From NCBI GenBank assembly GCA_023838465.1, contig JAIVEQ010000012.1, positions 1 to 64,000 of the forward strand: 64,000 nt of DNA, written 5' to 3'. Positions within the stretch are counted from its first letter, which is position 1; each line of letters starts with the position of its first letter. The notes beneath the pieces were generated by a model. That model did no database searches, was not told the origin of the DNA, and saw nothing but the letters and a program-made list of their open reading frames with translations. The translations under genes and the position numbers were made by a program. Positions 1 through 64,000 of this stretch are shown one piece after another. This DNA comes from Candidatus Thiodiazotropha sp. Its GTDB lineage: Bacteria > Pseudomonadota > Gammaproteobacteria > Chromatiales > Chromatiaceae.

Positions 1-458
1 ACTATTTGCTGTGTTGTGCTGAGCACACCATTGACACTATCGATGATGGGGATGAAGACCTCGGCGATGTTGACTACTACATTATCAATCATCTCTGTTA
101 TCGACTCCGCTGCCTGGGTGTAGGGCTTGATGATCGGGAAATAGTCGCCGATAGTGTCGATGTTCCTTGCCACATGATAGGCGTATTGCGTCCAAGACGT
201 GAGACTTACCAACTGGCCGATAGAAACCTGATTGGCGACCATCGCCCTGTTCGTATAGGCCTGAAAATTGAGCGCCCGTGCCTGCCAGATGAGACCGCTG
301 TAAACTGCAGCATCGGCCGTATTGACCAGACGGGACTTTTCAGAAGCGGTCTGCCCCGTGTTGAAAAGGACAAGTCCCAACAGGATCGTAGACATGAGGA
401 AGGCGATCCCTAGTGGGAGAGCTTGGCCCGTTTGCCTGGTGCGAGTTATACGATTCAT
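1..458 (-). CDS. TadG-like pilus assembly protein, 3' part beyond window
   Basis: An open frame starts at ATG 458 and runs off the left edge, so only the first 152 codons are seen. A purine-rich AAAGGA lies about 8 bases upstream. The N-terminus has the layout of TadE/TadG-like membrane-anchored proteins: a short basic stretch, then GQALPLGIAF, a single hydrophobic helix (residues about 11-31), then TGQTASEKSRLVNTADAAVY, a sequence typical of putative Flp pilus-assembly TadG-like N-termini. The remainder is predicted periplasmic. It lies 95 bp downstream of the Flp-like pilin and probably shares its operon. Role in Tad pilus assembly is known for the family; here it is inferred. Confidence 0.8.
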   Translation of the reverse strand, partial: MNRITRTRQTGQALPLGIAFLMSTILLGLVLFNTGQTASEKSRLVNTADAAVYSGLIWQARALNFQAYTNRAMVANQVSIGQLVSLTSWTQYAYHVARNIDTIGDYFPIIKPYTQAAESITEMIDNVVVNIAEVFIPIIDSVNGVLSTTQQI

Positions 459-553
459 CTTGCTGTCCTTTGCAATCCTGGTTTCACCTAGACCAAATAG
501 ATGAAACCAGGTTTTTTAATGAGATGACAGTTGATTGGTTTCCTGCTGTATTG

Positions 554-880
554 CTAATTCCCCAGCGAGGCAGCTTCCGAATCATTTTCATGATAGTTGG
601 TCATGCTATTGGCTGATTCAGTAGCCAACGTCTCGGCTGCATCACCTAAACCACCAGCTGCACCTCGTGCTGCTGCACCACTGTTGCCACCAAGCTCTTG
701 CCCCACACCGGCAATTTGTGTTTCAACAATTTGGCCAAAATAACCGAATGCACCGATGGCGGCGACTGCGATGACTGCGATGACTGCGATGACTGCGATG
801 ACTGCGACGATGATGATGTACTCGGTCATACCTTGACCGAAATGAGTGCGTCGTGATGATTGATTGGATTTGATAAACAT
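554..880 (-). CDS. Flp-family (type IVb) pilin-like protein
   Basis: This 108-residue protein has a basic leader followed by FGQGMTEY, matching the prepilin cleavage motif of Flp pilins (cut after Gly, Glu at +5, Tyr at +6), and a hydrophobic helix built of repeated Val-Ile-Ala triplets. The C-terminal 55 residues are Gly/Ala-rich and polar, longer than in most Flp pilins. AAGGAG lies about 9 bases before the ATG. It would be processed by a TadV-type prepilin peptidase and assembled in the inner membrane. The neighbouring TadG-like gene supports a Tad locus. Unusual: the helix is encoded by a 9-bp tandem repeat (765-809). Confidence 0.75.
   Translation of the reverse strand: MFIKSNQSSRRTHFGQGMTEYIIIVAVIAVIAVIAVIAVAAIGAFGYFGQIVETQIAGVGQELGGNSGAAARGAAGGLGDAAETLATESANSMTNYHENDSEAASLGN
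765..809. repeat. 9-bp tandem repeat in the pilin membrane helix
   Basis: Four exact copies of ACTGCGATG and a fifth with one change (ACTGCGACG) lie head to tail. Each unit encodes three residues (Val-Ile-Ala on the coding minus strand), so changes in copy number keep the reading frame but alter helix length. Confidence 0.9.
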
Positions 881-1042
881 ATCTATGGCTCCTTGATTGG
901 ATGTTTCCGTTTACTCTAAAACGTTTGTTCCTCAGCTCTTACCTTTGCACATTCCCTAAAAAATCAAGTTTTTTCGATCTAACCTCCATTGACTCTCTTT
1001 TCATGTTTATTCAAGTTGCGTCGCTGACAGAGAGGCCTGCAG

Positions 1043-1783
1043 TCAGTCGTCATAGTCGGGTAGCATCGGCGCGCCGTTAACAAACTCACCCAATGAAACC
1101 TCACGCCAGAGGCTCGACGGTTCATAATTACCGGGCGAGTCGTCGGTGAGAGCGATCTCCCGCAACTCGCTGATTTGGCCATCCCCTGTCTCCTGCCGAA
1201 TGACCACGCCAAGCAGAGTACTGTAGTGCTGAAGATGAGCCTGTCCCCGGCTATCGGTACAACGCCAGACACTCAATTCAGTCCCTCCAATGGCCCTTGT
1301 CGATTGTTTCTTTGCCGTCATACCGATGCAGGGTCTATTCAACAAAATACCTATCGAGTATTCCTGATTGTCAACTGCGATATCATGCTCACCGACCGGC
1401 CTGCCTTCTGATAATTCACTGAAAATATGCATTCCGGGGTTGGCTAGCCACTCCTGCCCTGTTTGATAGTTTTGAATTAAGACGAGTCCAGGCTCCCCAG
1501 GCTGTGGCGAAAGGCTTTCGGAACGCATGCCCCGTCTACTGAGCACCAGCCGTGTTCGCCTTTTTGTCTCCTCATTGTGTCTGTTGTATTCAACCAGAAC
1601 CGCACTGAAAGGTTGGACTGGTACAAAGGCGTCAGTGCCGTCTGGGTTCACCACCTCAGTCGCATAACAGAGATCAGTGGTGACAAAGAATATTAACGCA
1701 ACAAAGAACGGTGCTAGCGGTTGCCTTACCATGCTCATCCAATCAAAAATCCTTCTTTCAGATGCAATATTTCGACGCTTCAT
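1043..1783 (-). CDS. Exported protein of unknown function
   Basis: This 246-residue protein has a hydrophobic segment at about residues 24-41 ending before a Tyr-Ala-Thr site, consistent with a signal peptide; a second in-frame Met at residue 16 (MSMVRQ) is an alternative start. The mature part contains two Cys (CIGM and WRCTD) that could form a disulfide. I do not recognise a family with certainty. It lies 21 bp after the lipoprotein gene at 1805-2713 and points toward the pilin genes, so the two are probably co-transcribed. A role in the envelope is inferred from the signal only. Confidence 0.65.
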   Translation of the reverse strand: MKRRNIASERRIFDWMSMVRQPLAPFFVALIFFVTTDLCYATEVVNPDGTDAFVPVQPFSAVLVEYNRHNEETKRRTRLVLSRRGMRSESLSPQPGEPGLVLIQNYQTGQEWLANPGMHIFSELSEGRPVGEHDIAVDNQEYSIGILLNRPCIGMTAKKQSTRAIGGTELSVWRCTDSRGQAHLQHYSTLLGVVIRQETGDGQISELREIALTDDSPGNYEPSSLWREVSLGEFVNGAPMLPDYDD

Positions 1784-1804
1784 TGAACAAGCTCACTCGA
1801 GCCA

Positions 1805-2713
1805 TCACCAACTATAGGTATTCGAAGTACCACTACCGGTTGTGACCACATACTCAGTGCAACTGATAAACTCAATTGAGCCCGATGACTGATTGGCACC
1901 GGTAAAACTCAAACGGCCCGCACCGGGACGATCATCCGGACAATCCAATGTAAAGGGAATCTCGGTGGTGACATCGATGTAACCGTGAGCAGGATCGTAG
2001 ATTCTTCCTGATGCCGTATAGGTCGAGTTGCCTTCTTCAGTGACAGAGATATCGGTCACACGGTAGAGTCGACCATCATAGCCACTGTAATCAGAAAAGA
2101 AGTTACAATTTCGAAAATGGGCCTCACAACTAAATGTTTTGTTAAACACCTGCGTTCCATTTCCGACTGTTGTCATTGAACCTGTGTAAACGGCAGTAAA
2201 TGCACTCGAATCAGTATCGTTAGCATATGTCACATGAATGTTGCCAGTGTAGGTGTAAAGAAAAAGCCCTTCCCCATAGCTACACTCATTAAATTCAAAA
2301 TCATTTATAAAGCCAGGGTCTGCTTCGATTTCTTCAATAGTGGCTGTTCCACCATGAGGACATAGCTCATTGCTGTCATCTACTATCAACATCGGTACTA
2401 ATCCCGAGGTTGAATTTAATGCCTTTGCAGCAGTTTGAGATGGAAATACAATGTCATTTTCATCAACAGCTCGCTTCACGCCAGACGCAGCGGTGATAGC
2501 AAGATCCTGGGCACTGGCTTCACTGACGACAGCCTGAGATTCGCTGCCTGTATAGGTGTTGGAGGTGTTGTCGACAGGGTTGTCGTTATTGACTGGGTCA
2601 CCCGTGTCCGTCGGGTTGTCGGAGGAGCCGCCTCCACCACCACATCCTTGAACCGTTAACTGTAGGGCTAATAGCGCCATCCATAGATAATTTGCTGATT
2701 CCTTCATTTCCAT
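1805..2713 (-). CDS. Putative lipoprotein with poly-Gly after the lipobox
   Basis: This 302-residue protein has a type II signal peptide with lipobox TVQGC, then GGGGGSS and an Asn/Asp/Thr-rich linker (to about residue 60). The remaining ~240 residues are Ser/Thr/Gly-rich with several Cys and an apparent beta-rich composition. Its overall plan matches the smaller lipoprotein at 15673-16698, which also has a Cys followed by poly-Gly, but clear sequence similarity is not visible. Function unknown. It is divergent from the TadE-RHS gene, with a long inverted repeat between them. Start may be ATG 2713 or the in-frame ATG 2707. Confidence 0.7.
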   Translation of the reverse strand: MEMKESANYLWMALLALQLTVQGCGGGGGSSDNPTDTGDPVNNDNPVDNTSNTYTGSESQAVVSEASAQDLAITAASGVKRAVDENDIVFPSQTAAKALNSTSGLVPMLIVDDSNELCPHGGTATIEEIEADPGFINDFEFNECSYGEGLFLYTYTGNIHVTYANDTDSSAFTAVYTGSMTTVGNGTQVFNKTFSCEAHFRNCNFFSDYSGYDGRLYRVTDISVTEEGNSTYTASGRIYDPAHGYIDVTTEIPFTLDCPDDRPGAGRLSFTGANQSSGSIEFISCTEYVVTTGSGTSNTYSW

Positions 2714-2813
2714 TTTCCCAATAATGCTTCCATGAATCCATTTCCATATAGGTCGCGCTGAAGGCTACTTTTTTTACCCTGACGATGAAACAGCGATTCA
2801 TCAGCTAGGTGTG

Positions 2814-2881
2814 GGTTTCAGAAAATACTCACACAAAAATGCGACAGCCTTCACAAAAGAGTGTGCGTATTTTCTGAAATC
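2814..2881. repeat. Long inverted repeat in a divergent intergenic region
   Basis: Arms at 2816-2834 and 2861-2879 are complementary over 18 of 19 bases (TTTCAGAAAATAC core) and extend with one more mismatch to 2814 and 2881. A 26-base spacer separates them. It lies between the lipoprotein (minus) and the TadE-RHS gene (plus), so it may be an operator, an attenuator in a leader, or the ends of a small element. Confidence 0.75.
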
Positions 2882-2994
2882 CGTCACTCAATGACCCTGC
2901 CCTGTTCATTGACAAGATGAATAGATGTAGTTTTCTGCACAATGGAAGATGGATGTTTAATCATTGCTAGCTAAGCAGGCCAAAGGAGACAGGG

Positions 2995-5900
2995 ATGCCG
3001 ATCATAGGGAACATGAGCCGCTGGTTCAGCCGCCAGCGCGGCGTTGCGATGACGGAGCTGCTGGTCTCACTACCTGCCCTGTTGCTGATGGGCCTGGGTG
3101 GATGGCAGACCGCCCTACTCTACGACGCCAAGACCACCCTCAACTACGCCACCTTCGAAGCGGCACGCAAAGGCGCTGTGACCCATGCCCAGAGCGGCCC
3201 CATGCGCCAGGAGTTGGGCCTGCGCCTGGCACCCCTGTTTGGCGGCGACGGCAGCCCACGCAAGGCGATCGCCGCAATCACCCGCTCCAGCCTCGATGTC
3301 GAGGACCCCCGCTTTACCGAGTTCGAGATCATCAACCCCACGGTGGAGGCGTTCGACGATTTTGGCCGTGAGATCGTTGATCCCCGCACCAACGATATCC
3401 ATTTCGGCATCCCCAACAGCCATCTGCGCTGGCGCGACCGTTCGATCAATGAGCACAGCGGCGTCAATATCCAGGATGCCAATCTGCTGAAGGTCAAGGT
3501 CACCTACGGCTATCAGCTGAAAGTACCTTTGATGGACCGGGTGATCCCGGCGGTGATGCGGCTGTTCGATCCGGAGAATGCGCTCTACTACAATTCGCGA
3601 CGGCTGCCGATCACCTCGGTGGCGACAGTACGTATGCAGTCGGATGCATGGCGCGACGACAATAATGTTCATGCCGAAACCCCTGGTGGCGGCGCTACCC
3701 CGCCCCCCTCAGAGGACGACCCGGAGCAAGAGGGCACTCCCCCGGATGATGAGGAAGGCCAAGGCGGTGATGACGACGATACGGATGATCCAGACTCATC
3801 AAATGAAGGTGACGGGCAAGATAACGGCAGCGGTGACAACAGCGATGGGGATACTGGGGGGTGTGACAACAACGATGGCGATGACCTGCCCTCGATCAGT
3901 GACGGCGATGACCAGGGTGGTCCTATGTGCCCGACAACCCAGGATGGCGACAGCGCCAGTCCCACCGCCCAGAGCAGTGGCATCGCCAGTACCCACACCG
4001 GCAACCCGATCCATGTCGTTACGGGCAACAAATACCAGCAGGAGGTCGATCTAACACCTTTGCCGGGGGCACTGGGTCTGCTTTTTAAGCGCCACTACAA
4101 CAGTCACAACGATGAGAGCGGCCACTTGGGCCGTGGCTGGAGCCACAGCTACGACCTGAGGCTCCAAGCGGACGGTGAAGCTTACCGCCTGCGCCAGAGT
4201 GACGGCCGGGTGATTCACTTCGAACCCAGTAACACGGCCGATCACTATACAGCCCCCCGTGCCAGTGATGGCTGGCTGCGGGTTAATGAAGCGCAGCTCA
4301 CCTGGCACTGGCGGGATGGGCGGCAACTCCAGTTCAGTCCACAAGGCCAATTACAACGCATCGTGCTGGCCACCGGACAAACGCTGAAGCTCTTCTACGA
4401 CCCCCAGGGGAAACTGTTTCTGGTGCGCGATCCACAAAGCCGGGAACTCACCCTTGATCACTACCCCAACGGCAGAATCAAAGCCCTCTATGATCCAACC
4501 GGTCAAGCAACCCGCTACCGTTATGACGAAGTGGGCAACCTAAAACAGGTCACCCGAGCGGACGACAGCCAACGGCTGTATCACTACGAAGATACCCACG
4601 ACACACATAATCTCACCGGCATCACCGATGAACGAGGTATCCGCTACGCCACCTGGGCCTATGACAACCAGGACCGGGCGATCCTCAGTACCCATGCGGA
4701 TCAAGTGGGCCAGGTAAAACTCGACTTCAGCACCCCTAGTGAGACCAAGGTCACCGACAGCCAGGGCAAGGTCAGCCGCTATACCACCGAAGTAAGAGAC
4801 GGCGTGGCCCTGGTCACCGCCATCCACGGTCCGGGCTGTTCCAGCTGTGGTAAGGGCGATGTCAGCTACCGTTATAACGAGCAGCTGCAACTGAGCGAGA
4901 TCGCCACTCAGGATGGAATTATCAAACAATACAGTTACGACGAACAAGGTCGCACCACAGCCGTTATCCAACAGGTTACCGGTGGCGTTTCACAAACGAT
5001 TGTACGCCACGAATACACTGACGACACCGTCCTGAAACCCAGTGCTGTGATCCACCCCAGCGTCCACCCCCAGGGCGAGCATCGTATCGAGACCCGCTAC
5101 AATGCCTCGGGCCAGACCACTGAGCTGACAGAACGGGGCTACCGTCCAGAAGCGGATGGGGGCTATACCCCGATCCAACGGACCACCCGTCTTGCCTATG
5201 ACGAAGCCGGCAACCTCACCGTCATTGATGGCCCGAGAGAGGATGTCGAAGACCGAATCCAGCTAAGCTACGACAGCATGCAGCGCCTCAGCGGTATTAC
5301 CTTAGCGGATGGCACAACACAAAATGTACTTGCCTACGACAACTATGGCCGCCCGAGTAAAATCCAGAACGGCAACCAAACACCGCTGACGATTCGATAC
5401 AGTGAACTTGGCAAGCCGCAACAGATCCGTCAAGGTCAAAGAAACGTCAGCTATGCGTATGACGCTGTAGGCCGACTGGTCAGTGTGACAGAGCCCGATG
5501 GGGAGACATTGAACCTCGATTACGATGCCGCAGGCCGGGCAGTCAGCATGCGCGACGCTGAAGGCAACAGCGTGCGAAAGTTGATCGACAGCGAGAACAG
5601 ACTGCTTGCCCATTCCATAGAGAGCGCGCAAGGCGATGTGCACCGGGCGACAATCTACCTGCGTGACGCCAATCAGCGCTTACGTGGCGTGGTCACCCCC
5701 GAAGGAATCCAGCGGATGGTCGGGTATGATGAAAAAGGGAAAAAGACACTGGACACCAATGGAGGCGGCAAAGGAAGCTATTTCATGCGTACCAAAACCG
5801 GTGCCCTGAAAGCGGTGACAGACGCAGACGGCGGCGAGCTACGCAAAGCCAGACTGGCCAACGGCCACATCACACTCACCCAGGACAGCCTCAAGCGCAT

Positions 5901-8421
5901 TGACTTGCTGGTGCATGATGACTTCGGTAACCGAATCGTTTGGCGCAACCCGGACAGCGGCCTGGCCTATTATCGATACGATCAGGCCGGCAATCTCATT
6001 GAAAAACGTGACGCTGCCAGCAATACAACAAACTATGAGTATGACGCAGCAGATCGATTGATAGGGTTGGAGAGCCCTGACGGGATAACCCATCTTCGCT
6101 ACCAAGCAGGCCTGCTGGCCGAGGTACAGGGACCAAACAGCAGACAGCGCTATAGCTACGACAATGAAGGGCGATTGGTCAGCCACAGCCGTGAGATAGA
6201 CGGACACCTGTTCACCACTACCTATACTTACGATCCCAAGACCGGCAAGCTCATCACCCGGCAATTACCAGGTGGCGAACGGCTGACCTATCGTTATCAG
6301 GCCAACCAGGGACGACTCAGCGCAGTGATAAAATCGGGTTGGCTCAGTGAACAACCCTTGTTGGAAGGCATCACCTACGAACCCTTCGGCCGTATCACCG
6401 GCTATACCCATGCCGACGGTGGCCGGACAGAGAAGGGCTACGACAAGAGCGGACGACTCATCCGTCAGGCACACACTGGATTCGGCAAATACAAACTGGC
6501 ATACAATGTCGCTGGTGAACTGGTCTTAATCGAAAAGGATCAACAGCAAAACCGCTATGTCTACGATGCCGCCGGTCGTCTGCACCAGGCTGACACGGCC
6601 ACCGGGCGGAAGGCGTATCGGTACGACGCACTGGGTAACCGCCTGGCCGAGCCATCGGGTTCGCTGAAGCAAGTGAGCGCCCAGACCCCGGCAAGTGCGG
6701 CATCCAATACAGGTAAAAGTAAAAAAGACCGTCTGGGTCGAGTGACAGCGCTGGGCCAACGACATTGGGAATACAATGCCGCCGGGCAGCCAGTCAGGTT
6801 CTACCGGGGAGAGCGGCTTGTCGCAGCATATCGCTACAACCACAAGGGTGAGCGCATCCGCAAGACGGTCTATCCCGATGACCCGGCGCAAGCGCCCGAG
6901 ACCACCTACTACCTGTACGACCTGCAACAGCGCCTCAGCGCAGAAGCCGATGAGGATGGCGACATCATCCGTCAGTACCTCTATCTCGATCGTACACCCT
7001 ACGCCATGCTTAAGGACGGCGTCGCCTACAGTATCCAGAGCGATCACCTTGGAGCACCACACAGCGTCACCGACGAAAAAAGCCGGCTCAAGTGGCAGGC
7101 CGACTATGACCCCTTTGGTCGCGCCACCGTCAAAACCCAAAGGATCGGCTTCAACCTGCGCCGCCCCGGACAATATGAAGATGCTGAATCAGGGCTCTAT
7201 GATAACTATCTACGCCGCTACGACCCAGATAGTGGCCGTTACCTGGAGCCCGATCCCCTGGGCAACCTGGACGGCATGAACCGCTACGCCTATGTGGGCA
7301 ACCGGCCGCTGGAGCGGACCGATCCGTTGGGGCTGTTTGGGGTGAGGGCAGGTACAAGAACTATATATTTACCCATTTCACCAATTGGTACTCCTGTGGG
7401 TATAACTATAGGAGCGGGATCTGCTGTTCATGAAACTATCGTGCTAGAAGCCTTCGAAAGATTCAATCGTGAGCATTCTGGTGCATTTTCCAATCACACC
7501 ATCGATCTGTTCATTGCAGCCAATGTCAGGACCGATCTTATGTTCGACGCCGGCCACCAGTTCAGTGGCGCCAATCACTTCGACAATCCCAATGACACCC
7601 CCTGGAATCAGGACTCTGGACCATCTAATTGGATAATGGACAGCATTAACTCAATACAAGGCCGCCGCTCGAACTACGCGGGCGATAACATACAGGCAGG
7701 CTGTACTATGGAACGGGAACCGATCTACGATATCGCCTCGCTGGTTGAGGATTTTGGTTCGTTGACCCATACCCTGGCCGATTTCTACGCCCACACCAAC
7801 TGGGCGGATCCTACCAGCCGTGGGGGGGCTTACCATATCGAACGAGAGACTTATGATTATGGCCTATTTCGTGAGGGTGGTTATGTGCCCCCCGGTCTCA
7901 ACATGAACGAAACCTTTGACTTCGATACCATGAGTGATGCTGAGTTAAGTGATTGGATGACAAGACTCTACTCCGGTAATGCCGAGGGTTGTGCCGATCT
8001 GGAGTGCGCTATATTGGGCATGACAATAAACAGAAATAACTGGAACGGCGACCTCAACCTCTCACCGGAAGATAGTTACTACCACAATGTAACAGGCGGT
8101 CAGGACAACGAAGGCCGATGGGATGAGACAACCCATGCCTATTGGCAGAAGGATGACAGAGAAAAAGCTGAAGACATACATTCGTTTATTAGGGCGTCGC
8201 AATTGGCCGTGGCTCATACCGTGGAGGAGATCGAGCGCCTTTGGGCTGAGTCGGAAGGGAATGAGATGCTTCGTAGGATATATGCGGCAAATGAACAACA
8301 AAAAGAAGGTCTTAATGTTTATTACGCAGAACGCCCGCTCAATGGAACAACCTCTGACTGCCCATTATGCCCTGTTTTTGCAACTTGGCGTGATCATCGT
8401 GTCGATATCAACAATCCGTAA
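2995..8421 (+). CDS. TadE-like/RHS fusion protein with zinc-phospholipase-like C-terminal toxin domain
   Basis: This is an 1808-residue polymorphic-toxin-like protein. Residues about 14-220 resemble a TadE-like pseudopilin domain (RGVAMTELLVSLP, then a membrane helix and LPITSVATVRMQSDA). Residues 222-335 are an Asp/Gly/Pro linker. From residue 336 (GNPIHVVTGNKYQ) comes a DUF6531-like start, then many YD repeats (YRYDEVGNL-type) and the RHS core PGQYEDAESGLYDNYLRRYD, ending at DPLGL 1443-1447. The last 361 residues carry H1479, D1514, H1521, H1528, H1592-x3-D1596-x3-H1600-x-N-W and H1741-x3-E1745, resembling zinc phospholipase C/HetC-like metal sites. GGAG sits 7 bases before the ATG. The next gene, a lipoprotein, begins 9 bases after the stop. 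Toxin activity and membrane target are inferred. Confidence 0.85.
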   Translation: MPIIGNMSRWFSRQRGVAMTELLVSLPALLLMGLGGWQTALLYDAKTTLNYATFEAARKGAVTHAQSGPMRQELGLRLAPLFGGDGSPRKAIAAITRSSLDVEDPRFTEFEIINPTVEAFDDFGREIVDPRTNDIHFGIPNSHLRWRDRSINEHSGVNIQDANLLKVKVTYGYQLKVPLMDRVIPAVMRLFDPENALYYNSRRLPITSVATVRMQSDAWRDDNNVHAETPGGGATPPPSEDDPEQEGTPPDDEEGQGGDDDDTDDPDSSNEGDGQDNGSGDNSDGDTGGCDNNDGDDLPSISDGDDQGGPMCPTTQDGDSASPTAQSSGIASTHTGNPIHVVTGNKYQQEVDLTPLPGALGLLFKRHYNSHNDESGHLGRGWSHSYDLRLQADGEAYRLRQSDGRVIHFEPSNTADHYTAPRASDGWLRVNEAQLTWHWRDGRQLQFSPQGQLQRIVLATGQTLKLFYDPQGKLFLVRDPQSRELTLDHYPNGRIKALYDPTGQATRYRYDEVGNLKQVTRADDSQRLYHYEDTHDTHNLTGITDERGIRYATWAYDNQDRAILSTHADQVGQVKLDFSTPSETKVTDSQGKVSRYTTEVRDGVALVTAIHGPGCSSCGKGDVSYRYNEQLQLSEIATQDGIIKQYSYDEQGRTTAVIQQVTGGVSQTIVRHEYTDDTVLKPSAVIHPSVHPQGEHRIETRYNASGQTTELTERGYRPEADGGYTPIQRTTRLAYDEAGNLTVIDGPREDVEDRIQLSYDSMQRLSGITLADGTTQNVLAYDNYGRPSKIQNGNQTPLTIRYSELGKPQQIRQGQRNVSYAYDAVGRLVSVTEPDGETLNLDYDAAGRAVSMRDAEGNSVRKLIDSENRLLAHSIESAQGDVHRATIYLRDANQRLRGVVTPEGIQRMVGYDEKGKKTLDTNGGGKGSYFMRTKTGALKAVTDADGGELRKARLANGHITLTQDSLKRIDLLVHDDFGNRIVWRNPDSGLAYYRYDQAGNLIEKRDAASNTTNYEYDAADRLIGLESPDGITHLRYQAGLLAEVQGPNSRQRYSYDNEGRLVSHSREIDGHLFTTTYTYDPKTGKLITRQLPGGERLTYRYQANQGRLSAVIKSGWLSEQPLLEGITYEPFGRITGYTHADGGRTEKGYDKSGRLIRQAHTGFGKYKLAYNVAGELVLIEKDQQQNRYVYDAAGRLHQADTATGRKAYRYDALGNRLAEPSGSLKQVSAQTPASAASNTGKSKKDRLGRVTALGQRHWEYNAAGQPVRFYRGERLVAAYRYNHKGERIRKTVYPDDPAQAPETTYYLYDLQQRLSAEADEDGDIIRQYLYLDRTPYAMLKDGVAYSIQSDHLGAPHSVTDEKSRLKWQADYDPFGRATVKTQRIGFNLRRPGQYEDAESGLYDNYLRRYDPDSGRYLEPDPLGNLDGMNRYAYVGNRPLERTDPLGLFGVRAGTRTIYLPISPIGTPVGITIGAGSAVHETIVLEAFERFNREHSGAFSNHTIDLFIAANVRTDLMFDAGHQFSGANHFDNPNDTPWNQDSGPSNWIMDSINSIQGRRSNYAGDNIQAGCTMEREPIYDIASLVEDFGSLTHTLADFYAHTNWADPTSRGGAYHIERETYDYGLFREGGYVPPGLNMNETFDFDTMSDAELSDWMTRLYSGNAEGCADLECAILGMTINRNNWNGDLNLSPEDSYYHNVTGGQDNEGRWDETTHAYWQKDDREKAEDIHSFIRASQLAVAHTVEEIERLWAESEGNEMLRRIYAANEQQKEGLNVYYAERPLNGTTSDCPLCPVFATWRDHRVDINNP

Positions 8422-8430
8422 CGATTGAAT

Positions 8431-9447
8431 ATGAGAGTTATTCTTACAATTCTTTTGGCAGCCGGGCTGATGGCAGGCTGCACTTCGCCGAAGTTCAATA
8501 AGGAAATGGTATGTGAGGTTGAGGGTGATTGGGGACAAGCACTCAAGTTCATTACCTACAAGACCTATACATTTCCGGACCTGGGTAGAGTTGGCGGTGG
8601 CAAGCATCTCTCTGCGGGTGTGTACTTTGATGGCGGGGTGTTCTTCTGGCGCAGTCAATGGTTGATGAAAGAGTTCACCCTTGGGCAGTTGAAGTTTGAG
8701 CAGGTGACAGCTGCACAGGGTTGCAAACAATCGCTGATCCAAGATGGTACGGTGGTTTTGTTGCCCTATCCGACCCGGGGTGGTATCGATATTGATCATT
8801 TCGTGGTCAGTGATGATCTATGGTCAAGATTTAAGGGGCGAACTCTACAGATAAGGGGTGGACCACCCTTCCTGTCGGACAAGGAAGGAAATCTTTTGAT
8901 AGTGCGCAACTGGCGACCAGTTGGAACAACTCTGTCTGATCATGTGCTCCAGGTTCGTGAGGAGGCACCATTAGTAAAGCCGTTTGAGGAGAACGGTACT
9001 AGCAAGAGAATCAGTCGCATGGGAATGTACTATAACGGCTATACAGATATCTGCGCGGGCTGTGAAACCATCCTTTGGCGAACAGTGAAGAGCACAGATC
9101 TGGGCATGACCTGGAAAGTAACCGACTGGGGCATAATTGATGAGGCCCGATTACCGCCGGAGGCGGAACTGCCGTTAAAGGGGAGTGAGTATTACTACGA
9201 TGTTGATATGGAGAAGGTATTACCTTTAGCACCAGGTACACGATTATCTCTTGGAATGGATCATAAATTTATGGATATTATAGATGGTAGAGTAGTAATG
9301 GCATGGCAATGCCCAGAGAAAGGACAACCGGTTTCTAGGGAGAAGGGAACATTGATTTGCTCAGATCCCAGGAGTATTGGTCAACAATTTGTCGAAAAAG
9401 AAGGTCGGAAATTAGAGTGGACGGCACTAAGCTTTCCAGATAAATAA
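8431..9447 (+). CDS. Putative immunity lipoprotein 1 (paralog family)
   Basis: This is a 338-residue lipoprotein with a signal peptide ending in LMAGC and then TSPKF. It belongs to a family of four in this locus, sharing CEVEGDWGQAL, ITYKTYTFPD, AGVYFDGG, STDLGMTWKV, LPPEAELPLKG, SREKGTLICSDPRS and EWTAL. The TDLGMTW motif recalls the sialidase-like or Tli-type folds of phospholipase immunity lipoproteins, but that assignment is tentative. The gene follows the toxin stop by 9 bases with no clear ribosome site (TAACGATTGAATATG), suggesting translational coupling; TTG 8425 is an alternative start. A periplasmic, lipid-anchored immunity protein fits a toxin acting on membranes. Confidence 0.75.
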   Translation: MRVILTILLAAGLMAGCTSPKFNKEMVCEVEGDWGQALKFITYKTYTFPDLGRVGGGKHLSAGVYFDGGVFFWRSQWLMKEFTLGQLKFEQVTAAQGCKQSLIQDGTVVLLPYPTRGGIDIDHFVVSDDLWSRFKGRTLQIRGGPPFLSDKEGNLLIVRNWRPVGTTLSDHVLQVREEAPLVKPFEENGTSKRISRMGMYYNGYTDICAGCETILWRTVKSTDLGMTWKVTDWGIIDEARLPPEAELPLKGSEYYYDVDMEKVLPLAPGTRLSLGMDHKFMDIIDGRVVMAWQCPEKGQPVSREKGTLICSDPRSIGQQFVEKEGRKLEWTALSFPDK

Positions 9448-9512
9448 AGGGAATATTATTACAAGGAAATATATGGTTTTTAGACTTTTCTCGTTTAAGA
9501 ATTAGCCTAATT

Positions 9513-9566
9513 CTGCCCGGTATTTGTGACCTAGCGTGATCACTGGGTTGATATCACCAATCCGTA
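9513..9566 (+). pseudogene. Relic of the toxin gene's 3' end before immunity gene 2
   Basis: Read in frame from 9513, the stretch gives CPVFVT, a TAG stop, then RDHWVDITNP and TAA. This matches the last 17 codons of the intact toxin (CPVFATWRDHRVDINNP) with the Trp codon changed to a stop. The stop-to-start junction TAACGATTGAATATG is identical to that before immunity gene 1. The scar shows that immunity gene 2 once stood directly behind a toxin. Confidence 0.85.
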
Positions 9567-9576
9567 ACGATTGAAT

Positions 9577-10641
9577 ATGCGAGTAATCCTCACAACTCTT
9601 TTGGCAGCCGGGCTGTTGGCGGGCTGCACTTCACCGAAGTTCAACAAGGAACTGGTGTGTGAGGTTGAGGGTGATTGGGGACAAGCACTCAAGTTCATTA
9701 CCTACAAGACCTACACCTTTCCGGATATGGGTCGGTTTGGCGGCGGTAAGCATCTCACTGCGGGTGTCTACTTTGATGGTGGGTTGTTTTTTTGGCGCAG
9801 CAAATGGCTGATGGATGATTTTGTTTTTGGGCCATTGGGGTTCGAGCAGCAGGTCGCGAAACAGGGATGCACCCAATCAACCATCAGTGACAATGTTGTG
9901 GTGTGGCTCCCTTATGCGAGTCAAGGTGGCCCGAACATGTCGCAAATCGTGGTGAGTGAAGGGCCATGGTCAGGATTTCACAGATATGTGATTCCAAGCC
10001 GTGAAGGACCGCCCTATCTATCTGATGGTGAGGGAAATCTATTAACACTGCTCAACTGGCGACCAGCAGATGCTAGCTTGAAGAAAGGCATTCTACGCAT
10101 AAGGCAAGAAACGCCCTCAGCAAAAATGTTCATCGATAGTAATGGGAAGTTTTTAGCGAGAAAACACGTCATTTACTCAGGCTGGCAAGACAGACCTTGC
10201 GAAGGCTGTGATCCCATACTCTGGCGAACCGTGGAGAGTACAGATCTTGGCCTGACCTGGAAGGTGGCCGACTGGGGCATAATTGATGAGGCCCGGTTGC
10301 CACCGGAGGCGGAACTGCCGTTGAAGGGGAGTGAGTATTACTACGACGTAGAGATTGAGAAAATATTACCATTGCCACCGGATACACCACTTTCGTTGGG
10401 TTATAAGCATAGATATCTTGATTTTTTTAGTAAAAATAACAGATCAATAACCACAGCGAAGTGTCCGGAAAAAGGCCAGCCAGTTTCAAGGGAGAAAGGC
10501 ACACTCATCTGCACAGATTCAAGAAGTATTGATCGTTATTTTGTCGGGCGTGAAGGTTACAAGCCAGAATGGACGGCGCTTGATTTTTCGAAGGATCATA
10601 TAAAAAGACTGAAAAGAAAAATGGGACTGGATGCGAATTAA
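9577..10641 (+). CDS. Putative immunity lipoprotein 2 (paralog family)
   Basis: This 354-residue paralog of the 8431 gene has lipobox LLAGC and keeps all the shared motifs. It ends with a basic extension (KDHIKRLKRKMGLDAN) that is nearly the same in lipoprotein 4 but missing in 1 and 3. The start ATG 9577 follows the toxin-tail relic; TTG 9571 is the alternative. A 125-base stretch (9937-10061) is identical to lipoprotein 3 although flanking sequence differs, pointing to gene conversion. No intact toxin gene precedes it, so it is an orphan immunity gene by context, possibly still giving protection against related toxins. Confidence 0.75.
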   Translation: MRVILTTLLAAGLLAGCTSPKFNKELVCEVEGDWGQALKFITYKTYTFPDMGRFGGGKHLTAGVYFDGGLFFWRSKWLMDDFVFGPLGFEQQVAKQGCTQSTISDNVVVWLPYASQGGPNMSQIVVSEGPWSGFHRYVIPSREGPPYLSDGEGNLLTLLNWRPADASLKKGILRIRQETPSAKMFIDSNGKFLARKHVIYSGWQDRPCEGCDPILWRTVESTDLGLTWKVADWGIIDEARLPPEAELPLKGSEYYYDVEIEKILPLPPDTPLSLGYKHRYLDFFSKNNRSITTAKCPEKGQPVSREKGTLICTDSRSIDRYFVGREGYKPEWTALDFSKDHIKRLKRKMGLDAN

Positions 10642-10685
10642 TCAAAGCCCCTGAACGATTACAAATAAGTTAGGGCAAAGTTGTT

Positions 10686-10701
10686 GTCGATATCACCAAT
10701 C
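10686..10701 (+). pseudogene. Short scar of a toxin 3' end before immunity gene 3
   Basis: The 16 bases read Val-Asp-Ile-Thr-Asn, the same as the end of the displaced toxin copy (GTCGATATCACCAATC at 13492-13507). The scar lies 14 bp upstream of immunity gene 3. It is short, but its position repeats the pattern seen before genes 1, 2 and 4. Confidence 0.6.
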
Positions 10702-10715
10702 TATGTAACCAGAAA

Positions 10716-11729
10716 ATGCGTACAGTCATCGCGTCTATTTTGCTAGCTGTGCTGTTGGCAGGCTGTACCTCGCCGAAGTTCGGCAAGGAACTGGTATGCG
10801 AGGTTAATGGTGATTGGGGACAAGCTCTTCAATTTATCACCTACAAGACCCAAACCTTTCCAGATCTTGGGCGGTTTGGAGGCGGGCGTATTCTCACTGC
10901 GGGCGTTTACTTTGATGGCGGAGTATTTTTTTGGCGCAGTAAATGGCTAATGGATGGGTACGCTTTCGGTCCAATAGGGTTTACGCAGCAGGTTGCGAAG
11001 CAGGGGTGTATGCAGTCAACCATCCAAGATGGCATTGTGGTTTGGCTTCCTTACTCAAGTCCAGGTGGTCCGAATATGTCGCAAATCGTGGTGAGTGAAG
11101 GGCCATGGTCAGGATTTCACAGATATGTGATTCCAAGCCGTGAAGGACCGCCCTATCTATCTGATGGTGAGGGAAATCTATTAACACTGCTCAACTGGCG
11201 GCCAGCAGATGCTAGCATGGCTGAAGGTATTTTAAAGATAAGAGAAGAAACACCATTGGTAGATGTATTCTTTGACGAAAAAGGCTCGATGACCAAAGAG
11301 TTCGGTATTTATGTTGACTGGCAGGAGCGACCTTGCGAAGGCTGTGAAACAATCCTTTGGCGAACCGTGGAGAGCACAGATCTGGGGATGACCTGGAAGG
11401 TAACCGATTGGGGCATAATTGATGAGGCCCGGTTGCCGCCGGAGGCGGAACTGCCGTTGAAGGGTGGGGAGTATTACTACGATGTTGAGTTGGAGAAGGT
11501 ATTACCCCTGCCACCGGATGCACCGCTTTCGTTGGGTATTAAGCATAAGTATATTAGTCACTCCACGGGTTGGCCGAAAAATTGCCCCGAAAAGGACCAA
11601 CCAGTCTCAAGGGAGAAAGGCACGCTGATCTGTTCCGATCCAAGAGGTATTGACAGAATTTTTGTTAAGCGAGAAGGTCGTAAACCCGAGTGGACCGCAC
11701 TTGATCTTCCCAGCGGCAAACTGGATTGA
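10716..11729 (+). CDS. Putative immunity lipoprotein 3 (paralog family)
   Basis: This 337-residue lipoprotein has lipobox LLAGC, then TSPKFGKELVCEV. It shares the family blocks, including CEGCETILWRTVES and SREKGTLICSDPRG, and lacks the basic C-terminal tail of copies 2 and 4. It contains the 125-base tract (11076-11200) identical to lipoprotein 2. The start is ATG 10716, directly after a toxin-tail scar. Function is inferred from the family context as immunity against a toxin of the same or a related type. Confidence 0.75.
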   Translation: MRTVIASILLAVLLAGCTSPKFGKELVCEVNGDWGQALQFITYKTQTFPDLGRFGGGRILTAGVYFDGGVFFWRSKWLMDGYAFGPIGFTQQVAKQGCMQSTIQDGIVVWLPYSSPGGPNMSQIVVSEGPWSGFHRYVIPSREGPPYLSDGEGNLLTLLNWRPADASMAEGILKIREETPLVDVFFDEKGSMTKEFGIYVDWQERPCEGCETILWRTVESTDLGMTWKVTDWGIIDEARLPPEAELPLKGGEYYYDVELEKVLPLPPDAPLSLGIKHKYISHSTGWPKNCPEKDQPVSREKGTLICSDPRGIDRIFVKREGRKPEWTALDLPSGKLD

Positions 11730-11743
11730 GTTTTATCTTTTAA

Positions 11744-11920
11744 TTGAGCAGTTCCACTTGTTCAGTGCGAAGGATATATGCTACAGACCAAACAGGAAAG
11801 GAATCCGAGAGGGTACAATATAGTTTAGAAGGTTGTGCGCTCTGTCCTGGGTTGGGTGATTTCAAAGAAATCGATAGCCAAATCGACTACGTTGCTGAAT
11901 ACATTAGCGAGCAGAACTAA
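11744..11920 (+). pseudogene. Possible tail of a second, unrelated toxin
   Basis: An open frame of 58 codons without a good start runs from just after a stop at 11741-11743 to TAA 11918-11920. It ends GDFKEIDSQIDYVAEYISEQN and contains CALCPG. It has codon use like a real gene and lies 16 bases before the start of the membrane protein gene at 11937. By analogy with the scars around it, it is best read as the surviving C-terminus of another RHS toxin whose immunity gene follows. No family is recognised. Confidence 0.45.
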
Positions 11921-11936
11921 TTGCGAGACCGATAGT

Positions 11937-12308
11937 ATGGACGCCGCTGGCCTTATTTATATGTATTACACCGTTCTTATTCTAGCGGGACTGGTATTTA
12001 TCAGTTTGCTACTTATTATTTTTTATCAATATGGAAATAACAAAACAATTAGTAAAAAAATAGTTGGGATAACGATTGTTTTGTTTGCCCTCTATTTAGC
12101 TGTATGTTGGGAACCGATCATAACGACATTGATTGTTATGCCATCCATGTGTAGGGAGTCTGGTGGTCTTCATATTTATAAGAATGTCAAAGTAGAGGGT
12201 TTTTTTTACAATATTTTTGTAAAAGAATATCTAACTAAATATGGTTACTCGTTTGCTGAATATGTGGATTATTCTCAATACAAGAAGAAAAAATATATAA
12301 AAAAATAA
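11937..12308 (+). CDS. Membrane protein, 5' part of a frameshifted putative immunity gene
   Basis: From ATG 11937 the product has 123 residues with two membrane helices (about residues 5-28 and 41-60), then MCRESGGLHIYKNVKV and EYLTKYGYSFAEYVDY, ending in a Lys/Tyr-rich KKKKYIKK. An upstream GTG (11835) keeps the frame but overlaps the toxin-tail relic, so 11937 is preferred. The pattern of a Cys-x3-GG-hydrophobic block after a helix is seen in many small orphan proteins near polymorphic toxins. The stop TAA overlaps the ATG of the next frame (TAATG). A-rich, low-GC codon use differs from the housekeeping genes. Confidence 0.6.
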   Translation: MDAAGLIYMYYTVLILAGLVFISLLLIIFYQYGNNKTISKKIVGITIVLFALYLAVCWEPIITTLIVMPSMCRESGGLHIYKNVKVEGFFYNIFVKEYLTKYGYSFAEYVDYSQYKKKKYIKK

Positions 12309-12634
12309 TGGGGTCATCTGGGAATATCTTGATAGATGAAGTTTGGGATGGACAATCACCACAAAGTCGGTATCACTATTTAACTCGCCAACTTGTTAAA
12401 ACAAAAAAAACAGGTGCCGTGAAGTATTTTAAAATCAGAGAGGAAAAAGACTATATTTTGGATACCAAGTCAAATGAGATTATTGGGGAGATTATTAGAT
12501 ATACTTATTCAGGAAGTGAGATTCAGTATGCCATGCACAGGATGCTGGCAGATAAAGACAGAACTTGCTGGTCATCTGAACGGGATCCAAAAGATATACC
12601 CCTTCCGGTACATGTCTTGCAGCCAAGTCAATAA
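12308..12634 (+). CDS. 3' part of the frameshifted putative immunity gene
   Basis: The 108-codon frame begins ILIDEVWDG after a few residues and continues with SRYHYLTRQLVK, KYFKIREEKDYILDTKSNEI and IRYTYSG. It reads as the direct continuation of the upstream protein. It lies exactly in the -1 frame, and the junction contains A AAA AAA (12299-12305), a classic slippery heptamer. Options are programmed frameshifting, coupled re-initiation at TAATG, or a true disabling mutation or sequencing error in a homopolymer. The final codons run up to the displaced toxin copy. Confidence 0.5.
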   Translation: MGSSGNILIDEVWDGQSPQSRYHYLTRQLVKTKKTGAVKYFKIREEKDYILDTKSNEIIGEIIRYTYSGSEIQYAMHRMLADKDRTCWSSERDPKDIPLPVHVLQPSQ

Positions 12635-13510
12635 CCCCAACCATTCGCACAATCCAAATGATGTACCCAGAAATCAGACATCGGGCTCCACCTCCTGGAT
12701 AATGGAGAGCATCAACTCGATACAAGGTCGCCGTTCGAACTACGCGGGAGATAACATACAGGTAGCCTGTAACATGGAGCGTGAAGCGTGAAGCGTGAAG
12801 CGATTTACGATATCTCACCACTGGTTGAGGATTTTGGTTCGTTGACGCATACGCTGGCTGACTTTTACGCCCATACCAACTGGGTGGATCCCACCAGCCG
12901 GGGTGGCGCTTACGCTTTTGAGCGTGAGACATATGACTATGGTCTATTCCGTGAGAGCGGCTATGTGCCACCCGGCCTCAACATGAACGAAACCATTGAC
13001 TTCGATACCATGAGTGATGCTGAGTTAAGTGATTGGATGACAAGACTCTACTCCGGTAATGCCGAGGGTTGTGCCGACGAAGACTGTGCTTTCACCAACA
13101 CCATTTTGGGCATGGTTGGCATAGATAACTGGAACGGTGACCTTATCCTCACACCGGAAGATAGTTACTATCACAATGTAAAAGGTGGTCAGGACAACGA
13201 GGGCAGATGGGATGAGACAACCCATGCCTATTGGCAAAAGGATTCGAGAGAAGACGCAGAAGATATAAATTCTTTTATCAGGGCATCGCAATTGGCTGTG
13301 GCGCATACCGTAGAGGAGATCGAGCGGCTTTGGGCCGCAACGGAAGGGAATGATGACCTACGTAGGATATTTTCTGAAACTGAGCAGGAAAAAATTGAAG
13401 GCAATGTCTACTACGCAGAACGTCCACTCAATGGAGGTTTCCCCGACTGCCCACACTGTCCTGTTTTTGGAAGCTGGCGTGATCATCGTGTCGATATCAC
13501 CAATCCGTAG
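12631..13510 (+). pseudogene. Displaced copy of the zinc-phospholipase-like toxin domain, frameshifted
   Basis: The copy aligns with residues about 1528-1808 of the intact toxin, starting near HNPNDVPRNQ and running to WRDHRVDITNP. It keeps THTLADFYAHTNW and AVAHTVEEIERLW, so part of the predicted metal site survives, but it lacks the N-terminal His/Asp ligands and any RHS or export part. After MEREA the frame is broken by two extra 7-base units (12781-12801). The longest remaining frame starts at GTG 12788 (240 codons). Such orphan C-terminal modules can recombine into the expressed gene upstream. Confidence 0.8.
12781..12801. repeat. Triplicated 7-bp unit (GTGAAGC) that breaks the toxin frame
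   Basis: Three perfect copies of GTGAAGC lie in tandem where the intact frame would need one. The 14 extra bases shift the frame by two. Loss of two units, or gain of one, would restore an open frame. Confidence 0.85.
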
Positions 13511-13519
13511 CGGTTGAAT

Positions 13520-14581
13520 ATGCGTACCGTTATCGTTCTGATATTGCTGGCAGTACAGATAGCAGGCTGCACCTCGCCGAAGTTCAACAAGAAACTGGCG
13601 TGCGAGGTGGAAGGGGATTGGGGACAGGCGCTCCAGTTTATCACCTACAAGACCTACACCTTTCCAGATATGGGTCGGTTTGGCGGTGGCAAACTTCATA
13701 CCGCCGGTGTTTACTTTGATGGTGGGTTGTTTTTCTGGCGCAGTAAATGGTTGATGGCTGAATATGCTTTTGGGCCGTTAGGGTTCGAGCAGCAGGTCGC
13801 GAAACAGGGATGCATACAATCAACAATCCGTGACAATGTTGTGGTATGGCTCCCCTATGCGAGCCCAAGCGGACCCCACATGTCGCAAATCGTGGTGGGT
13901 GAAGGGCCATGGTCAAGGTTTCACCGCTATAAGATTCCAAGCCGTGAAGGGCCGCCCTACTTGTCCAACGGAGAAGGAAATCTATTGACGCTACCCAACT
14001 GGCGCCCTGCGGGTGCAAACTTGGAGAATGGTGTATTTCGCATACGCGAAGAGACGCCCTTGACGGAAATGTTCAACGATAATAAAGGGAAGTTTTTGGC
14101 AAGAAAACACATCATTTACTCAAACTGGCAAGAGAGACCTTGCGAAGGCTGTGAGCCGGTGCTCTGGCGAAACATCGAGAGTACTGATTTGGGCAAGACC
14201 TGGAAGGTGGTGGACTGGGGTGTGATCGATGTGTCCAGGTTACCACCGGAGGCGGAACTGCCATTGAAGGGGGGGGAGTATTACTACGATGTAGAGATGG
14301 AAAAGGTGCTGCCCCTGCCGCCTGATGTACTACTTTCGTTGGGTTTTAAGCACAAGCATCTCAAGCTTTTCGGCAGTGGTATGTTAATAACTACGTCAAA
14401 CTGTCCAGAAAAAGGTCAGTCGGTCTCAAGGGAGAAAGGCACGCTGATCTGTTCCGATCCAAGAAGTATTGATAGAAATTTTGTTAAGCGGGAAGGTTAT
14501 AAACCCGAATGGACGGCGCTTGATTTTCCGAAAGATCGAATAAAAAGATTGAGAAGGAAGATGGGATTGGACGCGAATTAA
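13520..14581 (+). CDS. Putative immunity lipoprotein 4 (paralog family)
   Basis: This 353-residue lipoprotein has lipobox QIAGC and all the family blocks, and the same basic end (KMGLDAN) as lipoprotein 2. It starts 9 bases after the stop of the displaced toxin copy (TAGCGGTTGAATATG), the same junction as toxin and immunity 1; TTG 13514 is the alternative start. It is therefore the cognate partner of the displaced module. Bases after its stop resemble those after lipoprotein 2, showing the duplicated unit extends beyond the coding sequence. Confidence 0.75.
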   Translation: MRTVIVLILLAVQIAGCTSPKFNKKLACEVEGDWGQALQFITYKTYTFPDMGRFGGGKLHTAGVYFDGGLFFWRSKWLMAEYAFGPLGFEQQVAKQGCIQSTIRDNVVVWLPYASPSGPHMSQIVVGEGPWSRFHRYKIPSREGPPYLSNGEGNLLTLPNWRPAGANLENGVFRIREETPLTEMFNDNKGKFLARKHIIYSNWQERPCEGCEPVLWRNIESTDLGKTWKVVDWGVIDVSRLPPEAELPLKGGEYYYDVEMEKVLPLPPDVLLSLGFKHKHLKLFGSGMLITTSNCPEKGQSVSREKGTLICSDPRSIDRNFVKREGYKPEWTALDFPKDRIKRLRRKMGLDAN

Positions 14582-14692
14582 TGAAAGCCATTGCACGATT
14601 GCGAACGGGTTAGGGTTAAGCTACCAAGTCTGAACATAGAGCATTCGTACAACAAGGGATAAGCCAAGTCAGGTTAGATTCAATGCGTTGTA

Positions 14693-14788
14693 GAAGACAT
14701 ACAACGATTTATCAAAACGGTGCAATTGGCCGTAGCTCATACCTTGGAGGAGATTGAGCGGCTTTTGGCTTCGTCGGATAAGGAATGA
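14693..14788 (+). pseudogene. Third relic of the toxin C-terminal domain
   Basis: The frame reads EDIQRFIKTVQLAVAHTLEEIERLL and ends in TGA after 31 codons. It matches EDIHSFIRASQLAVAHTVEEIERLW of the intact toxin, including the His-x3-Glu metal pair. Nothing else of the domain is visible on either side. It shows a further module once stood after lipoprotein 4. Confidence 0.85.
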
Positions 14789-14890
14789 TAGATTGCGAAG
14801 GAAATACAGGGACAGTCATCATTTGCAGCTAACACTATCATGAGTTATTGTTAAAGAAACATGGATTATAAATTTGCCAAGGAGATGGCT

Positions 14891-15301
14891 ATGACTATAT
14901 CTCGTAAGAAACAGATCTGTCTGGAAGAAACTCCCTATTACCACTGCATATCCTGTTGTGATAGGCGTGCTTATCTATGTTGTGAAGATAAATTTTCAGC
15001 TAACAACTACGAACACCGTAGAGATTGGCTAGTCGGCCAACTCAGGAAAATCACTAATATTTTTGCAATCGACATCTGCGCCTATGCTGTGATGCAAAAT
15101 CATACTCATACCGCGGAAGATAGTAGATATACAGAAACAGTTATCATTTGCAGTTCACAAATTGATCACGATTTGAGGAATAACATTCTGGAACATGACT
15201 ACTGTATTGGCTTTTTGTGTATTCGGGAATCTGTTTTTGGATCATTGATTGGGAATATCACTTTAATCTTGATCAAAAATAATACTTTGATGCTCATCTG
15301 A
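14891..15301 (+). pseudogene. Truncated REP-associated (Y1) tyrosine transposase
   Basis: From ATG 14891 (AAGGAG about 7 bases upstream) the first ~75 residues match the start of TnpA-REP proteins: PRK-like TISRKKQICLEETPYYHC, then NYEHRRDWLVGQL and FAIDICAYAVMQNHTH, corresponding to the NHxH metal motif region. After that the sequence no longer resembles the family and the conserved catalytic Tyr part is missing. These enzymes mobilise palindromic extragenic repeats. The gene is dead and marks past mobility at the toxin locus. Confidence 0.75.
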
Positions 15302-15537
15302 AGCGGTGTGATTTCAATAAGGATCAATACGAGAAAGCATTGTTGTGTTTTCGTAATGGCATCTCAACTCTTCTGCCAGAATATTTTGCCAAATATCAGG
15401 ATAGCAAATCAGCAAAGGTGGTTGACACTAAAATGCTTAGAGATAAGTTTTTCATAGATGACCATGGTCAATACACTTTACTCGAAAGCAGTATGCAAGA
15501 AGAACTTTCATTTAATAACCCTACTCCTGTCCATTAG
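15199..15537 (+). pseudogene. Decayed gene of unknown function
   Basis: A frame from 15199 to TAG 15537 is interrupted by one TAA (15280-15282). Before it: WLFVYSGICFWIIDWEYHFNLDQK; after it: YFDAHLKRCDFNKDQYEKAL and a C-terminus ending NNPTPVH. The hydrophobic first part followed by a charged domain would suit a small membrane-attached immunity-like protein, but I recognise no family. It is described as a relic because of the stop and the lack of a start codon. Confidence 0.35.
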
Positions 15538-15672
15538 GTAAATTTAATGGTTCAATTATTATCAATAACTTCCCATATTTTATGTCAATTTTAATCTAAA
15601 TATTTTAATGCAGATGAACATCAAACTTCAGCACACTTCATCGTAACTTGTAATTTATTATTGGAGAATCAA

Positions 15673-16698
15673 ATGGATATGACACTCAATACTAAACATA
15701 TAAAATTGCTTTCTAGTTTGAATATCGCATCATTTCTTACGATGGCATTAGTCGCATGCGGGGGTGGTGGTGGTGGTACTGACGGAAGTACTGATGGAAG
15801 CACTGACGTAAGTACTGTTGATAGCACTGTTGGTGACATCAATAGTGATACTGACTTTTCGAATACATCCGAGAACTATGTAACAACTGCAGCAATGGTC
15901 TACTTTACCCAGGCTAGTCTGGGTGGCATTTATGCGGTTAAACCACTCTTTAGCAAGTTAGTGCTTTATTATGAAGAATCCGGTCAGAAAGTAACTGCAT
16001 GCGATAACAGTGGTGAAAAGAATATCAATGTGCAAAAGTCCAGACCTGAGAATTCTCTCAACCCGGGCGACAACATGACTGTCACATACCTACATTGCAA
16101 TGATGGCGAGGGCGCTCAGGAGGGCACCTTATCAATTGATATTATAGAAAACAGTGAAGTAAGCAATTCTGACTTCCGCACCATACTTGATTCTGTTAGT
16201 AATAAAATTTTGGATGGAGCAACAATAATTGGAAACATGCGAATTAAACAAGAAGAACTCAGCGAAGCAAATGTTATAGGAATTAACTCAGATCGCTATG
16301 AAACAGATGGAGCATTTAAGGGTAACCCAAACACGACCGAACATCCAGCACCGCATTATGAAGACGATAAATATCGTTTTTCTAAAATGATTTTTGAAAA
16401 ATACCAGGATGACTCGACAAACGATACTTATCTATACTGGGATATAGATTTTCATGATAAAGATAATACTGCTTTCTCGTACGCCACAACGGTACTAGAT
16501 GATGTGAAGATCATCAATTCGGCCTTATCTTCAGGAAAATATTCAGTACTCTCTCAAGGTGACCGAATAGAAGTTACTATAGCTGGTACCGATAATATAC
16601 ATGTAATTCTTGATAAAAATAATGATGGCTCAGTTGAAGAACAACAACAAATGACAAGCAATCAATTTTTTGCAGCAGGCTTTGTTGTTACACAGTAA
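15673..16698 (+). CDS. Putative lipoprotein with poly-Gly and Ser/Thr-Asp repeats
   Basis: This 341-residue protein starts at ATG 15673 (GGAG about 8 bases upstream; TTG 15661 is less likely). It has a signal peptide ending LVACGGGGGG, then a linker encoded by five 12-bp repeats (15778-15837). The rest is a polar, probably beta-rich domain of unknown family with KMIFEKYQDD and YLYWDIDFHDKD. The plan resembles the lipoprotein at 1805-2713. Low GC and its place between toxin debris and a dead RHS gene suggest recent acquisition. Confidence 0.65.
   Translation: MDMTLNTKHIKLLSSLNIASFLTMALVACGGGGGGTDGSTDGSTDVSTVDSTVGDINSDTDFSNTSENYVTTAAMVYFTQASLGGIYAVKPLFSKLVLYYEESGQKVTACDNSGEKNINVQKSRPENSLNPGDNMTVTYLHCNDGEGAQEGTLSIDIIENSEVSNSDFRTILDSVSNKILDGATIIGNMRIKQEELSEANVIGINSDRYETDGAFKGNPNTTEHPAPHYEDDKYRFSKMIFEKYQDDSTNDTYLYWDIDFHDKDNTAFSYATTVLDDVKIINSALSSGKYSVLSQGDRIEVTIAGTDNIHVILDKNNDGSVEEQQQMTSNQFFAAGFVVTQ
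15778..15837. repeat. Five 12-bp degenerate tandem repeats in a lipoprotein linker
   Basis: Units begin ACTGACGGAAGT and drift to ACTGTTGGTGAC. Each codes for four residues of Thr-Asp-Gly-Ser type directly after the lipobox, forming a flexible linker whose length could vary without frame change. Confidence 0.75.
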
Positions 16699-16734
16699 CG
16701 GATTCTGCAGGCTGACACGGAGTAAATGTCAGTA

Positions 16735-16841
16735 AAGGGAACGGTCTGTGCGTATAGTAATCAAATACTACCCGCTTAGCGGGTAGTATGATGAAAGCCC
16801 CCGGTAGCAAAGGGGTCAGATCTGTACACATAGTAATTAAA
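16735..16841. repeat. Pair of direct repeats flanking a 25-bp palindrome
   Basis: Two related stretches (16735-16766 and 16809-16841) share TCTGT-C--ATAGTAAT-AAA; the second begins GGGGTCAGATCTGTAC. Between them lies a near-perfect palindrome at 16765-16789 with 12-base arms (ATACTACCCGCT). A third diverged copy lies at 20465-20502. GGGGTCAG-type extragenic repeats are often linked with TnpA-REP transposases, and a dead one lies 1.5 kb upstream, so these may be its substrates; this link is inferred. Confidence 0.5.
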
Positions 16842-16866
16842 ACGCACTACCAGGACCTTTCACTAA

Positions 16867-18626
16867 GAGGCCGAAGACCCCCAAGGCTACGCCACCGCAC
16901 TCGACTACAACGGCCTGGGACAACTCCTCGCCGTTACCCAGCCGGGCAATCGGGTCACTCAACTGCATTACGACAAAAACGGTAAAGCTATAGGTCTGAC
17001 CGACCCGAGGGAAAACACCACCGCCCAACAGAAAGACGACTTTGGCAACACCATCCACCAAAGCCATCCCGACACCGGCACAACCTATACACCTACGATC
17101 CAGCAGGCAATCGCATCCAAAAGACCAATGCCGTGGGTACAGGATGTACAGGAACAGCCCAGATCACCACCTACCGTTACGACGCGGCCAACCGCCTGAT
17201 CGAAGAGACCACCCCGAGCGGCACCACCACTCTCGACTACGATCCCAAGACCGGCCGTCTGGCCCAGCTCACCGATGACAACAGCCATGAGGGCTTTGCC
17301 TACGACGACCAGGGTCGCCTCACCCAACACAGCCGTCACCTCGACGGCCATCGATTCATCACAGGCTACACCTATGACACAGCCGGCAAGCTGACACAAA
17401 AACAACTTCCTGACGGCCAGACCCTGAGCTACCACTACTACCAGGAAGGGACACAAAAAGGCCAACTCCATACCATTACAAGAGAAAGCCTGATGGGTCT
17501 CAGGGAGACCCCACTGGTCGGCGAGATCGACCAGGACGCCAGCGATGGAGAGACCGGTCTGACCTTTGGTAATGGCCTGAAAAAAATAAGACACCATGAC
17601 GAGCTTGGAAGAACAACGGCCATCGACCACAGCCAACAACTTAAACTGCAGTACCAATACGATGAACAAGGAAAAATCATCGGTATCGACTACAACGGTT
17701 TACTACAAAGCTACGACTACGACCCGCTGGGCCGACTGACCCAAGCCGAGACAAAACTGGGAAACTACCGCTACGACTATGACAGCCTGGGTAACCGCAC
17801 CCAAAAACAACACACCGACACAGAAGGCAATACCACCACCCAAGAAAACCGCTATCCCGACTCAGGCAAAGGCAACCGGCTACTGAGCCAAAGCAACGGC
17901 GATAGCTAAGACTACCAATATAACGCCTCGGGCAGTCCCAAACAGATCGGCGAGCGTCGTTACGCATACAACGATCAGCAACGTCCGGTGAAACTCTACC
18001 GGGTCGATCCAAAAGACACGAAAAAACAGATCCTGCTGGCGGAGTATGCCTACAACCGCTTTGGCGAGCGGATCAAGAAGGTAACGTATGCCGTGCATGG
18101 ATGCACAAATGCCGCGGGTGCAGGATGTATAGGAGCGGCGAACCTCAGTAAAAATCCCAAAGTCACCTATTACCTCTACGACGGTCATCAGTTAACGGCA
18201 GAAGCCGACGAAAACGGCAAGGTCATCGCCCAATACCTCTATCAGAAACAACGGCCGATCCTGAAGCTGGCAGGTAAAACGGCGTACGCCATCCATACCG
18301 ATCAGCTGGGTGCACCCAGAACAGTCACCGATGAAGATCAAAAAACAGTCTGGTCGGCGGACTACAGCCCGTTTGGGTTGATACAGATCGAACAACAGCA
18401 GATCACGCTAAATCTCAGGCTACCTGGGCAGTATGAAGATCAGGAGTCAGGGACATATTACAACTACCAGCGTGATTATGATCCCCATACCGGGCGTTAT
18501 CTGACCAGCGATCCGATTGGGCTGAAGGGCGGACTGAATACCTATGCCTATGTGGGTGGGGATCCAATAGGGGCGATTGATCCTTTGGGCTTGTATAGAT
18601 TAGTTATGGGCTTTGAAGCTCATTAG
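16867..18626 (+). pseudogene. RHS repeat protein pseudogene lacking both ends
   Basis: The region codes for YD repeats and a complete RHS core (LRLPGQYEDQESGTYYNYQRD, then GGLNTYAYVGGDPIGAIDPLGL). It lacks any N-terminus: the frame opens after a stop at 16864. Near 17088 two extra bases break the frame within a TYTYDPAGNR motif, and at 17907-17909 a TAA replaces a Tyr codon before DYQYNASG. After DPLGL only ten residues remain, so the toxin domain is lost. The largest open parts are 17133-17909 and 17988-18626. It could still serve as a recombination donor. Confidence 0.85.
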
Positions 18627-18797
18627 GTAGCTTAATGGGCAAGTACCACTTATAAATTAATTTAGTATAAACCTAACAACTAAATGGAGTTTTAGTGATA
18701 TCTCTCATTGCCATCCTATTCGCAGAGAGTTAAGTTTATCGTATAGATATCAATGTGATATCAATACTCTGCAAATACAGCAACAAGGAGGGTGACA

Positions 18798-20183
18798 ATG
18801 AAAAAATCATTTTTTGCATTGATGCTTCCTCTATTAATTGGCACTAGCCTAGTACAGGCTGACATAGTGATAACCGATATCCAAGCAGTCGATTTGGGCA
18901 CATTCCCAGGTGGAACATCGAGTGTTGCTCGCAATATTAATGAGGCAGGTAACATAGTTGGTTACAGTGAAACCCTATCAGGGGAAAACCACGCTTTCTT
19001 TCTTCCTTTTGGAGGAGTGATGCAAGACCTGAGCACACTTCCTGGTGGTAATGAAAGTCATGCGATTGGCATCAATGATCTGAACCAGGTTGTTGGCTGG
19101 TCAAGTATCCTGAATCCATCAACAAGTAATTTGGTCAATCACGGATTTATTTGGGAAACTGGTACGATTCATGATTTGGGTGCCTTTCCACCCGAGGATG
19201 ACATCGACTCCAGCAGTGCTGCAACCGCAATCAATAATAGTGGGCTAATTGCTGGCAGTGTGGACCTCGCTGGTGTCGTTTGGGATCTGTATGGCACGCC
19301 AAACTATCCACCCTTTCCACCCAATGTACGAGTCACGGATCCAGGTCCCTTTTCACCGGCAACATCAACTGATATTAATCATGCAGGACAAGCCGTTGGT
19401 ACGCTCGATGCATTTATAACCGGATTCCGCTGGCAAGCAAGTGTACTCGAGAGACTCGAACTTCTCGTACCGGGGCTTGACACTGATGCGTATGGGATCA
19501 ATGAGCTGGGCGAGATTGCTGGCCGTGCATTGGTTGGGCCACCTATCGTTTCTCATGCTGTGTATTGGCCTGAACCGACAACAGTACATGACTTGGGAAC
19601 ATTAGGGGGGGAGAACAGCCAGGCGCGTGATATAAATGATGACAGGATAATCGTCGGCTACAGTGAGACTACTACCGGGGAAACACTGGCGTTCATCTGG
19701 CATACCGATTTTGGTATGCACCCACTTGGTACACTTGGCGGTGCAAATAGTAAAGCCTACAGGATTAATTCCGCAGGACAGATCGTTGGCGAAAGCGAGA
19801 CTGCAACAGGCCAGGTTCATGCCACTCTATGGACGGTTACCTATGCCACAAGTGTCTTGATTGACATCAAACCGGGTAACAGTATCAACCCTGTCAATCC
19901 TCGCTCCAAAGGCAAACTCACTGTCGCCATCCTGACAACAGATGATTTTGACGCCAGCATGGTCGATACAACCTCTATTCAATTCGGTCCCGATGGTGCA
20001 AAACCTGTTAAGCATCGGATTAAAGATGTCGATCATGACGGTGACTGGGATTTAGTATTTAAGGTAAAGACTCATGAAACCGGTATTGTCTGCGGTGACA
20101 CTGAGTCAACCCTATCAGCGCAAACCTTAGATGGTGACTCCATAGCAGGCTCGGATTCCATCACAACAGTTGGATGTAAATAG
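18798..20183 (+). CDS. HAF-repeat extracellular protein
   Basis: This 461-residue protein has a clear signal peptide (MKKSFFALMLPLLIGTSLVQA). AAGGAGG sits 7 bases before ATG 18798; GTG 18792 is an unlikely alternative. It contains about seven HAF-type repeats (DLGTLGGENSQARDIND, then IVGYSET and a HAF-like block), likely folding as a beta-propeller-like surface. The final ~110 residues form a separate domain starting VLIDIKPGNSINPVNPRSKG with an acidic DVDHDGDWDL loop that may bind calcium. The protein is predicted secreted; its ligand is unknown. It stands alone. Confidence 0.8.
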   Translation: MKKSFFALMLPLLIGTSLVQADIVITDIQAVDLGTFPGGTSSVARNINEAGNIVGYSETLSGENHAFFLPFGGVMQDLSTLPGGNESHAIGINDLNQVVGWSSILNPSTSNLVNHGFIWETGTIHDLGAFPPEDDIDSSSAATAINNSGLIAGSVDLAGVVWDLYGTPNYPPFPPNVRVTDPGPFSPATSTDINHAGQAVGTLDAFITGFRWQASVLERLELLVPGLDTDAYGINELGEIAGRALVGPPIVSHAVYWPEPTTVHDLGTLGGENSQARDINDDRIIVGYSETTTGETLAFIWHTDFGMHPLGTLGGANSKAYRINSAGQIVGESETATGQVHATLWTVTYATSVLIDIKPGNSINPVNPRSKGKLTVAILTTDDFDASMVDTTSIQFGPDGAKPVKHRIKDVDHDGDWDLVFKVKTHETGIVCGDTESTLSAQTLDGDSIAGSDSITTVGCK

Positions 20184-20676
20184 TAGAAAAAATAGTAGTG
20201 CATCTATCGAAAAACATCTTGGGCGGCCCTTGGGTCGCCCAAATATTGATTGCATTAGGTTCTCAATCGAGGATTCTCAAGAAATGATTATCTATGTGTG
20301 AAAAATCACTTTATTGTCGTTGACCATTTCATTGGTTTAACCGCTAATACCACCTATGTTTATTTAACACAGGGGTTGTATTGATTGGACTACATATACA
20401 GGGTGATGAATCATCCAGACCTTAACACCGTACCTGTGACTATGAGGTACTGATCATCAGAAAATAAAGAGATCAAGTCCGTACTTATAGTAAATAGAAA
20501 CCAATGAATTATATGTTGTACAGGCCTTCGAGTTAGTGGCAGGTGCGGTTAATCTAACTTTAATGAGTATGAATATACGTGCTGGTTTTGTAATGTCAGG
20601 TAAATTAAGTCAGGTACGGGAAGAACAAAAACCCTTTTCCCCAAGTAAGTAGAAACTGTTTATCGATGGACACACA
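20184..20676. other. Gap with a hairpin and one diverged repeat copy
   Basis: The ~490 bases hold no supported gene. A 9-bp stem (20221-20229 with 20232-20240, one G-T pair) follows the HAF gene and may end its transcript, though the T-run is weak. A diverged copy of the ATAGTAA repeat lies at 20465-20502. The rest is A/T-rich and unexplained. Confidence 0.5.
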
Positions 20677-22173
20677 CTATCTACCATACATCTTGAGACG
20701 ATGAAGCAGGCGTTCAGCTGTGTTGGACTTAACCTGTTCCCATTCGAATCGCCAATTCCAATTACCCTCTATCGTGCCGGGTGTATTCATACGATGATCA
20801 CCATCCAGACCCAGCACATCCTGAAACGGAAGAACCGCCAGATTCGCCCGTGATGCCAGGGCAACCCTGATCAAGGGCCATGGCATGATCTCCCTTGACT
20901 TACCCAGATAGTCGTCGACAAATTCCCGGGTTGAATCATCTAGCCCTTTGTACCATCCGAGGGTGGTGTCATTATCGTGAGTGCCGGTATAGACAACGGA
21001 ATCCTGGGTATGATGAAAGGGCAGATAGGGGTTATCAGCACCACCTGAAAAGGCGAACTGGAGTATCTTCATGCCAGGTAAGTGATAAGCTTTACGTAAC
21101 GCGTCCACCTCCGGGGTGATCACCCCGAGATCCTCTGCCACCAATTCTAACTCAGGTAATGCCTGATAGAGCCATTTAAAGAGTTTCTCACCGGGTGCCT
21201 CGACCCACTGTCCGTTTTCTGCAGTCTGCTCCTCAGCCGGTATCTCCCAATAGGCTTCAAAGCCACGAAAATGATCGATGCGAAGAAAATCGAAGAGGGT
21301 TGACTGTACTCTGAGACGATTGATCCAGAATGAAAAATCTTCAGCCTCCAATCTGTCCCAACAATAGAGAGGATTACCCCATCGCTGACCCGTCGCTGAA
21401 AAGTAATCCGGGGGAACACCTGCCACAACCCGTGGGTGGCCATCTTCAAGCAGATCGAAAATTTCACGATGTGCCCACACTTCAGCACTGTCATGGGCAA
21501 CAAAGATGGGGACATCACCAAACAACAACACACCCCGTTCATTGGCATAGTGCTTGAGGTTCATCCACTCGGTGTAGAACAGATACTGTTCAAATCGAAT
21601 CACATCAATTGACTCAGTGAGGCGGGCTCTGGCCATTGCAATAGCCTGTGGCTCCCGATCTCTTAAGGTCTTAGGCCAATCCCACCAACACCCCCCCTCT
21701 TCCTGGCGTAATGCCTGAAACAGGGCATAATCCTCAAGCCAGTTTTTTTGCTCAGCCATGAAACGCTGTAGATCGTCTCGTTCCTCGCTGTTGGCCCGTT
21801 CCTTGAATCCTTCCCATGCCAATTTTATTGCGTAACTCCGAACCGATTCAGACAGCACACCATCGCTCTCCGGCATCTCATCCAGCCAGCCATGCTGCAG
21901 TGGCATCTCAAGGCTGATCAAACGGGGATTTCCGGCATACACTGAACTGCTCTGATAGGGTGAGTTGTCATGCATGGTTGGACCGATGGGAAGTATCTGC
22001 CAGACACTCATTCCACAGGAGACCAGAAAGTCGACAAAGCGGTAGGCATTACTGCCCAGATCACCTACTTCTGCAGGCCCGGGAAGTGAAGTGATGTGCA
22101 ACAGTATGCCGGCTCTACGACGGGTCAATAGCTGGTGTGTTGACTGAAACTGCGGATCGGTAGCTTCATTCAT
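20677..22173 (-). CDS. malQ: 4-alpha-glucanotransferase (amylomaltase)
   Basis: This 498-residue GH77 enzyme transfers alpha-1,4-glucan segments, releasing glucose from maltodextrins made during glycogen turnover. Visible family motifs are SLPGPAEVGDLG, SPYQSSSVYAGNP, the nucleophile region FLRIDHFRG, the acid/base motif AEDLGVITPEV and THDNDTTLGWY with the transition-state Asp. The length matches plant- and Thermus-type amylomaltases. It is the last gene of a glgC-GH57-malQ set, 24 bp after the GH57 gene, and cytoplasmic. Confidence 0.95.
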   Translation of the reverse strand: MNEATDPQFQSTHQLLTRRRAGILLHITSLPGPAEVGDLGSNAYRFVDFLVSCGMSVWQILPIGPTMHDNSPYQSSSVYAGNPRLISLEMPLQHGWLDEMPESDGVLSESVRSYAIKLAWEGFKERANSEERDDLQRFMAEQKNWLEDYALFQALRQEEGGCWWDWPKTLRDREPQAIAMARARLTESIDVIRFEQYLFYTEWMNLKHYANERGVLLFGDVPIFVAHDSAEVWAHREIFDLLEDGHPRVVAGVPPDYFSATGQRWGNPLYCWDRLEAEDFSFWINRLRVQSTLFDFLRIDHFRGFEAYWEIPAEEQTAENGQWVEAPGEKLFKWLYQALPELELVAEDLGVITPEVDALRKAYHLPGMKILQFAFSGGADNPYLPFHHTQDSVVYTGTHDNDTTLGWYKGLDDSTREFVDDYLGKSREIMPWPLIRVALASRANLAVLPFQDVLGLDGDHRMNTPGTIEGNWNWRFEWEQVKSNTAERLLHRLKMYGR

Positions 22174-22197
22174 CCGTATATCACCTGCCGAGTCGAA

Positions 22198-23913
22198 TCA
22201 GTCATTTTTTTTCATTACGCCGCCTTGAGATGGGCTTCCACTTCCTACAGCAAAAACTGTTGAGAGGTAGTCGGGTTTAGGTTCACCGAGAAGGGCGAAC
22301 AGATGAGAGAGTTGGCTGCGAAAAAGTTGTTCGAAATCGCTGACTGTATCACCAGGATTATAATCACCAAACCACCAGAACCAATCAGACCCCTCACAAA
22401 TCGCCAGTTGTTTCTCCAGTTCCTGGATTTGTTCTGAAGTAAATTCCTTACTCGCCAGCACCTTGTCGTAGACCTTCTTTGCCTCACCCAGCAAATCCCA
22501 GGCGCGATTCTTATCTTTATCCCCCACCCAGGTGGTGAAAGTACCATAAACCCAGCTGCCCGCAACCAGTTTGGAAAGCCGGGGCGGTGACTGTTGCTGG
22601 CTTTCCAGTACCTCGGAAAATGTGGTCAAGCGTAGCCGGGGATGTTGGGAGAGTCTCTCGTACATGGCGCTCAGAAAATAGCTGCCATTGTAAGGGTAGT
22701 ACTCCCAAGCATTCTCTCCATCCATGATGATCGAGACCACCGCATCAGGATTATCCTGGCAGGCATCTGCTATGTTGACCAGATGATTGATTAAATCACC
22801 CACGGCGTCATCCGAATGCCACTCCCCATAGGTGAAGCCGATCAGGTCTGATAGCCCGTCATCACGAAAGAACATGTTCAAATGACCTTCCTGAACACAG
22901 TAGGGTGAATGAACCCAGTTGTCGGGTAGTTGTGAGTCACCGCCTCCCGCCATCAGGCTATTACTCAATACCTGCTGACCTGTTGCAGCCCAAACAAAAC
23001 CCTCTTCCTCCAACATCTTCAGGGTTGCTTCACTCACCCCACCTTCTGAGGGCCAGCAACCTTTCGGACAAAAACCAAAGTGCTTTTCGAATACCTCAAT
23101 ACCTTTACGCATATGCCACCGAGCACGAGATTCACCACCCGGATACTGTTCCAAATCAGGCATCGATATTGACGGCAAGGCCTCCTTGGCGGCATCCATA
23201 TCGGTCAATAGCGGTATGATCGGATGAGCATAGGGTGTCACCGAAAGCTCTACCTGCCCATTGTCAGCGAGGGTTTTATAACGGTGGGTAAGCGTACTCA
23301 GAACCTCCCAGATCATTTCCATCATGCGGCGGCGATCATCTCGATCAAAACCATGACCTTTGGCCTGTAGTGAACGCACGCGCATATCATTCATACGCAG
23401 GCACTCCCCCACCCATGCCAGGTGGTACCAGACTAACAAATCAATCAGATATTGATCATTGAAGTAGGGAATCATCGCCTCGTTTTCCAAGGCATGCTTG
23501 GCCAACACGGCTAATTCACTGAAATGTTTGAATCGACCGATCAGGCGATGCTCGTTTGCTCTTAGACAGGCAGAGATGAGTGTTTTTCTAGATTCTATAT
23601 CCACCGGCAGCCCAGGTCCGGCAAGGGCAGCCAACAACGGATCTCGAATCAAGGTGCCTCTATCTATCCAAGCCTCGACCTGATTAGCATAGTCATCGAT
23701 CTGTTCTAGCAAAACGGGAGCAAAGTTAACCACTGCTTTGGCTTCCGGCGTATGCTCAAGATGCGCTGCCATATCTGCATAGTCTTTGATGCCATGCAGA
23801 TAGACCCAAGGCAACAGGTAGTCACTGTCTTCCGGGCCTTTATAGTAGGGCTGATGCATATGCCAGCATAAAACCACCTGTAGGCGGCTGTCTTGAACGC
23901 CTTTATCTGACAT
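22198..23913 (-). CDS. Glycoside hydrolase family 57, amylase/glucan-modifying type
   Basis: This 571-residue protein starts CWHMHQPYY, the first conserved GH57 region. The nucleophile region is [20 protein letters not shown] (Glu in PSEG) and the acid/base region [14 protein letters not shown] (Asp). These enzymes hydrolyse or branch alpha-glucans; with glgC and malQ on the same strand, cytoplasmic glycogen breakdown or remodelling is likely. Exact specificity (amylase, amylopullulanase or branching) cannot be told from the motifs. The start overlaps the end of glgC by 11 bases, so translation is probably coupled. Confidence 0.9.
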
Positions 23914-25168
23914 GGTGAATAACCTGACCCAGCATTTCCGGCGTTACCAACACGATACCTTTTTCACTCACATAAAAGCGCTCCGCATCCGCAACAGGGT
24001 CTTCACCGATGTTGGTGCCCTCGGGTATATCACAGCCACGATCTATCACTGCTTTGCTAATCTTGCAATTACGCCCAATATTGACATCGGGTAACACTAC
24101 CGTCTCATTCACTTCACTGTAGGAGTTGACCCTTACATTGGAGAACAGCAGCGAGTTCATCACCTTTGCCCCAGAGATAACGCATCCACCCGACACCATG
24201 GAATCTACTGCCATGCCTCTGCGTTCCTCATCGTCAAAGACGAATTTTGCCGGTGGCAGCTGCTCCTGATAGGTCCAGATCGGCCAGCTCCGGTCATAGA
24301 GGTTAAGGGGGGGTGTGACGCCTATTAGTTCCAGATTTGAGGTCCAGAAGGCATCGATGGTACCCACATCCCGCCAATAGGCCTGTTTATCACTGGTGCT
24401 ATCTTTGAATCGATACGCCAGTACACGATACTTCTCGATGACCTTGGGAATAATATCTTTGCCGAAATCGTGGGACGAATCGGGTGTGTCCGCGTCCCTA
24501 ATCAGCTGCTCAAATAGAAATTTACGATTGAATACGTAAATTCCCATGGAGGCCAATGCCTCATTGTCCTTTCCAGGTATTGGCTTTGGATTAGCCGGTT
24601 TCTCATGGAAATCCACAACCCAGTCGTCTGCATCGACGGTCATCACACCAAACTCCTTGGCGCTTTCAAGATCGACCGTGAGACACCCGACTGTCATATC
24701 GGCACCGGACTCTACGTGTTCGGCAATCATCGTCCCATAGTCCATCTTATAGATATGGTCTCCTGCCAGAATCAATACATAGTCAGGATTATGGCTGCGG
24801 AGAATATCCAGATTTTGATAGACGGCATCTGCTGTACCTTCATACCAACTGCTCTCTATCCGTTGCTGTGCCGGCAGTAACTCGACGAATTCACCGAATT
24901 CACCTCGCAGAAACCCCCACCCACGTTGTATATGCAATAGCAGTGAGTGAGCCTTATACTGGGTTAGCACTCCAACCCGGCGTATACCCGAATTGATACA
25001 GTTGGAGAGGGGAAAATCGACGATTCTGAATTTTCCACCAAAAGGGACTGCCGGCTTTGATCGCCATTTGGTCAGGTGTTTGAGTCGGGAACCACGCCCC
25101 CCTGCCAAAATCAAGGCCAGGGTATTACGAGTCAACCGGCTGACAAAACGTGGACTCTGGTCAGTCAT
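23903..25168 (-). CDS. glgC: Glucose-1-phosphate adenylyltransferase (ADP-glucose synthase)
   Basis: This 421-residue enzyme makes ADP-glucose from glucose-1-phosphate and ATP, the committed step of bacterial glycogen synthesis. Motifs: [20 protein letters not shown] (nucleotide binding and regulatory Lys), [33 protein letters not shown] (catalytic Asp), [12 protein letters not shown], and a left-handed beta-helix C-terminus with [14 protein letters not shown] 25168 is chosen because GGAGGAG precedes it by 6 bases; an upstream in-frame ATG (25183) overlaps that site. It heads the minus-strand operon with GH57 and malQ and is divergent from glgB. Confidence 0.95.
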
Positions 25169-25347
25169 CGAACACTCCTCCATGGCCGAGGCTGGCCAAA
25201 GTTTACTGCTGTTTCTACTAGGGAGTAGATGGGTTAATCATTGTATCCTGTCCTGCCATAAGTGAACCTATTTGTGAGACAGGAGAGCAGCTATGTTAAC
25301 ATCATGTTCCCTTCAAGGCGTACCAGAAGAAGCAGGTTTTCTTAGAT

Positions 25348-27522
25348 ATGACTAACACAATCCCAGAGGCATTACAGCGGATCATTGATGCCCGCCACCA
25401 TGACCCCTTCGAGGTTCTTGGCCGGCATGTCAGTGGAGATAACTGTCGAATACGGGTATTTATGCCATTGGCAGAAAAAGTCAACCTGGCGAACAGCCAA
25501 ACGCCCTTGAAACGAGTAGCAGGTACAGATTTTTTTGAGTTGGAACAACCTACCGATGAGGTCGGCGAACACTACCTACTTGAATGGCAGGATAAATCGG
25601 GCCAGATCAACAAAACCCACGATCCCTACTGCTTTGCCCCCCAATTGCCGGAATTCGACATCCATCTCTTCAATGAAGGAAAACATCGTCATGCTTACCG
25701 CTTCTTTGGTTCTCACCTGCATGAAGCAGAGGGCGTAAAAGGGGTTCTGTTTGCCGTCTGGGCACCAAACGCAGCCAGGGTATCGGTGGTGGGAAACTTC
25801 AATCAATGGGATGGAAGAGCCCATCCGATGCGCTCAAGAGGTGGCTCAGGGGTATGGGAGCTGTTCATTCCCGAACTGGAGACCGGCAACTTCTATAAAT
25901 TCGAAATACGTACCCAAGCAGGTAACTTATCTTTGAGAACAGATCCCTACGGAAATCTGTTTCAGTGCCGACCGGAAACAGCAGCCATCGTGGTATCAAA
26001 CAGCGATTATGCTTGGAGTGATGACGCTTGGATAAATGGCCGAGTCAACGCTAACTGGCAACAGGAGCCGATGTCGGTCTATGAGGTCCATCTCGGTTCC
26101 TGGCGCAGGAATGAGAAGGGAGAATTCCTCAACTATCGAGATCTCGCCCATCAACTGTGCGATCATGTCAAGACGATCGGGTTTACCCATATTGAGCTTC
26201 TACCGATCACCGAACACCCTTTGGATGGCTCATGGGGCTATCAGACTACCGGCTACTTTGCACCCACCAGTCGGTTCGGCACACCCGACGATTTCCGCTA
26301 TTTTATTGATTATTTCCACCAAAATGGTATCGGTGTTCTGCTTGACTGGGTACCCGCTCACTTTCCACGGGACCGACATGCACTGGCCCAATTCGATGGT
26401 TCTGCCCTCTATGAGCATGAAGATCCACGCAAGGGAGAACATCGCGACTGGGGTACATTAATCTTTAACTTCGGCCGCAATGAGGTCCGTAATTTTCTGA
26501 TCTCCAGCGCCATCTACTGGCTTGAGGAGTTCCACATCGATGGCTTACGCGTCGATGCTGTAGCCTCCATGCTCTATCTCGACTACTCCCGTGAAGCGGG
26601 CGACTGGGTTCCCAATCAGTATGGCGGACGGGAGAACCTGGAAGCGGTCGACTTTTTACGTGAACTCAACAGCGTCACCCATGACATCCATCCCGGCACC
26701 CTGATGGTTGCAGAAGAGTCTACCGCCTGGCCTCAGGTCTCACGCCCCACCTGGCTGGGAGGCCTCGGCTTCAGTATGAAGTGGAATATGGGTTGGATGC
26801 ACGATACCCTCTCCTATACATCGCAGGATCCTATCTACCGTCACTATCATCACGACCTGCTCACGTTTGGCTTGTTATATGCCTTCACCGAGAATTTTGT
26901 ACTGCCTTTCTCCCATGATGAGGTAGTCCACGGCAAAGGCTCGATGATCGATAAGATGCCTGGCGATGACTGGCAGAAATTCGCCAATCTGCGTCTCCTC
27001 TATACCTACATGTTCACCTACCCCGGAAAGAAGCTACTCTTCATGGGTGCAGAGTTCGCCCAAGGGCGGGAGTGGAATGAGGGCGAGGCACTGGATTGGT
27101 TTCTGCAGGACCATCCCTATCACCAAGGTATCACGACATTACTGACTGATCTCAACCGGCTCTATAAATCGTTACCGGCACTGCATCAAGTTGAGTTCGA
27201 GTACCCTGGATTCGACTGGATCGATTGCCATGACAGCTCACAGTCGATTCTCAGCTATCTTCGCAAGGACCGGAATGGAAATGAGTTGCTGACCATACTC
27301 AACTTCACCCCCGTACCAAGAGAGGATTACAGGATTGGCGTGAACTACCCGGGGGTTTACCGAGAGATCATGAACTCGGATTCAGAATTTTATGGTGGTA
27401 GCAATATGGGAAATGGGAATGCCCTGGTGTCAGACGAAACACCCTGGATGGGGCGTGATCAGTCAATCATTCTGACCATACCGCCACTCGGAGCGATATT
27501 GCTTCAGAAGGAACAGGGGTAA
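25348..27522 (+). CDS. glgB: 1,4-alpha-glucan branching enzyme
   Basis: This 724-residue GH13 enzyme introduces alpha-1,6 branches into glycogen. It has an N-terminal N1/CBM48 part ([13 protein letters not shown] and [20 protein letters not shown]), then the TIM-barrel motifs [24 protein letters not shown] (nucleophile Asp), [10 protein letters not shown] (acid Glu) and [13 protein letters not shown], and a C-terminal beta domain. The length is typical of E. coli-type enzymes. It is transcribed away from glgC across a 180-bp gap that should hold promoters for both directions. Confidence 0.95.
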
Positions 27523-27583
27523 TATTGAAGTATATGCCTTATCTTCAATGAGTTGGTATTGACCAAGATCACCGTTGATTGCA

Positions 27584-27618
27584 GCATCATCCGGTTGAGG
27601 GATTCAACCGGATGATGC
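27584..27618. terminator. Perfect 15-bp hairpin between convergent glgB and pgi
   Basis: Arms at 27584-27598 and 27604-27618 (GCATCATCCGGTTGA) are fully complementary with a GGGAT loop. No long T-run follows on either strand, so it may be a bidirectional terminator aided by Rho or an mRNA 3'-end stabiliser. Confidence 0.6.
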
Positions 27619-27722
27619 AAAGAAGACTAACAATGCAGGCTTAGGGCCACGGAAAAAATAAATTTTCCAGTCTCACACTCCTCTTCAGGTAATCTTTGGA
27701 CAATGGCTCTATTGGGTGGCCC

Positions 27723-29369
27723 TCATTTCCCTCGGTGACGGTGAAAATAGGTAATCAAACCGCGTGTGGAGCTATCGTGGGTTGATGATTTGTCCTCATC
27801 CATCAGTTCCGGCAGGATCACACCGGCCAACTGCTTACCTAATTCCACGCCCCATTGATCAAAAGAGTTGACCCGCCAGATCACCCCCTGAATGAAGATT
27901 TTATGCTCATATAAAGCAATCAGCGAACCCAGGCATGATGGGGTTATCCTGTCCACAAGAAGAGTATTGGAGGGGCGGTTACCCGGAAATATCTTATGGG
28001 GTAACAGGTCCACGATTTTTTCCGGATCAAGACCTTCCTGTTCCATCTCTTCTCGTGCTTCAGTGCGGGTTTTACCCCGCATCAATGCCTCACTCTGCGC
28101 CAGACAGTTGGCAAATAACTTTTGGTGATGGTCTCCCGATTCATTGTGGCTGTTGACTGGGATTATAAAATCGCAGGGAATGAGTTGCGTTCCCTGATGA
28201 ATCAACTGGTAATAAGCATGCTGTCCATCTGTACCTGCCGTACCCCAAATCACCGGCCCTGTAGGATAGCTGACGGGACGACCAAAACGGGTTACTCGCT
28301 TACCGTTGCTCTCCATATCCGCCTGCTGCAGATAGTCAGGTAAATAGCGAAGATACTGATCATAAGGCAAGATGGCATGGGTACGTGCCTGTGCGAAATC
28401 AGCGTACCAGATACCCAGCAGTGCCATGATTACGGGCATGTTTTCTGAAAGATCCGCATGCAGAAAATGCTCATCCATCTCATGTGCACCCTGCAACAGC
28501 TCATAGAACCTCGACATTCCAATGGCCAAAGCAATGGGTAATCCTATCGCTGACCAGAGAGAGTAACGTCCACCTACCCAGTCCCAGAATTCGAACATAT
28601 TGGCCGTATCTATACCGAACTGAGACACCTGCTCAGCATGGGTGGAGACAGCCACGAAATGCCGCGCAACCGCTGCTTTATCCTGCAGTTTGTCCAGTAG
28701 CCACGCTCGGGCAGTCAGTGCATTAGTCAATGTTTCCTGGGTAGTGAATGTCTTGGAAGCAACAATAAAAAGTGTGGTTTCCGGGTCTAATGAATTGACT
28801 GTCTCTACAATATGGGTTGCATCCACATTCGAAACAAAATGCACCCGTAATTCCGGTTTCTGGTAGTGCTTAAGCGCTTCGCAGACCATAAGGGGACCCA
28901 GGTTCGAACCACCAATACCGATATTCACTACATCAGTAATCGTCTTACCGGTATACCCTTTCCATTCTCCAGAACGTACCGAGTTGGTGAATGCCTCGAT
29001 CTTCTGCAAAACCGCATTCACACCAGGCATCACATCCTCCCCATCGAACCAGATAGGGTGGTTACCGCGATTTCTCAAAGCAACATGCAATACAGCTCTG
29101 TTCTCAGTGATGTTTAATCGCTCACCGGTGAACATGCGCCGCCGCCAACCATCAACATCAGACGCTTGAGCCAAGGCAAGCAGGAGATTCATTGATCTTG
29201 TGGTGACACGGTTTTTAGAGTAGTCGAGCAGAATACCGCATTGCCTAATGCTCATCTGTTCCGATCGCTCCGGTCCCTCGTGAAAAAGATCACGCATCAG
29301 CAGGGGCTCAACCTCAGCCCAGTGTTTCGCTAGGGCCATCCATTCTTCTGTCTGATTTATCTCTGTCAT
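27723..29369 (-). CDS. pgi: Glucose-6-phosphate isomerase
   Basis: This 548-residue enzyme interconverts glucose-6-phosphate and fructose-6-phosphate, linking glycogen to glycolysis and gluconeogenesis. Signatures: [13 protein letters not shown] (sugar-phosphate binding), [29 protein letters not shown], and [13 protein letters not shown] with the C-terminal catalytic Lys region. Length equals the E. coli enzyme. It lies between glgB and glgA but on the opposite strand, so it is probably a separate transcription unit in the glycogen cluster. Confidence 0.97.
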
Positions 29370-29626
29370 GATCGAAAGGTCTGTAGATTTGTAGACTGTT
29401 TCTTTGTTACTAAATGCGTACTCAGATGAGAAGATACCCTATTCCGTGTATGAATGGGAAACCTATGCAACCCGTGTCCCTAATCAGTAACAGGTCATTT
29501 TAAAAACCATTGATTAGCCGACATGGCCCATGGAGGGTATCAGGTGATAAAATGCTTACATAGATCGAACATTTAACCTGAATCTGTGGATTCGGGCATA
29601 TAAAAAAATAAGGATAACAAAAGTTC

Positions 29627-31087
29627 ATGAAGATCCTGTTTGCCAGCAGCGAAGCCACACCCTTGATTAAAACAGGAGGACTCGCCGATGTTGCCGGTAG
29701 TCTACCGGTCGCTCTGAACCACTTAGACCATGATTGCAGACTGATACTCCCCGGTTATCCGGATGTGCTGAAGAAAGCTAACGACCTGCAACACCTGGCC
29801 CATATAGAGATTGAAGAAGAGCCTGGGCCCGTCAATCTATTGCAGGGTAGCTGCGGCCCTCACAATGTCCCCCTCTATGTTGTAGATGCCCCCCATTGGT
29901 TTGATCGTCCAGGCAATCCCTATCTCTCGCCAGAAGGCTTGAATTGGCCAGACAATGCAGAGCGATTCACCCTGTTTTGTCGTGCTGTGGCAGCATTTGC
30001 GATGAATCGAATGGAACTCGACTGGCAACCTGACGTGATACATGCAAACGACTGGCAGACCGGTCTGATTGCCCCACTGCTATCAGGTGAGGAGAAACGA
30101 CCGGCAACCTTGTTCACCATACACAATCTGGCCTATCAAGGGCTTTTTGATCAAGCCACATTTATCCGCCTCGGACTCCCTGACCACCTCTGGTCCTATA
30201 CAGCACTCGAATTCCATAACCAACTCTCATTCATCAAAGGGGGGATTGCGCTCTCAGACCGAGTGAATACGGTCAGCCCAACCTATGCTGAAGAGATCAA
30301 GACCGCAGAATTCGGATATGGTCTTGAGGGCCTGTTAATCCATCGTGAAAACCATTTCAGTGGCGTCCTCAACGGTATCGATTACCACGAATGGGATCCA
30401 CAACAGGATCGTCATATCGCCACGGCCTTTTCAGCGGAGAGCTTTCGTAACAAACAGCAAAACAAACTCGCCCTGCAGCGGGAGTATGGGCTTCCTGAAG
30501 ATGCGCATATCCAATTATTCGGTTACATAGGCCGGCTGGTGGACCAGAAAGGGGTAGACCTGATTCTCCAGGTTCTCCCTGGGATCATGGATTCAGGCTC
30601 ACAACTGGTGATGCTGGGATCGGGAGACAAAGACCTGGAGCACTCACTGGAAAAGATCAGCAACCGTTACCACAGCCGGGTCGGTGTGTTCATAGGCTAC
30701 GACGAAGGTTTGTCTCACCGTATTGAAGCAGGATGCGACTGTTTTCTGATGCCCTCTCGCTTCGAACCTTGTGGATTGAATCAGATGTTCAGCCTGAGAT
30801 ACGGTACTGTACCCATCGTACGCCGAACCGGGGGACTGGCAGACACAGTGGTTGACGTTGACCCAACCTCACTGGCGAACGGTACGGCAACCGGGTTTGT
30901 CTTTGACAACACGGACGGCAGCAGTTTGTGGGGGGCAGTAGAACACGCAATCAACTTCTATCGACGCTCTTCCACCGACTGGGAGATTCTTGCCCGAAAC
31001 GGCATGCAACAGGATTTCAGTTGGGAGGCCAGTGCTCAGCACTATCTGGAACTCTATCAGACAGCCATCGATGAACCGGGTCTGTAG
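29627..31087 (+). CDS. glgA: Glycogen synthase (ADP-glucose type)
   Basis: This 486-residue GT5 enzyme adds glucose from ADP-glucose to the glycogen chain end. It begins MKILFASSEATPLIKTGGLADV, which contains the KTGGL ADP-glucose loop, and has HANDWQTGL in the first domain. The second domain has IGRLVDQKGVDLIL and the retaining-GT motif SRFEPCGLNQMFSLRYG, then RRTGGLADTVVD. Upstream A-rich sequence AAGGATAACAAAAGTTC includes a weak ribosome site. It completes the glgC-glgB-glgA set here. Confidence 0.96.
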   Translation: MKILFASSEATPLIKTGGLADVAGSLPVALNHLDHDCRLILPGYPDVLKKANDLQHLAHIEIEEEPGPVNLLQGSCGPHNVPLYVVDAPHWFDRPGNPYLSPEGLNWPDNAERFTLFCRAVAAFAMNRMELDWQPDVIHANDWQTGLIAPLLSGEEKRPATLFTIHNLAYQGLFDQATFIRLGLPDHLWSYTALEFHNQLSFIKGGIALSDRVNTVSPTYAEEIKTAEFGYGLEGLLIHRENHFSGVLNGIDYHEWDPQQDRHIATAFSAESFRNKQQNKLALQREYGLPEDAHIQLFGYIGRLVDQKGVDLILQVLPGIMDSGSQLVMLGSGDKDLEHSLEKISNRYHSRVGVFIGYDEGLSHRIEAGCDCFLMPSRFEPCGLNQMFSLRYGTVPIVRRTGGLADTVVDVDPTSLANGTATGFVFDNTDGSSLWGAVEHAINFYRRSSTDWEILARNGMQQDFSWEASAQHYLELYQTAIDEPGL

Positions 31088-31131
31088 ATAAAGATAACCC
31101 CAAACTACATGGCTGCATCCTGTTCGTTACA

Positions 31132-31263
31132 TCGTAGGGTGCGGCCCTGCCGCACCATGGCCATGCTGGATCAAACTGTAAGACAGACAATCTCGTTGCC
31201 TGCCATCCGAATGAAATAGGGATCTGTTGCTGTTAATCGGTGCGGTTGGGCTGCACCCTACAG
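31132..31263. mobile_element. 132-bp MITE-like element with 25-bp inverted ends
   Basis: The left end (31132-31156) and the reverse complement of the right end (31239-31263) agree at 20 of 25 positions, centred on GTAGGGTGC-GCCC--CCGCACC. The middle has no coding capacity. It fills most of the space between the convergent ends of glgA and panD. This looks like a non-autonomous element or a dispersed palindromic repeat; only one copy is seen in the window. Confidence 0.6.
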
Positions 31264-31297
31264 GGCACAATGTGCTTATCAGGAAAGCTGAAAAATA

Positions 31298-31678
31298 CTA
31301 AGCTGCTTGGATAGGGATTGCATCGCCAGTTCCTATCACCTTGTTCAGCTCATCGAGATAAACCAGGGAGGGCTTGAACCGTGCCATTTCATCACTATCC
31401 AAGCCGGCATAGGCGCAGATGATAATCCGATCACCCGGTTGAGCCTTATGTGCTGCGGCACCATTGACAGAAATCACCCGCGACCCAGCCTCAGCCAGAA
31501 TGGCATAGGTGGTAAAACGTTCACCATTCGTCACATTATAAATCTGAATCTGTTCGTACTCATGGATTCCGGCCAACTTCATGAGGTCGGCATCGATGGC
31601 ACACGAGCCTTCATAGTCCAACTCGGAATGAGTGACACAGGCTCGGTGTAGCTTGCACTTGAGTACTGTCAGCTGCAT
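31298..31678 (-). CDS. panD: Aspartate 1-decarboxylase
   Basis: This pyruvoyl enzyme makes beta-alanine from aspartate for pantothenate. The motif YEGSCAID holds the self-cleavage site; with the start at ATG 31678 the cleaved Ser is residue 25, exactly as in E. coli. The in-frame ATG 31687 three codons upstream has its AGGG too close, so 31678 is preferred. Other conserved residues: KLHRACVTH (Lys9), [10 protein letters not shown] (Tyr58 region) and [20 protein letters not shown]. It is the last gene of the pcnB-folK-panBCD set, 120 bp after panC. Confidence 0.95.
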
Positions 31679-31809
31679 GGGTTTCATGCCCTATCTTGGG
31701 TGAATGTAACTGTTTCTCATCAACCTGGGTCGAACGAACCACCACGAACCAGGCCAAACGAATTTCCGATTATCCGTGATCTTGGTCCGCCTAGCAATTA
31801 AAAATGTTG

Positions 31810-32667
31810 CTATGCAGCATTTAGATTATCTATCAGCCGAGTAGTTCCCATATAGGCCGCTGCAAGAATAACCAAATCACGATCTTGCTGGGAAGGGAGT
31901 GCTAAGTCATCCGCGCGACGAATCGTGAAATAGTCTGGGCGAAAACCTGCAGTCTGGAGTATTTCCAAGCCATTTGCCTCCAAACGACTGAAATCCCGGT
32001 CACCCTCTGCAATCGCTTTAGCCGTCAGTTTCAGGGTCTCATAGAGCTTTGGCGCTTTGTCGCGCCCATCTGTCGAAAGATAGCCGTTGCGCGAGCTTTT
32101 GGCTAATCCATCTGCCTCTCGGACTGTCTTTAACCCTACAATTTCGATGGGCATCGCCAAGTCTGTAACCATTCGCCGGATCACCATCAACTGCTGAAAA
32201 TCCTTTTCGCCAAACACAGCCAGATCCGGCTGTACGTAATTAAAGAGTTTGCAAACAATTGTGGCAACACCAATAAAATGGCCCTTACGACTCGCGCCAC
32301 AGAGAATATCGGATATGCCGGGCACCTCTACACGGGTCTGTACGCCGTTGCCGGCTGGGTAGACAGCGGCTGCCGATGGCGCAAACAATAGATCGACACC
32401 TGCACCCTCTAATATGGCCTGGTCCTGCTCAAGGGTACGAGGATAGCTATCGTAGTCCTCCCCGGCACTGAACTGCATGGGATTGACGAAAATACTCACT
32501 ACGCAGCGGTCACCCCTTTTCTTTGCCTCCTTAACCAGCGCCAGATGTCCTTCATGGAGATTGCCCATGGTTGGTACGAATCCGATCCGCTCTCCTGCAC
32601 GATGCCAACCCTGTATAAGTTGTCGTAACTGTTCGATATCAGCTATCGTTTCCAACCCGGACCTCAC
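31810..32667 (-). CDS. panC: Pantothenate synthetase
   Basis: This 285-residue enzyme joins pantoate and beta-alanine with ATP. It has the nucleotidyltransferase motifs PTMGNLHEGHLALV (HIGH-like) and KSSRNGYLS (KMSKS-like), plus FVNPMQFSAGEDYDSYPRT and FGEKDFQQLMVIRRMV. The start overlaps the stop of panB by four bases (ATGA), indicating coupled translation. Cytoplasmic, pantothenate/CoA pathway. Confidence 0.96.
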   Translation of the reverse strand: MRSGLETIADIEQLRQLIQGWHRAGERIGFVPTMGNLHEGHLALVKEAKKRGDRCVVSIFVNPMQFSAGEDYDSYPRTLEQDQAILEGAGVDLLFAPSAAAVYPAGNGVQTRVEVPGISDILCGASRKGHFIGVATIVCKLFNYVQPDLAVFGEKDFQQLMVIRRMVTDLAMPIEIVGLKTVREADGLAKSSRNGYLSTDGRDKAPKLYETLKLTAKAIAEGDRDFSRLEANGLEILQTAGFRPDYFTIRRADDLALPSQQDRDLVILAAAYMGTTRLIDNLNAA

Positions 32668-33464
32668 TTGAAACTGTGTTCTTTTGCAGGAAAACTGCCT
32701 TCCTTGACCGCATCTGCATAGGCCTGCAAGGCTTCCTGTATGGTCCGTCCCGATTGCAGAAAATCTTTCACAAAGCGTGGTGGATGCGGATTTATGCCTA
32801 ACATGTCATACAACACCAACACCTGTCCGTCGCATTGCGCACCTGCGCCAATACCAATCACTGGAATGGTTAAATCGCTGGCGATCTGCGCCGCCAAACT
32901 ATCAGGAACACATTCAAGCACCAGCAGATCGACTCCCGCTTCCTGCAACAGCCTGGCATCTTCGCGAATTTGAGAGGCATCCTGTTGCTCCCGTCCCTGT
33001 ACACGATATCCGCCTAACTTGTGAACAGATTGAGGTAGCAAGCCCAAATGCCCACACACAGGTATACCTTGGGATGAAATTTGACGAATCGCCTCAAGTT
33101 GATTTGCACCGCCCTCCAGCTTGACCATGTGGGCGCCACCCTCCTTCATCAGTCGTCCTGCTGACTCCATCGCCAGGCCAGGTGTGCGATAGCTCATGAA
33201 AGGCATGTCAGCAATCAACAGTACTGATTGTCTTGCTCGCGCTACATTACCGGTATGGTAGATCATCTCGTCCAAGGTCACGGGCAAGGTGCTCTCCTGG
33301 CCTTGGATCACCATCCCGAGTGAGTCTCCAACCAGAATCACCTCAATACCAGCCGCTTCAATAAGGCGGGTAAAACTGGCATCGTAGCTGGTCAGAACAC
33401 AGATCTTTTCACCAGCTGATTTCATCTCAATCAAGCTTCTGACAGTAATGGATTGTTTACTCAT
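32664..33464 (-). CDS. panB: 3-methyl-2-oxobutanoate hydroxymethyltransferase
   Basis: This 266-residue ketopantoate synthase uses methylene-tetrahydrofolate to hydroxymethylate alpha-ketoisovalerate. Motifs: TSYDASFTRLIEAAGIEVILVGDSLGMV (metal-binding Asp), DMPFMSYRT, MVKLEGG, GHLGLLPQSVHKLGGYRVQG and the catalytic-Glu region LECVPDSLA, then IGIGAGAQCDGQVLV. The length is typical. The gene lies 93 bp after the deoxynucleoside kinase and overlaps panC by four bases. Confidence 0.96.
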   Translation of the reverse strand: MSKQSITVRSLIEMKSAGEKICVLTSYDASFTRLIEAAGIEVILVGDSLGMVIQGQESTLPVTLDEMIYHTGNVARARQSVLLIADMPFMSYRTPGLAMESAGRLMKEGGAHMVKLEGGANQLEAIRQISSQGIPVCGHLGLLPQSVHKLGGYRVQGREQQDASQIREDARLLQEAGVDLLVLECVPDSLAAQIASDLTIPVIGIGAGAQCDGQVLVLYDMLGINPHPPRFVKDFLQSGRTIQEALQAYADAVKEGSFPAKEHSFK

Positions 33465-33557
33465 TTGGCCTCAGTGTGAAGATTTGTTGCATAGGGAGGG
33501 TGTTGAATTAACTCAGACCTTTGTTAGAGGGATAGTCCAACCTGGTTGAATCGGGTC

Positions 33558-34220
33558 TTACGTATTCAGGTTTAAATAGCGCCTTTCAGCTCCTGGGTTG
33601 CAGATATGTTCCAGCAGTAACTGGAAGTCGTCCTCTCTTTGCAATGGGTTGATCTCTGCTGCATTGATGATCAGTAACCGTGAACGATCATAATAGTAGA
33701 AAAAATCGGCATAGGCATCACATAGTTGTTGGAGATAACCTCGCTCAATAGTCTGCTCCTCAGGTCGTGCCCTCTGCCGTATCCGTTTCATGAGTATTTC
33801 CACAGGGGCCTGTAGATAGACTACCAGATCCGGTGGAGGTGCCTGCAAGGTGAGACGATCATAGACCTGCTCATAGAGTTGCAGCTCATCACGATCAAGA
33901 TTGATCTGTGCAAAAAGGCGATCTTTTTCAAGCATGAAGTCGGCAATAAGATGCTGACGGAACATATCAAGCTGCGATAGCTCATTCCATTGACGACTGC
34001 GCTGAAACAGAAAGAACAGTTGTGCGGGAAGAGCCGCCTCTCTCGGATTTTCGTAAAAACGTCCCAGAAAAGGGTTCTCATCCGCACCTTCCAATAACAT
34101 TTCACTACCGAAATGGTTTGCCAAGCGATGTACCAAACTGGTCTTTCCAACCCCGATTGGTCCCTCCACGACAATAAAGCGAGGCTTATCACTCAAGCCG
34201 TTCAATACCACCCTCCGCAA
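33558..34220 (-). CDS. Deoxynucleoside kinase (dNK/dGK family)
   Basis: This 220-residue protein has a P-loop GPIGVGKTSL near residue 20, then ENPFLGRFYENPREAALPAQLFFL typical of the deoxyribonucleoside kinase family, and the LID Arg motif RIRQRARPEEQTIERGYL. It phosphorylates a deoxynucleoside (adenosine or guanosine type cannot be decided). Its start overlaps the 3' end of folK by 32 bases, so it is part of the folate/pantothenate operon. Similar kinases are commonly found between folK and panB in gammaproteobacteria. Confidence 0.85.
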   Translation of the reverse strand: MRRVVLNGLSDKPRFIVVEGPIGVGKTSLVHRLANHFGSEMLLEGADENPFLGRFYENPREAALPAQLFFLFQRSRQWNELSQLDMFRQHLIADFMLEKDRLFAQINLDRDELQLYEQVYDRLTLQAPPPDLVVYLQAPVEILMKRIRQRARPEEQTIERGYLQQLCDAYADFFYYYDRSRLLIINAAEINPLQREDDFQLLLEHICNPGAERRYLNLNT

Positions 34221-34689
34221 GATCCTCTAACAAGCTTTTTAGCACGCCCTTACCTGGAATCTCCATCTCCATAGGAGCTATTTCACTTAAAGGAAGAAGA
34301 ACGAAGGCCCTGTTTACCATCTCAGGATGGGGTATCTGCAAGCGTGGTGTATTGATCATGCTATCCCCATACAGCAACAGATCAAGGTCGAGTGTGCGTG
34401 GACCCCATCGCTCTCCATCTCGAACCCGACCATGAACCTGTTCGAGGGCCTGCAGGTGATCAAGTAACTGATAGGGATCGAGGGTAGTCAAGATTGTAGC
34501 GACAGCATTGATGTAATCTGGCTGATGCTGAGGACCAACAGGCCGACTCTTATAGAGTGATGAGCAATTGAGTAAGCACGAACTCGATAGTACCAAAAGC
34601 TCCTGCAATGCGGTTTGAACCTGTTGTCTGGGATCTTCCAGATTACTGCCCAATCCAATATAGGCAGTTACCGCATCAACACTACTCAT
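34189..34689 (-). CDS. folK: 2-amino-4-hydroxy-6-hydroxymethyldihydropteridine diphosphokinase
   Basis: This 166-residue HPPK transfers pyrophosphate from ATP to the pterin precursor in folate synthesis. Visible motifs: AYIGLGSNLEDP at the N-terminus, RDGERWGPRTLDLDLLLYGD (Mg-binding Asp pair) and IPHPEMVNRAFVLLPL. It overlaps pcnB upstream by eight bases and the kinase gene downstream, so the three are read as one transcript. Confidence 0.95.
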   Translation of the reverse strand: MSSVDAVTAYIGLGSNLEDPRQQVQTALQELLVLSSSCLLNCSSLYKSRPVGPQHQPDYINAVATILTTLDPYQLLDHLQALEQVHGRVRDGERWGPRTLDLDLLLYGDSMINTPRLQIPHPEMVNRAFVLLPLSEIAPMEMEIPGKGVLKSLLEDLAEGGIERLE

Positions 34690-36115
34690 CTGTTGTGCTT
34701 TTACTCTTTGAATGGCGTCTTCGTCGTCTGCTTCTGCCTCTTCGTCCCTGTTCAGTCATACTCTGCTTCTGCTGACCATTGGCATCCTGAAACCTTGTCC
34801 ACCAATCTGCCAATTCCCGTTCAACTTCCCCTGCTTCTGCACGCAACAGAAGGAAGTCATAGGCTGCACGAAACTTTGGATGTGTGAGTAGACGGTGCGG
34901 TCGCTTACCCTGACGTTGTAAAAATCTTGGCTGCATTTGCCAGATGTCGCGCATCGGATAACTGAATCGCTTTGGAATGGATAGACATTTAATCTGTTCA
35001 CTTAAGACATTATTGGCTGCTGTCTGCAACGCCTCTGCCGGTTCGATCTCCTGTGCGAGCAGTGCCTCATACCCGAGCCTGACAGGTTCCCAGAGTAGAA
35101 CAGCGAACAGGAATGCCGGCGTAACCGACTTATTCTCCTGCAGTCGCGTATCGGTATTGGCCAATCCCCGGTTGACGAAGGTAATTGGAAATTCATGATC
35201 TTCATGGGAGAGCGCCTCTTCCGTGGCGGGAAAAAGCTGGCCGAAAAGCCCGTAATGACGTAATTTCTCGAAGGTCGCCAAGGCTGAACCACCAAGAAAG
35301 AGTTTCAACACCTCTTCATAGAGTCTGGCTGAGGGTACATCCTCAAGCAGTGGCGCCAGATGCTCCATCGGCGACTCTGTTTCAGGATCGATGATAAAAC
35401 CCAACTTTGCGGCAAATCTAACCGCCCTTAACAGTCGCACAGGGTCTTCTCTAAAGCGACTCTCTACATCACCCAACAGGCGAATGACGCCATGCTCAAG
35501 GTCAGACATGCCATTAGCAAAATCAACGACAGAGAAATCGCCGACATCATAGTAGAGCGCATTGATGGTGAAATCACGGCGTTGGGCATCCTCTTCCAAA
35601 GTACCGTAGACGTTGTCACGGAGAATCCTGCCATTCTCTACTTGACGCTCTCCATCCTGTGAATCCTGCTGATTACTGCGAAATGTAGCAACTTCGATAA
35701 TCTCCCGACCGAAGTGGACGTGAGCGAGGCGAAATCGTCTGCCAATCAGTCGACAATTACCGAATGCCGCCTTGACCTCTTCCGGTAAGGCATTGGTGGC
35801 CACATCAAAATCCTTGGGTTCGCGGCCGAGTAAAAGATCACGCACACCCCCCCCGACAAGATAGGCCTCATATCCTGCATTTTGTAGCCGGTAGAGCACT
35901 TTTACCGCATTTCTACTGATGTTTGCACGGGAAACATTATGCTCATCCCTCGGTATGACGATGGGTGTCACGGGATTCCTATTTCCCAGCCCAGCGGGTG
36001 ACGCTGTACTGTTAATCAATCCAGAAAATTTTGTTTTCAGCCACTTGGCAGCTTGTTTCAAAGGTACGACCAATAGAATTTTTTTTTCAACCAGGTGATT
36101 GAGCCTGGCAACCAA
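34682..36115 (-). CDS. pcnB: Poly(A) polymerase I
   Basis: This 477-residue enzyme adds poly(A) tails to RNA 3' ends, promoting decay. It has the class II nucleotidyltransferase core YLVGGGVRDLLLGREPKDFDVAT with catalytic Asp residues, then RRFRLAHVHFG, RRDFTINALYYD and DPVRLLRAVRFAAKLG. The C-terminus ends in an Arg/Lys-rich tail (RRGRSRRRRRHSKSK), typical of PcnB and thought to bind RNA. No ATG lies near the expected start; the best start is TTG 36115, giving an N-terminus of E. coli-like length. First gene of the folK-pan cluster. Confidence 0.93.
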   Translation of the reverse strand: MVARLNHLVEKKILLVVPLKQAAKWLKTKFSGLINSTASPAGLGNRNPVTPIVIPRDEHNVSRANISRNAVKVLYRLQNAGYEAYLVGGGVRDLLLGREPKDFDVATNALPEEVKAAFGNCRLIGRRFRLAHVHFGREIIEVATFRSNQQDSQDGERQVENGRILRDNVYGTLEEDAQRRDFTINALYYDVGDFSVVDFANGMSDLEHGVIRLLGDVESRFREDPVRLLRAVRFAAKLGFIIDPETESPMEHLAPLLEDVPSARLYEEVLKLFLGGSALATFEKLRHYGLFGQLFPATEEALSHEDHEFPITFVNRGLANTDTRLQENKSVTPAFLFAVLLWEPVRLGYEALLAQEIEPAEALQTAANNVLSEQIKCLSIPKRFSYPMRDIWQMQPRFLQRQGKRPHRLLTHPKFRAAYDFLLLRAEAGEVERELADWWTRFQDANGQQKQSMTEQGRRGRSRRRRRHSKSKSTTDE

Positions 36116-36146
36116 GTCAGTATAATACCGCCTTTCGTGAGAAACT

Positions 36147-36221
36147 GCTCCCTTCGTCTAGTGGTTAGGACGCTGGCCTCTCACGCCGGTAACAGGGGTT
36201 CGAGTCCCCTAGGGAGTACCA
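36147..36221 (+). tRNA. tRNA-Glu (anticodon CTC)
   Basis: A full cloverleaf can be drawn: acceptor GCTCCCT with AGGGAGT, D-arm GTCTAGTGGTTAGGAC, anticodon arm GCTGGCCTCTCACGCCGGT with CTC at the loop, T-arm GGGGTTCGAGTCCCC, discriminator A and encoded CCA. The sequence closely follows E. coli tRNA-Glu except for the anticodon (CTC instead of TTC). It is divergent from pcnB and followed by a strong terminator. Confidence 0.95.
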
Positions 36222-36228
36222 AACAGAC

Positions 36229-36255
36229 AAAAGGCCGCATTCGTGCGGCCTTTTT
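36229..36255 (+). terminator. Rho-independent terminator after tRNA-Glu
   Basis: An 11-bp stem (AAAAGGCCGCA / TGCGGCCTTTT) with a TTCG tetraloop is followed by T's. Confidence 0.92.
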
Positions 36256-36341
36256 ACATTAAACTATTCAGTTCAGCTCCCCAAAAAGGGAGGGAAGTCA
36301 TCATTCATCAGCCCCGTAAGAGGAAGCAACTGAACTGTGTT

Positions 36342-37226
36342 TTATATTGTCTTGGATAACTCACTCAGATAATCACGGAAGTCATCACCCAACTCCTGGT
36401 GCAATAGTGCATATTCGACCGTCGCCTCCAGATAGCCGAGCTTGCTCCCACAATCGTAGCGTTTACCCTTCACTCGATAGACCCTGACCTTTTCATATTT
36501 CAACAGTTCGGCGATAGCATCGGTCAGCTGAATTTCGCCACCTGCGCCGCGGCCTGTTTGTTTGAGCAAATCAAATATGCGCGGCGTGAGTATATAGCGC
36601 CCTACAACGGCCAAGTTTGAAGGCGCTTCTTCCGGCTTGGGTTTTTCCACAATTGAGGTGACTATCGCTGTCTCGCCATCATCATCCTCCACTTCGACAA
36701 TACCGTACTTCCCAGTATCTTGTGGCGGGACCTCCTCGACCAGTATCACGCTGCACTGGTATCGTTCGTAGATCTTAGCCATTTGGGCAATGGCGCCAAC
36801 GCCATCATCACCACGGATTAAGTCGTCTGCCAGGATGACCGCAAAGGGTTCATCCGCCACAACGGACTCAGCACAAAGCACTGCATGTCCAAGTCCCAGG
36901 GCTTCTGCCTGTCTTAGGTAGATACAACTCACATCGGTGGGCAGAACGTTCTGAACCTTCTGCAACAGGTCGGTCTTACCCGCCTCCTTCAGCTCACTCT
37001 CCAACTCGTAGGCCTTATCAAAATGGTCGGGAATAGAACGCTTATTGCGGCCTGTAACAAACACCAATGATTGAACCCCTGCCTCTTCCGCTTCCTCCGC
37101 TGCATATTGAATCAGCGGCTTATCCACCACAGGCAGCATCTCCTTTGGGTTTGCCTTGGTTGCCGGAAGAAAACGGGTTCCCATTCCAGCGACAGGAAAA
37201 ACCGCTTTTCGAATCTTCTTAACCAT
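36342..37226 (-). CDS. galU: UTP-glucose-1-phosphate uridylyltransferase
   Basis: This 294-residue enzyme makes UDP-glucose for polysaccharides and cell envelope sugars. It opens [31 protein letters not shown] with the nucleotide-binding G[10 protein letters not shown] motif, then [11 protein letters not shown] and [12 protein letters not shown] lies 5 bases before ATG 37226 and only 2 before ATG 37229, so the second Met is chosen. It may compete with glgC for glucose-1-phosphate. It appears to be a single-gene unit. Confidence 0.96.
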
Positions 37227-37397
37227 CATAACTCCTTCAAGGTCCTACTTACTGACAAGGTCATTGTTTAACCGACACTGCCTATTGCTGATAACAGAGG
37301 CCATGTTGCCTCCGCTAATCATACAGGGATATTTGTACTCTATCCCTGATCACGTCATTGGGGTCATGTCGACAGACTCATCTTCCCCTTCAAAAGA

Positions 37398-38105
37398 TCA
37401 CAGATGAGCCGTGATCTCATCATTAATTGCCTGCAGAGCTTGAATTGGGTCATCAGCACCGGTGATAGGTCTTCCGACAACGAGATAACTCGATCCTGAG
37501 CTGATCGCTTCACCGGGTGTCATGACACGTCGCTGATCATCCTGAGTAGCAAGTTTCGGCCGAACACCAGGCGTTACCAGAAGAAAATCATCGCCCAGTC
37601 CCTGTCGCAATGCCATCGCCTCCCTGGGAGAGCAAACAACACCATCCAGTCCGGCCTGACGGGTTAATTCAGCCAATCGAAGTACATTTTCTGCAGGGTC
37701 ACCACTGAAACCGATTTCGTGGATCTCTTCAGTAGCAAGGCTGGTCAGAATTGTGACCGCCACAAGCAGCGGCCGGTTTGTGCGGGTCTCTAAACGTTCC
37801 CGTGCTACCTCCATCATTCTGCGGCCACCCGAAGCATGCAGATTCATCATCCACACACCTAGATCCGCTGCTGCATCACAAGCTGCCGCCACTGTATTGG
37901 GGATATCATGGAATTTCAGATCTAGAAAGACGTCATAACCACGCTGCCTCAATGCCTCGACAAAGGGAGGACCAAGACGGGTAAACATCTCTTTTCCTAC
38001 CTTAAGCCGGCAGAGCGAGGGATGCAGCCGATCAACAAGACTCAGAGCCTTATCCTGCTGAGGGTAATCGAGTGCAACAATGACCCTTGAGTCTCCACTA
38101 TTCAT
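37398..38105 (-). CDS. pyrF: Orotidine 5'-phosphate decarboxylase
   Basis: This 235-residue enzyme converts OMP to UMP in pyrimidine synthesis. It has VIVALDYP at the start, KVGKEMF, the catalytic [11 protein letters not shown] motif and TPGVRP near the phosphate site. It lies 25 bp after lapB on the same strand, the order lapA-lapB-pyrF known from E. coli, so co-transcription is likely. Confidence 0.97.
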
Positions 38106-38130
38106 GCAAATTCCACCTCATTGCTATTTA

Positions 38131-39312
38131 TCATCTTGAAGGAGTACTAGTACGCGTCAATCCTTGTTGGGGTTTTATCTCTCCCCACGTCTTACAGCTC
38201 GGGCAGTGCCAATGCAGTTTTTTTGCCGTAAAACCACAATGCTCACACTGATAGGCCGGTTGCTTATCGAGCAACTTCATCACTGATTGCAACAGGACTT
38301 CAAGGGTCTCCCGAGGACTCTCTTCACCACGCTGTAAATTCAATCTGACCAACCGCTCCAGACCTTTTAGGTCCGGTGACTCCTCCAGATGCCTGAGCAT
38401 TGAGTCAACCGCCGCGCTCTCTCCCTCTTTATCAGCGACCATTTCTGAGAGTATCAGCATCACTTCAGTGCAGTGGTGACGCTCATACAGTTGCTGTAAA
38501 TACTCAAACAACTCCTGTTGCAGACCCAATTTTCTGTAGCACTCTACAAGTCTGGGCAGAACCTCTGACAGATAGGCAGGATCGTAAACCTCAGCCTGGC
38601 GCAATAATCGAACAACCGATCTGCAATCACCTCGTGCATAATCGATTTCTCCCTGCAAAAGAAGTGCGCGCACATTACTTCGCTGCACCTGCTGAGCACG
38701 TTTGAGATAGCCCTCAGCCGCCGCAATATTCTGCTGCGACAACATCTGCTCAGCCAGTTCGCAGTAGAAGTGGGCAATTGCGTTATGCAGCGTAGGATAG
38801 TGAGAAACAGTGATTTTTTCCGCGACTTCAAGACATCGCAACCAATCTTTCTCCTGTTGGTATATCTCTAACAGAAAAACATAGGCCTGTTCGTTATAGA
38901 GTCTCAGCTCAGTTAGCTCCAAAAACAGGTTTTCCGCACGATCAAACAGGCCAGCACGCATATAGTCCTGGCCCAGTTCAAGGAGAGCCTGAGCACGTTG
39001 TTCACGACTGAGACTGGGTCTGGCTATCAGATTCTGGTGAATACGGATCGCCCGATCCACCTCGCCACGACGGCGAAATAAATTACCCAGTGCCAAATGA
39101 GTTTCCACTGTATCGCTATCCACATCCAACAGCTCGATGAACAGATCGATTGCTTTATCCGGCTGTTCATTCAACAGATAGTTGAGGCCTTTAAAATAGA
39201 CGGGAGAAATCTCTTGCGGTTTTTTCTGTTTTTTTGTCGCCATTCCGCGCCGAGCCGTATACCAACCAGAGGCTGCAGCAACAGGTAGCAATAGCAGCAG
39301 CAACTCAAGCAT
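38131..39312 (-). CDS. lapB: Lipopolysaccharide assembly protein B
   Basis: This 393-residue inner-membrane-anchored protein has an N-terminal helix (LELLLLLLPVAAASGWYTARRG), many TPR helices from about residue 40 to 340, and a C-terminal rubredoxin-like metal site YQCEHCG and WHCPSCKTWG (four Cys). In E. coli LapB (YciM) binds FtsH and controls LpxC turnover, setting LPS level. Length and domain order match. It lies 100 bp after lapA and 25 bp before pyrF. Confidence 0.95.
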   Translation of the reverse strand: MLELLLLLLPVAAASGWYTARRGMATKKQKKPQEISPVYFKGLNYLLNEQPDKAIDLFIELLDVDSDTVETHLALGNLFRRRGEVDRAIRIHQNLIARPSLSREQRAQALLELGQDYMRAGLFDRAENLFLELTELRLYNEQAYVFLLEIYQQEKDWLRCLEVAEKITVSHYPTLHNAIAHFYCELAEQMLSQQNIAAAEGYLKRAQQVQRSNVRALLLQGEIDYARGDCRSVVRLLRQAEVYDPAYLSEVLPRLVECYRKLGLQQELFEYLQQLYERHHCTEVMLILSEMVADKEGESAAVDSMLRHLEESPDLKGLERLVRLNLQRGEESPRETLEVLLQSVMKLLDKQPAYQCEHCGFTAKKLHWHCPSCKTWGEIKPQQGLTRTSTPSR

Positions 39313-39412
39313 CGTACGACACCCGTATATTCATGCCTCCGGCATCGTAAAACTCGATAGTTTCAGTGCAGCAACAGTGGGGAAAGCGTAGAAAGCACAT
39401 AAAGGGTCTCTC

Positions 39413-39700
39413 TCACTGCTCCTTCAATGGCAGGGCACGAAGGTTTTTTACTTCCTCGCTGACTACTTGACCGCGTCGTTTGAGGAGGTTTACTTCCCGC
39501 TTAAGTCCAAGCACCCTGCCCATTCCAGCTATTACACCCAAAATGACTCCCATCCCCAGAGCAGCGGTCACAATCAATGATAACGGAAGCTCTCGGCTAC
39601 CAAAGTAGTAGTTTACCTCTACCAAGTCAGCATTGAGCACGGTAAAGACCGCACCCAGCATCATGATTAGAATAACAACAAAGAGTTTAATGAATCGCAT
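39413..39700 (-). CDS. lapA: Lipopolysaccharide assembly protein A domain protein
   Basis: This 95-residue protein has two membrane helices (about residues 3-22 and 41-62) joined by NADLVEVNYYFGSRELPLSL, the DUF1049/LapA pattern, and a basic, coiled cytoplasmic tail. It is the usual partner of lapB. Only 15 bp separate its ATG from a 149-bp repeat element (39716-39864), so its promoter may lie in or beyond that element. Confidence 0.9.
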   Translation of the reverse strand: MRFIKLFVVILIMMLGAVFTVLNADLVEVNYYFGSRELPLSLIVTAALGMGVILGVIAGMGRVLGLKREVNLLKRRGQVVSEEVKNLRALPLKEQ

Positions 39701-39715
39701 CAGACATTCCGATTT

Positions 39716-39864
39716 AACCTAGAATCCACAGTTGAACATGGATTTTCCACAAATTCATGTAGCATCACAAAGCTTATCCAATGGGTGCGGGGATAATCCA
39801 TTATTTGATGCTGCATTTCATTACCTTACGTCAGGTATCATTGGTCAACTGCGGAATCTAGGTT
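39716..39864. mobile_element. 150-bp MITE-like element, copy 1
   Basis: The ends AACCTAGAATCCACAGTTGA (39716-39735) and TCAACTGCGGAATCTAGGTT (39845-39864) are inverted repeats with two mismatches. The body (GAACATGGATTTTCCACAAA and so on) is closely matched over its whole length by 63077-63226. The TTAA-like flanks may be a target duplication. There is no coding capacity; it is a non-autonomous element directly upstream of lapA. Confidence 0.8.
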
Positions 39865-40076
39865 TAAGCCTCCCCATGGAAGACCATTCTCGCCTACTGA
39901 CGATCAGTTTGAAATAGCCAAGATGATGGAAGGTAGATGGAGAAAGTGAGGATGCCTGTTACGTCACAATTGTTTTCACTGATTCGTGATTACAATAACG
40001 AGCAGGGGGGGTATCCGTGAGAACGCCGGACGACCGATTTTACCAGTTAACCAGACCACTAGTATGGTGTCATAGT

Positions 40077-41078
40077 CTAGGCATAGGTATCCAACAGACC
40101 CATACCGTCAACCATCCTCACTCCAGCCTCCCCGGTGAATGACTCATGAGGTGATAATTCATCGCCAATATGTCTACCCGAACCCGATTCAGCCTTTCCA
40201 TCTGCTGTTGATTCACCCGTTTGCTGCTGGCCAACATCGACATTTGCAAGATTGAGATTGATCTCTCCAAACATCTCCCTAAGGCGGGGAATTGATGCTT
40301 CCAGTGCCTCACGAGTAGGTGCTTGAGCTGCCACAAAGCTGACAGTGGTCTGGTCATTCTGAAGTGATATCTTTATCTCCAATGGACCTAGATTGGGAGG
40401 AGTCAACTTGATTTCGGCTTGTTGGATATTTTGACTGACCATCCACTGAATTCTTTCTCCAACTGCCTTGTCCCAACCAGGTTGCCCCACAGGCATCTCC
40501 AGTGGCATAAGCATCGTGGGTCTGGCAGCTTGGCTCGTTGTAGACGGCTGTTGAATGGCGACCGCTGAGTATTGACTGACAGACTCAGCTACTCTCCCTG
40601 CATCCAATAACAGCTTGCTTTCCTCACCTGATGGGACAGCAACAGGCAGGTTTATCGATTGATCTGCTTGAAAAAGTCTTTGAGTAAGAAATTCTGGTTG
40701 CAGTGGCTGTGTGGCTCTTAACTGACTTCCAAAGTCTGTGACTTGTTCAACTCTGGGTATCTGTACCTGGTCAGTCAAAACCGGCAAGGATTTGCCGTCA
40801 ATGAGTGGCTGGAACGGCAACACCGTGCCATCTTTGGCTAAAATCATAGGACTTGGAGCAGCAGTATCAACCCCCGGCTGTAGACTTAGCAGCAGTTGTC
40901 CATCACCCTCCTGTACAAGTAACTCTTGTAAGGCCTGGTAGAATGGAATACCCATTGCCATCCCTTCCGTAGTGGCCTCCAGAAGGCTGCTATCGCTATC
41001 ACCTGAAGTGGTTGTTTGAAGATTACCACCCTGAATCTGATTCATTGTCGGTATCTGAGCCATGGCCAAACCTGTCAT
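40077..41078 (-). CDS. fliK: Flagellar hook-length control protein (FliK-like)
   Basis: This 333-residue protein has a long, poorly conserved Gln/Ser-rich N-terminal part and a C-terminal FliK domain (about residues 200-290): WDKAVGERIQWMVSQN, IQQAEIKLTPPNLGPLEIKIS, VSFVAAQAPTREALEASIPRLREMF. FliK measures hook length and switches export specificity. No other flagellar gene is near, so it is either a scattered fliK or a second FliK-like protein; the domain itself is clear. Start: the first codons MTGLAMAQIPTM offer two further in-frame Mets. Confidence 0.8.
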   Translation of the reverse strand: MTGLAMAQIPTMNQIQGGNLQTTTSGDSDSSLLEATTEGMAMGIPFYQALQELLVQEGDGQLLLSLQPGVDTAAPSPMILAKDGTVLPFQPLIDGKSLPVLTDQVQIPRVEQVTDFGSQLRATQPLQPEFLTQRLFQADQSINLPVAVPSGEESKLLLDAGRVAESVSQYSAVAIQQPSTTSQAARPTMLMPLEMPVGQPGWDKAVGERIQWMVSQNIQQAEIKLTPPNLGPLEIKISLQNDQTTVSFVAAQAPTREALEASIPRLREMFGEINLNLANVDVGQQQTGESTADGKAESGSGRHIGDELSPHESFTGEAGVRMVDGMGLLDTYA

Positions 41079-41134
41079 AGTTGGTTGTAGTCAACAGCTT
41101 TGAATGCAGGTTTCGGGCCAGCTCAGAAAATTAT

Positions 41135-41623
41135 TTAGCCCTCAGGAAGCACCAGTTCACTGGGATGAGCAAGACGCCAGTCTGCACCCCTGACCAGCCA
41201 AGCCTCATCGTCACTAAGAACAACATGAAGCTGCAGATGTATGAGATCTCCCCGCCATTGGGATAATGGCATGGCATTTTCCTGTGGTGATCCAGCGAGG
41301 CCGACATAGAGCGTAACCTGTGCAACGCCCCCGGTTTCTATTTCGATCCGTTCAATCCTTGAAATGATATGAATTGATCGATGACGCAAAAAGTAACCTG
41401 CCAGTAATGCACGTAGCTGATGATAGTCGCGCTGCTGTTTATCCAGGTATCGAGAATCGACCATCTCCAGCACAGTTGAAAGGTCGCGAGATTCAATGGC
41501 CACTTCCCCATCTGTGATCAAGGTTCGCAGTTGCTGCTCCGAATCCAGCGGCTCACTACTGCAACCGATAAGGAGTATGCTCATCAAAAACAATACCCGA
41601 TAGAAGCGGATAAAGTGCCTCAT
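41135..41623 (-). CDS. Putative lipoprotein of unknown function
   Basis: This 162-residue protein has a signal peptide with lipobox LLIGC at residue 21. The mature part (about 140 residues) has an alpha-helical start DSEQQLRTLITDGEVAIESRD and a beta-rich end, a plan like NTF2-like/DUF4440-type folds, but this is a guess. It lies just before dapB on the same strand (34 bp gap). Confidence 0.7.
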   Translation of the reverse strand: MRHFIRFYRVLFLMSILLIGCSSEPLDSEQQLRTLITDGEVAIESRDLSTVLEMVDSRYLDKQQRDYHQLRALLAGYFLRHRSIHIISRIERIEIETGGVAQVTLYVGLAGSPQENAMPLSQWRGDLIHLQLHVVLSDDEAWLVRGADWRLAHPSELVLPEG

Positions 41624-41657
41624 ATTCAGTAGTAGTTACAAGGGTACTCGTCTGTTT

Positions 41658-43627
<1,970 letters not shown>

Positions 43628-43765
43628 GGTTATTATCTGTTTACTGCTTTTTGAGTATTAAAAACCCGATCGTATCGGTCATTATAATGCGAGAGCCGTG
43701 TGGAACAATTCCTTACAACCTGAACCTTCACATTCAGATTTAACTGATTTCTACAGCATATAAAG

Positions 43766-43805
43766 CCAAAAACCGTGCATCGGTCCAATGGCCGATGCAC
43801 GGTTT
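43766..43805 (-). terminator. Rho-independent terminator after dnaK
   Basis: A 14-bp perfect stem (43770-43783 with 43792-43805; AAACCGTGCATCGG) is followed on the minus strand by TTTTTGG. It lies 20 bp downstream of the dnaK stop. Confidence 0.88.
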
Positions 43806-43824
43806 ATCCGACTAGTATCTCAGA

Positions 43825-45777
43825 CTAGTTTTTATTGTCTTTGACCTCTTCGAATTCGGCATCAACCACATCGTCATCTGCCTGTCCGGGGGCACTTTCT
43901 TGCTCAGCTCCGGGCGCTCCGGGCGCACCAGCCTCAGCTGCACCAGTGTCAGCACTGTTCTGTGCATAGAGTCGCTCGGCCATTTTACCTGAGGCTTCAG
44001 CCAAGGTTTTGGTTTTCTCCTCAATGGCCTCTTTGTCATCGCCCTTCATGACCTCTTCAAGATCCTTGATCGCGCTGTCAATCGCCTCTTTTTCACCCGC
44101 TTCCAGCTTATCTTCACCCAGCTCATCCATCGACTTCCTGGTTGCATGAATCATACTATCCGCCTGATTCCGCGCACCTATCAGCTCGTGGAATTTACGA
44201 TCTTCATCGGCATGAGCCTCGGCATCTTTGACCATCCGGCTGACCTCATCATCACTGAGGCCGGAAGAGGCCTTGATGATGATCGACTGCTCTTTACCGG
44301 TCGCCTTGTCCTTAGCGGAAACATTGAGAATACCGTTGGCATCGATATCGAAGCTGACCTCGATCTGTGGCACACCACGGGGGGCAGGTGGAATATCACT
44401 CAGATCGAAACGACCCAGGGATTTATTGGCCCCTGCCTGTTCCCGTTCACCCTGCAGCACATGTACTGTCACCGCTGTCTGATTGTCATCTGCGGTGGAG
44501 AATACTTGAGAGGCACTGGTTGGAATGGTGGTGTTTTTCTCGATCAATTTAGTCATCACCCCACCGAGTGTCTCGATACCAAGCGAAAGTGGTGTTACGT
44601 CAAGGAGCAGTACATCTGTCACCTCACCGCCCAATACGCCACCTTGAATCGCTGCACCAATAGCGACTGCCTCATCCGGATTTACATCCTTGCGAGGCTC
44701 TTTGTCAAAGAAGGTCTTGACCGCATCCTGTACTTTAGGCATCCGGGATTGACCACCGACCAGGATCACTTCATCGATCTTGGAAGCTGCGATACCGGCA
44801 TCTTTCAGAGCCAGCTTGCAGGGTTCAATGGTACGTGTCACCAACTCCTCCACCAACGACTCCAGTTTCGAACGGGTCAGTTTGATATTGAGATGTTTGG
44901 GACCGCTGGCATCCGCTGTAATGTAAGGCAGATTGATATCGGTCTGCTGGCTTGATGAGAGTTCGATTTTGGCCTTCTCAGCGCCCTCTTTCAGGCGTTG
45001 CAGGGCCAGTGGGTCATTGCGCAGATCGAAGCCCTGGCCCTTTTTGAACTCGTCCACCAGATAGTCGATGATACGCATATCAAAATCTTCACCACCGAGG
45101 AAGGTATCACCATTCGTCGATAGCACCTCAAACTGGTGCTCACCATCAATCTCAGCGATCTCAATGATGGAAATATCAAAGGTACCACCACCCAAGTCGT
45201 AGACCGCCAATGTCTGATCGCCACGTTTTTTATCCATGCCATAGGCAAGCGCGGCGGCTGTTGGCTCATTGATGATGCGTTTAACCTCAAGACCTGCAAT
45301 ACGGCCAGCATCTTTGGTAGCCTGTCGCTGAGAGTCATTAAAGTAGGCAGGGACGGTAATGACTGCTTCTGTCACGGTCTCACCCAGATAGTCTTCAGCC
45401 GTCTTCTTCATCTTCTGCAGAATCTTCGCTGAAATCTCCGGTGGCGCCATCTTCTTGCCATTTACTTCAACCCAGGCATCACCGTTGTCTGCCTGAACAA
45501 TTTTATAGGGCACCATGTCGACATCACGTTGTACAACATCGTCTTTAAACATCCTACCAATCAAACGCTTAATAGCAAAAAGGGTATTTTGCGGATTGGT
45601 GACAGCCTGGCGCTTGGCTGACTGACCGACCAGAATTTCACCATCACTTGCATAGGCAATAATGGATGGTGTGGTACGGTCGCCCTCGCTGTTTTCAATC
45701 ACTTTAGTGGAATCTCCCTCCATCACTGCTACGCAGGAGTTGGTCGTTCCCAGGTCGATACCGATGATCTTACCCAT
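43825..45777 (-). CDS. dnaK: Chaperone DnaK (Hsp70)
   Basis: This 650-residue ATP-dependent chaperone starts [21 protein letters not shown]. Other Hsp70 signatures are visible: [27 protein letters not shown], the linker [15 protein letters not shown], and a C-terminal acidic tail [15 protein letters not shown]-like. It works with GrpE (next upstream, 80 bp) and DnaJ. Expression is probably driven from the hrcA promoter with its CIRCE operator, and ends partly at the terminator. Confidence 0.98.
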
Positions 45778-45858
45778 GATGTTTCATTCTCCGAAAACTT
45801 GTAAATAAACTGTAATTCTTAACTGACTGTCCCTAATGTGGGGTCAAGCACCTGTGAT

Positions 45859-46497
45859 TCAAGCCTCTTCATCAATCGCTGCACCGCTTCCAGCCTTGGA
45901 AACCATCACCATCGCAGGACGTAACAGTCGACTATTCAGCAAATAACCTTTCTGAACCACTGCCACGACTGTATTGGGTGCAACATCGTCTCGCTCCTGC
46001 ACCGACATAGCCTGATGATAATCTGGATTGAAGGACTCCCCTTCAGGACTGACCTGCTCAACACCATGCTTTTTCATCGCATCGACCAGTAGCTTGAGAG
46101 TAAGCTCGGTACCCTCACGTAGCTTCACCACATCGGCTTGTTCGTCCTGAGCGGCCTGAAAACCCAGCTCAAGGCTGTCCCAAACCTGCAGTAGATCCTG
46201 AGAAAACTTCTCCACTGCAAATTTATGGGCATTTTCGAGATCCCGTTGGTTGCGCTTACGGATATTGTCGATTTCAGCGCGGGTACGAATCAGCTGATTC
46301 CAGTGCTCATCTGCTTTTGCACGCGCGTCTTCAAGTAGATTGAAGAGTTCACCCTGGTCTGACTGACCATCGCTTTCCAATCCACCCTCTGCGGTCTCAC
46401 TTTCAGTGGATGATTCGGCATTTGCAGACTCTATCTCTTCAGCTGCTTCTGCCTGGCTTTGCGCTTGATCCTTATCTATCACTTCATTTGACCTCAA
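45859..46497 (-). CDS. grpE: Nucleotide exchange factor GrpE
   Basis: This 212-residue protein releases ADP from DnaK. The first ~55 residues are acidic and low in complexity, then a long helix (ARAKADEHWNQLIRTRAEIDNIRKRN) and the beta-domain end ESFNPDYHQAMSVQERDDVAPNTVVAVVQKGYLLNSRLLRPAMV, the GrpE signature. It lies between hrcA (56 bp) and dnaK (81 bp). Confidence 0.97.
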   Translation of the reverse strand: MRSNEVIDKDQAQSQAEAAEEIESANAESSTESETAEGGLESDGQSDQGELFNLLEDARAKADEHWNQLIRTRAEIDNIRKRNQRDLENAHKFAVEKFSQDLLQVWDSLELGFQAAQDEQADVVKLREGTELTLKLLVDAMKKHGVEQVSPEGESFNPDYHQAMSVQERDDVAPNTVVAVVQKGYLLNSRLLRPAMVMVSKAGSGAAIDEEA

Positions 46498-46553
46498 AAT
46501 ATTTATACGGAATACGCTCGCGGGAAGAGTAATCTCAGACAGATTGGGGTGGC

Positions 46554-47612
46554 TTAGTGTTTTTTCAAGACGGCACTGAGAATTTTTGCGGTAATATCGA
46601 CCACAGGGATGACACGCTCGTAATTCATACGGGTTGGACCAATCACCCCAAGCACACCGACCATCTCCTCATTCACCTGATAGGGAGCGGTCACCACGGA
46701 GCAGCCATTCAGCAGTTGATAGCCGGACTCCTCTCCGATGAAGATCTGTACGCCATCTGCATGCTGGAATTGGTCCAGTAGGTGCAGAAGCTCCCGCTTT
46801 TCAGTAAATGCGTCAAACAACTTACGTAACTGCTCTAGACCGGCAAGCTCAGCGAACTCCATCAGGTTGGTCTGTCCGGCAATCACACAATCCTCTTTCG
46901 ATTCACTGGCATTGACCACTTCACCAGCCATGGTCAATGCCTGAGTCATGACTTGATCGAAATGTTCACGGGCATCATTAAGCTCTTGCAACACTCGTTG
47001 ACGCACCGTCTCCATCTCATGCCCGGCAAAGGATTTTGTGAGGAAATTGGCCGTCTGGTCTAATTCCGAACGGGTAAAATCCCGGTGGGTATTGAGTATA
47101 CGGTTGTGAACCTCTCCCGCATCCGTCACTAGAATCGCGAGTACACGATGGTCGGAAAGCGGCAGAAACTCAATCTGTCGAAAGGTAGTCTTCTCCCGGC
47201 GCGGGAGTGTCACCACTCCTGCCATGTGGGTGACTCCGGAGAGTAGCCGGGAGGCGGATGTGAGCAGTTCATTACTCGCTTCGCCGCCCATCATAAGCTC
47301 AGTACGGATCTTCTCGACCTCTTGCGTCTTCAAATCCTGGACGGTCAGGAGGGAGTCGATAAACATCCGATAACCGGTAATGGTTGGAATTCGCCCAGCT
47401 GATGTATGTGGCGATGAAACCAATCCCAGCTCCTCCAGGTCCGCCATCACATTGCGAATAGTGGCAGGACTCAGATCAAGACCGGTATCTTTTGCCAGTG
47501 TGCGTGAGCCAACAGGTTGACCATCCCGAATATAGCGCTCGATCAGCGCTTTAAGGAAGTGCTGTGCACGTTCGCTGACGATGCTATCACTGACTGGTTT
47601 CATCTCAACCAA
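46554..47612 (-). CDS. hrcA: Heat-inducible transcription repressor HrcA
   Basis: This repressor binds the CIRCE operator and is kept active by GroE in other bacteria. It has a winged-helix N-terminus (ERAQHFLKALIERYIRDGQPVGSRTLAK and LSPATIRNVMADLEELGLVSSPHTSAGRIPT) and a GAF-like effector part with FIGEES, then GVIGPTRMNYERVIPVVD near the end. TTG 47612 is chosen because GGAG lies 6 bases upstream; ATG 47603 (three codons in) lacks a site and ATG 47639 lies inside the operator. It is first in hrcA-grpE-dnaK. Confidence 0.93.
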   Translation of the reverse strand: MVEMKPVSDSIVSERAQHFLKALIERYIRDGQPVGSRTLAKDTGLDLSPATIRNVMADLEELGLVSSPHTSAGRIPTITGYRMFIDSLLTVQDLKTQEVEKIRTELMMGGEASNELLTSASRLLSGVTHMAGVVTLPRREKTTFRQIEFLPLSDHRVLAILVTDAGEVHNRILNTHRDFTRSELDQTANFLTKSFAGHEMETVRQRVLQELNDAREHFDQVMTQALTMAGEVVNASESKEDCVIAGQTNLMEFAELAGLEQLRKLFDAFTEKRELLHLLDQFQHADGVQIFIGEESGYQLLNGCSVVTAPYQVNEEMVGVLGVIGPTRMNYERVIPVVDITAKILSAVLKKH

Positions 47613-47632
47613 GGGTGTCTCCGAAAAGATTA

Positions 47633-47659
47633 TTAGCACTCATTCTTAGCGAGTGCCAA
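47633..47659 (-). promoter_or_regulatory. CIRCE operator for HrcA
   Basis: TTAGCACTC, nine bases, GAGTGCCAA: the CIRCE consensus (TTAGCACTC-N9-GAGTGCTAA) with one mismatch. It lies 20 bp before the hrcA start, so HrcA should repress its own operon. Confidence 0.93.
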
Positions 47660-47668
47660 TCAATAGGG

Positions 47669-47697
47669 AAACTAACAACTCGCTCCAGGCTAGTCAA
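47669..47697 (-). promoter_or_regulatory. Predicted sigma-70-like promoter of hrcA
   Basis: On the minus strand TTGACT (47697-47692) and TAGTTT (47674-47669) are 17 bases apart. The expected transcript start falls at about 47662, at the edge of CIRCE, so bound HrcA would block it. Confidence 0.65.
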
Positions 47698-47979
47698 GCA
47701 TTCCGATGCATCGTGAGATCTGCTTGGATTGCCCCAAACAGCGTGCTAACGTTGTGCAATTGTTGCCATTTCCTAAATCACCCCACCGCCCACAATCCAG
47801 GAGTCTGTCGGAATAAGGTGATCCTAGCGAGGAAAAGCCATATTGAGTCAGATTTATCGATTGAATGAGGCGAATATTGAGCCTATTTAACGAATTCAAT
47901 CAGGAAATCTGGCCAAAATAGCTTTTCCGCAGTAGATTCATCCTAAGTCCGACAGGCTTCCTAGACTCGATACCACAGT
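47698..47979. other. Divergent intergenic region hrcA/nadK
   Basis: Beyond the hrcA promoter, about 280 bases hold no supported gene. Small frames exist on both strands but show no family features. A promoter for nadK is expected here, none is convincing. Confidence 0.4.
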
Positions 47980-48873
47980 ATGCATAAACGATTTCAACAA
48001 ATCGGGTTAATCGGCAAACATGGCGACCCCATGGTCAAGGAGACTCTGCTTCGGCTCTACGACTACCTCATTTCACAACAGATGGAAGTCGTGATCGAGG
48101 AGGCCACCTGTCGATTACTGGAGGGCAAACCTCTGCCCGGAGTCCCCGAGATCGAACTGCCTAGACACAGCGACCTGGTGATTGTGGTGGGCGGTGATGG
48201 CACCCTGCTTCACGCCGCCCGGGTACTCGCCAGTCAGAATATCCCGTTACTCGGCATCAACTTGGGACGTCTGGGTTTTCTGGTTGATCTATCTCCTGAC
48301 CAGATGATTCCCAGACTGGATGAGATCCTAAGCGGCCAGTATGAGCAAGAGTGTCGATTTCTGCTTGAGGTGAGCATGGGGGATGAATCCTCACCACACC
48401 AGAACATCCTGGCTTTCAATGATGTTGTGCTGCATAAATGGAACATTGCACGCATGATCGAATTTGAAACCTATGTGGATGATCAACTGGTCAACGATCA
48501 ACGCTCCGATGGATTGATCGTATCCACTCCCACGGGTTCTACCGCCTATGCCCTGTCAGGTGGTGGCCCTCTGCTCTACCCCTCACTCAACGCCATTGTG
48601 ATGGTACCCATCTGTCCACATACGCTCAGTAACCGCCCAATTGTGGTGGATGGAGATAGTGAAATCGAAATCCGACTCAATTCGGCCCACACCGAGGATG
48701 TACAGATTACCTGCGATGGCCAGACCACCATCCCCGCCATGCCCGGGGAGGTAATCCGCATCCGCAAGGCTGAGCACCAGGTCAGGTTGATCCATCCTAA
48801 AGGCTATGACTATTACAGTATCCTGCGCGCCAAACTGGGCTGGTCGGAAAATCCTAAAAAGAACCGATGCTGA
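47980..48873 (+). CDS. nadK: NAD kinase
   Basis: This 297-residue enzyme phosphorylates NAD to NADP. It has the catalytic GGDGT motif at residues 71-75 (VIVVGGDGTLLHAARVL), LLGINLGRLGFLVDL, the DGLIVSTPTGSTAYALSGGGP motif and the final NRPIVVDGDSEIEI region. Its stop overlaps the start of recN by seven bases, so the two are translationally coupled, as in many gammaproteobacteria. Confidence 0.97.
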   Translation: MHKRFQQIGLIGKHGDPMVKETLLRLYDYLISQQMEVVIEEATCRLLEGKPLPGVPEIELPRHSDLVIVVGGDGTLLHAARVLASQNIPLLGINLGRLGFLVDLSPDQMIPRLDEILSGQYEQECRFLLEVSMGDESSPHQNILAFNDVVLHKWNIARMIEFETYVDDQLVNDQRSDGLIVSTPTGSTAYALSGGGPLLYPSLNAIVMVPICPHTLSNRPIVVDGDSEIEIRLNSAHTEDVQITCDGQTTIPAMPGEVIRIRKAEHQVRLIHPKGYDYYSILRAKLGWSENPKKNRC

Positions 48874-50549
48874 TTCAACTGCAGATCCGTAATCTGGCGA
48901 TTGTCTCCAGTATGGAACTGGAGCTACTGGATGGACTTACCGCATTAACCGGTGAAACCGGTGCCGGCAAGTCGATACTTATTGATGCGCTGGGACTGGC
49001 TCTCGGAGAGCGGGCAGACAACGGCATGATACGCGCTGGTAGCGAACGCGCTGAAGTCACCGCAGTTTTCGATTTGATTGGCCAACCAGCAGCATCTGAG
49101 TGGCTGAAGGCTCAACAACTTGATGAAGCTGATGAATGTATCTTGCGTCGCAGTCTCAACCGGGAGGGACGATCCCGTGCCTTCATCAACGGCCGTACCG
49201 TACCCCTTCAACAACTACAAGCGTTAGGCAACCTTTTAGTAGAGATCCACGGACAGCATGCCCATCAATCACTCATAAAATCAATTCATCAACGCTACCT
49301 GTTGGATGCCTATGGCGGTCAGCTCGAACTTGCCCGGCAATTGGCGCAACAGTTCCAGCATTACCAGGGTGATTTAGCACAACTGAATAGCTTGACCGCC
49401 GCGGCAGATGAGCGGGCATCACGACTCGATCTGCTACGTTACCAAATGAACGAGCTGAACGGACTCAATCTCACCCTCGAAGAACTGACAACCCTCGAGC
49501 AGGACCACAAACGAATGAGTCACCTGGAACAGTTGCATGATGGCTGTAGCGACATCATCAACGGACTGGATGAAGAGCAGCACTCCCTTCGCGGTCAACT
49601 TTCCCGCTTTGTAGAGAGTCTGAACCAGGCAAAACAACTCGACGAGGCTCTCACGGAACCCACAGAGATGCTTGACAGTGCGCTGATCCAGGTTGATGAG
49701 AGTATTGCTTATCTACGTAACTACCTCAGTGACCTGGAAATAGATCCAGCCAAACTACAGCGACTGGAGGAACGGATGAGTGCGGTTCACGATGTTGCCC
49801 GCAAATACCGAGTCAAACCAGAACAGTTAATGGAGAAATTACAGGGGATCGAAAATGAGTTGGATCAACTGGAAAACGCCGATGTTGCACTGGTGGATAT
49901 GGCTTCGCAGGTCGAAAAACAACGTGAAACCTATCTGCAACTCGGGACGCACTTAAGTAGCCAACGCCAAGCCACCGCCAAACGCCTGGGTAAAGAGATC
50001 AGCCTGGCGATGCAGAAGCTGGGTATGCCAGGTGGAAAGTTTGCTGTCTCTCTGAATGCTCTGGAAATAGAACAAGCAGGTGCAAATGGACTGGAACAAG
50101 TCGAGTTTCAGGTCTCCGCCAATCCCGGCATGCCCTTGCAACCCTTAAGTAAGGTTGCCTCTGGTGGGGAGCTGTCACGTATCAGCCTGGCCATTCAAGT
50201 CGCTACGATTCGTTGTGGCTCGACCCCCACCCTGGTTTTTGATGAAGTGGATGTGGGTATAGGCGGCGGCGTGGCGGAGATTGTCGGCCAGATGTTACGC
50301 ACCCTTGCCGCAGACAGGCAAATACTCTGTGTCACACACCTGCCACAGGTTGCTGCACAGGCTATGCACCACTTCCAAGTACAGAAGACAACCCAAAAAC
50401 AGATGACCCGTACAGCCATCGCCAGACTTCAGGAAGAGGAACGAATTCATGAGATTGCACGCATGCTAGGCGGCGTGCAGATTACCGAACAGACACTGGC
50501 GCATGCCCAAGAGATGGTGAATCTGGCATCTATCACTCCGTCGGGTTAG
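48867..50549 (+). CDS. recN: DNA repair protein RecN
   Basis: This 560-residue SMC-like ATPase acts in double-strand-break repair. Walker A is GETGAGKS at residues 29-36; the middle is a coiled coil broken by short loops; near the end are KVASGGELSRISLAIQV (ABC signature) and TLVFDEVDVGIGGGVAEIVG (Walker B), then CVTHLPQVAAQA. Length matches E. coli RecN. It overlaps nadK at the start and converges on fur with a four-base overlap. Confidence 0.97.
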   Translation: MLIQLQIRNLAIVSSMELELLDGLTALTGETGAGKSILIDALGLALGERADNGMIRAGSERAEVTAVFDLIGQPAASEWLKAQQLDEADECILRRSLNREGRSRAFINGRTVPLQQLQALGNLLVEIHGQHAHQSLIKSIHQRYLLDAYGGQLELARQLAQQFQHYQGDLAQLNSLTAAADERASRLDLLRYQMNELNGLNLTLEELTTLEQDHKRMSHLEQLHDGCSDIINGLDEEQHSLRGQLSRFVESLNQAKQLDEALTEPTEMLDSALIQVDESIAYLRNYLSDLEIDPAKLQRLEERMSAVHDVARKYRVKPEQLMEKLQGIENELDQLENADVALVDMASQVEKQRETYLQLGTHLSSQRQATAKRLGKEISLAMQKLGMPGGKFAVSLNALEIEQAGANGLEQVEFQVSANPGMPLQPLSKVASGGELSRISLAIQVATIRCGSTPTLVFDEVDVGIGGGVAEIVGQMLRTLAADRQILCVTHLPQVAAQAMHHFQVQKTTQKQMTRTAIARLQEEERIHEIARMLGGVQITEQTLAHAQEMVNLASITPSG

Positions 50550-50968
50550 TAGCCCACTTTACACTTAGGGTTCCCGCAGTGACCATAAATAATCAGTGAG
50601 TGATCCACCATTTCGAATCCATGCTCTTTGGCAATTTCCCGCTGGCGTTTCTCAATAGTGGTATCGATAAACTCTTCAACTTTGCCGCAAACCACACACA
50701 CCATGTGATCATGATGTCCTCCCCGATCTAGTTCGAAGACAGCATGCCCCCCTTCAAAATTATGGCGCGTAACCAAGCCGGCCGTTTCAAACTGGGTCAA
50801 TACACGATAAACAGTGGCCAGGCCAATCTCTTCACCGTTGTCGAGTAACATCTTGTAGACATCTTCTGCACTCACATGCCGTTGGCTATTATTTTCGAGC
50901 AGCCCCAGTATCTTAATCCTGGGCAACGTAACCTTGAGTCCGGCCTTGCGAATATCCTGGTTATCCAT
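50546..50968 (-). CDS. fur: Ferric uptake regulator Fur
   Basis: This 140-residue metalloregulator has the DNA-binding winged helix (GLKVTLPRIKILGLLE and SAEDVYKMLLD, then IGLATVYRVLTQFETAGLV), the metal-site run GGHHDHMVCVVCGKVEEF with the CxxC zinc pair, and a C-terminal CGNPKC. It represses iron-uptake genes when Fe2+ is bound. It is divergent from bamE, the usual order in gammaproteobacteria. Confidence 0.97.
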   Translation of the reverse strand: MDNQDIRKAGLKVTLPRIKILGLLENNSQRHVSAEDVYKMLLDNGEEIGLATVYRVLTQFETAGLVTRHNFEGGHAVFELDRGGHHDHMVCVVCGKVEEFIDTTIEKRQREIAKEHGFEMVDHSLIIYGHCGNPKCKVGY

Positions 50969-51097
50969 CCCTGCATCTCTCCAGCATCTGTTTCTTGGAA
51001 AAGGAATGATCGTAACTATTCAGCAACCTTAAATGTAGGGCTGCTGAATAGTCACGAATGAGTTACTATTGTCGCTGTTTCTAGGATTGTACTTGCA

Positions 51098-51547
51098 ATG
51101 AAAAAGATTCTCATCATCATTTTTTCACTTCTTCCCTGGCTGGGCGGCTGCAGCGCATGGGACAATTTTTCCCTTGTCCACTCTCCTGACATAGAACAGG
51201 GCAATATTATCACCCCTGAGATGGTAGCGCTGTTGCAACCCGGCATGTCCCAACGTCAAGTGCGGTTTGCACTTGGCACGCCGATGTTGACCGATGTCTT
51301 CCATGATCAGCGCTGGGATTACCTCTTTTCAGTGAAGCGGCGCAATGAGCCAATCGAGATCAAGCGTTTCAGCCTGTACTTCGACGGTGACTATTTATCA
51401 CACTACAGCGGCGAGATAGAACCGGCGCAAAATATCGAATCCAACCAGGAGAAAAAGGAGCTGGTAGTCAGCGTCCCTGACTATGATGGTGATCTTGGGA
51501 TATTGGAAAAGCTGTGGTACTCACTGGGATTTGGCGATACTGAATAA
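51098..51547 (+). CDS. bamE: Outer membrane protein assembly factor BamE
   Basis: This 149-residue lipoprotein has lipobox LGGC at about residue 18. The SmpA/OmlA domain is clear: DIEQGNIITPEMVALLQPGMSQRQVRFALGTPMLTDVFHDQRWDYLFS. It is part of the BAM complex that folds outer membrane beta-barrels. The C-terminus is about 30 residues longer than in E. coli and rich in Glu/Lys. It stands divergent from fur. Confidence 0.95.
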   Translation: MKKILIIIFSLLPWLGGCSAWDNFSLVHSPDIEQGNIITPEMVALLQPGMSQRQVRFALGTPMLTDVFHDQRWDYLFSVKRRNEPIEIKRFSLYFDGDYLSHYSGEIEPAQNIESNQEKKELVVSVPDYDGDLGILEKLWYSLGFGDTE

Positions 51548-51654
51548 TTGTTCTTCAACCTGAATCCAGCAATCCAAGTTGAGCTGGCACTCCATCAACC
51601 TACTAACTTAGGATGCAGTGCCCTAGTGTAGGGTTCTATACCAGATTGACCATT

Positions 51655-51954
51655 CTATTTATCACCACCACCTTTACGCATCACTTTTCCTTCAGCTGCA
51701 CGCTTCTTCCGCGCCTCTTTCGGATCGGCAATGAGTGGTCGATAGATCTCAACTCTGTCACCCTCAGACAGCAAAACATCAGGTTTGGCGGCTTTACCGA
51801 AGATGCCGATCTTATTCAAGTTGAGATCGATCTCGGGGAATCTCTCCAGGATACCGGAAGCATCAATGGCCTGCTGGGCAGTCATTGCCGAAGCTGACTC
51901 AACCACCAATAACACTTGCTCGTCTATCTTTCCGTAGGCTACTTCAAATCTCAT
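51655..51954 (-). CDS. rnfH: RnfH family protein
   Basis: This 99-residue ubiquitin-like (beta-grasp) protein contains VEVAYG-like RFEVAYGKIDEQVLL, ILERFPEIDLNLNKIGIFGKAA and GDRVEIYRPLIADPKEARKKRA, the RnfH signature end. The function is unclear; the gene is usually next to ratA, as here, where its start overlaps the ratA stop by four bases. It converges on bamE. Confidence 0.93.
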   Translation of the reverse strand: MRFEVAYGKIDEQVLLVVESASAMTAQQAIDASGILERFPEIDLNLNKIGIFGKAAKPDVLLSEGDRVEIYRPLIADPKEARKKRAAEGKVMRKGGGDK

Positions 51955-52394
51955 TTCACATCGTTACCATATATTTCGTCAGCACGTTTACAGAATGCAT
52001 CCACCAGGGTATTGGCAATCTGACTGAAGACACGACCGAACGCAGCGTCGATCAATTGACCGGCAAATTCAAATTCGAGCAGCAATTCCACCTTGCAGGC
52101 ACCCGGTTGTAGCTCAATAAACCGCCAACCACCTTGAAGCTTTCGAAATGGTCCATCAAGTAACAGGATATCCATCTTTTCATTCTCCACCAAACGGTTG
52201 CAAGTGGAAAAACGTTGCCGAATACCAACCCGGGAGACCTCAAGCTCACCACAAATCTTCTCAGGGGTACGAGAAATCAAACGACTACTGCTACACCAGG
52301 GAAGAAAGCTGGGGTAGGACTCGAAATCACATACCAGTTGATACATCTGTTGTGCGGAATGGAACACCAGTGCACTTTTACTGACGACCGGCAT
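51951..52394 (-). CDS. ratA: RatA-type START domain protein (coenzyme Q-binding/ribosome toxin homolog)
   Basis: This 147-residue protein starts MPVVSKSALVFHSAQQMYQLVCDFESYPSFLPWC, the start of the COQ10/RatA START-like fold; an upstream in-frame start (52472) would overlap the transporter gene and is unlikely. E. coli RatA has been described as blocking 70S assembly; homologs (COQ10) bind quinones. It lies between a sodium symporter and rnfH and overlaps rnfH by four bases. Confidence 0.92.
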   Translation of the reverse strand: MPVVSKSALVFHSAQQMYQLVCDFESYPSFLPWCSSSRLISRTPEKICGELEVSRVGIRQRFSTCNRLVENEKMDILLLDGPFRKLQGGWRFIELQPGACKVELLLEFEFAGQLIDAAFGRVFSQIANTLVDAFCKRADEIYGNDVK

Positions 52395-52396
52395 GC

Positions 52397-53797
52397 TCAG
52401 AGTATTCCGACAGCATGAAGGAACACGATGACCACTGCCAAAGGAGAAATGTAGCGTATTAGATTCCACCATATCCGATAGCTACCTGGCTGCATGGCGA
52501 ATTCATCCCGACTGGATTCCACTTTCATCAGCCAACCACTGAAAATGGCGATCAGCAAGCCACCCAAAGGCAGCATTATGTTGGCTGTTAAATAGTCCAG
52601 TAGGTCAAAAAAGGTCTTATCGAAGAGTTTGACCTCTGACCAGAGATTGAAGGAAAACACGGTTCCGAGACCTAAAATCCATGTCATCAATCCAATCCAT
52701 ATTGATGCCCGCACGCGGGTCATACTGCGATTTTCGACGAGCCAGGCCACAGCTGGTTCAATCAGTGAGATAGCCGAACTCCAAGCGGCAAAAACCAGCA
52801 ACACAAAAAACAGGGTTCCGAACAGCTGCCCTCCCGGCATAGCACCGAAGGCAATCGGTAACGTCTGAAAGATCAGCCCTGGACCTGCTCCAGGTTCCAG
52901 CCCATTCGCAAAGACGATTGGGAAAATCGCCATTCCTGCTACCAATGCCACCAGGGTATCAAGAAAAGCAACTAATATTGCAGAACCGGCAATAGAGGTC
53001 TTTTTCGGCATATAGGAGCCGTAAACCATGATCGCGCCCATACCCAGACTCAGGGTAAAAAAGGCATGCCCCATGGCAACCAGCAGTGGGCTGCCACTCA
53101 CTTCACACTGCTCCAGACCATCCACAACCTGGCAGCTGTAGATCAGCTTATTGAAGTCGGGTGTAAAAAGAAATTCGAGGCCCTGGATGAAAAACCCGGT
53201 ATTCATAGCATAGCCAACCAGTACCACGAGTAGCACGAATAGTGTTGGCATCAGATAGGTTACAGCCTTCTCAAGGCCGGCTTTGACACCTTTCGCCACA
53301 ACAAACATGCTCATCATCATGAACAACGTATGCCAGGCCAATAGTCGTTCAGGATCGCCAACCAGCCCATTGAAGAGCTCCTGAACACCGCCAGCATCCA
53401 TGCCGTTGAACTCACCGACACTTGCTCGCACCACATAAGCCAGTGCCCATCCAGCGATCACACTATAGTATGAGAGGATAAAAAAACCTGCCAGCACACC
53501 GCTCCAGCCGACCAGTGACCAGCCTTTACTGGCACCCTCCTCCTGGCTGAGGGTTGCCATGGTATTGATAGGACTCTGTCTGCCACGCCGACCCAGCATG
53601 ATCTCGGCCATCATGATCGGTATACCGACTACGGCTATACAGAGCAGATAGACGATGACAAATGCGCCACCGCCATTTTCACCTGTGATATAGGGAAACT
53701 TCCAGACATTGCCCAGCCCCACAGCCGACCCGGTTGCAGCAAGAATGAACACCAACCTCGAGGACCATTGACCATGGATGGATTCTCTTTCAGCCAT
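52397..53797 (-). CDS. Neurotransmitter:sodium symporter family transporter
   Basis: This 466-residue membrane protein has about 11-12 helices. The SNF/NSS signature is at the start: WSSRLVFILAATGSAVGLGNVWKFPYITGENGGGAFVIVYLLC. GMGAIMVYGSYMPKK is typical of bacterial members such as LeuT relatives. The substrate is probably an amino acid, driven by Na+, but cannot be read from the sequence. It ends three bases before the ratA start, suggesting one transcript. Together with two NhaD antiporters it points to a sodium-rich (marine) habitat. Confidence 0.92.
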   Translation of the reverse strand: MAERESIHGQWSSRLVFILAATGSAVGLGNVWKFPYITGENGGGAFVIVYLLCIAVVGIPIMMAEIMLGRRGRQSPINTMATLSQEEGASKGWSLVGWSGVLAGFFILSYYSVIAGWALAYVVRASVGEFNGMDAGGVQELFNGLVGDPERLLAWHTLFMMMSMFVVAKGVKAGLEKAVTYLMPTLFVLLVVLVGYAMNTGFFIQGLEFLFTPDFNKLIYSCQVVDGLEQCEVSGSPLLVAMGHAFFTLSLGMGAIMVYGSYMPKKTSIAGSAILVAFLDTLVALVAGMAIFPIVFANGLEPGAGPGLIFQTLPIAFGAMPGGQLFGTLFFVLLVFAAWSSAISLIEPAVAWLVENRSMTRVRASIWIGLMTWILGLGTVFSFNLWSEVKLFDKTFFDLLDYLTANIMLPLGGLLIAIFSGWLMKVESSRDEFAMQPGSYRIWWNLIRYISPLAVVIVFLHAVGIL

Positions 53798-53937
53798 TAA
53801 TTCCCGCCTTCAAAATAATCTAAACTCAGCAACTGAAGTTCAATCCGTGAACATAAAAGCTCATCATTTTGCGTAAAATGCCACCCTATAACAAGCTGCC
53901 TCTGGTGAGAAGACCCCAGCAGGATTAGAATACCCCC

Positions 53938-54417
53938 ATGGCAAATAAAGCAAACAAGAAAAGCCAGGGTGGTGCTACTATTGCCCTGAACAAGAAAGCT
54001 AAACACGATTTTTTCATTGAGGATCGCTATGAAGCAGGATTAGCACTACAGGGCTGGGAGGTTAAGAGCCTGCGCGAGGGACGTGTGCAGATCAAGGAGA
54101 GCTATGTCACGATCAAGGATAATGAAGCCTTTCTGTTCGGTGCCCATATCGTGCCACTCAGCACTGCTTCCTCCCATATCCACCCCGATCCCACACGCAC
54201 TCGAAAACTGCTGTTACACCGCAGTGAACTCAGCAAACTGATCGGTCTTGTCGAGCGTAAGGGCTATACCCTGGTACCCACTGCCCTGTATTGGAAAAAA
54301 GGCATGGCCAAACTGGAAATAGGTATTGCTAAGGGCAAAAAAATGCATGACAAACGCGCCACCGATAAAGACCGCGACTGGAAACGGGAAAAAGAGCGTC
54401 TATTCAAACACAGTTAA
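53938..54417 (+). CDS. smpB: SsrA-binding protein SmpB
   Basis: This 159-residue protein brings tmRNA to stalled ribosomes. Motifs: [35 protein letters not shown], then [19 protein letters not shown] and a basic tail [22 protein letters not shown] that inserts in the mRNA channel. It lies 58 bp before ssrA, the usual pairing. Confidence 0.97.
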
Positions 54418-54475
54418 CTTCCCGATAGTCAGGAACCAAACTCTCGCATATAATGTCTATACTGATAACCGTCAT

Positions 54476-54842
54476 GGGGGCGACGTAGGCTTCGACGGGG
54501 GTTACAAAACCTGAAGTGCATGTCGAGGGGCAGAGTACCTCGTAAAACCAACTGCAACCTTATAGTTGCCAACGACGACAACTACGCACTCGCTGCTTAA
54601 TACCCAGTAGGGTGCCGTCTGACTGGAGCCGTGCCTATGCGTCCAGCTTTTCAGGCGTCATATCTCATTAGGATCGCGTTGAAGCTCGTCCGGGGCAGAA
54701 ACGTTAAAACCTAACCGGAATCGCTTGTTGCGCGCCCTGTCCGTCGGGTGGCAGCCGGCAAGATATAATAGACAGGACTAAGCATGTAGAACTTTTGGCA
54801 GAGGACTCGCGGACGGCGGTTCGAATCCGCCCGCCTCCACCA
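54476..54842 (+). ncRNA. ssrA: tmRNA (SsrA)
   Basis: The 5' end GGGGGCGACGTAGGCTTCGACG and the 3' end TTCGAATCCGCCCGCCTCCACCA pair as the tRNA-like acceptor (GGGGGCG with CGCCTCC), with an encoded CCA. The resume codon GCC at 54568 opens the tag ANDDNYALAA, ended by TAA at 54598-54600. The length of 367 nt is typical. It rescues stalled ribosomes together with SmpB. Confidence 0.97.
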
Positions 54843-54876
54843 AACCAAGTATCCTAACAAGTTCAATATTATCTAT

Positions 54877-54902
54877 AAGCCCGTGTAAACGGGCTTTTTT
54901 AT
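54877..54902 (+). terminator. Rho-independent terminator after ssrA
   Basis: An 8-bp stem (AAGCCCGT / ACGGGCTT) with a GTAA loop is followed by TTTT, 35 bp after the tmRNA 3' end. Confidence 0.9.
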
Positions 54903-55087
54903 TGGCATTTAATTCAGCAATATTGAATACAGTACACATACATCTCGCATGTTTGGGAACATCACGGCACATGTACGATTCCAGGCAGTTGCCGGTATCA
55001 AGCATGTTCGTTATGACTTTACTTCTTAATCAAGCGGTGATTTCTCGCTATGATTCCCTAGCCGTGATGGGTGGGTAATCAGGTATT

Positions 55088-55531
55088 TCAATGCAGTCGA
55101 CTTCCATCTGCCTGACTCAGGCTATTTGTCCAGGCAAGTCTGCCATTTCTCCAACAATTGATAACCCTGCCATCTCCAGCCATACCAGACTCGACGGCGT
55201 TACCTCCACGTGTACCAAGTTCGACAACAACATTGCTGTAACCGGCGACATAGAGGATATTTGCCGCCATTACACCACGGCGATGTGAACCGGATATTAG
55301 ACAGATCAGACTATCCCTGTGTAATCCATGTTCCCATACCAGCTCATTGACACAGCGCAGAAAATTATTGTTAGAATGCTTTTTATAACACTTCTGGAAC
55401 TCGCTCCACTCATCAATATTGCTGCCTATATAGGGGATATACGCATCAGCAGCTTCCAATACACCGAGTAACATGACTTCAATGCAACTACGTGTATCGA
55501 TACACAATAACCCGTTAGTCGTTTTCTTCAT
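55088..55531 (-). CDS. Rhodanese-like protein with an atypical active site
   Basis: From ATG 55531 the product has 147 residues (an upstream in-frame ATG at 55579 would add 16). The C-terminal half has the shape of a rhodanese domain: LICLISGSHRRGVMAANILYVAGYSNVVVELG, then a late CWRNGRLAWT as in GWxNAGLPW ends. In alignment by eye the catalytic Cys of the CxxGxR loop is replaced by Ser, with a Cys three residues earlier. Sulfur-transfer activity is therefore doubtful. The N-terminus (LLCIDTRS) fits the rhodanese start. It stands alone after ssrA. Confidence 0.6.
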   Translation of the reverse strand: MKKTTNGLLCIDTRSCIEVMLLGVLEAADAYIPYIGSNIDEWSEFQKCYKKHSNNNFLRCVNELVWEHGLHRDSLICLISGSHRRGVMAANILYVAGYSNVVVELGTRGGNAVESGMAGDGRVINCWRNGRLAWTNSLSQADGSRLH

Positions 55532-55658
55532 ATTCCGTCTACCTCTATCAATTGAGATAAACTCCATGTAGTGAGTCAATCTGAAGTGTCAAATCTCATC
55601 GTTAGGAATACCGAATCACAGCGATTGCAGACACATCACCCTGTAACTTTGGAATCTA

Positions 55659-55955
55659 TCAATAGTGATCAGCCACTTTAGGCTGATTCAGCCTCCAATC
55701 AGCGCCAACAAGTTGGTAGCTTAAAGTGTGATGTTGTTTCTCGATGGATAGCAATATTGTCACATCACGTCGAGATGAAATCTCTCTATCGATAATCTCA
55801 ATCTGTTTACCCGGGTAAAATGAAGCGATCGAGTCACAAACCAATTGTGAGGCTGGTCCGATATCTCCAAGTTCCTGTGCATCGACCAGACAGACTGCCT
55901 GGATGTGGGGGGAACACATCAGTAAACTCAAGGTAAACATAGTCATCTTGAACAT
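55659..55955 (-). CDS. Small exported protein of unknown function
   Basis: This 98-residue protein has a signal peptide (MFKMTMFTLSLLMCSPHIQA, cut before VCLVDA). The mature part has two Cys (likely one disulfide), FYPGKQIEIIDREISSRRD and an end SYQLVGADWRLNQPKVADHY. I recognise no family. It lies 80 bp upstream of the rhodanese-like gene on the same strand. Confidence 0.6.
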   Translation of the reverse strand: MFKMTMFTLSLLMCSPHIQAVCLVDAQELGDIGPASQLVCDSIASFYPGKQIEIIDREISSRRDVTILLSIEKQHHTLSYQLVGADWRLNQPKVADHY

Positions 55956-56198
55956 AATCTTTCTCCGCGGTCACATTGTTAAACAAGTACTACCACTTCA
56001 GAAAACCGGACTACATTCGCTTTTATTTGGCCATATTCAAGTTGTTGATTTTCAGCTCAATACTCAATTTGAAAACACTTAAATGATAAGTTGCATCTCT
56101 GGCCATTACATATAGCTGTTGGTCAAGACAAACAAATCAGTTGTTAAATAGTGCCGATCATTATTGATCGGCACTAAACTGAAATATTTATCAAGTCA

Positions 56199-56990
56199 CT
56201 ATCTGGCCCCGTGCCCAGTCAAAACAACAGGAATGGTTTGTAAAATAATCATGATATCCAACCACAGACTATTTCTACGGATGTAGCTAAGATCGTAATA
56301 GAGTTTATTTGCTGCATCTTCGACAGTTTCACCATAGGGATAACGCACCTGTGCCCAACCTGTAATACCTGGTTTCACCTGATGTCTCAGCGAATACCCT
56401 TTTATCTGCCGTTGAAACTTAGAGACAAACTCAGGCCTCTCTGGACGTGGACCGACCAGACTCATCTCTCCTTTCAGGACATTTAATAACTGCGGTAACT
56501 CATCAATCCTGGTAGCGCGAATAAACCGACCTATCCGGGTTACTCGGTCATCACTTTGAGCTGCCATCTGCGGACCATACTTTTCTGCATCAACTTTCAT
56601 ACTCCTGAATTTCAACACATAAAACTCTCTTCCTTTACAACCTACTCGCAACTGTTGATAAAATATCGGGTCTCGTCCAAATGTACTGAGCCAGATAAGC
56701 AGCATTGTGATAATCATAATCGGGCTGGCCATCACCAGAATTAACAGGCCTGCCAGGATATCAAGCTGGCGTTTGCCATTCGCCTCTGTAATCCCTTTCT
56801 TTGAAAGAACAAGATGACTGAACAGTAAGGAACCACTCATTGAGCTCAATGGATTGATAGCGCCCAATGAATTGGCAGCTTCTATCTGGTCCAGCTCATA
56901 ATCGTGTGCATAAGGGTGGACATTCGACGCATTGTCTCTGAGTATTGCCATTTCCTCTCTCCGATAATCATATTTGTTGTTGCCTGACAT
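56199..56990 (-). CDS. Bacterial sugar transferase (undecaprenyl-phosphate sugar-1-phosphate transferase)
   Basis: This 263-residue protein has one membrane helix (about 77-100) and then the WcaJ/PglC-type catalytic domain: DPIFYQQLRVGCKGREFYVLKFRSM, RIGRFIRATRIDELPQLLNVLKGEMSLVGPRPERPEFV, and GITGWAQVRYPYG. It moves a sugar-1-phosphate to undecaprenyl phosphate to start polysaccharide chains. No other polysaccharide genes are near. It is the short monotopic form, lacking the extra N-terminal helices of WcaJ. Confidence 0.92.
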   Translation of the reverse strand: MSGNNKYDYRREEMAILRDNASNVHPYAHDYELDQIEAANSLGAINPLSSMSGSLLFSHLVLSKKGITEANGKRQLDILAGLLILVMASPIMIITMLLIWLSTFGRDPIFYQQLRVGCKGREFYVLKFRSMKVDAEKYGPQMAAQSDDRVTRIGRFIRATRIDELPQLLNVLKGEMSLVGPRPERPEFVSKFQRQIKGYSLRHQVKPGITGWAQVRYPYGETVEDAANKLYYDLSYIRRNSLWLDIMIILQTIPVVLTGHGAR

Positions 56991-57303
56991 CCTTTTCAGA
57001 TGACCATCCTCTACTGGGAATCAGCCACCAGACACATCATCCATGGGACTGCATTTATCACCTTCTATGGGATATATGATTTCAGATTCTGACTAGTTTG
57101 AAGTAACGAATGGCGCACGTGAAAGATGTGACATATTCACTTGTTACTTCAGTTTTTCATGATCATGCGGCGATTGAATTGAATAAGTTTTTAGAACAGA
57201 AACCGCTATTCAGAATAAAACACACTCGTCATGTATTTTACCTACGATACTGATAACTCAAGGAATTGCTCCAAGGAGTGTGATACTTCTCTTTTATAAC
57301 GAG
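56991..57303. other. Gene-free stretch
   Basis: About 310 A/T-rich bases separate the sugar transferase from the conserved protein at 57304. I see no gene, strong hairpin or repeat in it; the promoter of the sugar transferase is expected here. Confidence 0.4.
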
Positions 57304-57912
57304 TCAGAACTGGTAGTTCGGCTGTTCACCAACATTTCCACCAAAGCCTGATTTCAAGTTAACACGCTCCGATAAACACGGCGGGTTTTCAAACAGGGTC
57401 AACAACTCTCTCTCAGAGTCGATACAGATATGTGAATCAACCTGGTTACCAAATACCGGGGTATAAGAGAGATCCAATTCGGGTACTTGATTCCATGAAA
57501 GCACGGCTCGCACTTTTGGCTGGGCACCACTCATGACAGCCTCCCTGTATTGATCGACATTGAAGTCAGAGGAGACCAGGTGATAGTTTGGAAGGGGACT
57601 GTTGTCGCCTCCACTCTCAGCGTCACAGACCTTGAAGTGGTTCAGGCCTACCGCCTGAAATCCCCCATTATCGCCCCAATCGATAAAAAACCTGACATAC
57701 TCGATCGAGCCATGGCGGCGCAGAATACCACTATACCCATCCACCTGTCTGATACTGACGATAGCCATTAAGCTTGAGGCATTGGGATTAATCGCGGCGC
57801 ACAGCAACTCTTCCCAGTGGGTGACTTCAGCATATCTTCTTGCGTACCGTATCACATCACCCGGGGCAACCTTGCCGGCAAAGAGATGGGCCAGCAGGAC
57901 ACTTCTTGTCAA
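57304..57912 (-). CDS. Conserved protein of unknown function, perhaps 5'-truncated
   Basis: The 202-codon frame from TTG 57912 contains VIRYARRYAEVTHWEELLCAAINP, then GYSGILRRHGSIEYVRFFIDWGDNGGFQAVGLNHF, a pattern seen in uncharacterised conserved bacterial proteins, and ends with short motifs NQVDSHICIDSE. The frame stays open upstream to a TAA inside the hairpin at 57964-57994 (LTCAEYSIHEL reads like protein), without ATG or GTG. So it either uses a TTG start or has lost its true 5' end. Function not known. Confidence 0.5.
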   Translation of the reverse strand: MTRSVLLAHLFAGKVAPGDVIRYARRYAEVTHWEELLCAAINPNASSLMAIVSIRQVDGYSGILRRHGSIEYVRFFIDWGDNGGFQAVGLNHFKVCDAESGGDNSPLPNYHLVSSDFNVDQYREAVMSGAQPKVRAVLSWNQVPELDLSYTPVFGNQVDSHICIDSERELLTLFENPPCLSERVNLKSGFGGNVGEQPNYQF

Positions 57913-57963
57913 TACAAGCTCATGAATACTGTATTCTGCACAAGTGAGTCTTCGATCTCGTGA

Positions 57964-57994
57964 TGTCTTTTAGGCGTCCCAGGCCTAAAAGACA
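57964..57994. other. Perfect 12-bp hairpin
   Basis: Arms TGTCTTTTAGGC (57964-57975) and GCCTAAAAGACA (57983-57994) with a seven-base loop lie 50 bp upstream of the 57304-57912 gene. It could be a terminator remnant or part of a leader. Confidence 0.7.
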
Positions 57995-58571
57995 CTCGAT
58001 CTTTGACAACCTATTAGTGCCCCGGACGGTCCTGGTCACTGACACTACGTGATCACATCGCAAGCTCGTGACCACTCCGCCGTCAGTTCCCAAATGACTG
58101 GACGCCGTGTTCGGATGCTCGCTTTGCATCCCCTCTGGCGCAAGGCACGACGGGTCTACAGTCTCGCCTCACGCCTACCGGGGACTAACCGCCTCGGCTT
58201 TCAGCCTTCCTTGGCGCTCAGCGAGTGTGTTCTCTGAATGTATGTTTTCCATTTTCTTACTCACAAGCCGAGAATCAGTGACATTGAGAACATCATTCCA
58301 TTGTCAACGATCCACACTGTATGAAATGACTCATCCATACCTTGTGACATATTCACTTGACAGTATCAGGCAGTTGATACCATGTAATTCACTAGGGTAA
58401 TGACCACAAGTATTGGGAATATCTGTCTTGAATAAGCGCTCAATACAAATTGTCAGCATAAAAATGCAATTCATTGCAGTTAAACAGTTGACCCATCTGC
58501 CGTCATCAAAGAGAATTCATAGTGTTCGATTAGAACAGCCGGCCAAGAATAATCATTTTAGGGTAATACCA
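57995..58571. other. Gene-free stretch with a GC-rich, possibly structured core
   Basis: The ~575 bases between the conserved protein and nhaD hold no supported gene. The part at about 58020-58240 is clearly more GC-rich than its flanks and contains several short inverted repeats (for instance TGATCACATCGCAAGCTCGTGACCA and GTCAGTTCCCAAATGACTGG). It may be a structured RNA or the remnant of an inserted element; coding frames through it lack family features. Confidence 0.4.
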
Positions 58572-60044
58572 GTGAGATTCATCACAACCATATTCATCTC
58601 TCTCTTTCTGCCATCCATCGCTTTTGCAACCGGAGGTGGAGAGGATCATCTTGATTTGACCAACCATTGGGTTGGATTTACCGCTATTGGGATATTTGTA
58701 GTCGCCTATCTGTTGGTGATGGCCGAGGAGTTCACTCACCTCCGAAAATCCAAACCCGTGATCCTTGCTGCCGGTATGATATGGGGACTGATCGCCTGGT
58801 ACTACCACTCTCACGGCATGCCCCATGCGGCTGAGGAGATGGTGCGCCACAATCTGCTGGAATATGCAGAGCTGATGCTCTTCCTGCTGGTGGCAATGAC
58901 CTACATCAACGCCATGGATGAGCGAAATATCTTTGAGAAGCTGCGTTCCTGGCTGGTCGGCAAGGGATTCGGTTTTCGCAAGCTGTTCTGGATAACCGGT
59001 GTTCTTGCCTTCTTTATATCCCCGGTTGCAGACAATCTGACCACCGCCCTACTGATGTGTGCCGTAGTCCTGGCTGTTGGCGGGACCAATACAAAGTTTG
59101 TACTGCTCGCTTGTATCAATATTGTGGTTGCCGCAAATGCCGGTGGCGCCTTCAGCCCTTTTGGTGACATCACTACACTGATGGTATGGCAGAAGTCTAT
59201 TGAGACAGCCCAGGGCAGTGTCGATTTCTTGTCCTTCTTTGCGCTATTTATCCCCTCTCTCGTCAATTGGCTGGTTCCTGCATCCATCATGACTTTCGCC
59301 GTGCCAAATGTAAAACCAGAAGGGGGTGGCGAGGATGTCGAGATGAAGCGCGGTGCAAAACGCATCATCGCCTTCTTTTTGGCAACCATCGTGACTGCTG
59401 TCAGCTTCCACAACTTTCTGGGTATGCCCCCTGTGATCGGCATGTTGACCGGCCTGGCCTATCTTCAGTTCTTTGGCTTCTATCTGAAAAAGACCTTCCA
59501 CAAGGAGCACCCACAATTCAGTAAAGCTGACCTTGTCGAAATGGAACACGACGGACAAATGGGAGACATGGTCTCCTTCGATGTCTTTAACAAAGTGGCT
59601 CGAGCAGAGTGGGATACCCTGCTTTTCTTCTATGGCGTGGTGCTTTGTGTCGGTGGCCTTGGCTTTATCGGTTACCTGGCCGTAGCTTCTGAGGTGATGT
59701 ATAACCAGTGGGGTATGGCACTGGAGCTCTCGCAAACGATGAATGAGACACCCGCCAATATCATGGTTGGCATACTTTCCGCCATTGTTGACAACATCCC
59801 GGTGATGTTCGCTGTACTGACCATGATGCCCGATATGTCCATGGGACAATGGTTACTGGTTACCCTGACCGCTGGTGTAGGTGGCTCGATGCTCTCAATT
59901 GGCTCAGCAGCAGGTGTCGCTCTGATGGGACAAGCACGGGGTAAATATACCTTTTTCGGTCATCTCAAGTGGATGCCTGTTATAGCTCTGGGCTATGTTG
60001 CCAGTATCATGACCCATCTGTGGGTTAATGCGGGCAGCTTTTAA
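58572..60044 (+). CDS. nhaD: Na+/H+ antiporter NhaD (copy 1)
   Basis: This 490-residue antiporter of the ArsB/NhaD family has a signal-like N-terminus (MRFITTIFISLFLPSIAFA) followed by about 12 helices. Family motifs: MAEEFTHLRKSKPVILAAGMIWGLI, DNLTTALLMCAVVLAV, NAGGAFSPFGDITTLMVWQK, and SIVDNIPVMFAV-like IVDNIPVMFAVLTM. GTG 58572 is chosen because AGGG lies 8 bases upstream and the signal segment starts there; the frame is open to 58413. It expels Na+ and supports pH balance. A paralog follows directly. Confidence 0.9.
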   Translation: MRFITTIFISLFLPSIAFATGGGEDHLDLTNHWVGFTAIGIFVVAYLLVMAEEFTHLRKSKPVILAAGMIWGLIAWYYHSHGMPHAAEEMVRHNLLEYAELMLFLLVAMTYINAMDERNIFEKLRSWLVGKGFGFRKLFWITGVLAFFISPVADNLTTALLMCAVVLAVGGTNTKFVLLACINIVVAANAGGAFSPFGDITTLMVWQKSIETAQGSVDFLSFFALFIPSLVNWLVPASIMTFAVPNVKPEGGGEDVEMKRGAKRIIAFFLATIVTAVSFHNFLGMPPVIGMLTGLAYLQFFGFYLKKTFHKEHPQFSKADLVEMEHDGQMGDMVSFDVFNKVARAEWDTLLFFYGVVLCVGGLGFIGYLAVASEVMYNQWGMALELSQTMNETPANIMVGILSAIVDNIPVMFAVLTMMPDMSMGQWLLVTLTAGVGGSMLSIGSAAGVALMGQARGKYTFFGHLKWMPVIALGYVASIMTHLWVNAGSF

Positions 60045-60218
60045 TATTCTGTCAACCTAATAATATTGGATGCTGCTAGCCAGGAAGTGGCTAGCAGTGC
60101 CTCGAAGGAAATGCCCTATACAAATCAATTTCCCTTTGATCTTAGGCGTTATTCTCGAATTACATTTTGATATACAGGTAACATCAATTACTTCTTAAAT
60201 AACAATTTGTCCGGTGGT

Positions 60219-61658
60219 ATGAAGAAACTGACAGTTTCGGTTGCATTGATCGGCTTAATACCCAACCTGGCGTCGGCAGATCATATGTCAGCCAGCGGCT
60301 ACAGTATGAGTACTCATTGGGTTGGTTTACTCAGTGTATTCATCTTTATTCTTGCCCTGATAGCAGTCACACTCGAAGAGTTTATTGAACTGCGAAAGTC
60401 AAAACCCATGCTCTTTGCTGCGGGGATCATATGGGGACTCATCGGTTGGTATGCCCATGAGAACGTGGGCGGACATGCTGCTGAGCAGGCACTCCGCCAC
60501 AGCCTTTTGCAGTATGCGGAACTGATGCTATTCATTCTGGTGGTGATGACCTACATTAACGCCCTGGCTGAACGACGGGTCTTTCTGTCGCTTCGTACTT
60601 GGGTAGCTCACCGTCAATATAGCTACCGACACCTCTTCTGGACCACAGGCCTGATAACCTTTTTTCTCTCACCCTTTCTCGATAACCTATCGACTGCGCT
60701 GTTGATGGGAGCTGTGATTCTCAATCTGGAAAGAGACAATCAGCGTTTTGTCACACTCTCTTGCATCAATATCGTCCTCGCTTCAAATGCAGGTGGTGCT
60801 TACAGCCCATTCGGGGATATCACGACACTGATGGTTTGGCAGCAGGATATTGTCAGCACAACCGGGCGGGTTGACTTCTTCTCCTTCTTCTCACTGTTTT
60901 TACCCTCATTGATCAGTTATCTGGTCCCTGCCGGATTCATGCATTTTGCCATCCCCCCAGGCAACCTTACCGTCACCCAGGAACAGGTACAGATGCGGCG
61001 CGGTGCAAAAGGTATCATGGCACTGTTTCTATTGACCATTGCCACAGCGGTCTTTTTTCAAGGTCAATTAATGCTGCCTGCAACGATCGGTGTGATGACA
61101 GGCCTCTCCTATCTACAGTTCTTTGGCTATTTTCTTAAAAAGACCCATAAACCGAGCGAGGGGCAGATCACTACCTCTGAATCACCCGATTTTTCTGTGG
61201 TGGTTGAAAACCGACAGCCATTCGATGTCTTTTTAAGAGTGGCAAGATCGGAGTGGGACACGCTACTGTTCCTGTGCGGGGTCATACTCTGCGTCGGTGG
61301 TCTTGGTTATATGGGTTTTCTGACTGTAGCCTCTGAATTGCTCTATATCCAATGGGGGGCTACGGCGGCTAACGTCTCTATAGGTGCGGCTTCCGCGGTT
61401 CTGGAGAATATCCCTACCATGTCAGTGGTACTCAATATGCGGCCGGAGATGTCACTGGGTCAATGGCTACTGGTGACTCTGACAACAGGGATCGGTGGCA
61501 GCCTGCTTTCCATCGGTTCTGCCGCTGGCGTTGCTTTAATGGGGCAGGCCAAGGGAAAGTACACTTTTTTTGCACACCTGCGCTGGACACCCGCCATAGC
61601 CCTGGGTTTTTTACTCAGCGTTGCATGCCACCTTTGGCTCAACGCCAGTCTATTCTGA
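60219..61658 (+). CDS. nhaD: Na+/H+ antiporter NhaD (copy 2)
   Basis: This 479-residue paralog of the preceding gene starts MKKLTVSVALIGLIPNLASA (signal-like). It keeps LEEFIELRKSKPMLFAAGIIWGLIGWY, DNLSTALLMGAVIL, NAGGAYSPFGDITTLMVWQQ and VLENIPTMSVVLNM. In the last motif a Glu stands where copy 1 has Asp (DNIP to ENIP), which might change ion handling. It is shorter in the loop between helices 8 and 9. The 174-bp gap to copy 1 has no terminator, so both may be co-transcribed. Confidence 0.9.
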   Translation: MKKLTVSVALIGLIPNLASADHMSASGYSMSTHWVGLLSVFIFILALIAVTLEEFIELRKSKPMLFAAGIIWGLIGWYAHENVGGHAAEQALRHSLLQYAELMLFILVVMTYINALAERRVFLSLRTWVAHRQYSYRHLFWTTGLITFFLSPFLDNLSTALLMGAVILNLERDNQRFVTLSCINIVLASNAGGAYSPFGDITTLMVWQQDIVSTTGRVDFFSFFSLFLPSLISYLVPAGFMHFAIPPGNLTVTQEQVQMRRGAKGIMALFLLTIATAVFFQGQLMLPATIGVMTGLSYLQFFGYFLKKTHKPSEGQITTSESPDFSVVVENRQPFDVFLRVARSEWDTLLFLCGVILCVGGLGYMGFLTVASELLYIQWGATAANVSIGAASAVLENIPTMSVVLNMRPEMSLGQWLLVTLTTGIGGSLLSIGSAAGVALMGQAKGKYTFFAHLRWTPAIALGFLLSVACHLWLNASLF

Positions 61659-62121
61659 CATTAGTAATATGGTCTCGCTGGCAATACCCGCATGAGATGA
61701 GCAAAGCTGACATGAATAACCAACAGGATCAGCTATTTCTGCCTCTTAAAGACCACTTTCAATAATAACGGAGCATCTATAGCATCGCTTTCTTACTGAT
61801 ATATATAATATTTATTAAAATTCGTGCGCGTAACGATCCACAATATATGGCTATAGCTTGATATCGATTGGATGACTGACACAAAGCCCAAACATGCTGC
61901 GGCGCAACACTGAATCAGACCACTCAGTAAATCCGCAATCAATCTCTATACCTTCGTCAGACGAATCGATCACGCACCACTTCCTTCACTGGAAATAGAA
62001 CATCTCCGTGTTATAGTTGGCAGCAATTTTTTACTTCGTAACCGTTCCGGTCAGAAAAAAATAGCCTTGCCTAGAGGCAATCCGGACAGCTCAATATAAT
62101 GATTTAGATAGGGAGAAGCTC
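61659..62121. other. Intergenic region upstream of prkB
   Basis: About 460 bases contain no supported gene; a 22-codon frame (61697-61765) has nothing to recommend it. A perfect TATAAT at 62095-62100 lies shortly before the prkB start and may be its -10, but the T would then give a very short leader and no good -35 is seen. Confidence 0.4.
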
Positions 62122-62994
62122 ATGTCAAAAAAGCATCCTGTGGTAGCCGTAACCGGCTCATCCGGCGCAGGTACAACCACGGTTAAGCGCGCCTTCGAAC
62201 ATATCTTCTACCGCGACGGTATCAAACCTGCCGTGGTCGAGGGTGACAGCTTTCACCGTTTTACCCGGGTGGAGATGCGCGAAAAGATGGCTAGCGGCCT
62301 CAGTCACTTTGGTCCTGAATCCAACCATTTCGACAAGATTGCCGGTCTTTTCAAAACTTATGGTGAGACAGGCAGTGGAGACAAGCGCTACTACCTACAC
62401 AGTGAAGAAGAGGCAGGGGAACACAATGCTCGCCTTGGATGTGACCAAAAACCGGGTGAATTCACCCCTTGGGAAAAAATTGAAGAGGGCACTGACCTCC
62501 TCTTCTATGAAGGTCTACATGGTATGGTCGTGGATGGCGATGTGGATGTTGCCAAAAATGTTGATCTGGGTGTGGGTGTGGTGCCGATCGTCAATCTGGA
62601 GTGGATCCAGAAGATCTTTCGTGACAATGCAGAACGTGGTTACAGCGAAGAGGCGATTGTCGACACCATCATGCGACGCATGCCCGACTACATCAACCAC
62701 GTCACCCCACAGTTCTCGCGCACCGACATTAACTTCCAGCGCGTACCAACAGTGGATACTTCGAACCCCTTCATCGCCCGTGACATTCCAACACCGGATG
62801 AAAGTTTCGTTGTAATACGCTTCACGGATTACAAGAAATTCGATGTCGACTTCCCCTACCTGATGTCGATGATCGATGGTTCTTTCATGTCTCGTCGCAA
62901 CACCATCGTTGTACCTGGAGGCAAAATGGGCTTCGCAATGGAGATCATTCTGCAGCCCATCATCGAGCGCATGATGGATGCCCGCAACGTCTAG
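62122..62994 (+). CDS. prkB: Phosphoribulokinase
   Basis: This 290-residue kinase makes ribulose-1,5-bisphosphate from ribulose-5-phosphate for RuBisCO. The P-loop is GSSGAGTT (residues 12-19), followed by VVEGDSFHRFTR (catalytic Asp region), HFGPESNHFD, and FYEGLHGMVVDGDVDVAKNVDLGVGVVPIVNLEWIQK. Length and motifs are of the proteobacterial class I octameric type. It is alone here, without cbb genes. Its presence is the strongest sign of autotrophy; GGGAG sits 7 bases before the ATG. Confidence 0.96.
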   Translation: MSKKHPVVAVTGSSGAGTTTVKRAFEHIFYRDGIKPAVVEGDSFHRFTRVEMREKMASGLSHFGPESNHFDKIAGLFKTYGETGSGDKRYYLHSEEEAGEHNARLGCDQKPGEFTPWEKIEEGTDLLFYEGLHGMVVDGDVDVAKNVDLGVGVVPIVNLEWIQKIFRDNAERGYSEEAIVDTIMRRMPDYINHVTPQFSRTDINFQRVPTVDTSNPFIARDIPTPDESFVVIRFTDYKKFDVDFPYLMSMIDGSFMSRRNTIVVPGGKMGFAMEIILQPIIERMMDARNV

Positions 62995-63005
62995 TCAAAG
63001 AGACG

Positions 63006-63041
63006 AAAAAAGCCGCATAACTTAGGTTATGCGGCTTTTTT
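63006..63041 (+). terminator. Rho-independent terminator after prkB
   Basis: A perfect 16-bp stem (AAAAAAGCCGCATAAC with GTTATGCGGCTTTTTT) with a TTAG loop follows the prkB stop by 11 bases. Its A- and T-runs could end transcription from both sides. Confidence 0.95.
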
Positions 63042-63076
63042 ATGCCATCCACTCAGGACAATCAAAACAGGTATTG

Positions 63077-63226
63077 AATCTAGAATCCGCCGTTGAACAT
63101 GGATTTTTCACAAATTCATGTAGCACCCCAACGCTCACCCAATGGGTGTTGAAAAAAATCCATTATTTGGTTTGCTGTTTCATTACTTTACGTCAGATAT
63201 CAGCGGTCAACTGCCGAACCTAGGTT
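63077..63226. mobile_element. 150-bp MITE-like element, copy 2
   Basis: The ends AATCTAGAATCCGCCGTTGA and TCAACTGCCGAACCTAGGTT are imperfect inverted repeats, and the body matches 39716-39864 closely from end to end (GTTGAACATGGATTTT-CACAAATTCATGTAGCA and ATTACTTTACGTCAGATATCA). It lies between the convergent prkB and gloB ends, just after the terminator. Confidence 0.8.
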
Positions 63227-63234
63227 GAATACGA

Positions 63235-64000
63235 TCAGTCGTATTCACTGTCCTTCCACTGCCGCAATGCCGTAAAGACATCGCCTGGAGTTGTCAGTTT
63301 GTTGCCTGAAGCCCGTTCTGCGGCACCCACCACTGACATGACTTCAGTACGTAAAAAGGGATTTGTCATTAATTCTTCTGAGAGAACAGAAGGTACGGTC
63401 GGAATCCCAGATTGAGATTTTTCCCGTTCAATCTGGAGACGTCGTCCTAAATCGGGATTTTCAGGTTCAACCCATTCCGCAAACCCCAGATTGGCCAGGG
63501 TGTATTCATGGGCGCAATAGAGCCGGGTCTGCGCCGGGAGCTGTGCGATACGCTGCAGAGAGGCTGAAAGCTGTTCGAATGTGCCATCGAACACTCGCCC
63601 GCATCCGCCGGCAAACAGGGTATCACCACAGAACAACACGCCCTCGCCATAGTAGGCGATATGCCCGGCTGTGTGGCCCGGCACCTCCAGTACCTGGAAG
63701 TCGGCTGCCAGTCCCGGTATCGACGGTTTATCACCCTCTTTCAGGGGATGGGTGACACCACGGATTTTCTCTTTGCCAGGCCCAAAGACAGCAATCCCCG
63801 GAAAAGCATCACACAACTCGGGGATACCCCCGACATGATCATAGTGATGGTGGGTTATAAGGATTGCGCTCAGCTGGATCGATGTTTGTTCCAGCCATTG
63901 CAAAACGGGTGTCTCATCACCCGGATCCACAGCAACGGCTTGTGAGGATGCTGGATTTTTCAACATCCAGATATAATTATCATCGAAGGCGTTGACGGCT
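63235..64000 (-). CDS. gloB: Hydroxyacylglutathione hydrolase (glyoxalase II), start beyond window
   Basis: The frame enters from the right edge (AVNAFDDNYIWMLKNP) and ends at 63235; only a few N-terminal residues are missing. It has the metallo-beta-lactamase motif THHHYDHVGG, VPGHTAGHIAYY, LFCGDTLFAGGCGRVFDGT and CAHEYTLANLGFA, the GloB signature, plus the C-terminal dimer/substrate part with PFLRTE. It cleaves S-lactoylglutathione to lactate and glutathione. An internal ATG (63966) is not the true start because the upstream codons continue the family sequence. Confidence 0.95.
   Translation of the reverse strand, partial: AVNAFDDNYIWMLKNPASSQAVAVDPGDETPVLQWLEQTSIQLSAILITHHHYDHVGGIPELCDAFPGIAVFGPGKEKIRGVTHPLKEGDKPSIPGLAADFQVLEVPGHTAGHIAYYGEGVLFCGDTLFAGGCGRVFDGTFEQLSASLQRIAQLPAQTRLYCAHEYTLANLGFAEWVEPENPDLGRRLQIEREKSQSGIPTVPSVLSEELMTNPFLRTEVMSVVGAAERASGNKLTTPGDVFTALRQWKDSEYD

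What the first reader, a model, noticed from the sequence alone, without database searches (positions are those of the whole stretch)
2995..8421. TadE-like pseudopilin domain fused to an RHS toxin next to Tad pilus genes
The first ~220 residues look like a TadE-like minor pilin (AMTELLVSLP motif, single helix, periplasmic tail), followed by an acidic linker and a full RHS shell with a C-terminal enzyme-like domain. RHS proteins usually carry PAAR, Sec or TcB/TcC-type N-termini. Fusion to a Tad component, beside Flp- and TadG-like genes, suggests a toxin anchored in or exported by a Tad-type machine: a possible undescribed delivery route.
Basis: partly seen in the sequence, partly recalled or inferred. 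Interest (0 to 1): 0.88.

Follow-up and report, generated by a model that had tools for sequence, protein, structure and literature searches.

The report
Toxin built into a pilus-tip protein
In clam-symbiont bacteria (Candidatus Thiodiazotropha) and several unrelated relatives, the small protein thought to sit at the tip of a Tad pilus has been fused to large, swappable toxins with their own antidote genes. This suggests, but does not yet show, that the pilus itself carries the toxin to rival bacteria.

Summary
The 1808-aa ORF at 2995-8421 starts with a complete ~218-aa TadE minor pilin with a class III prepilin site (RQRG^VAMTE). It continues through an acidic linker, DUF6531, an RHS shell with the DPLGL autocleavage motif, and a Het-C/VWA7-N-like C-terminal domain with HxxxDxxxH. 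Four lipoprotein genes (probable immunity) and a displaced second toxin end follow.

The decisive evidence lies outside the window. In several Ca. Thiodiazotropha genomes, two of them single-contig, a TadE-toxin fusion is the last gene of a Tad operon. In other lineages the same slot holds a standalone TadE that aligns over the whole domain. In this genome that slot is empty and the only TadE domains are two fusions.

Similar fusions occur in at least four other gammaproteobacterial families with exchangeable cargo: RHS-Tle1, RHS-Het-C-like, PT-HINT-Tox-REase-5. Cultured Steroidobacter agaridevorans has one. TadE thus behaves as a trafficking module for polymorphic toxins.

Best reading: a contact weapon displayed by, or exported through, a Tad pilus. 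Delivery is inferred, not shown. A serious objection is that a folded RHS cocoon (86 x 65 A) should not fit a ~5 nm Tad conduit.

The parts
2995..3648 (+). TadE minor-pilin domain (aa 1-218), class III prepilin site after G16 (RQRG^VAMTE, E at +5); Pfam TadE core aa 16-58
   Evidence: Pfam, alignment with standalone TadE, AlphaFold model with long N-terminal helix plus strands, pLDDT 77.6, dN/dS
3652..3999 (+). acidic, low-complexity linker (aa 220-335, 29% D/E)
   Evidence: sequence
4000..4221 (+). DUF6531 (aa 336-409)
4222..7335 (+). RHS repeat shell and Rhs-associated core (core aa 1371-1447) ending in the DPLGL autoprotease motif (aa 1443-1447)
7336..8418 (+). C-terminal toxin domain (aa 1448-1808), Het-C/VWA7-N-like with HxxxDxxxH (H1592, D1596, H1600; nt 7768-7794)
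   Evidence: Pfam VWA7_N below cut-off (best member 4.1e-6) and Het-C 0.016; alignment with G070 homolog
8425..9447 (+). lipoprotein 1, predicted immunity (lipobox LMAGC), 3 bp after the fusion's stop
   Evidence: G070 homolog beside a homologous toxin end
9571..10641 (+). lipoprotein 2, paralog, predicted immunity
10716..11729 (+). lipoprotein 3, paralog, predicted immunity
12621..13510 (+). displaced (orphan) second toxin C-terminus, 68-78% identical to the fusion's, with stops upstream; ORF 12788-13510
13514..14581 (+). lipoprotein 4, paralog, predicted immunity behind the orphan toxin end
3..458 (-). TadG-type gene (PF13400), cut by the contig end
554..880 (-). Flp-type pilin (GMTEYIII)
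   Evidence: homolog in the same operon position in complete genome G003 (L065)
1043..1783 (-). conserved protein at the head of the Tad operon
   Evidence: homologs in G003, G009, G020 and SZUA-21/G035 Tad operons
1805..2713 (-). lipoprotein-like gene at the head of the Tad operon, divergent from the fusion
   Evidence: homologs upstream of tadG in G003 and next to tadG plus fusion in G021

Best explanation
This is a polymorphic toxin whose trafficking domain is a complete TadE minor pilin. Inferred pathway: (i) the protein is inserted in the inner membrane like a prepilin and cleaved after G16 by the genome's prepilin peptidase; (ii) the TadE part joins the TadE/F/G tip complex that primes the Tad pilus; (iii) the RHS shell carrying its toxin end is thereby placed at the pilus tip, or handed to the secretin channel, and reaches a neighbouring cell on contact; (iv) the shell's DPLGL site cuts, and a lipid- or envelope-attacking hydrolase is released; (v) the producer is protected by the downstream periplasmic lipoproteins. 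Shown here: domain make-up, TadE homology, place in the operon, exchangeable cargo with linked downstream genes, selection on the TadE part. Inferred: every step of processing, assembly, delivery and toxicity.
For: Whole-length TadE homology and a conserved G^xAxxE prepilin site in all 11 genus copies checked. The fusion fills the tadE slot after tadD/TPR of Tad operons in G003, G015, G006, G012 and, beyond the genus, G070 and G077; in G019 it follows tadD with one lipoprotein gene between. Outgroups carry a standalone 234-241-aa TadE in that same slot (G035, G024), and TadE homologs in other named genomes sit in Tad operons. In the own genome the operon runs from the window's left end into contig C33 (adjacency inferred from gene order), has no tadE after tadD, and the only TadE domains are the two fusions. 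All 11 Thiodiazotropha genomes with the FHA-TadA ATPase have a fusion or a fusion remnant; 8 have neither, 3 have a fusion fragment without that ATPase (Fisher p about 5e-4 by hand, uncorrected for kinship). Cargo is modular: RHS-Tle1, RHS-Het-C-like, PT-HINT-Tox-REase-5 and other PT-HINT ends. Downstream genes follow toxin type across families (CT 271 bits with next gene 110 bits, G003 vs G089). dN/dS on the TadE part median 0.17. Literature: TadE/F/G-type minor pilins form exchangeable, variable tips of a Tad pilus needed for contact killing in Myxococcus (PMC12075869).
Against: No experiment shows export or killing. A folded Rhs cocoon measures 86 x 65 A (PMC8765631), whereas the Pseudomonas aeruginosa RcpC ring has a ~5 nm pore (PMC12307814), so the shell would have to pass unfolded, or the ring widen. 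Many fusions are copies away from the main Tad operon (C73, L051, L141, L142; L039 and L041 have only a tadG-type gene beside them), and three genomes have a fusion fragment but no FHA-TadA. Thiodiazotropha also has a T6SS. The toxin end could not be modelled (pLDDT 34) and its Pfam match is below cut-off. The TadE model matched no solved pilin in the PDB search.
Confidence: 0.65

Rival explanations
1. The TadE part only anchors the RHS toxin in the inner membrane (or targets it to the periplasm); the toxin leaves by another route (T6SS, vesicles, lysis), with no role for the Tad machine.
For: Orphan fusions away from the main Tad operon; fusion fragments in genomes without FHA-TadA (G005, G011, G021); T6SS present in Thiodiazotropha; steric problem of a folded cocoon.
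Against: The whole globular TadE domain is conserved and under purifying selection, which a mere anchor does not need. Fusions fill the operon's tadE slot. G070 and G077 have slot fusions but no match to the T6SS sheath protein VipB. No PAAR part.
Confidence: 0.17
2. The RHS fusion is a structural or adhesive pilus tip (host-gill or surface attachment); the toxin end is a by-product of Rhs recombination.
For: Tad pili are adhesins and RHS/YD shells can serve as adhesion scaffolds (general knowledge); the close relatives are clam symbionts.
Against: Cargo includes Tle1 phospholipase and Tox-REase-5 families and PT-HINT. Downstream genes track the toxin type. The window has four lipoprotein paralogs and an orphan toxin end. 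These are hallmarks of polymorphic toxins.
Confidence: 0.08
3. T2SS-like use: the TadE part acts as a pseudopilin piston and the RHS toxin is cleaved off and pushed out through the secretin as a soluble protein rather than displayed on a long pilus.
For: A Moraxella bovis plasmid has the same type of Tad operon followed by a separate RHS gene with a signal-peptide-like start, so tip display by fusion is not the only arrangement. Tad and T2SS are related machines.
Against: In the fused forms a covalent link would be unneeded unless position on the filament matters; no cleavage between TadE and RHS was tested.
Confidence: 0.1

Closest known systems
Kil Tad-like system of Myxococcus xanthus (Herrou et al. 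2025, PMC12075869; Seef et al. 2021, PMC8460266)
   Same: Tad-type pilus with TadE/F/G-like minor-pilin tip complexes exposing variable domains; contact-dependent killing.
   Different: A word search of the 2025 paper found no mention of Rhs, polymorphic toxins or fusions, and the Kil toxin is unidentified. Here the minor pilin itself carries recognisable toxin families and linked immunity candidates.
Rhs polymorphic toxins of the T6SS (e.g. RhsA of Pseudomonas protegens, PMC8765631)
   Same: DUF6531/RHS shell, DPxGL core, exchangeable toxin end, downstream immunity, orphan toxin ends.
   Different: No PAAR N-terminus; a TadE minor pilin takes its place; also found in genomes without a T6SS sheath gene (G070, G077).
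Polymorphic toxin systems catalogue (Zhang et al. 2012, PMC3482391)
   Same: Trafficking domain, RHS or PT-HINT prelude, toxin, immunity.
   Different: The held text does not mention TadE, pilus or pilin as a trafficking mode (first 300,000 of 357,715 characters).
Type IV pilus tip minor pilins with modular heads (as cited in PMC12075869: Streptococcus sanguinis PilB/PilC; Vibrio cholerae TcpB with TcpF)
   Same: Minor pilin presents an extra functional module at the pilus tip.
   Different: Those modules are lectins, VWA domains or a docked secreted factor, not a covalently fused polymorphic toxin.

Membership tests
TadE minor pilin (PF07811) | Pfam TadE core above curated cut-off | tested here: met
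   30.1 bits vs 22.9; G070, Steroidobacter and G077 fusions also above cut-off
TadE minor pilin (PF07811) | class III prepilin cleavage motif (G, then E at +5) | tested here: met
   RQRG^VAMTE; G and E invariant in alignment
TadE minor pilin (PF07811) | encoded in a Tad operon | tested here: met
   slot position in G003, G015, G006, G012, G070, G077; window copy is divergent beside the operon head with tadG/flp
TadE minor pilin (PF07811) | pilin-like fold | tested here: inconclusive
   model has long N-terminal helix plus strands, pLDDT 77.6, but no significant match to solved structures
TadE minor pilin (PF07811) | processing by prepilin peptidase and incorporation in the pilus | not testable with these tools
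   one general prepilin peptidase gene is present
Rhs polymorphic toxin | RHS repeats and Rhs-associated core | tested here: met
Rhs polymorphic toxin | DPxGL autocleavage motif before a variable C-terminus | tested here: met
   DPLGL aa 1443; different ends behind similar cores
Rhs polymorphic toxin | linked immunity gene that varies with toxin type | tested here: met
   linkage by sequence only: for Tle1-type ends; G070 homolog pair for the window type
T6SS Rhs effector | PAAR N-terminal region | tested here: not met
   no PAAR in Pfam scan; N-terminus is TadE
Het-C/VWA7-N or zinc phospholipase C-like hydrolase (toxin end) | family profile above cut-off | tested here: not met
   VWA7_N best E 4.1e-6 among members but 20-22 bits vs 27.5 where bits are shown
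Het-C/VWA7-N or zinc phospholipase C-like hydrolase (toxin end) | conserved histidine/aspartate motif (HxxxDxxxH) | tested here: met
   THTxADFYAH conserved in all three members
Kil-type killing Tad system | genetic requirement of Tad genes for killing | not testable with these tools
   needs deletion strains

The most novel reading that the evidence does not exclude
A previously undescribed toxin delivery route: Tad pili whose tip minor pilin is itself a polymorphic toxin (RHS or PT-HINT), with the toxin swapped by recombination while TadE is kept, giving a pilus-borne contact weapon spread over several gammaproteobacterial families.
Probability: 0.55. Interest if true: 0.92.

Novelty: new variant of a known kind. 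Interest (0 to 1): 0.83.

Why it matters
Tad pili are widespread, and in Myxococcus a Tad-type pilus is required for killing, but the toxin that goes with it is unidentified (PMC12075869). A minor pilin that is itself a toxin names the cargo, the carrier and the antidote in one operon. It makes the open question 'do Tad pili deliver toxins?' directly testable in cultured bacteria, and it adds TadE to the list of trafficking domains that can be used to find such systems by sequence.

Tried and rejected
Artefact of assembly or frameshift: rejected, intact in two single-contig genomes. T6SS Rhs effector: no PAAR, and slot fusions exist where no VipB match was found. Broken M. bovis fusion: not supported, its RHS gene has its own signal-peptide-like start. 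Structure of the toxin end: model failed (pLDDT 34). No match of the toxin-end profile to PDB sequences or of the toxin end to plasmids. Foldseek and VIA-align of the TadE model gave no pilin match, perhaps because few Tad minor pilins are solved; that absence shows nothing. Phylum-wide sample of PF07811 (398 genomes): of the listed matches only two outside the genus had open frames above 600 aa; in both regions the ORFs had no RHS hit and looked like GC-rich open frames, so no further fusion was claimed; the list was cut.

Full report
1. What is there. The ORF 2995-8421 encodes 1808 aa. Pfam finds TadE at aa 16-58 above the curated cut-off, DUF6531 at 336-409, RHS repeats and the RHS protein domain; NCBIfam finds the Rhs-associated core at 1371-1447. 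A DPLGL motif lies at aa 1443 and the linker between TadE and DUF6531 is 29% acidic.

2. The N-terminus is a whole minor pilin. Aligned with standalone TadE proteins of other gammaproteobacteria, homology runs through about 218 residues and ends close to where the standalone proteins end (ATVRMQS..; 39-43% identity, 39 invariant columns). The prepilin site G^xAxxE is kept in all 11 genus copies. An AlphaFold model (11 sequences, pLDDT 77.6, pTM 0.72) gives a long N-terminal helix followed by a strand-containing head, as expected of a pilin, but no solved structure matched it. Pairwise dN/dS of the TadE part has median 0.17: the head, not only the anchor, is being preserved.

3. Where it sits. 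The window begins at a contig end. The minus-strand genes at its left (TadG-type, Flp, a conserved protein, a lipoprotein-like gene) match the head of the Tad operon of complete genome G003. In the own genome the rest of that operon (CpaB, secretin, FHA-TadA, TadB, TadC, TPR/TadD) ends contig C33, and no tadE follows tadD there. That C12 and C33 adjoin is inferred from gene order. The whole-genome searches find only two TadE domains, both toxin fusions: the window's, and a second on contig C73 whose frame is interrupted near aa 720 and whose end is a different lipase-type toxin.

4. Other genomes. In G003, G015, G006 and G012 a TadE-toxin is the last gene of a Tad operon, after tadD (in G006 the contig ends inside the fusion); in G019 it follows tadD with one lipoprotein gene between. 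In G035 and G024 the same slot holds a standalone TadE of 234-241 aa. TadE homologs in other named genomes lie beside Tad genes. Within the genus the FHA-TadA ATPase scored above 500 bits in 11 of 22 genomes, all 11 of which have a fusion or a fusion remnant; 8 genomes have neither, and 3 have fusion fragments without it. G004 and G018 carry what look like decayed versions: the operon stretch lacks tadB and tadC, and a 328-368-aa TadE keeps an acidic linker and, in G018, the start of an RHS domain. G006 additionally has a second, canonical Tad locus with ordinary short TadE genes.

5. Spread and cargo. Outside the genus, G070 (RHS with a toxin end homologous to the window's, and a homologous lipoprotein beside it) and G077 (PT-HINT) have slot fusions; G089 and G118 have RHS-Tle1 fusions away from Tad genes; Steroidobacter agaridevorans and Peristeroidobacter soli carry TadE-PT-HINT-Tox-REase-5 inside the Tad operon. 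Downstream genes follow the toxin type, even across families. On a TadE tree the fused state needs 7 changes, at least 6 forced by well-supported branches, all on one side of the tree; this means repeated gain or loss, and some unfused rows there are fragments or remnants, so the count is rough. TadE is thus used the way other polymorphic toxins use PAAR or Sec N-termini.

6. The toxin end. Residues 1448-1808 match VWA7_N (all three members, best E 4.1e-6, below the bit cut-off where shown) and weakly Het-C. A THTxADFYAH motif and further histidines are conserved with the G070 homolog. From general knowledge HxxxDxxxH is also a metal motif of zinc-dependent phospholipase C enzymes, so a lipid-attacking metal hydrolase is the likeliest activity; the structure model failed. 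Sister fusions carry Tle1 phospholipases. The four lipoprotein paralogs at 8425-14581, one behind a displaced toxin end, fit periplasmic immunity.

7. How it probably works. Minor pilins of the TadE/F/G type form exchangeable tips on the Myxococcus Kil pilus and are needed for pilus assembly and contact killing (PMC12075869). If the fusion is the only TadE available, then wherever this pilus is built the toxin should be part of it. The step from there to a target cell is inference. A clear problem is size: a folded Rhs cocoon is 86 x 65 A (PMC8765631) and the P. aeruginosa RcpC pore about 5 nm (PMC12307814). Passage unfolded, a wider ring in this subtype, or T2SS-like release are open alternatives.

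8. Relation to what is known. The 2012 catalogue of polymorphic toxins does not mention TadE or pili in the text held, the 2025 Tad-tip paper does not mention Rhs, and paper searches combining Tad or TadE with Rhs or polymorphic toxins listed no report of such fusions. Preprints and most subscription papers were not searchable. I file the parts as a TadE minor pilin and an Rhs polymorphic toxin, and the whole as a new variant; the delivery route, if confirmed, would be new.

Noticed in passing
L158 (Moraxella bovis plasmid NZ_CP087831.1), 2783-14553: FHA-type Tad operon whose TadE (333 aa) is followed 18 bp later by a separate RHS protein with its own signal-peptide-like start; a second RHS gene lies further on. 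An unfused counterpart of the finding.
   Followed up: partly
L010 (own genome contig C73) 12398-18125: Second TadE-RHS copy, 82% identical over aa 1-720, frame interrupted near aa 720; its end has a GFSRGAAMA lipase-like motif; neighbours are fatty-acid oxidation genes, not Tad genes.
   Followed up: partly
window 17085-18626: RHS core remnant in broken frames, 44% identical to aa 992-1453 of the fusion.
   Followed up: no
window 14861-15301; L038 16437-17432; L041 16851-17891: Related transposase-like proteins (CVSRCVRRAYLCG..) or fragments near several fusion loci, a possible vehicle for copying or recombination.
   Followed up: no
L064 (G017 contig C98) 5199-11870: In G017 the operon's tadE slot holds only a ~65-aa TadE fragment, with proteins that look like Cas1 and Cas9 a few kilobases on; the intact fusion is elsewhere (L051).
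   Followed up: no
L042, L043 (G004, G018): Apparently decayed Tad operons: the stretch read has no tadB/tadC, and TadE ends in an acidic linker with an RHS-start remnant in G018, as if the weapon was lost with the pilus.
   Followed up: partly
L096, L097 (Burkholderiaceae MAGs): The TadE ORF begins with a DUF192-like stretch, suggesting a DUF192-TadE fusion.
   Followed up: no
G000, G003, G015, G019, G070: Only one PF01478 prepilin peptidase gene per genome, not seen in the Tad operon, so processing of these pilins may depend on the general enzyme.
   Followed up: partly

Follow-up and report, generated by a model that had tools for sequence, protein, structure and literature searches.

The elements at 39718–39862 and 63079–63224 of the window, the whole 64,000-nucleotide stretch of Candidatus Thiodiazotropha sp. 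DNA analysed here, appear to be IS1380-type MITEs that are moved in trans, combine an insertion-sequence 5′ half with a conserved hairpin acting as a folded strand, have had the hairpin top deleted, and are near-neutral at lapA; taking these parts jointly, we consider the reading likely. Specifically, elements without a transposase gene and with ends CCTAGAWTCCGCAGTTGA would owe their movement in trans to an IS1380-family transposase, and insertion would duplicate a WTNAW target of 5 bp. Of the full-length element (about 237–239 bp), one half would be an IS1380 5′ end including a CACCC-nnn-GGGTG palindrome, and the other half a conserved hairpin of ~120 nt, missing from the six complete IS1380 elements examined. 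As a folded single strand, in a transcript or a transposition intermediate, the hairpin may help the MITEs to persist or spread. A deletion of ~94 bp between short direct repeats in the arms would have removed the hairpin top from the window copies, and copy 1 would most likely lie in the lapA leader RNA with the ribosome site intact, close to neutral in effect.

The window contains two shortened copies of one element

The sequence-only reading had described a MITE-like family of two copies, at 39716–39864 and 63077–63226, matching along their whole length. The match holds (83% identity over query positions 3–151), and both copies have inverted ends, which are 18 bp long and close to the consensus end. 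The bounds are corrected to 39718–39862 and 63079–63224, and copy 1 ends 17 bp, not 15 bp, from the lapA start codon. The termini are CCTAGA...TCTAGG in copy 1, with TTTAA at either flank, and TCTAGA...CCTAGG in copy 2, with TTGAA at either flank. With up to three mismatches allowed, the end motif occurs four times in the window, against a shuffle mean of 0.09, and none of 100 shuffles reaches four. The features of the two copies are as follows.

39713–39717, no strand: left target duplication TTTAA of copy 1 (sequence; single copy in the empty site of genome G011)
39718–39862, plus strand: MITE copy 1, 145-bp shortened form, upstream of lapA (sequence, genome matches)
39718–39735, plus strand: left terminal inverted repeat of copy 1 (end-motif scan)
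39845–39862, minus strand: right terminal inverted repeat of copy 1 (end-motif scan)
39863–39867, no strand: right target duplication TTTAA of copy 1 (sequence)
63074–63078, no strand: left target duplication TTGAA of copy 2 (sequence)
63079–63224, plus strand: MITE copy 2, 146-bp shortened form, between convergent genes (sequence, genome matches)
63096–63148, plus strand: remnant hairpin and TCACCCA..GGGTG palindrome of copy 2 (match to covariance model R1, E 1.1e-4)
63225–63229, no strand: right target duplication TTGAA of copy 2 (sequence)

The element belongs to a larger family in the host genome and genus

The proposed two-copy family is refuted by a genome-wide copy count, which gave 34 distinct end-paired stretches in the fetched loci of this genome, 20 of them with exact 5-bp target duplications. 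Every exact duplication reads WTNAW, 10 further stretches have four of five bases duplicated, and WTNAW stands on each side in 29 of the 34. The element has 83 genome matches at E ≤ 10, one element often yielding several. The sizes 239, 145–146 and 102 bp account for 24 of the 34 stretches, and one 94-bp stretch with unlike flanks (L015) may be a chance pair. An ORF-based check placed 27 of 28 copies outside any ORF of at least 90 aa. The MITE-like character is borne out by the inverted ends, the 5-bp duplications, the many copies, and an exact empty site in G011. Sister subfamilies with ends CCTAGAAACGGCAGTTGA and CCTAGAATCCTCAGTTGA are also present in the host, down to 64 bp (for example G000:C4:38879-39017, G000:C20:8113-8348 and G000:C48:22403-22466).

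A 153-bp query matches 11 of 56 genomes at E ≤ 1e-3, host included, and all belong to one genus. Copy 2 was seen only in the host and G002 among the 20 genomes in which the neighbouring gene was found, a comparison that leaves out G012 and G016, where this gene was not found; in G011 the sequence beyond the neighbouring gene is not collinear.

The ends and one half of the element resemble IS1380 elements

Locus L139, on a contig titled Opitutaceae (Verrucomicrobia), encodes a 476-aa transposase, P0001, which scores 183.4 bits with NF033539, the IS1380 model of NCBI (cut-off 180). The frame ends at 1431 and an identical 18-bp MITE repeat lies at 1441–1458, the other end being off the contig. 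L139:1-1458 thereby joins a Verrucomicrobia-titled IS1380 transposase to the same 18-bp end as that of the gammaproteobacterial MITEs. A protein search with P0001 gave matches in 22 of 369 Gammaproteobacteria, and six complete gammaproteobacterial IS1380 elements of 1681–1703 bp with CCTARAW ends were found. Exact 5-bp duplications flank three of these (L202, ATGAT; L208, TTTAA; L224, TATAA), and two of the three fit WTNAW, TATAA falling outside it. The flanks agree at four of five positions in L203 (TTCAA, TTGAA) and are unlike in L205, and L204 is cut by a contig end.

A CACCC-nnn-GGGTG palindrome lies ~85 bp from the 5′ end in L202–L205 (counted by eye), where it would code for HPxGE near the transposase start; P0001 has IHPLGE. 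The MITE L018 has its palindrome 74 bp away from its right end, also counted by eye. Because this palindrome is common to the MITE and the IS1380 5′ end, we infer that this half of the MITE corresponds to an IS1380 5′ end.

Searches with PF13701 and P0001 gave zero IS1380 transposase matches in the host genome, and PF13701 across the genus gave matches in 3 of 22 genomes, namely G017 and G020 with fragments and G014 with a weak match below the cut-off. Present mobility of the family is therefore putative. An autonomous partner within the host was rejected, PF13701 having no match in its genome. In G017, a CCTAAAA-ended stretch with hairpin matches (L057:900-1314) adjoins an IS1380-like transposase fragment.

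The other half forms a covarying hairpin

Among the matches listed, 232–240-bp elements of several named groups fold alike, with a shared layout of left end, long hairpin, GTAGCG or similar, and small palindrome. An end-motif scan of the named genomes gave at least 115 stretches, and 38 elements chosen from 79 were aligned by sequence only. Across the 52 predicted pairs, 92.0% of cells are paired, against 73.7% in shuffles and 35–42% in slid controls, where prediction of the structure from the same alignment, together with kinship, favours the pairing score and the size of the gap exceeds what these alone would give. Furthermore, 36 of the 52 pairs changed on both sides, and none of 500 shuffles reaches any of five measures.

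The covariance model R1 was built from 31 elements. Searched with R1, the complete IS1380 elements gave no match in L208 and L224 and weak matches of short-palindrome size in L202–L205 (E 0.2–0.5), and a hairpin inside the six complete elements was accordingly rejected. In another four loci, L057, L058, L062 and L216, where the transposase match is partial or weak, R1 matches a different part of the locus (E ≤ 1.1e-4). An Rfam search of ten loci (eight with full-length hairpin elements, two with the insertion sequence only) at E ≤ 1 gave four matches, none on an element, and at the gathering score there was none on the window copies.

Similar hairpins occur in elements with other ends

With eight candidates scored per genome, R1 matches 116 of 369 Gammaproteobacteria at E ≤ 1e-3 (98 of 314 good-quality genomes and 90 of 271 genera). 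A mirrored model, R2, made by reversing these 31 stretches, has 32 pairs where R1 has 30 and equals it in information content; it has no positive control and matches 0 of 369. In a phylum sample, R1 matched 67 of 398 genomes at E ≤ 1e-4; 29 of the matching genomes are outside the class, 27 of them from one family. No match to three elements from other genomes was found in plasmids, phages or E. coli.

Many R1 matches lie in elements with ends other than CCTAGA, including TATACCCGT..ACGGGTATA, AGTACTCTTTCAAGG followed by GATTCAGTTGG, GGAACCTCTGATTAATTC, and others. A rough motif sort assigned 10, 15 and 5 loci to the TATACCCGT, AGTACTCTTTCAAGG and GGAACCTCTGATTAATTC end types and left the rest unsorted; this sort has low sensitivity, some known CCTAGA-type loci having escaped it. 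A sequence-only profile of the CCTAGA-type hairpins matched 64 of 69 R1-selected loci at E ≤ 1e-3 and zero reversed loci, missing L285, L302, L303, L304 and L311. Because the 69 loci were picked by R1, this result bears on the nature of the match, not on its frequency. Among the 64, three (L252, L253 and L255) belong to the CCTAGA type, as L256 probably does, having a CCTAGA-like flank.

With these four left out, the cores of 41 loci (26 unsorted, the others divided 6, 5 and 4 among the three named types) are 94.1% paired, against 67.2% when shuffled; both partners changed in 21 of 23 pairs, and 0 of 500 shuffles reach the observed values. Ten columns are invariant in this alignment of R1-selected loci. 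By eye, four loci with AGTACTCTTTCAAGG ends (L258, L266, L269 and L270) seemingly have a second hairpin after the shared core.

Mismatches in the hairpin are strand-asymmetric

With the arms aligned under a scoring neutral between G–T and A–C, 78 CCTAGA-type hairpins have 431 G–T and 143 A–C cells. More G–T than A–C is found in 71 of them, the reverse in 2 and ties in 5, and 12 of 13 host groups lean the same way, the Arabian9 elements being reversed (3 G–T, 6 A–C). A column-based count in the 38-element alignment gave 170 G–T and 32 A–C. In 61 loci taken as other-end there are 281 G–T and 164 A–C cells (43 versus 13 loci), or 269 and 160 (42 versus 13) without L256; placement by the sequence profile superseded that by a strict score cut, which had covered 13 loci with 25 G–T and 20 A–C.

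Since a fold of one strand tolerates G–T better than A–C, the excess points to a folded single strand. Selection on one folded strand, RNA or single-stranded DNA alike, is the simplest reading that the excess suggests among these related copies, and strand-biased C-to-T mutation could partly account for it. We tentatively propose that the hairpin core with its conserved bulges (GGCAAGGCG..AAtRG..CyATT..CAACGCnGCC) is a functional module shared by many gammaproteobacterial MITE families with unrelated ends, acting as folded RNA or single-stranded DNA and acquired and kept because it aids their spread or survival.

A rather unlikely alternative is that the hairpin has no function and its arms stay complementary through template switching, in which one arm is recopied onto the other. 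DNA palindromes are known to be corrected in this way, and hairpin tops have repeatedly been lost in the genus, so that the top is dispensable to a copy already inserted. However, unpaired bases and the helix register are kept as the helices vary (none of the 41 cores from R1-selected loci departs from AGGC and AAC), a mirrored model of similar pairing matches 0 of 369 genomes against 116, and G–T exceeds A–C on one strand, all of which argues against a functionless palindrome. It is very improbable that the mover is a non-IS1380 transposase whose ends are only CCTAGA-like. Such an enzyme would fit the lack of an IS1380 transposase match in the host and the occurrence of this type of hairpin core in differently ended elements; yet the identical 18-bp end stands beside an IS1380 transposase, complete IS1380 elements make 5-bp duplications, two of whose three exact cases read WTNAW, and the MITE shares its palindrome with IS1380.

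The hairpin top was probably deleted in place

Both window copies are shortened forms of the 239-bp element, the 145-bp form being the 239-bp form minus ~94 bp. One site carries 239 bp in G001, G016 and G010 and 145 bp in G008, with the remaining sequence nearly alike, indicating deletion in place. The G008 junction lies between GATTT repeats, one in each arm of the hairpin; a different junction, at AAATCC, is found in L055, and the 102-bp copies have further ones. Copy 2 still matches R1, with 5 nt left where the model has 101 positions for the hairpin top, and copy 1, too reduced, gives no R1 match at E ≤ 10.

A further R1 match in the window, at 59156–59222 (E 0.35), is weak and was set aside as chance. 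Judged by eye, window positions 59061–59360 resemble the gene at 60207–61658, both of which would code for ...SPFGDITTLMVWQ... of a membrane transporter, and probably represent a tandem duplicate of it. A tmRNA gene lies at 54476–54842 on the plus strand.

Copy 1 probably lies in the lapA leader

Pfam identifies lapA (PF06305), lapB (zinc ribbon and TPR) and pyrF, with a FliK-like gene upstream. The features at this site are as follows.

39413–39700, minus strand: lapA (PF06305)
39707–39711, minus strand: CGGAA, likely lapA ribosome site, intact (sequence, inference)
39885–39898, minus strand: genus-conserved block AGTAGGCGAGAATG upstream of lapA, putative promoter (21 of 21 upstream regions evaluated)

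A pattern located the lapA start in 21 of 22 genus members, G006 being left out. The element is upstream of lapA in two of these 21, the host and G002, and the other 19 have no end motif within 260 bp upstream of lapA. This does not support an old, conserved function for the element here. The block AGTARGVGARAATG lies 43–48 bp before lapA in the 19 element-free genomes and at a distance of 198 bp in the two carriers; in the host, copy 1 has pushed the AGTAGGCGAGAATG block 150 bp further away. A sigma-70 consensus scan of 39600–40100 gave zero matches (shuffle mean 1.3); this is a weak test, as the conserved block is also unmatched, and it reveals no promoter in either the element or that block. 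We take AGTARGVGARAATG to be the promoter because it is conserved, and if it is, copy 1 falls within the lapA leader RNA. Copy 1, between the conserved block and the lapA ribosome site, therefore probably sits in the leader.

In the empty-site comparison, G011 has an exact empty lapA site with a single target copy, reading GGAGGC-TTAAA-TCGGAATGTCTG-ATG. The insertions in the host and G002 share site, orientation and deletion form and are 90% identical. In flanking 150-bp steps, the host is nearer G011 in 20 of 23, with one tie and two nearer G002; identity per step is 90.0–100% for host and G011 and 80.5–97.3% for host and G002. As G011 is mostly closer to the host and yet has an exact empty site, the insertion probably predates the split, and its precise loss in G011 is the simplest reading.

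The empty site in G011 would also follow if that genome never had the insertion, the element having arrived separately in G002 and the host or been passed by recombination. This is possible, though we think it unlikely, given that host and G002 agree in site, orientation and deletion form at 90% identity and that the host is nearer G011 than G002 in 20 of 23 steps (one tie, two the reverse). The sequence-only reading had raised the possibility that copy 1 supplies the lapA promoter, which is unsupported, no sigma-70-like match being present in the element in what is a weak test. That copy 1 supplies or tunes this promoter, and is kept for regulation, would accord with its position 17 bp from the start codon, its retention in two species, and the promoters borne by MITEs that are described in the available part of a review (PMC10969869). 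We nevertheless regard a regulatory role as quite improbable: the element has no sigma-70-like match (a weak test, to which the conserved block likewise responds with none), the conserved upstream block is retained, G011 lacks the element, and the element is unseen in 19 of 21 evaluable genomes. A MITE beside lapA is in itself ordinary.

Comparison with known systems

REPINs and REP sequences are dispersed structured palindromes, defined by mobilisation via a REP-type transposase. The present elements are likewise dispersed structured palindromes but have inverted ends and 5-bp target duplications.

ISEcp1 is a member of the IS1380 family. According to the portions of the sources available, ISEcp1 has the left end CCTAGATTCTACGT and 5-bp duplications (PMC7864471), and IS1247 is 1672 bp long with IR 16/13 and DR 5 (PMC3281130). 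The window MITEs begin with CCTAGATTC like ISEcp1 (PMC7864471, available portion), and their 5-bp duplication is as in ISEcp1 and IS1247 (PMC7864471, PMC3281130, available portions). Unlike these family members, the MITEs have no transposase gene and carry a long hairpin that is missing from the six complete IS1380 elements searched.

None of the open-access papers searched contained the end or hairpin sequence of the element, and none joined 'miniature inverted-repeat' with Thiodiazotropha; the term 'IS1380' is missing from the available text of the MITE review (PMC10969869). A covarying hairpin in differently ended elements, in about one third of the sampled Gammaproteobacteria and with no Rfam match in the scanned loci, is unusual. 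Its recurrence suggests a functional structured module common to non-autonomous elements and gives a concrete sequence to test; screens for structured RNA will meet such elements, whose hairpin tops can vanish in place. As far as the available parts of the sources describe them, Correia/NEMIS, QMITE and MITEPye1 are similar in being short and multicopy, with inverted ends and target duplications, and in lying mostly outside ORFs and forming hairpins (PMC10969869, PMC11578231). The elements described here differ from these prokaryotic MITEs in that a covarying core is common to elements with unlike ends.
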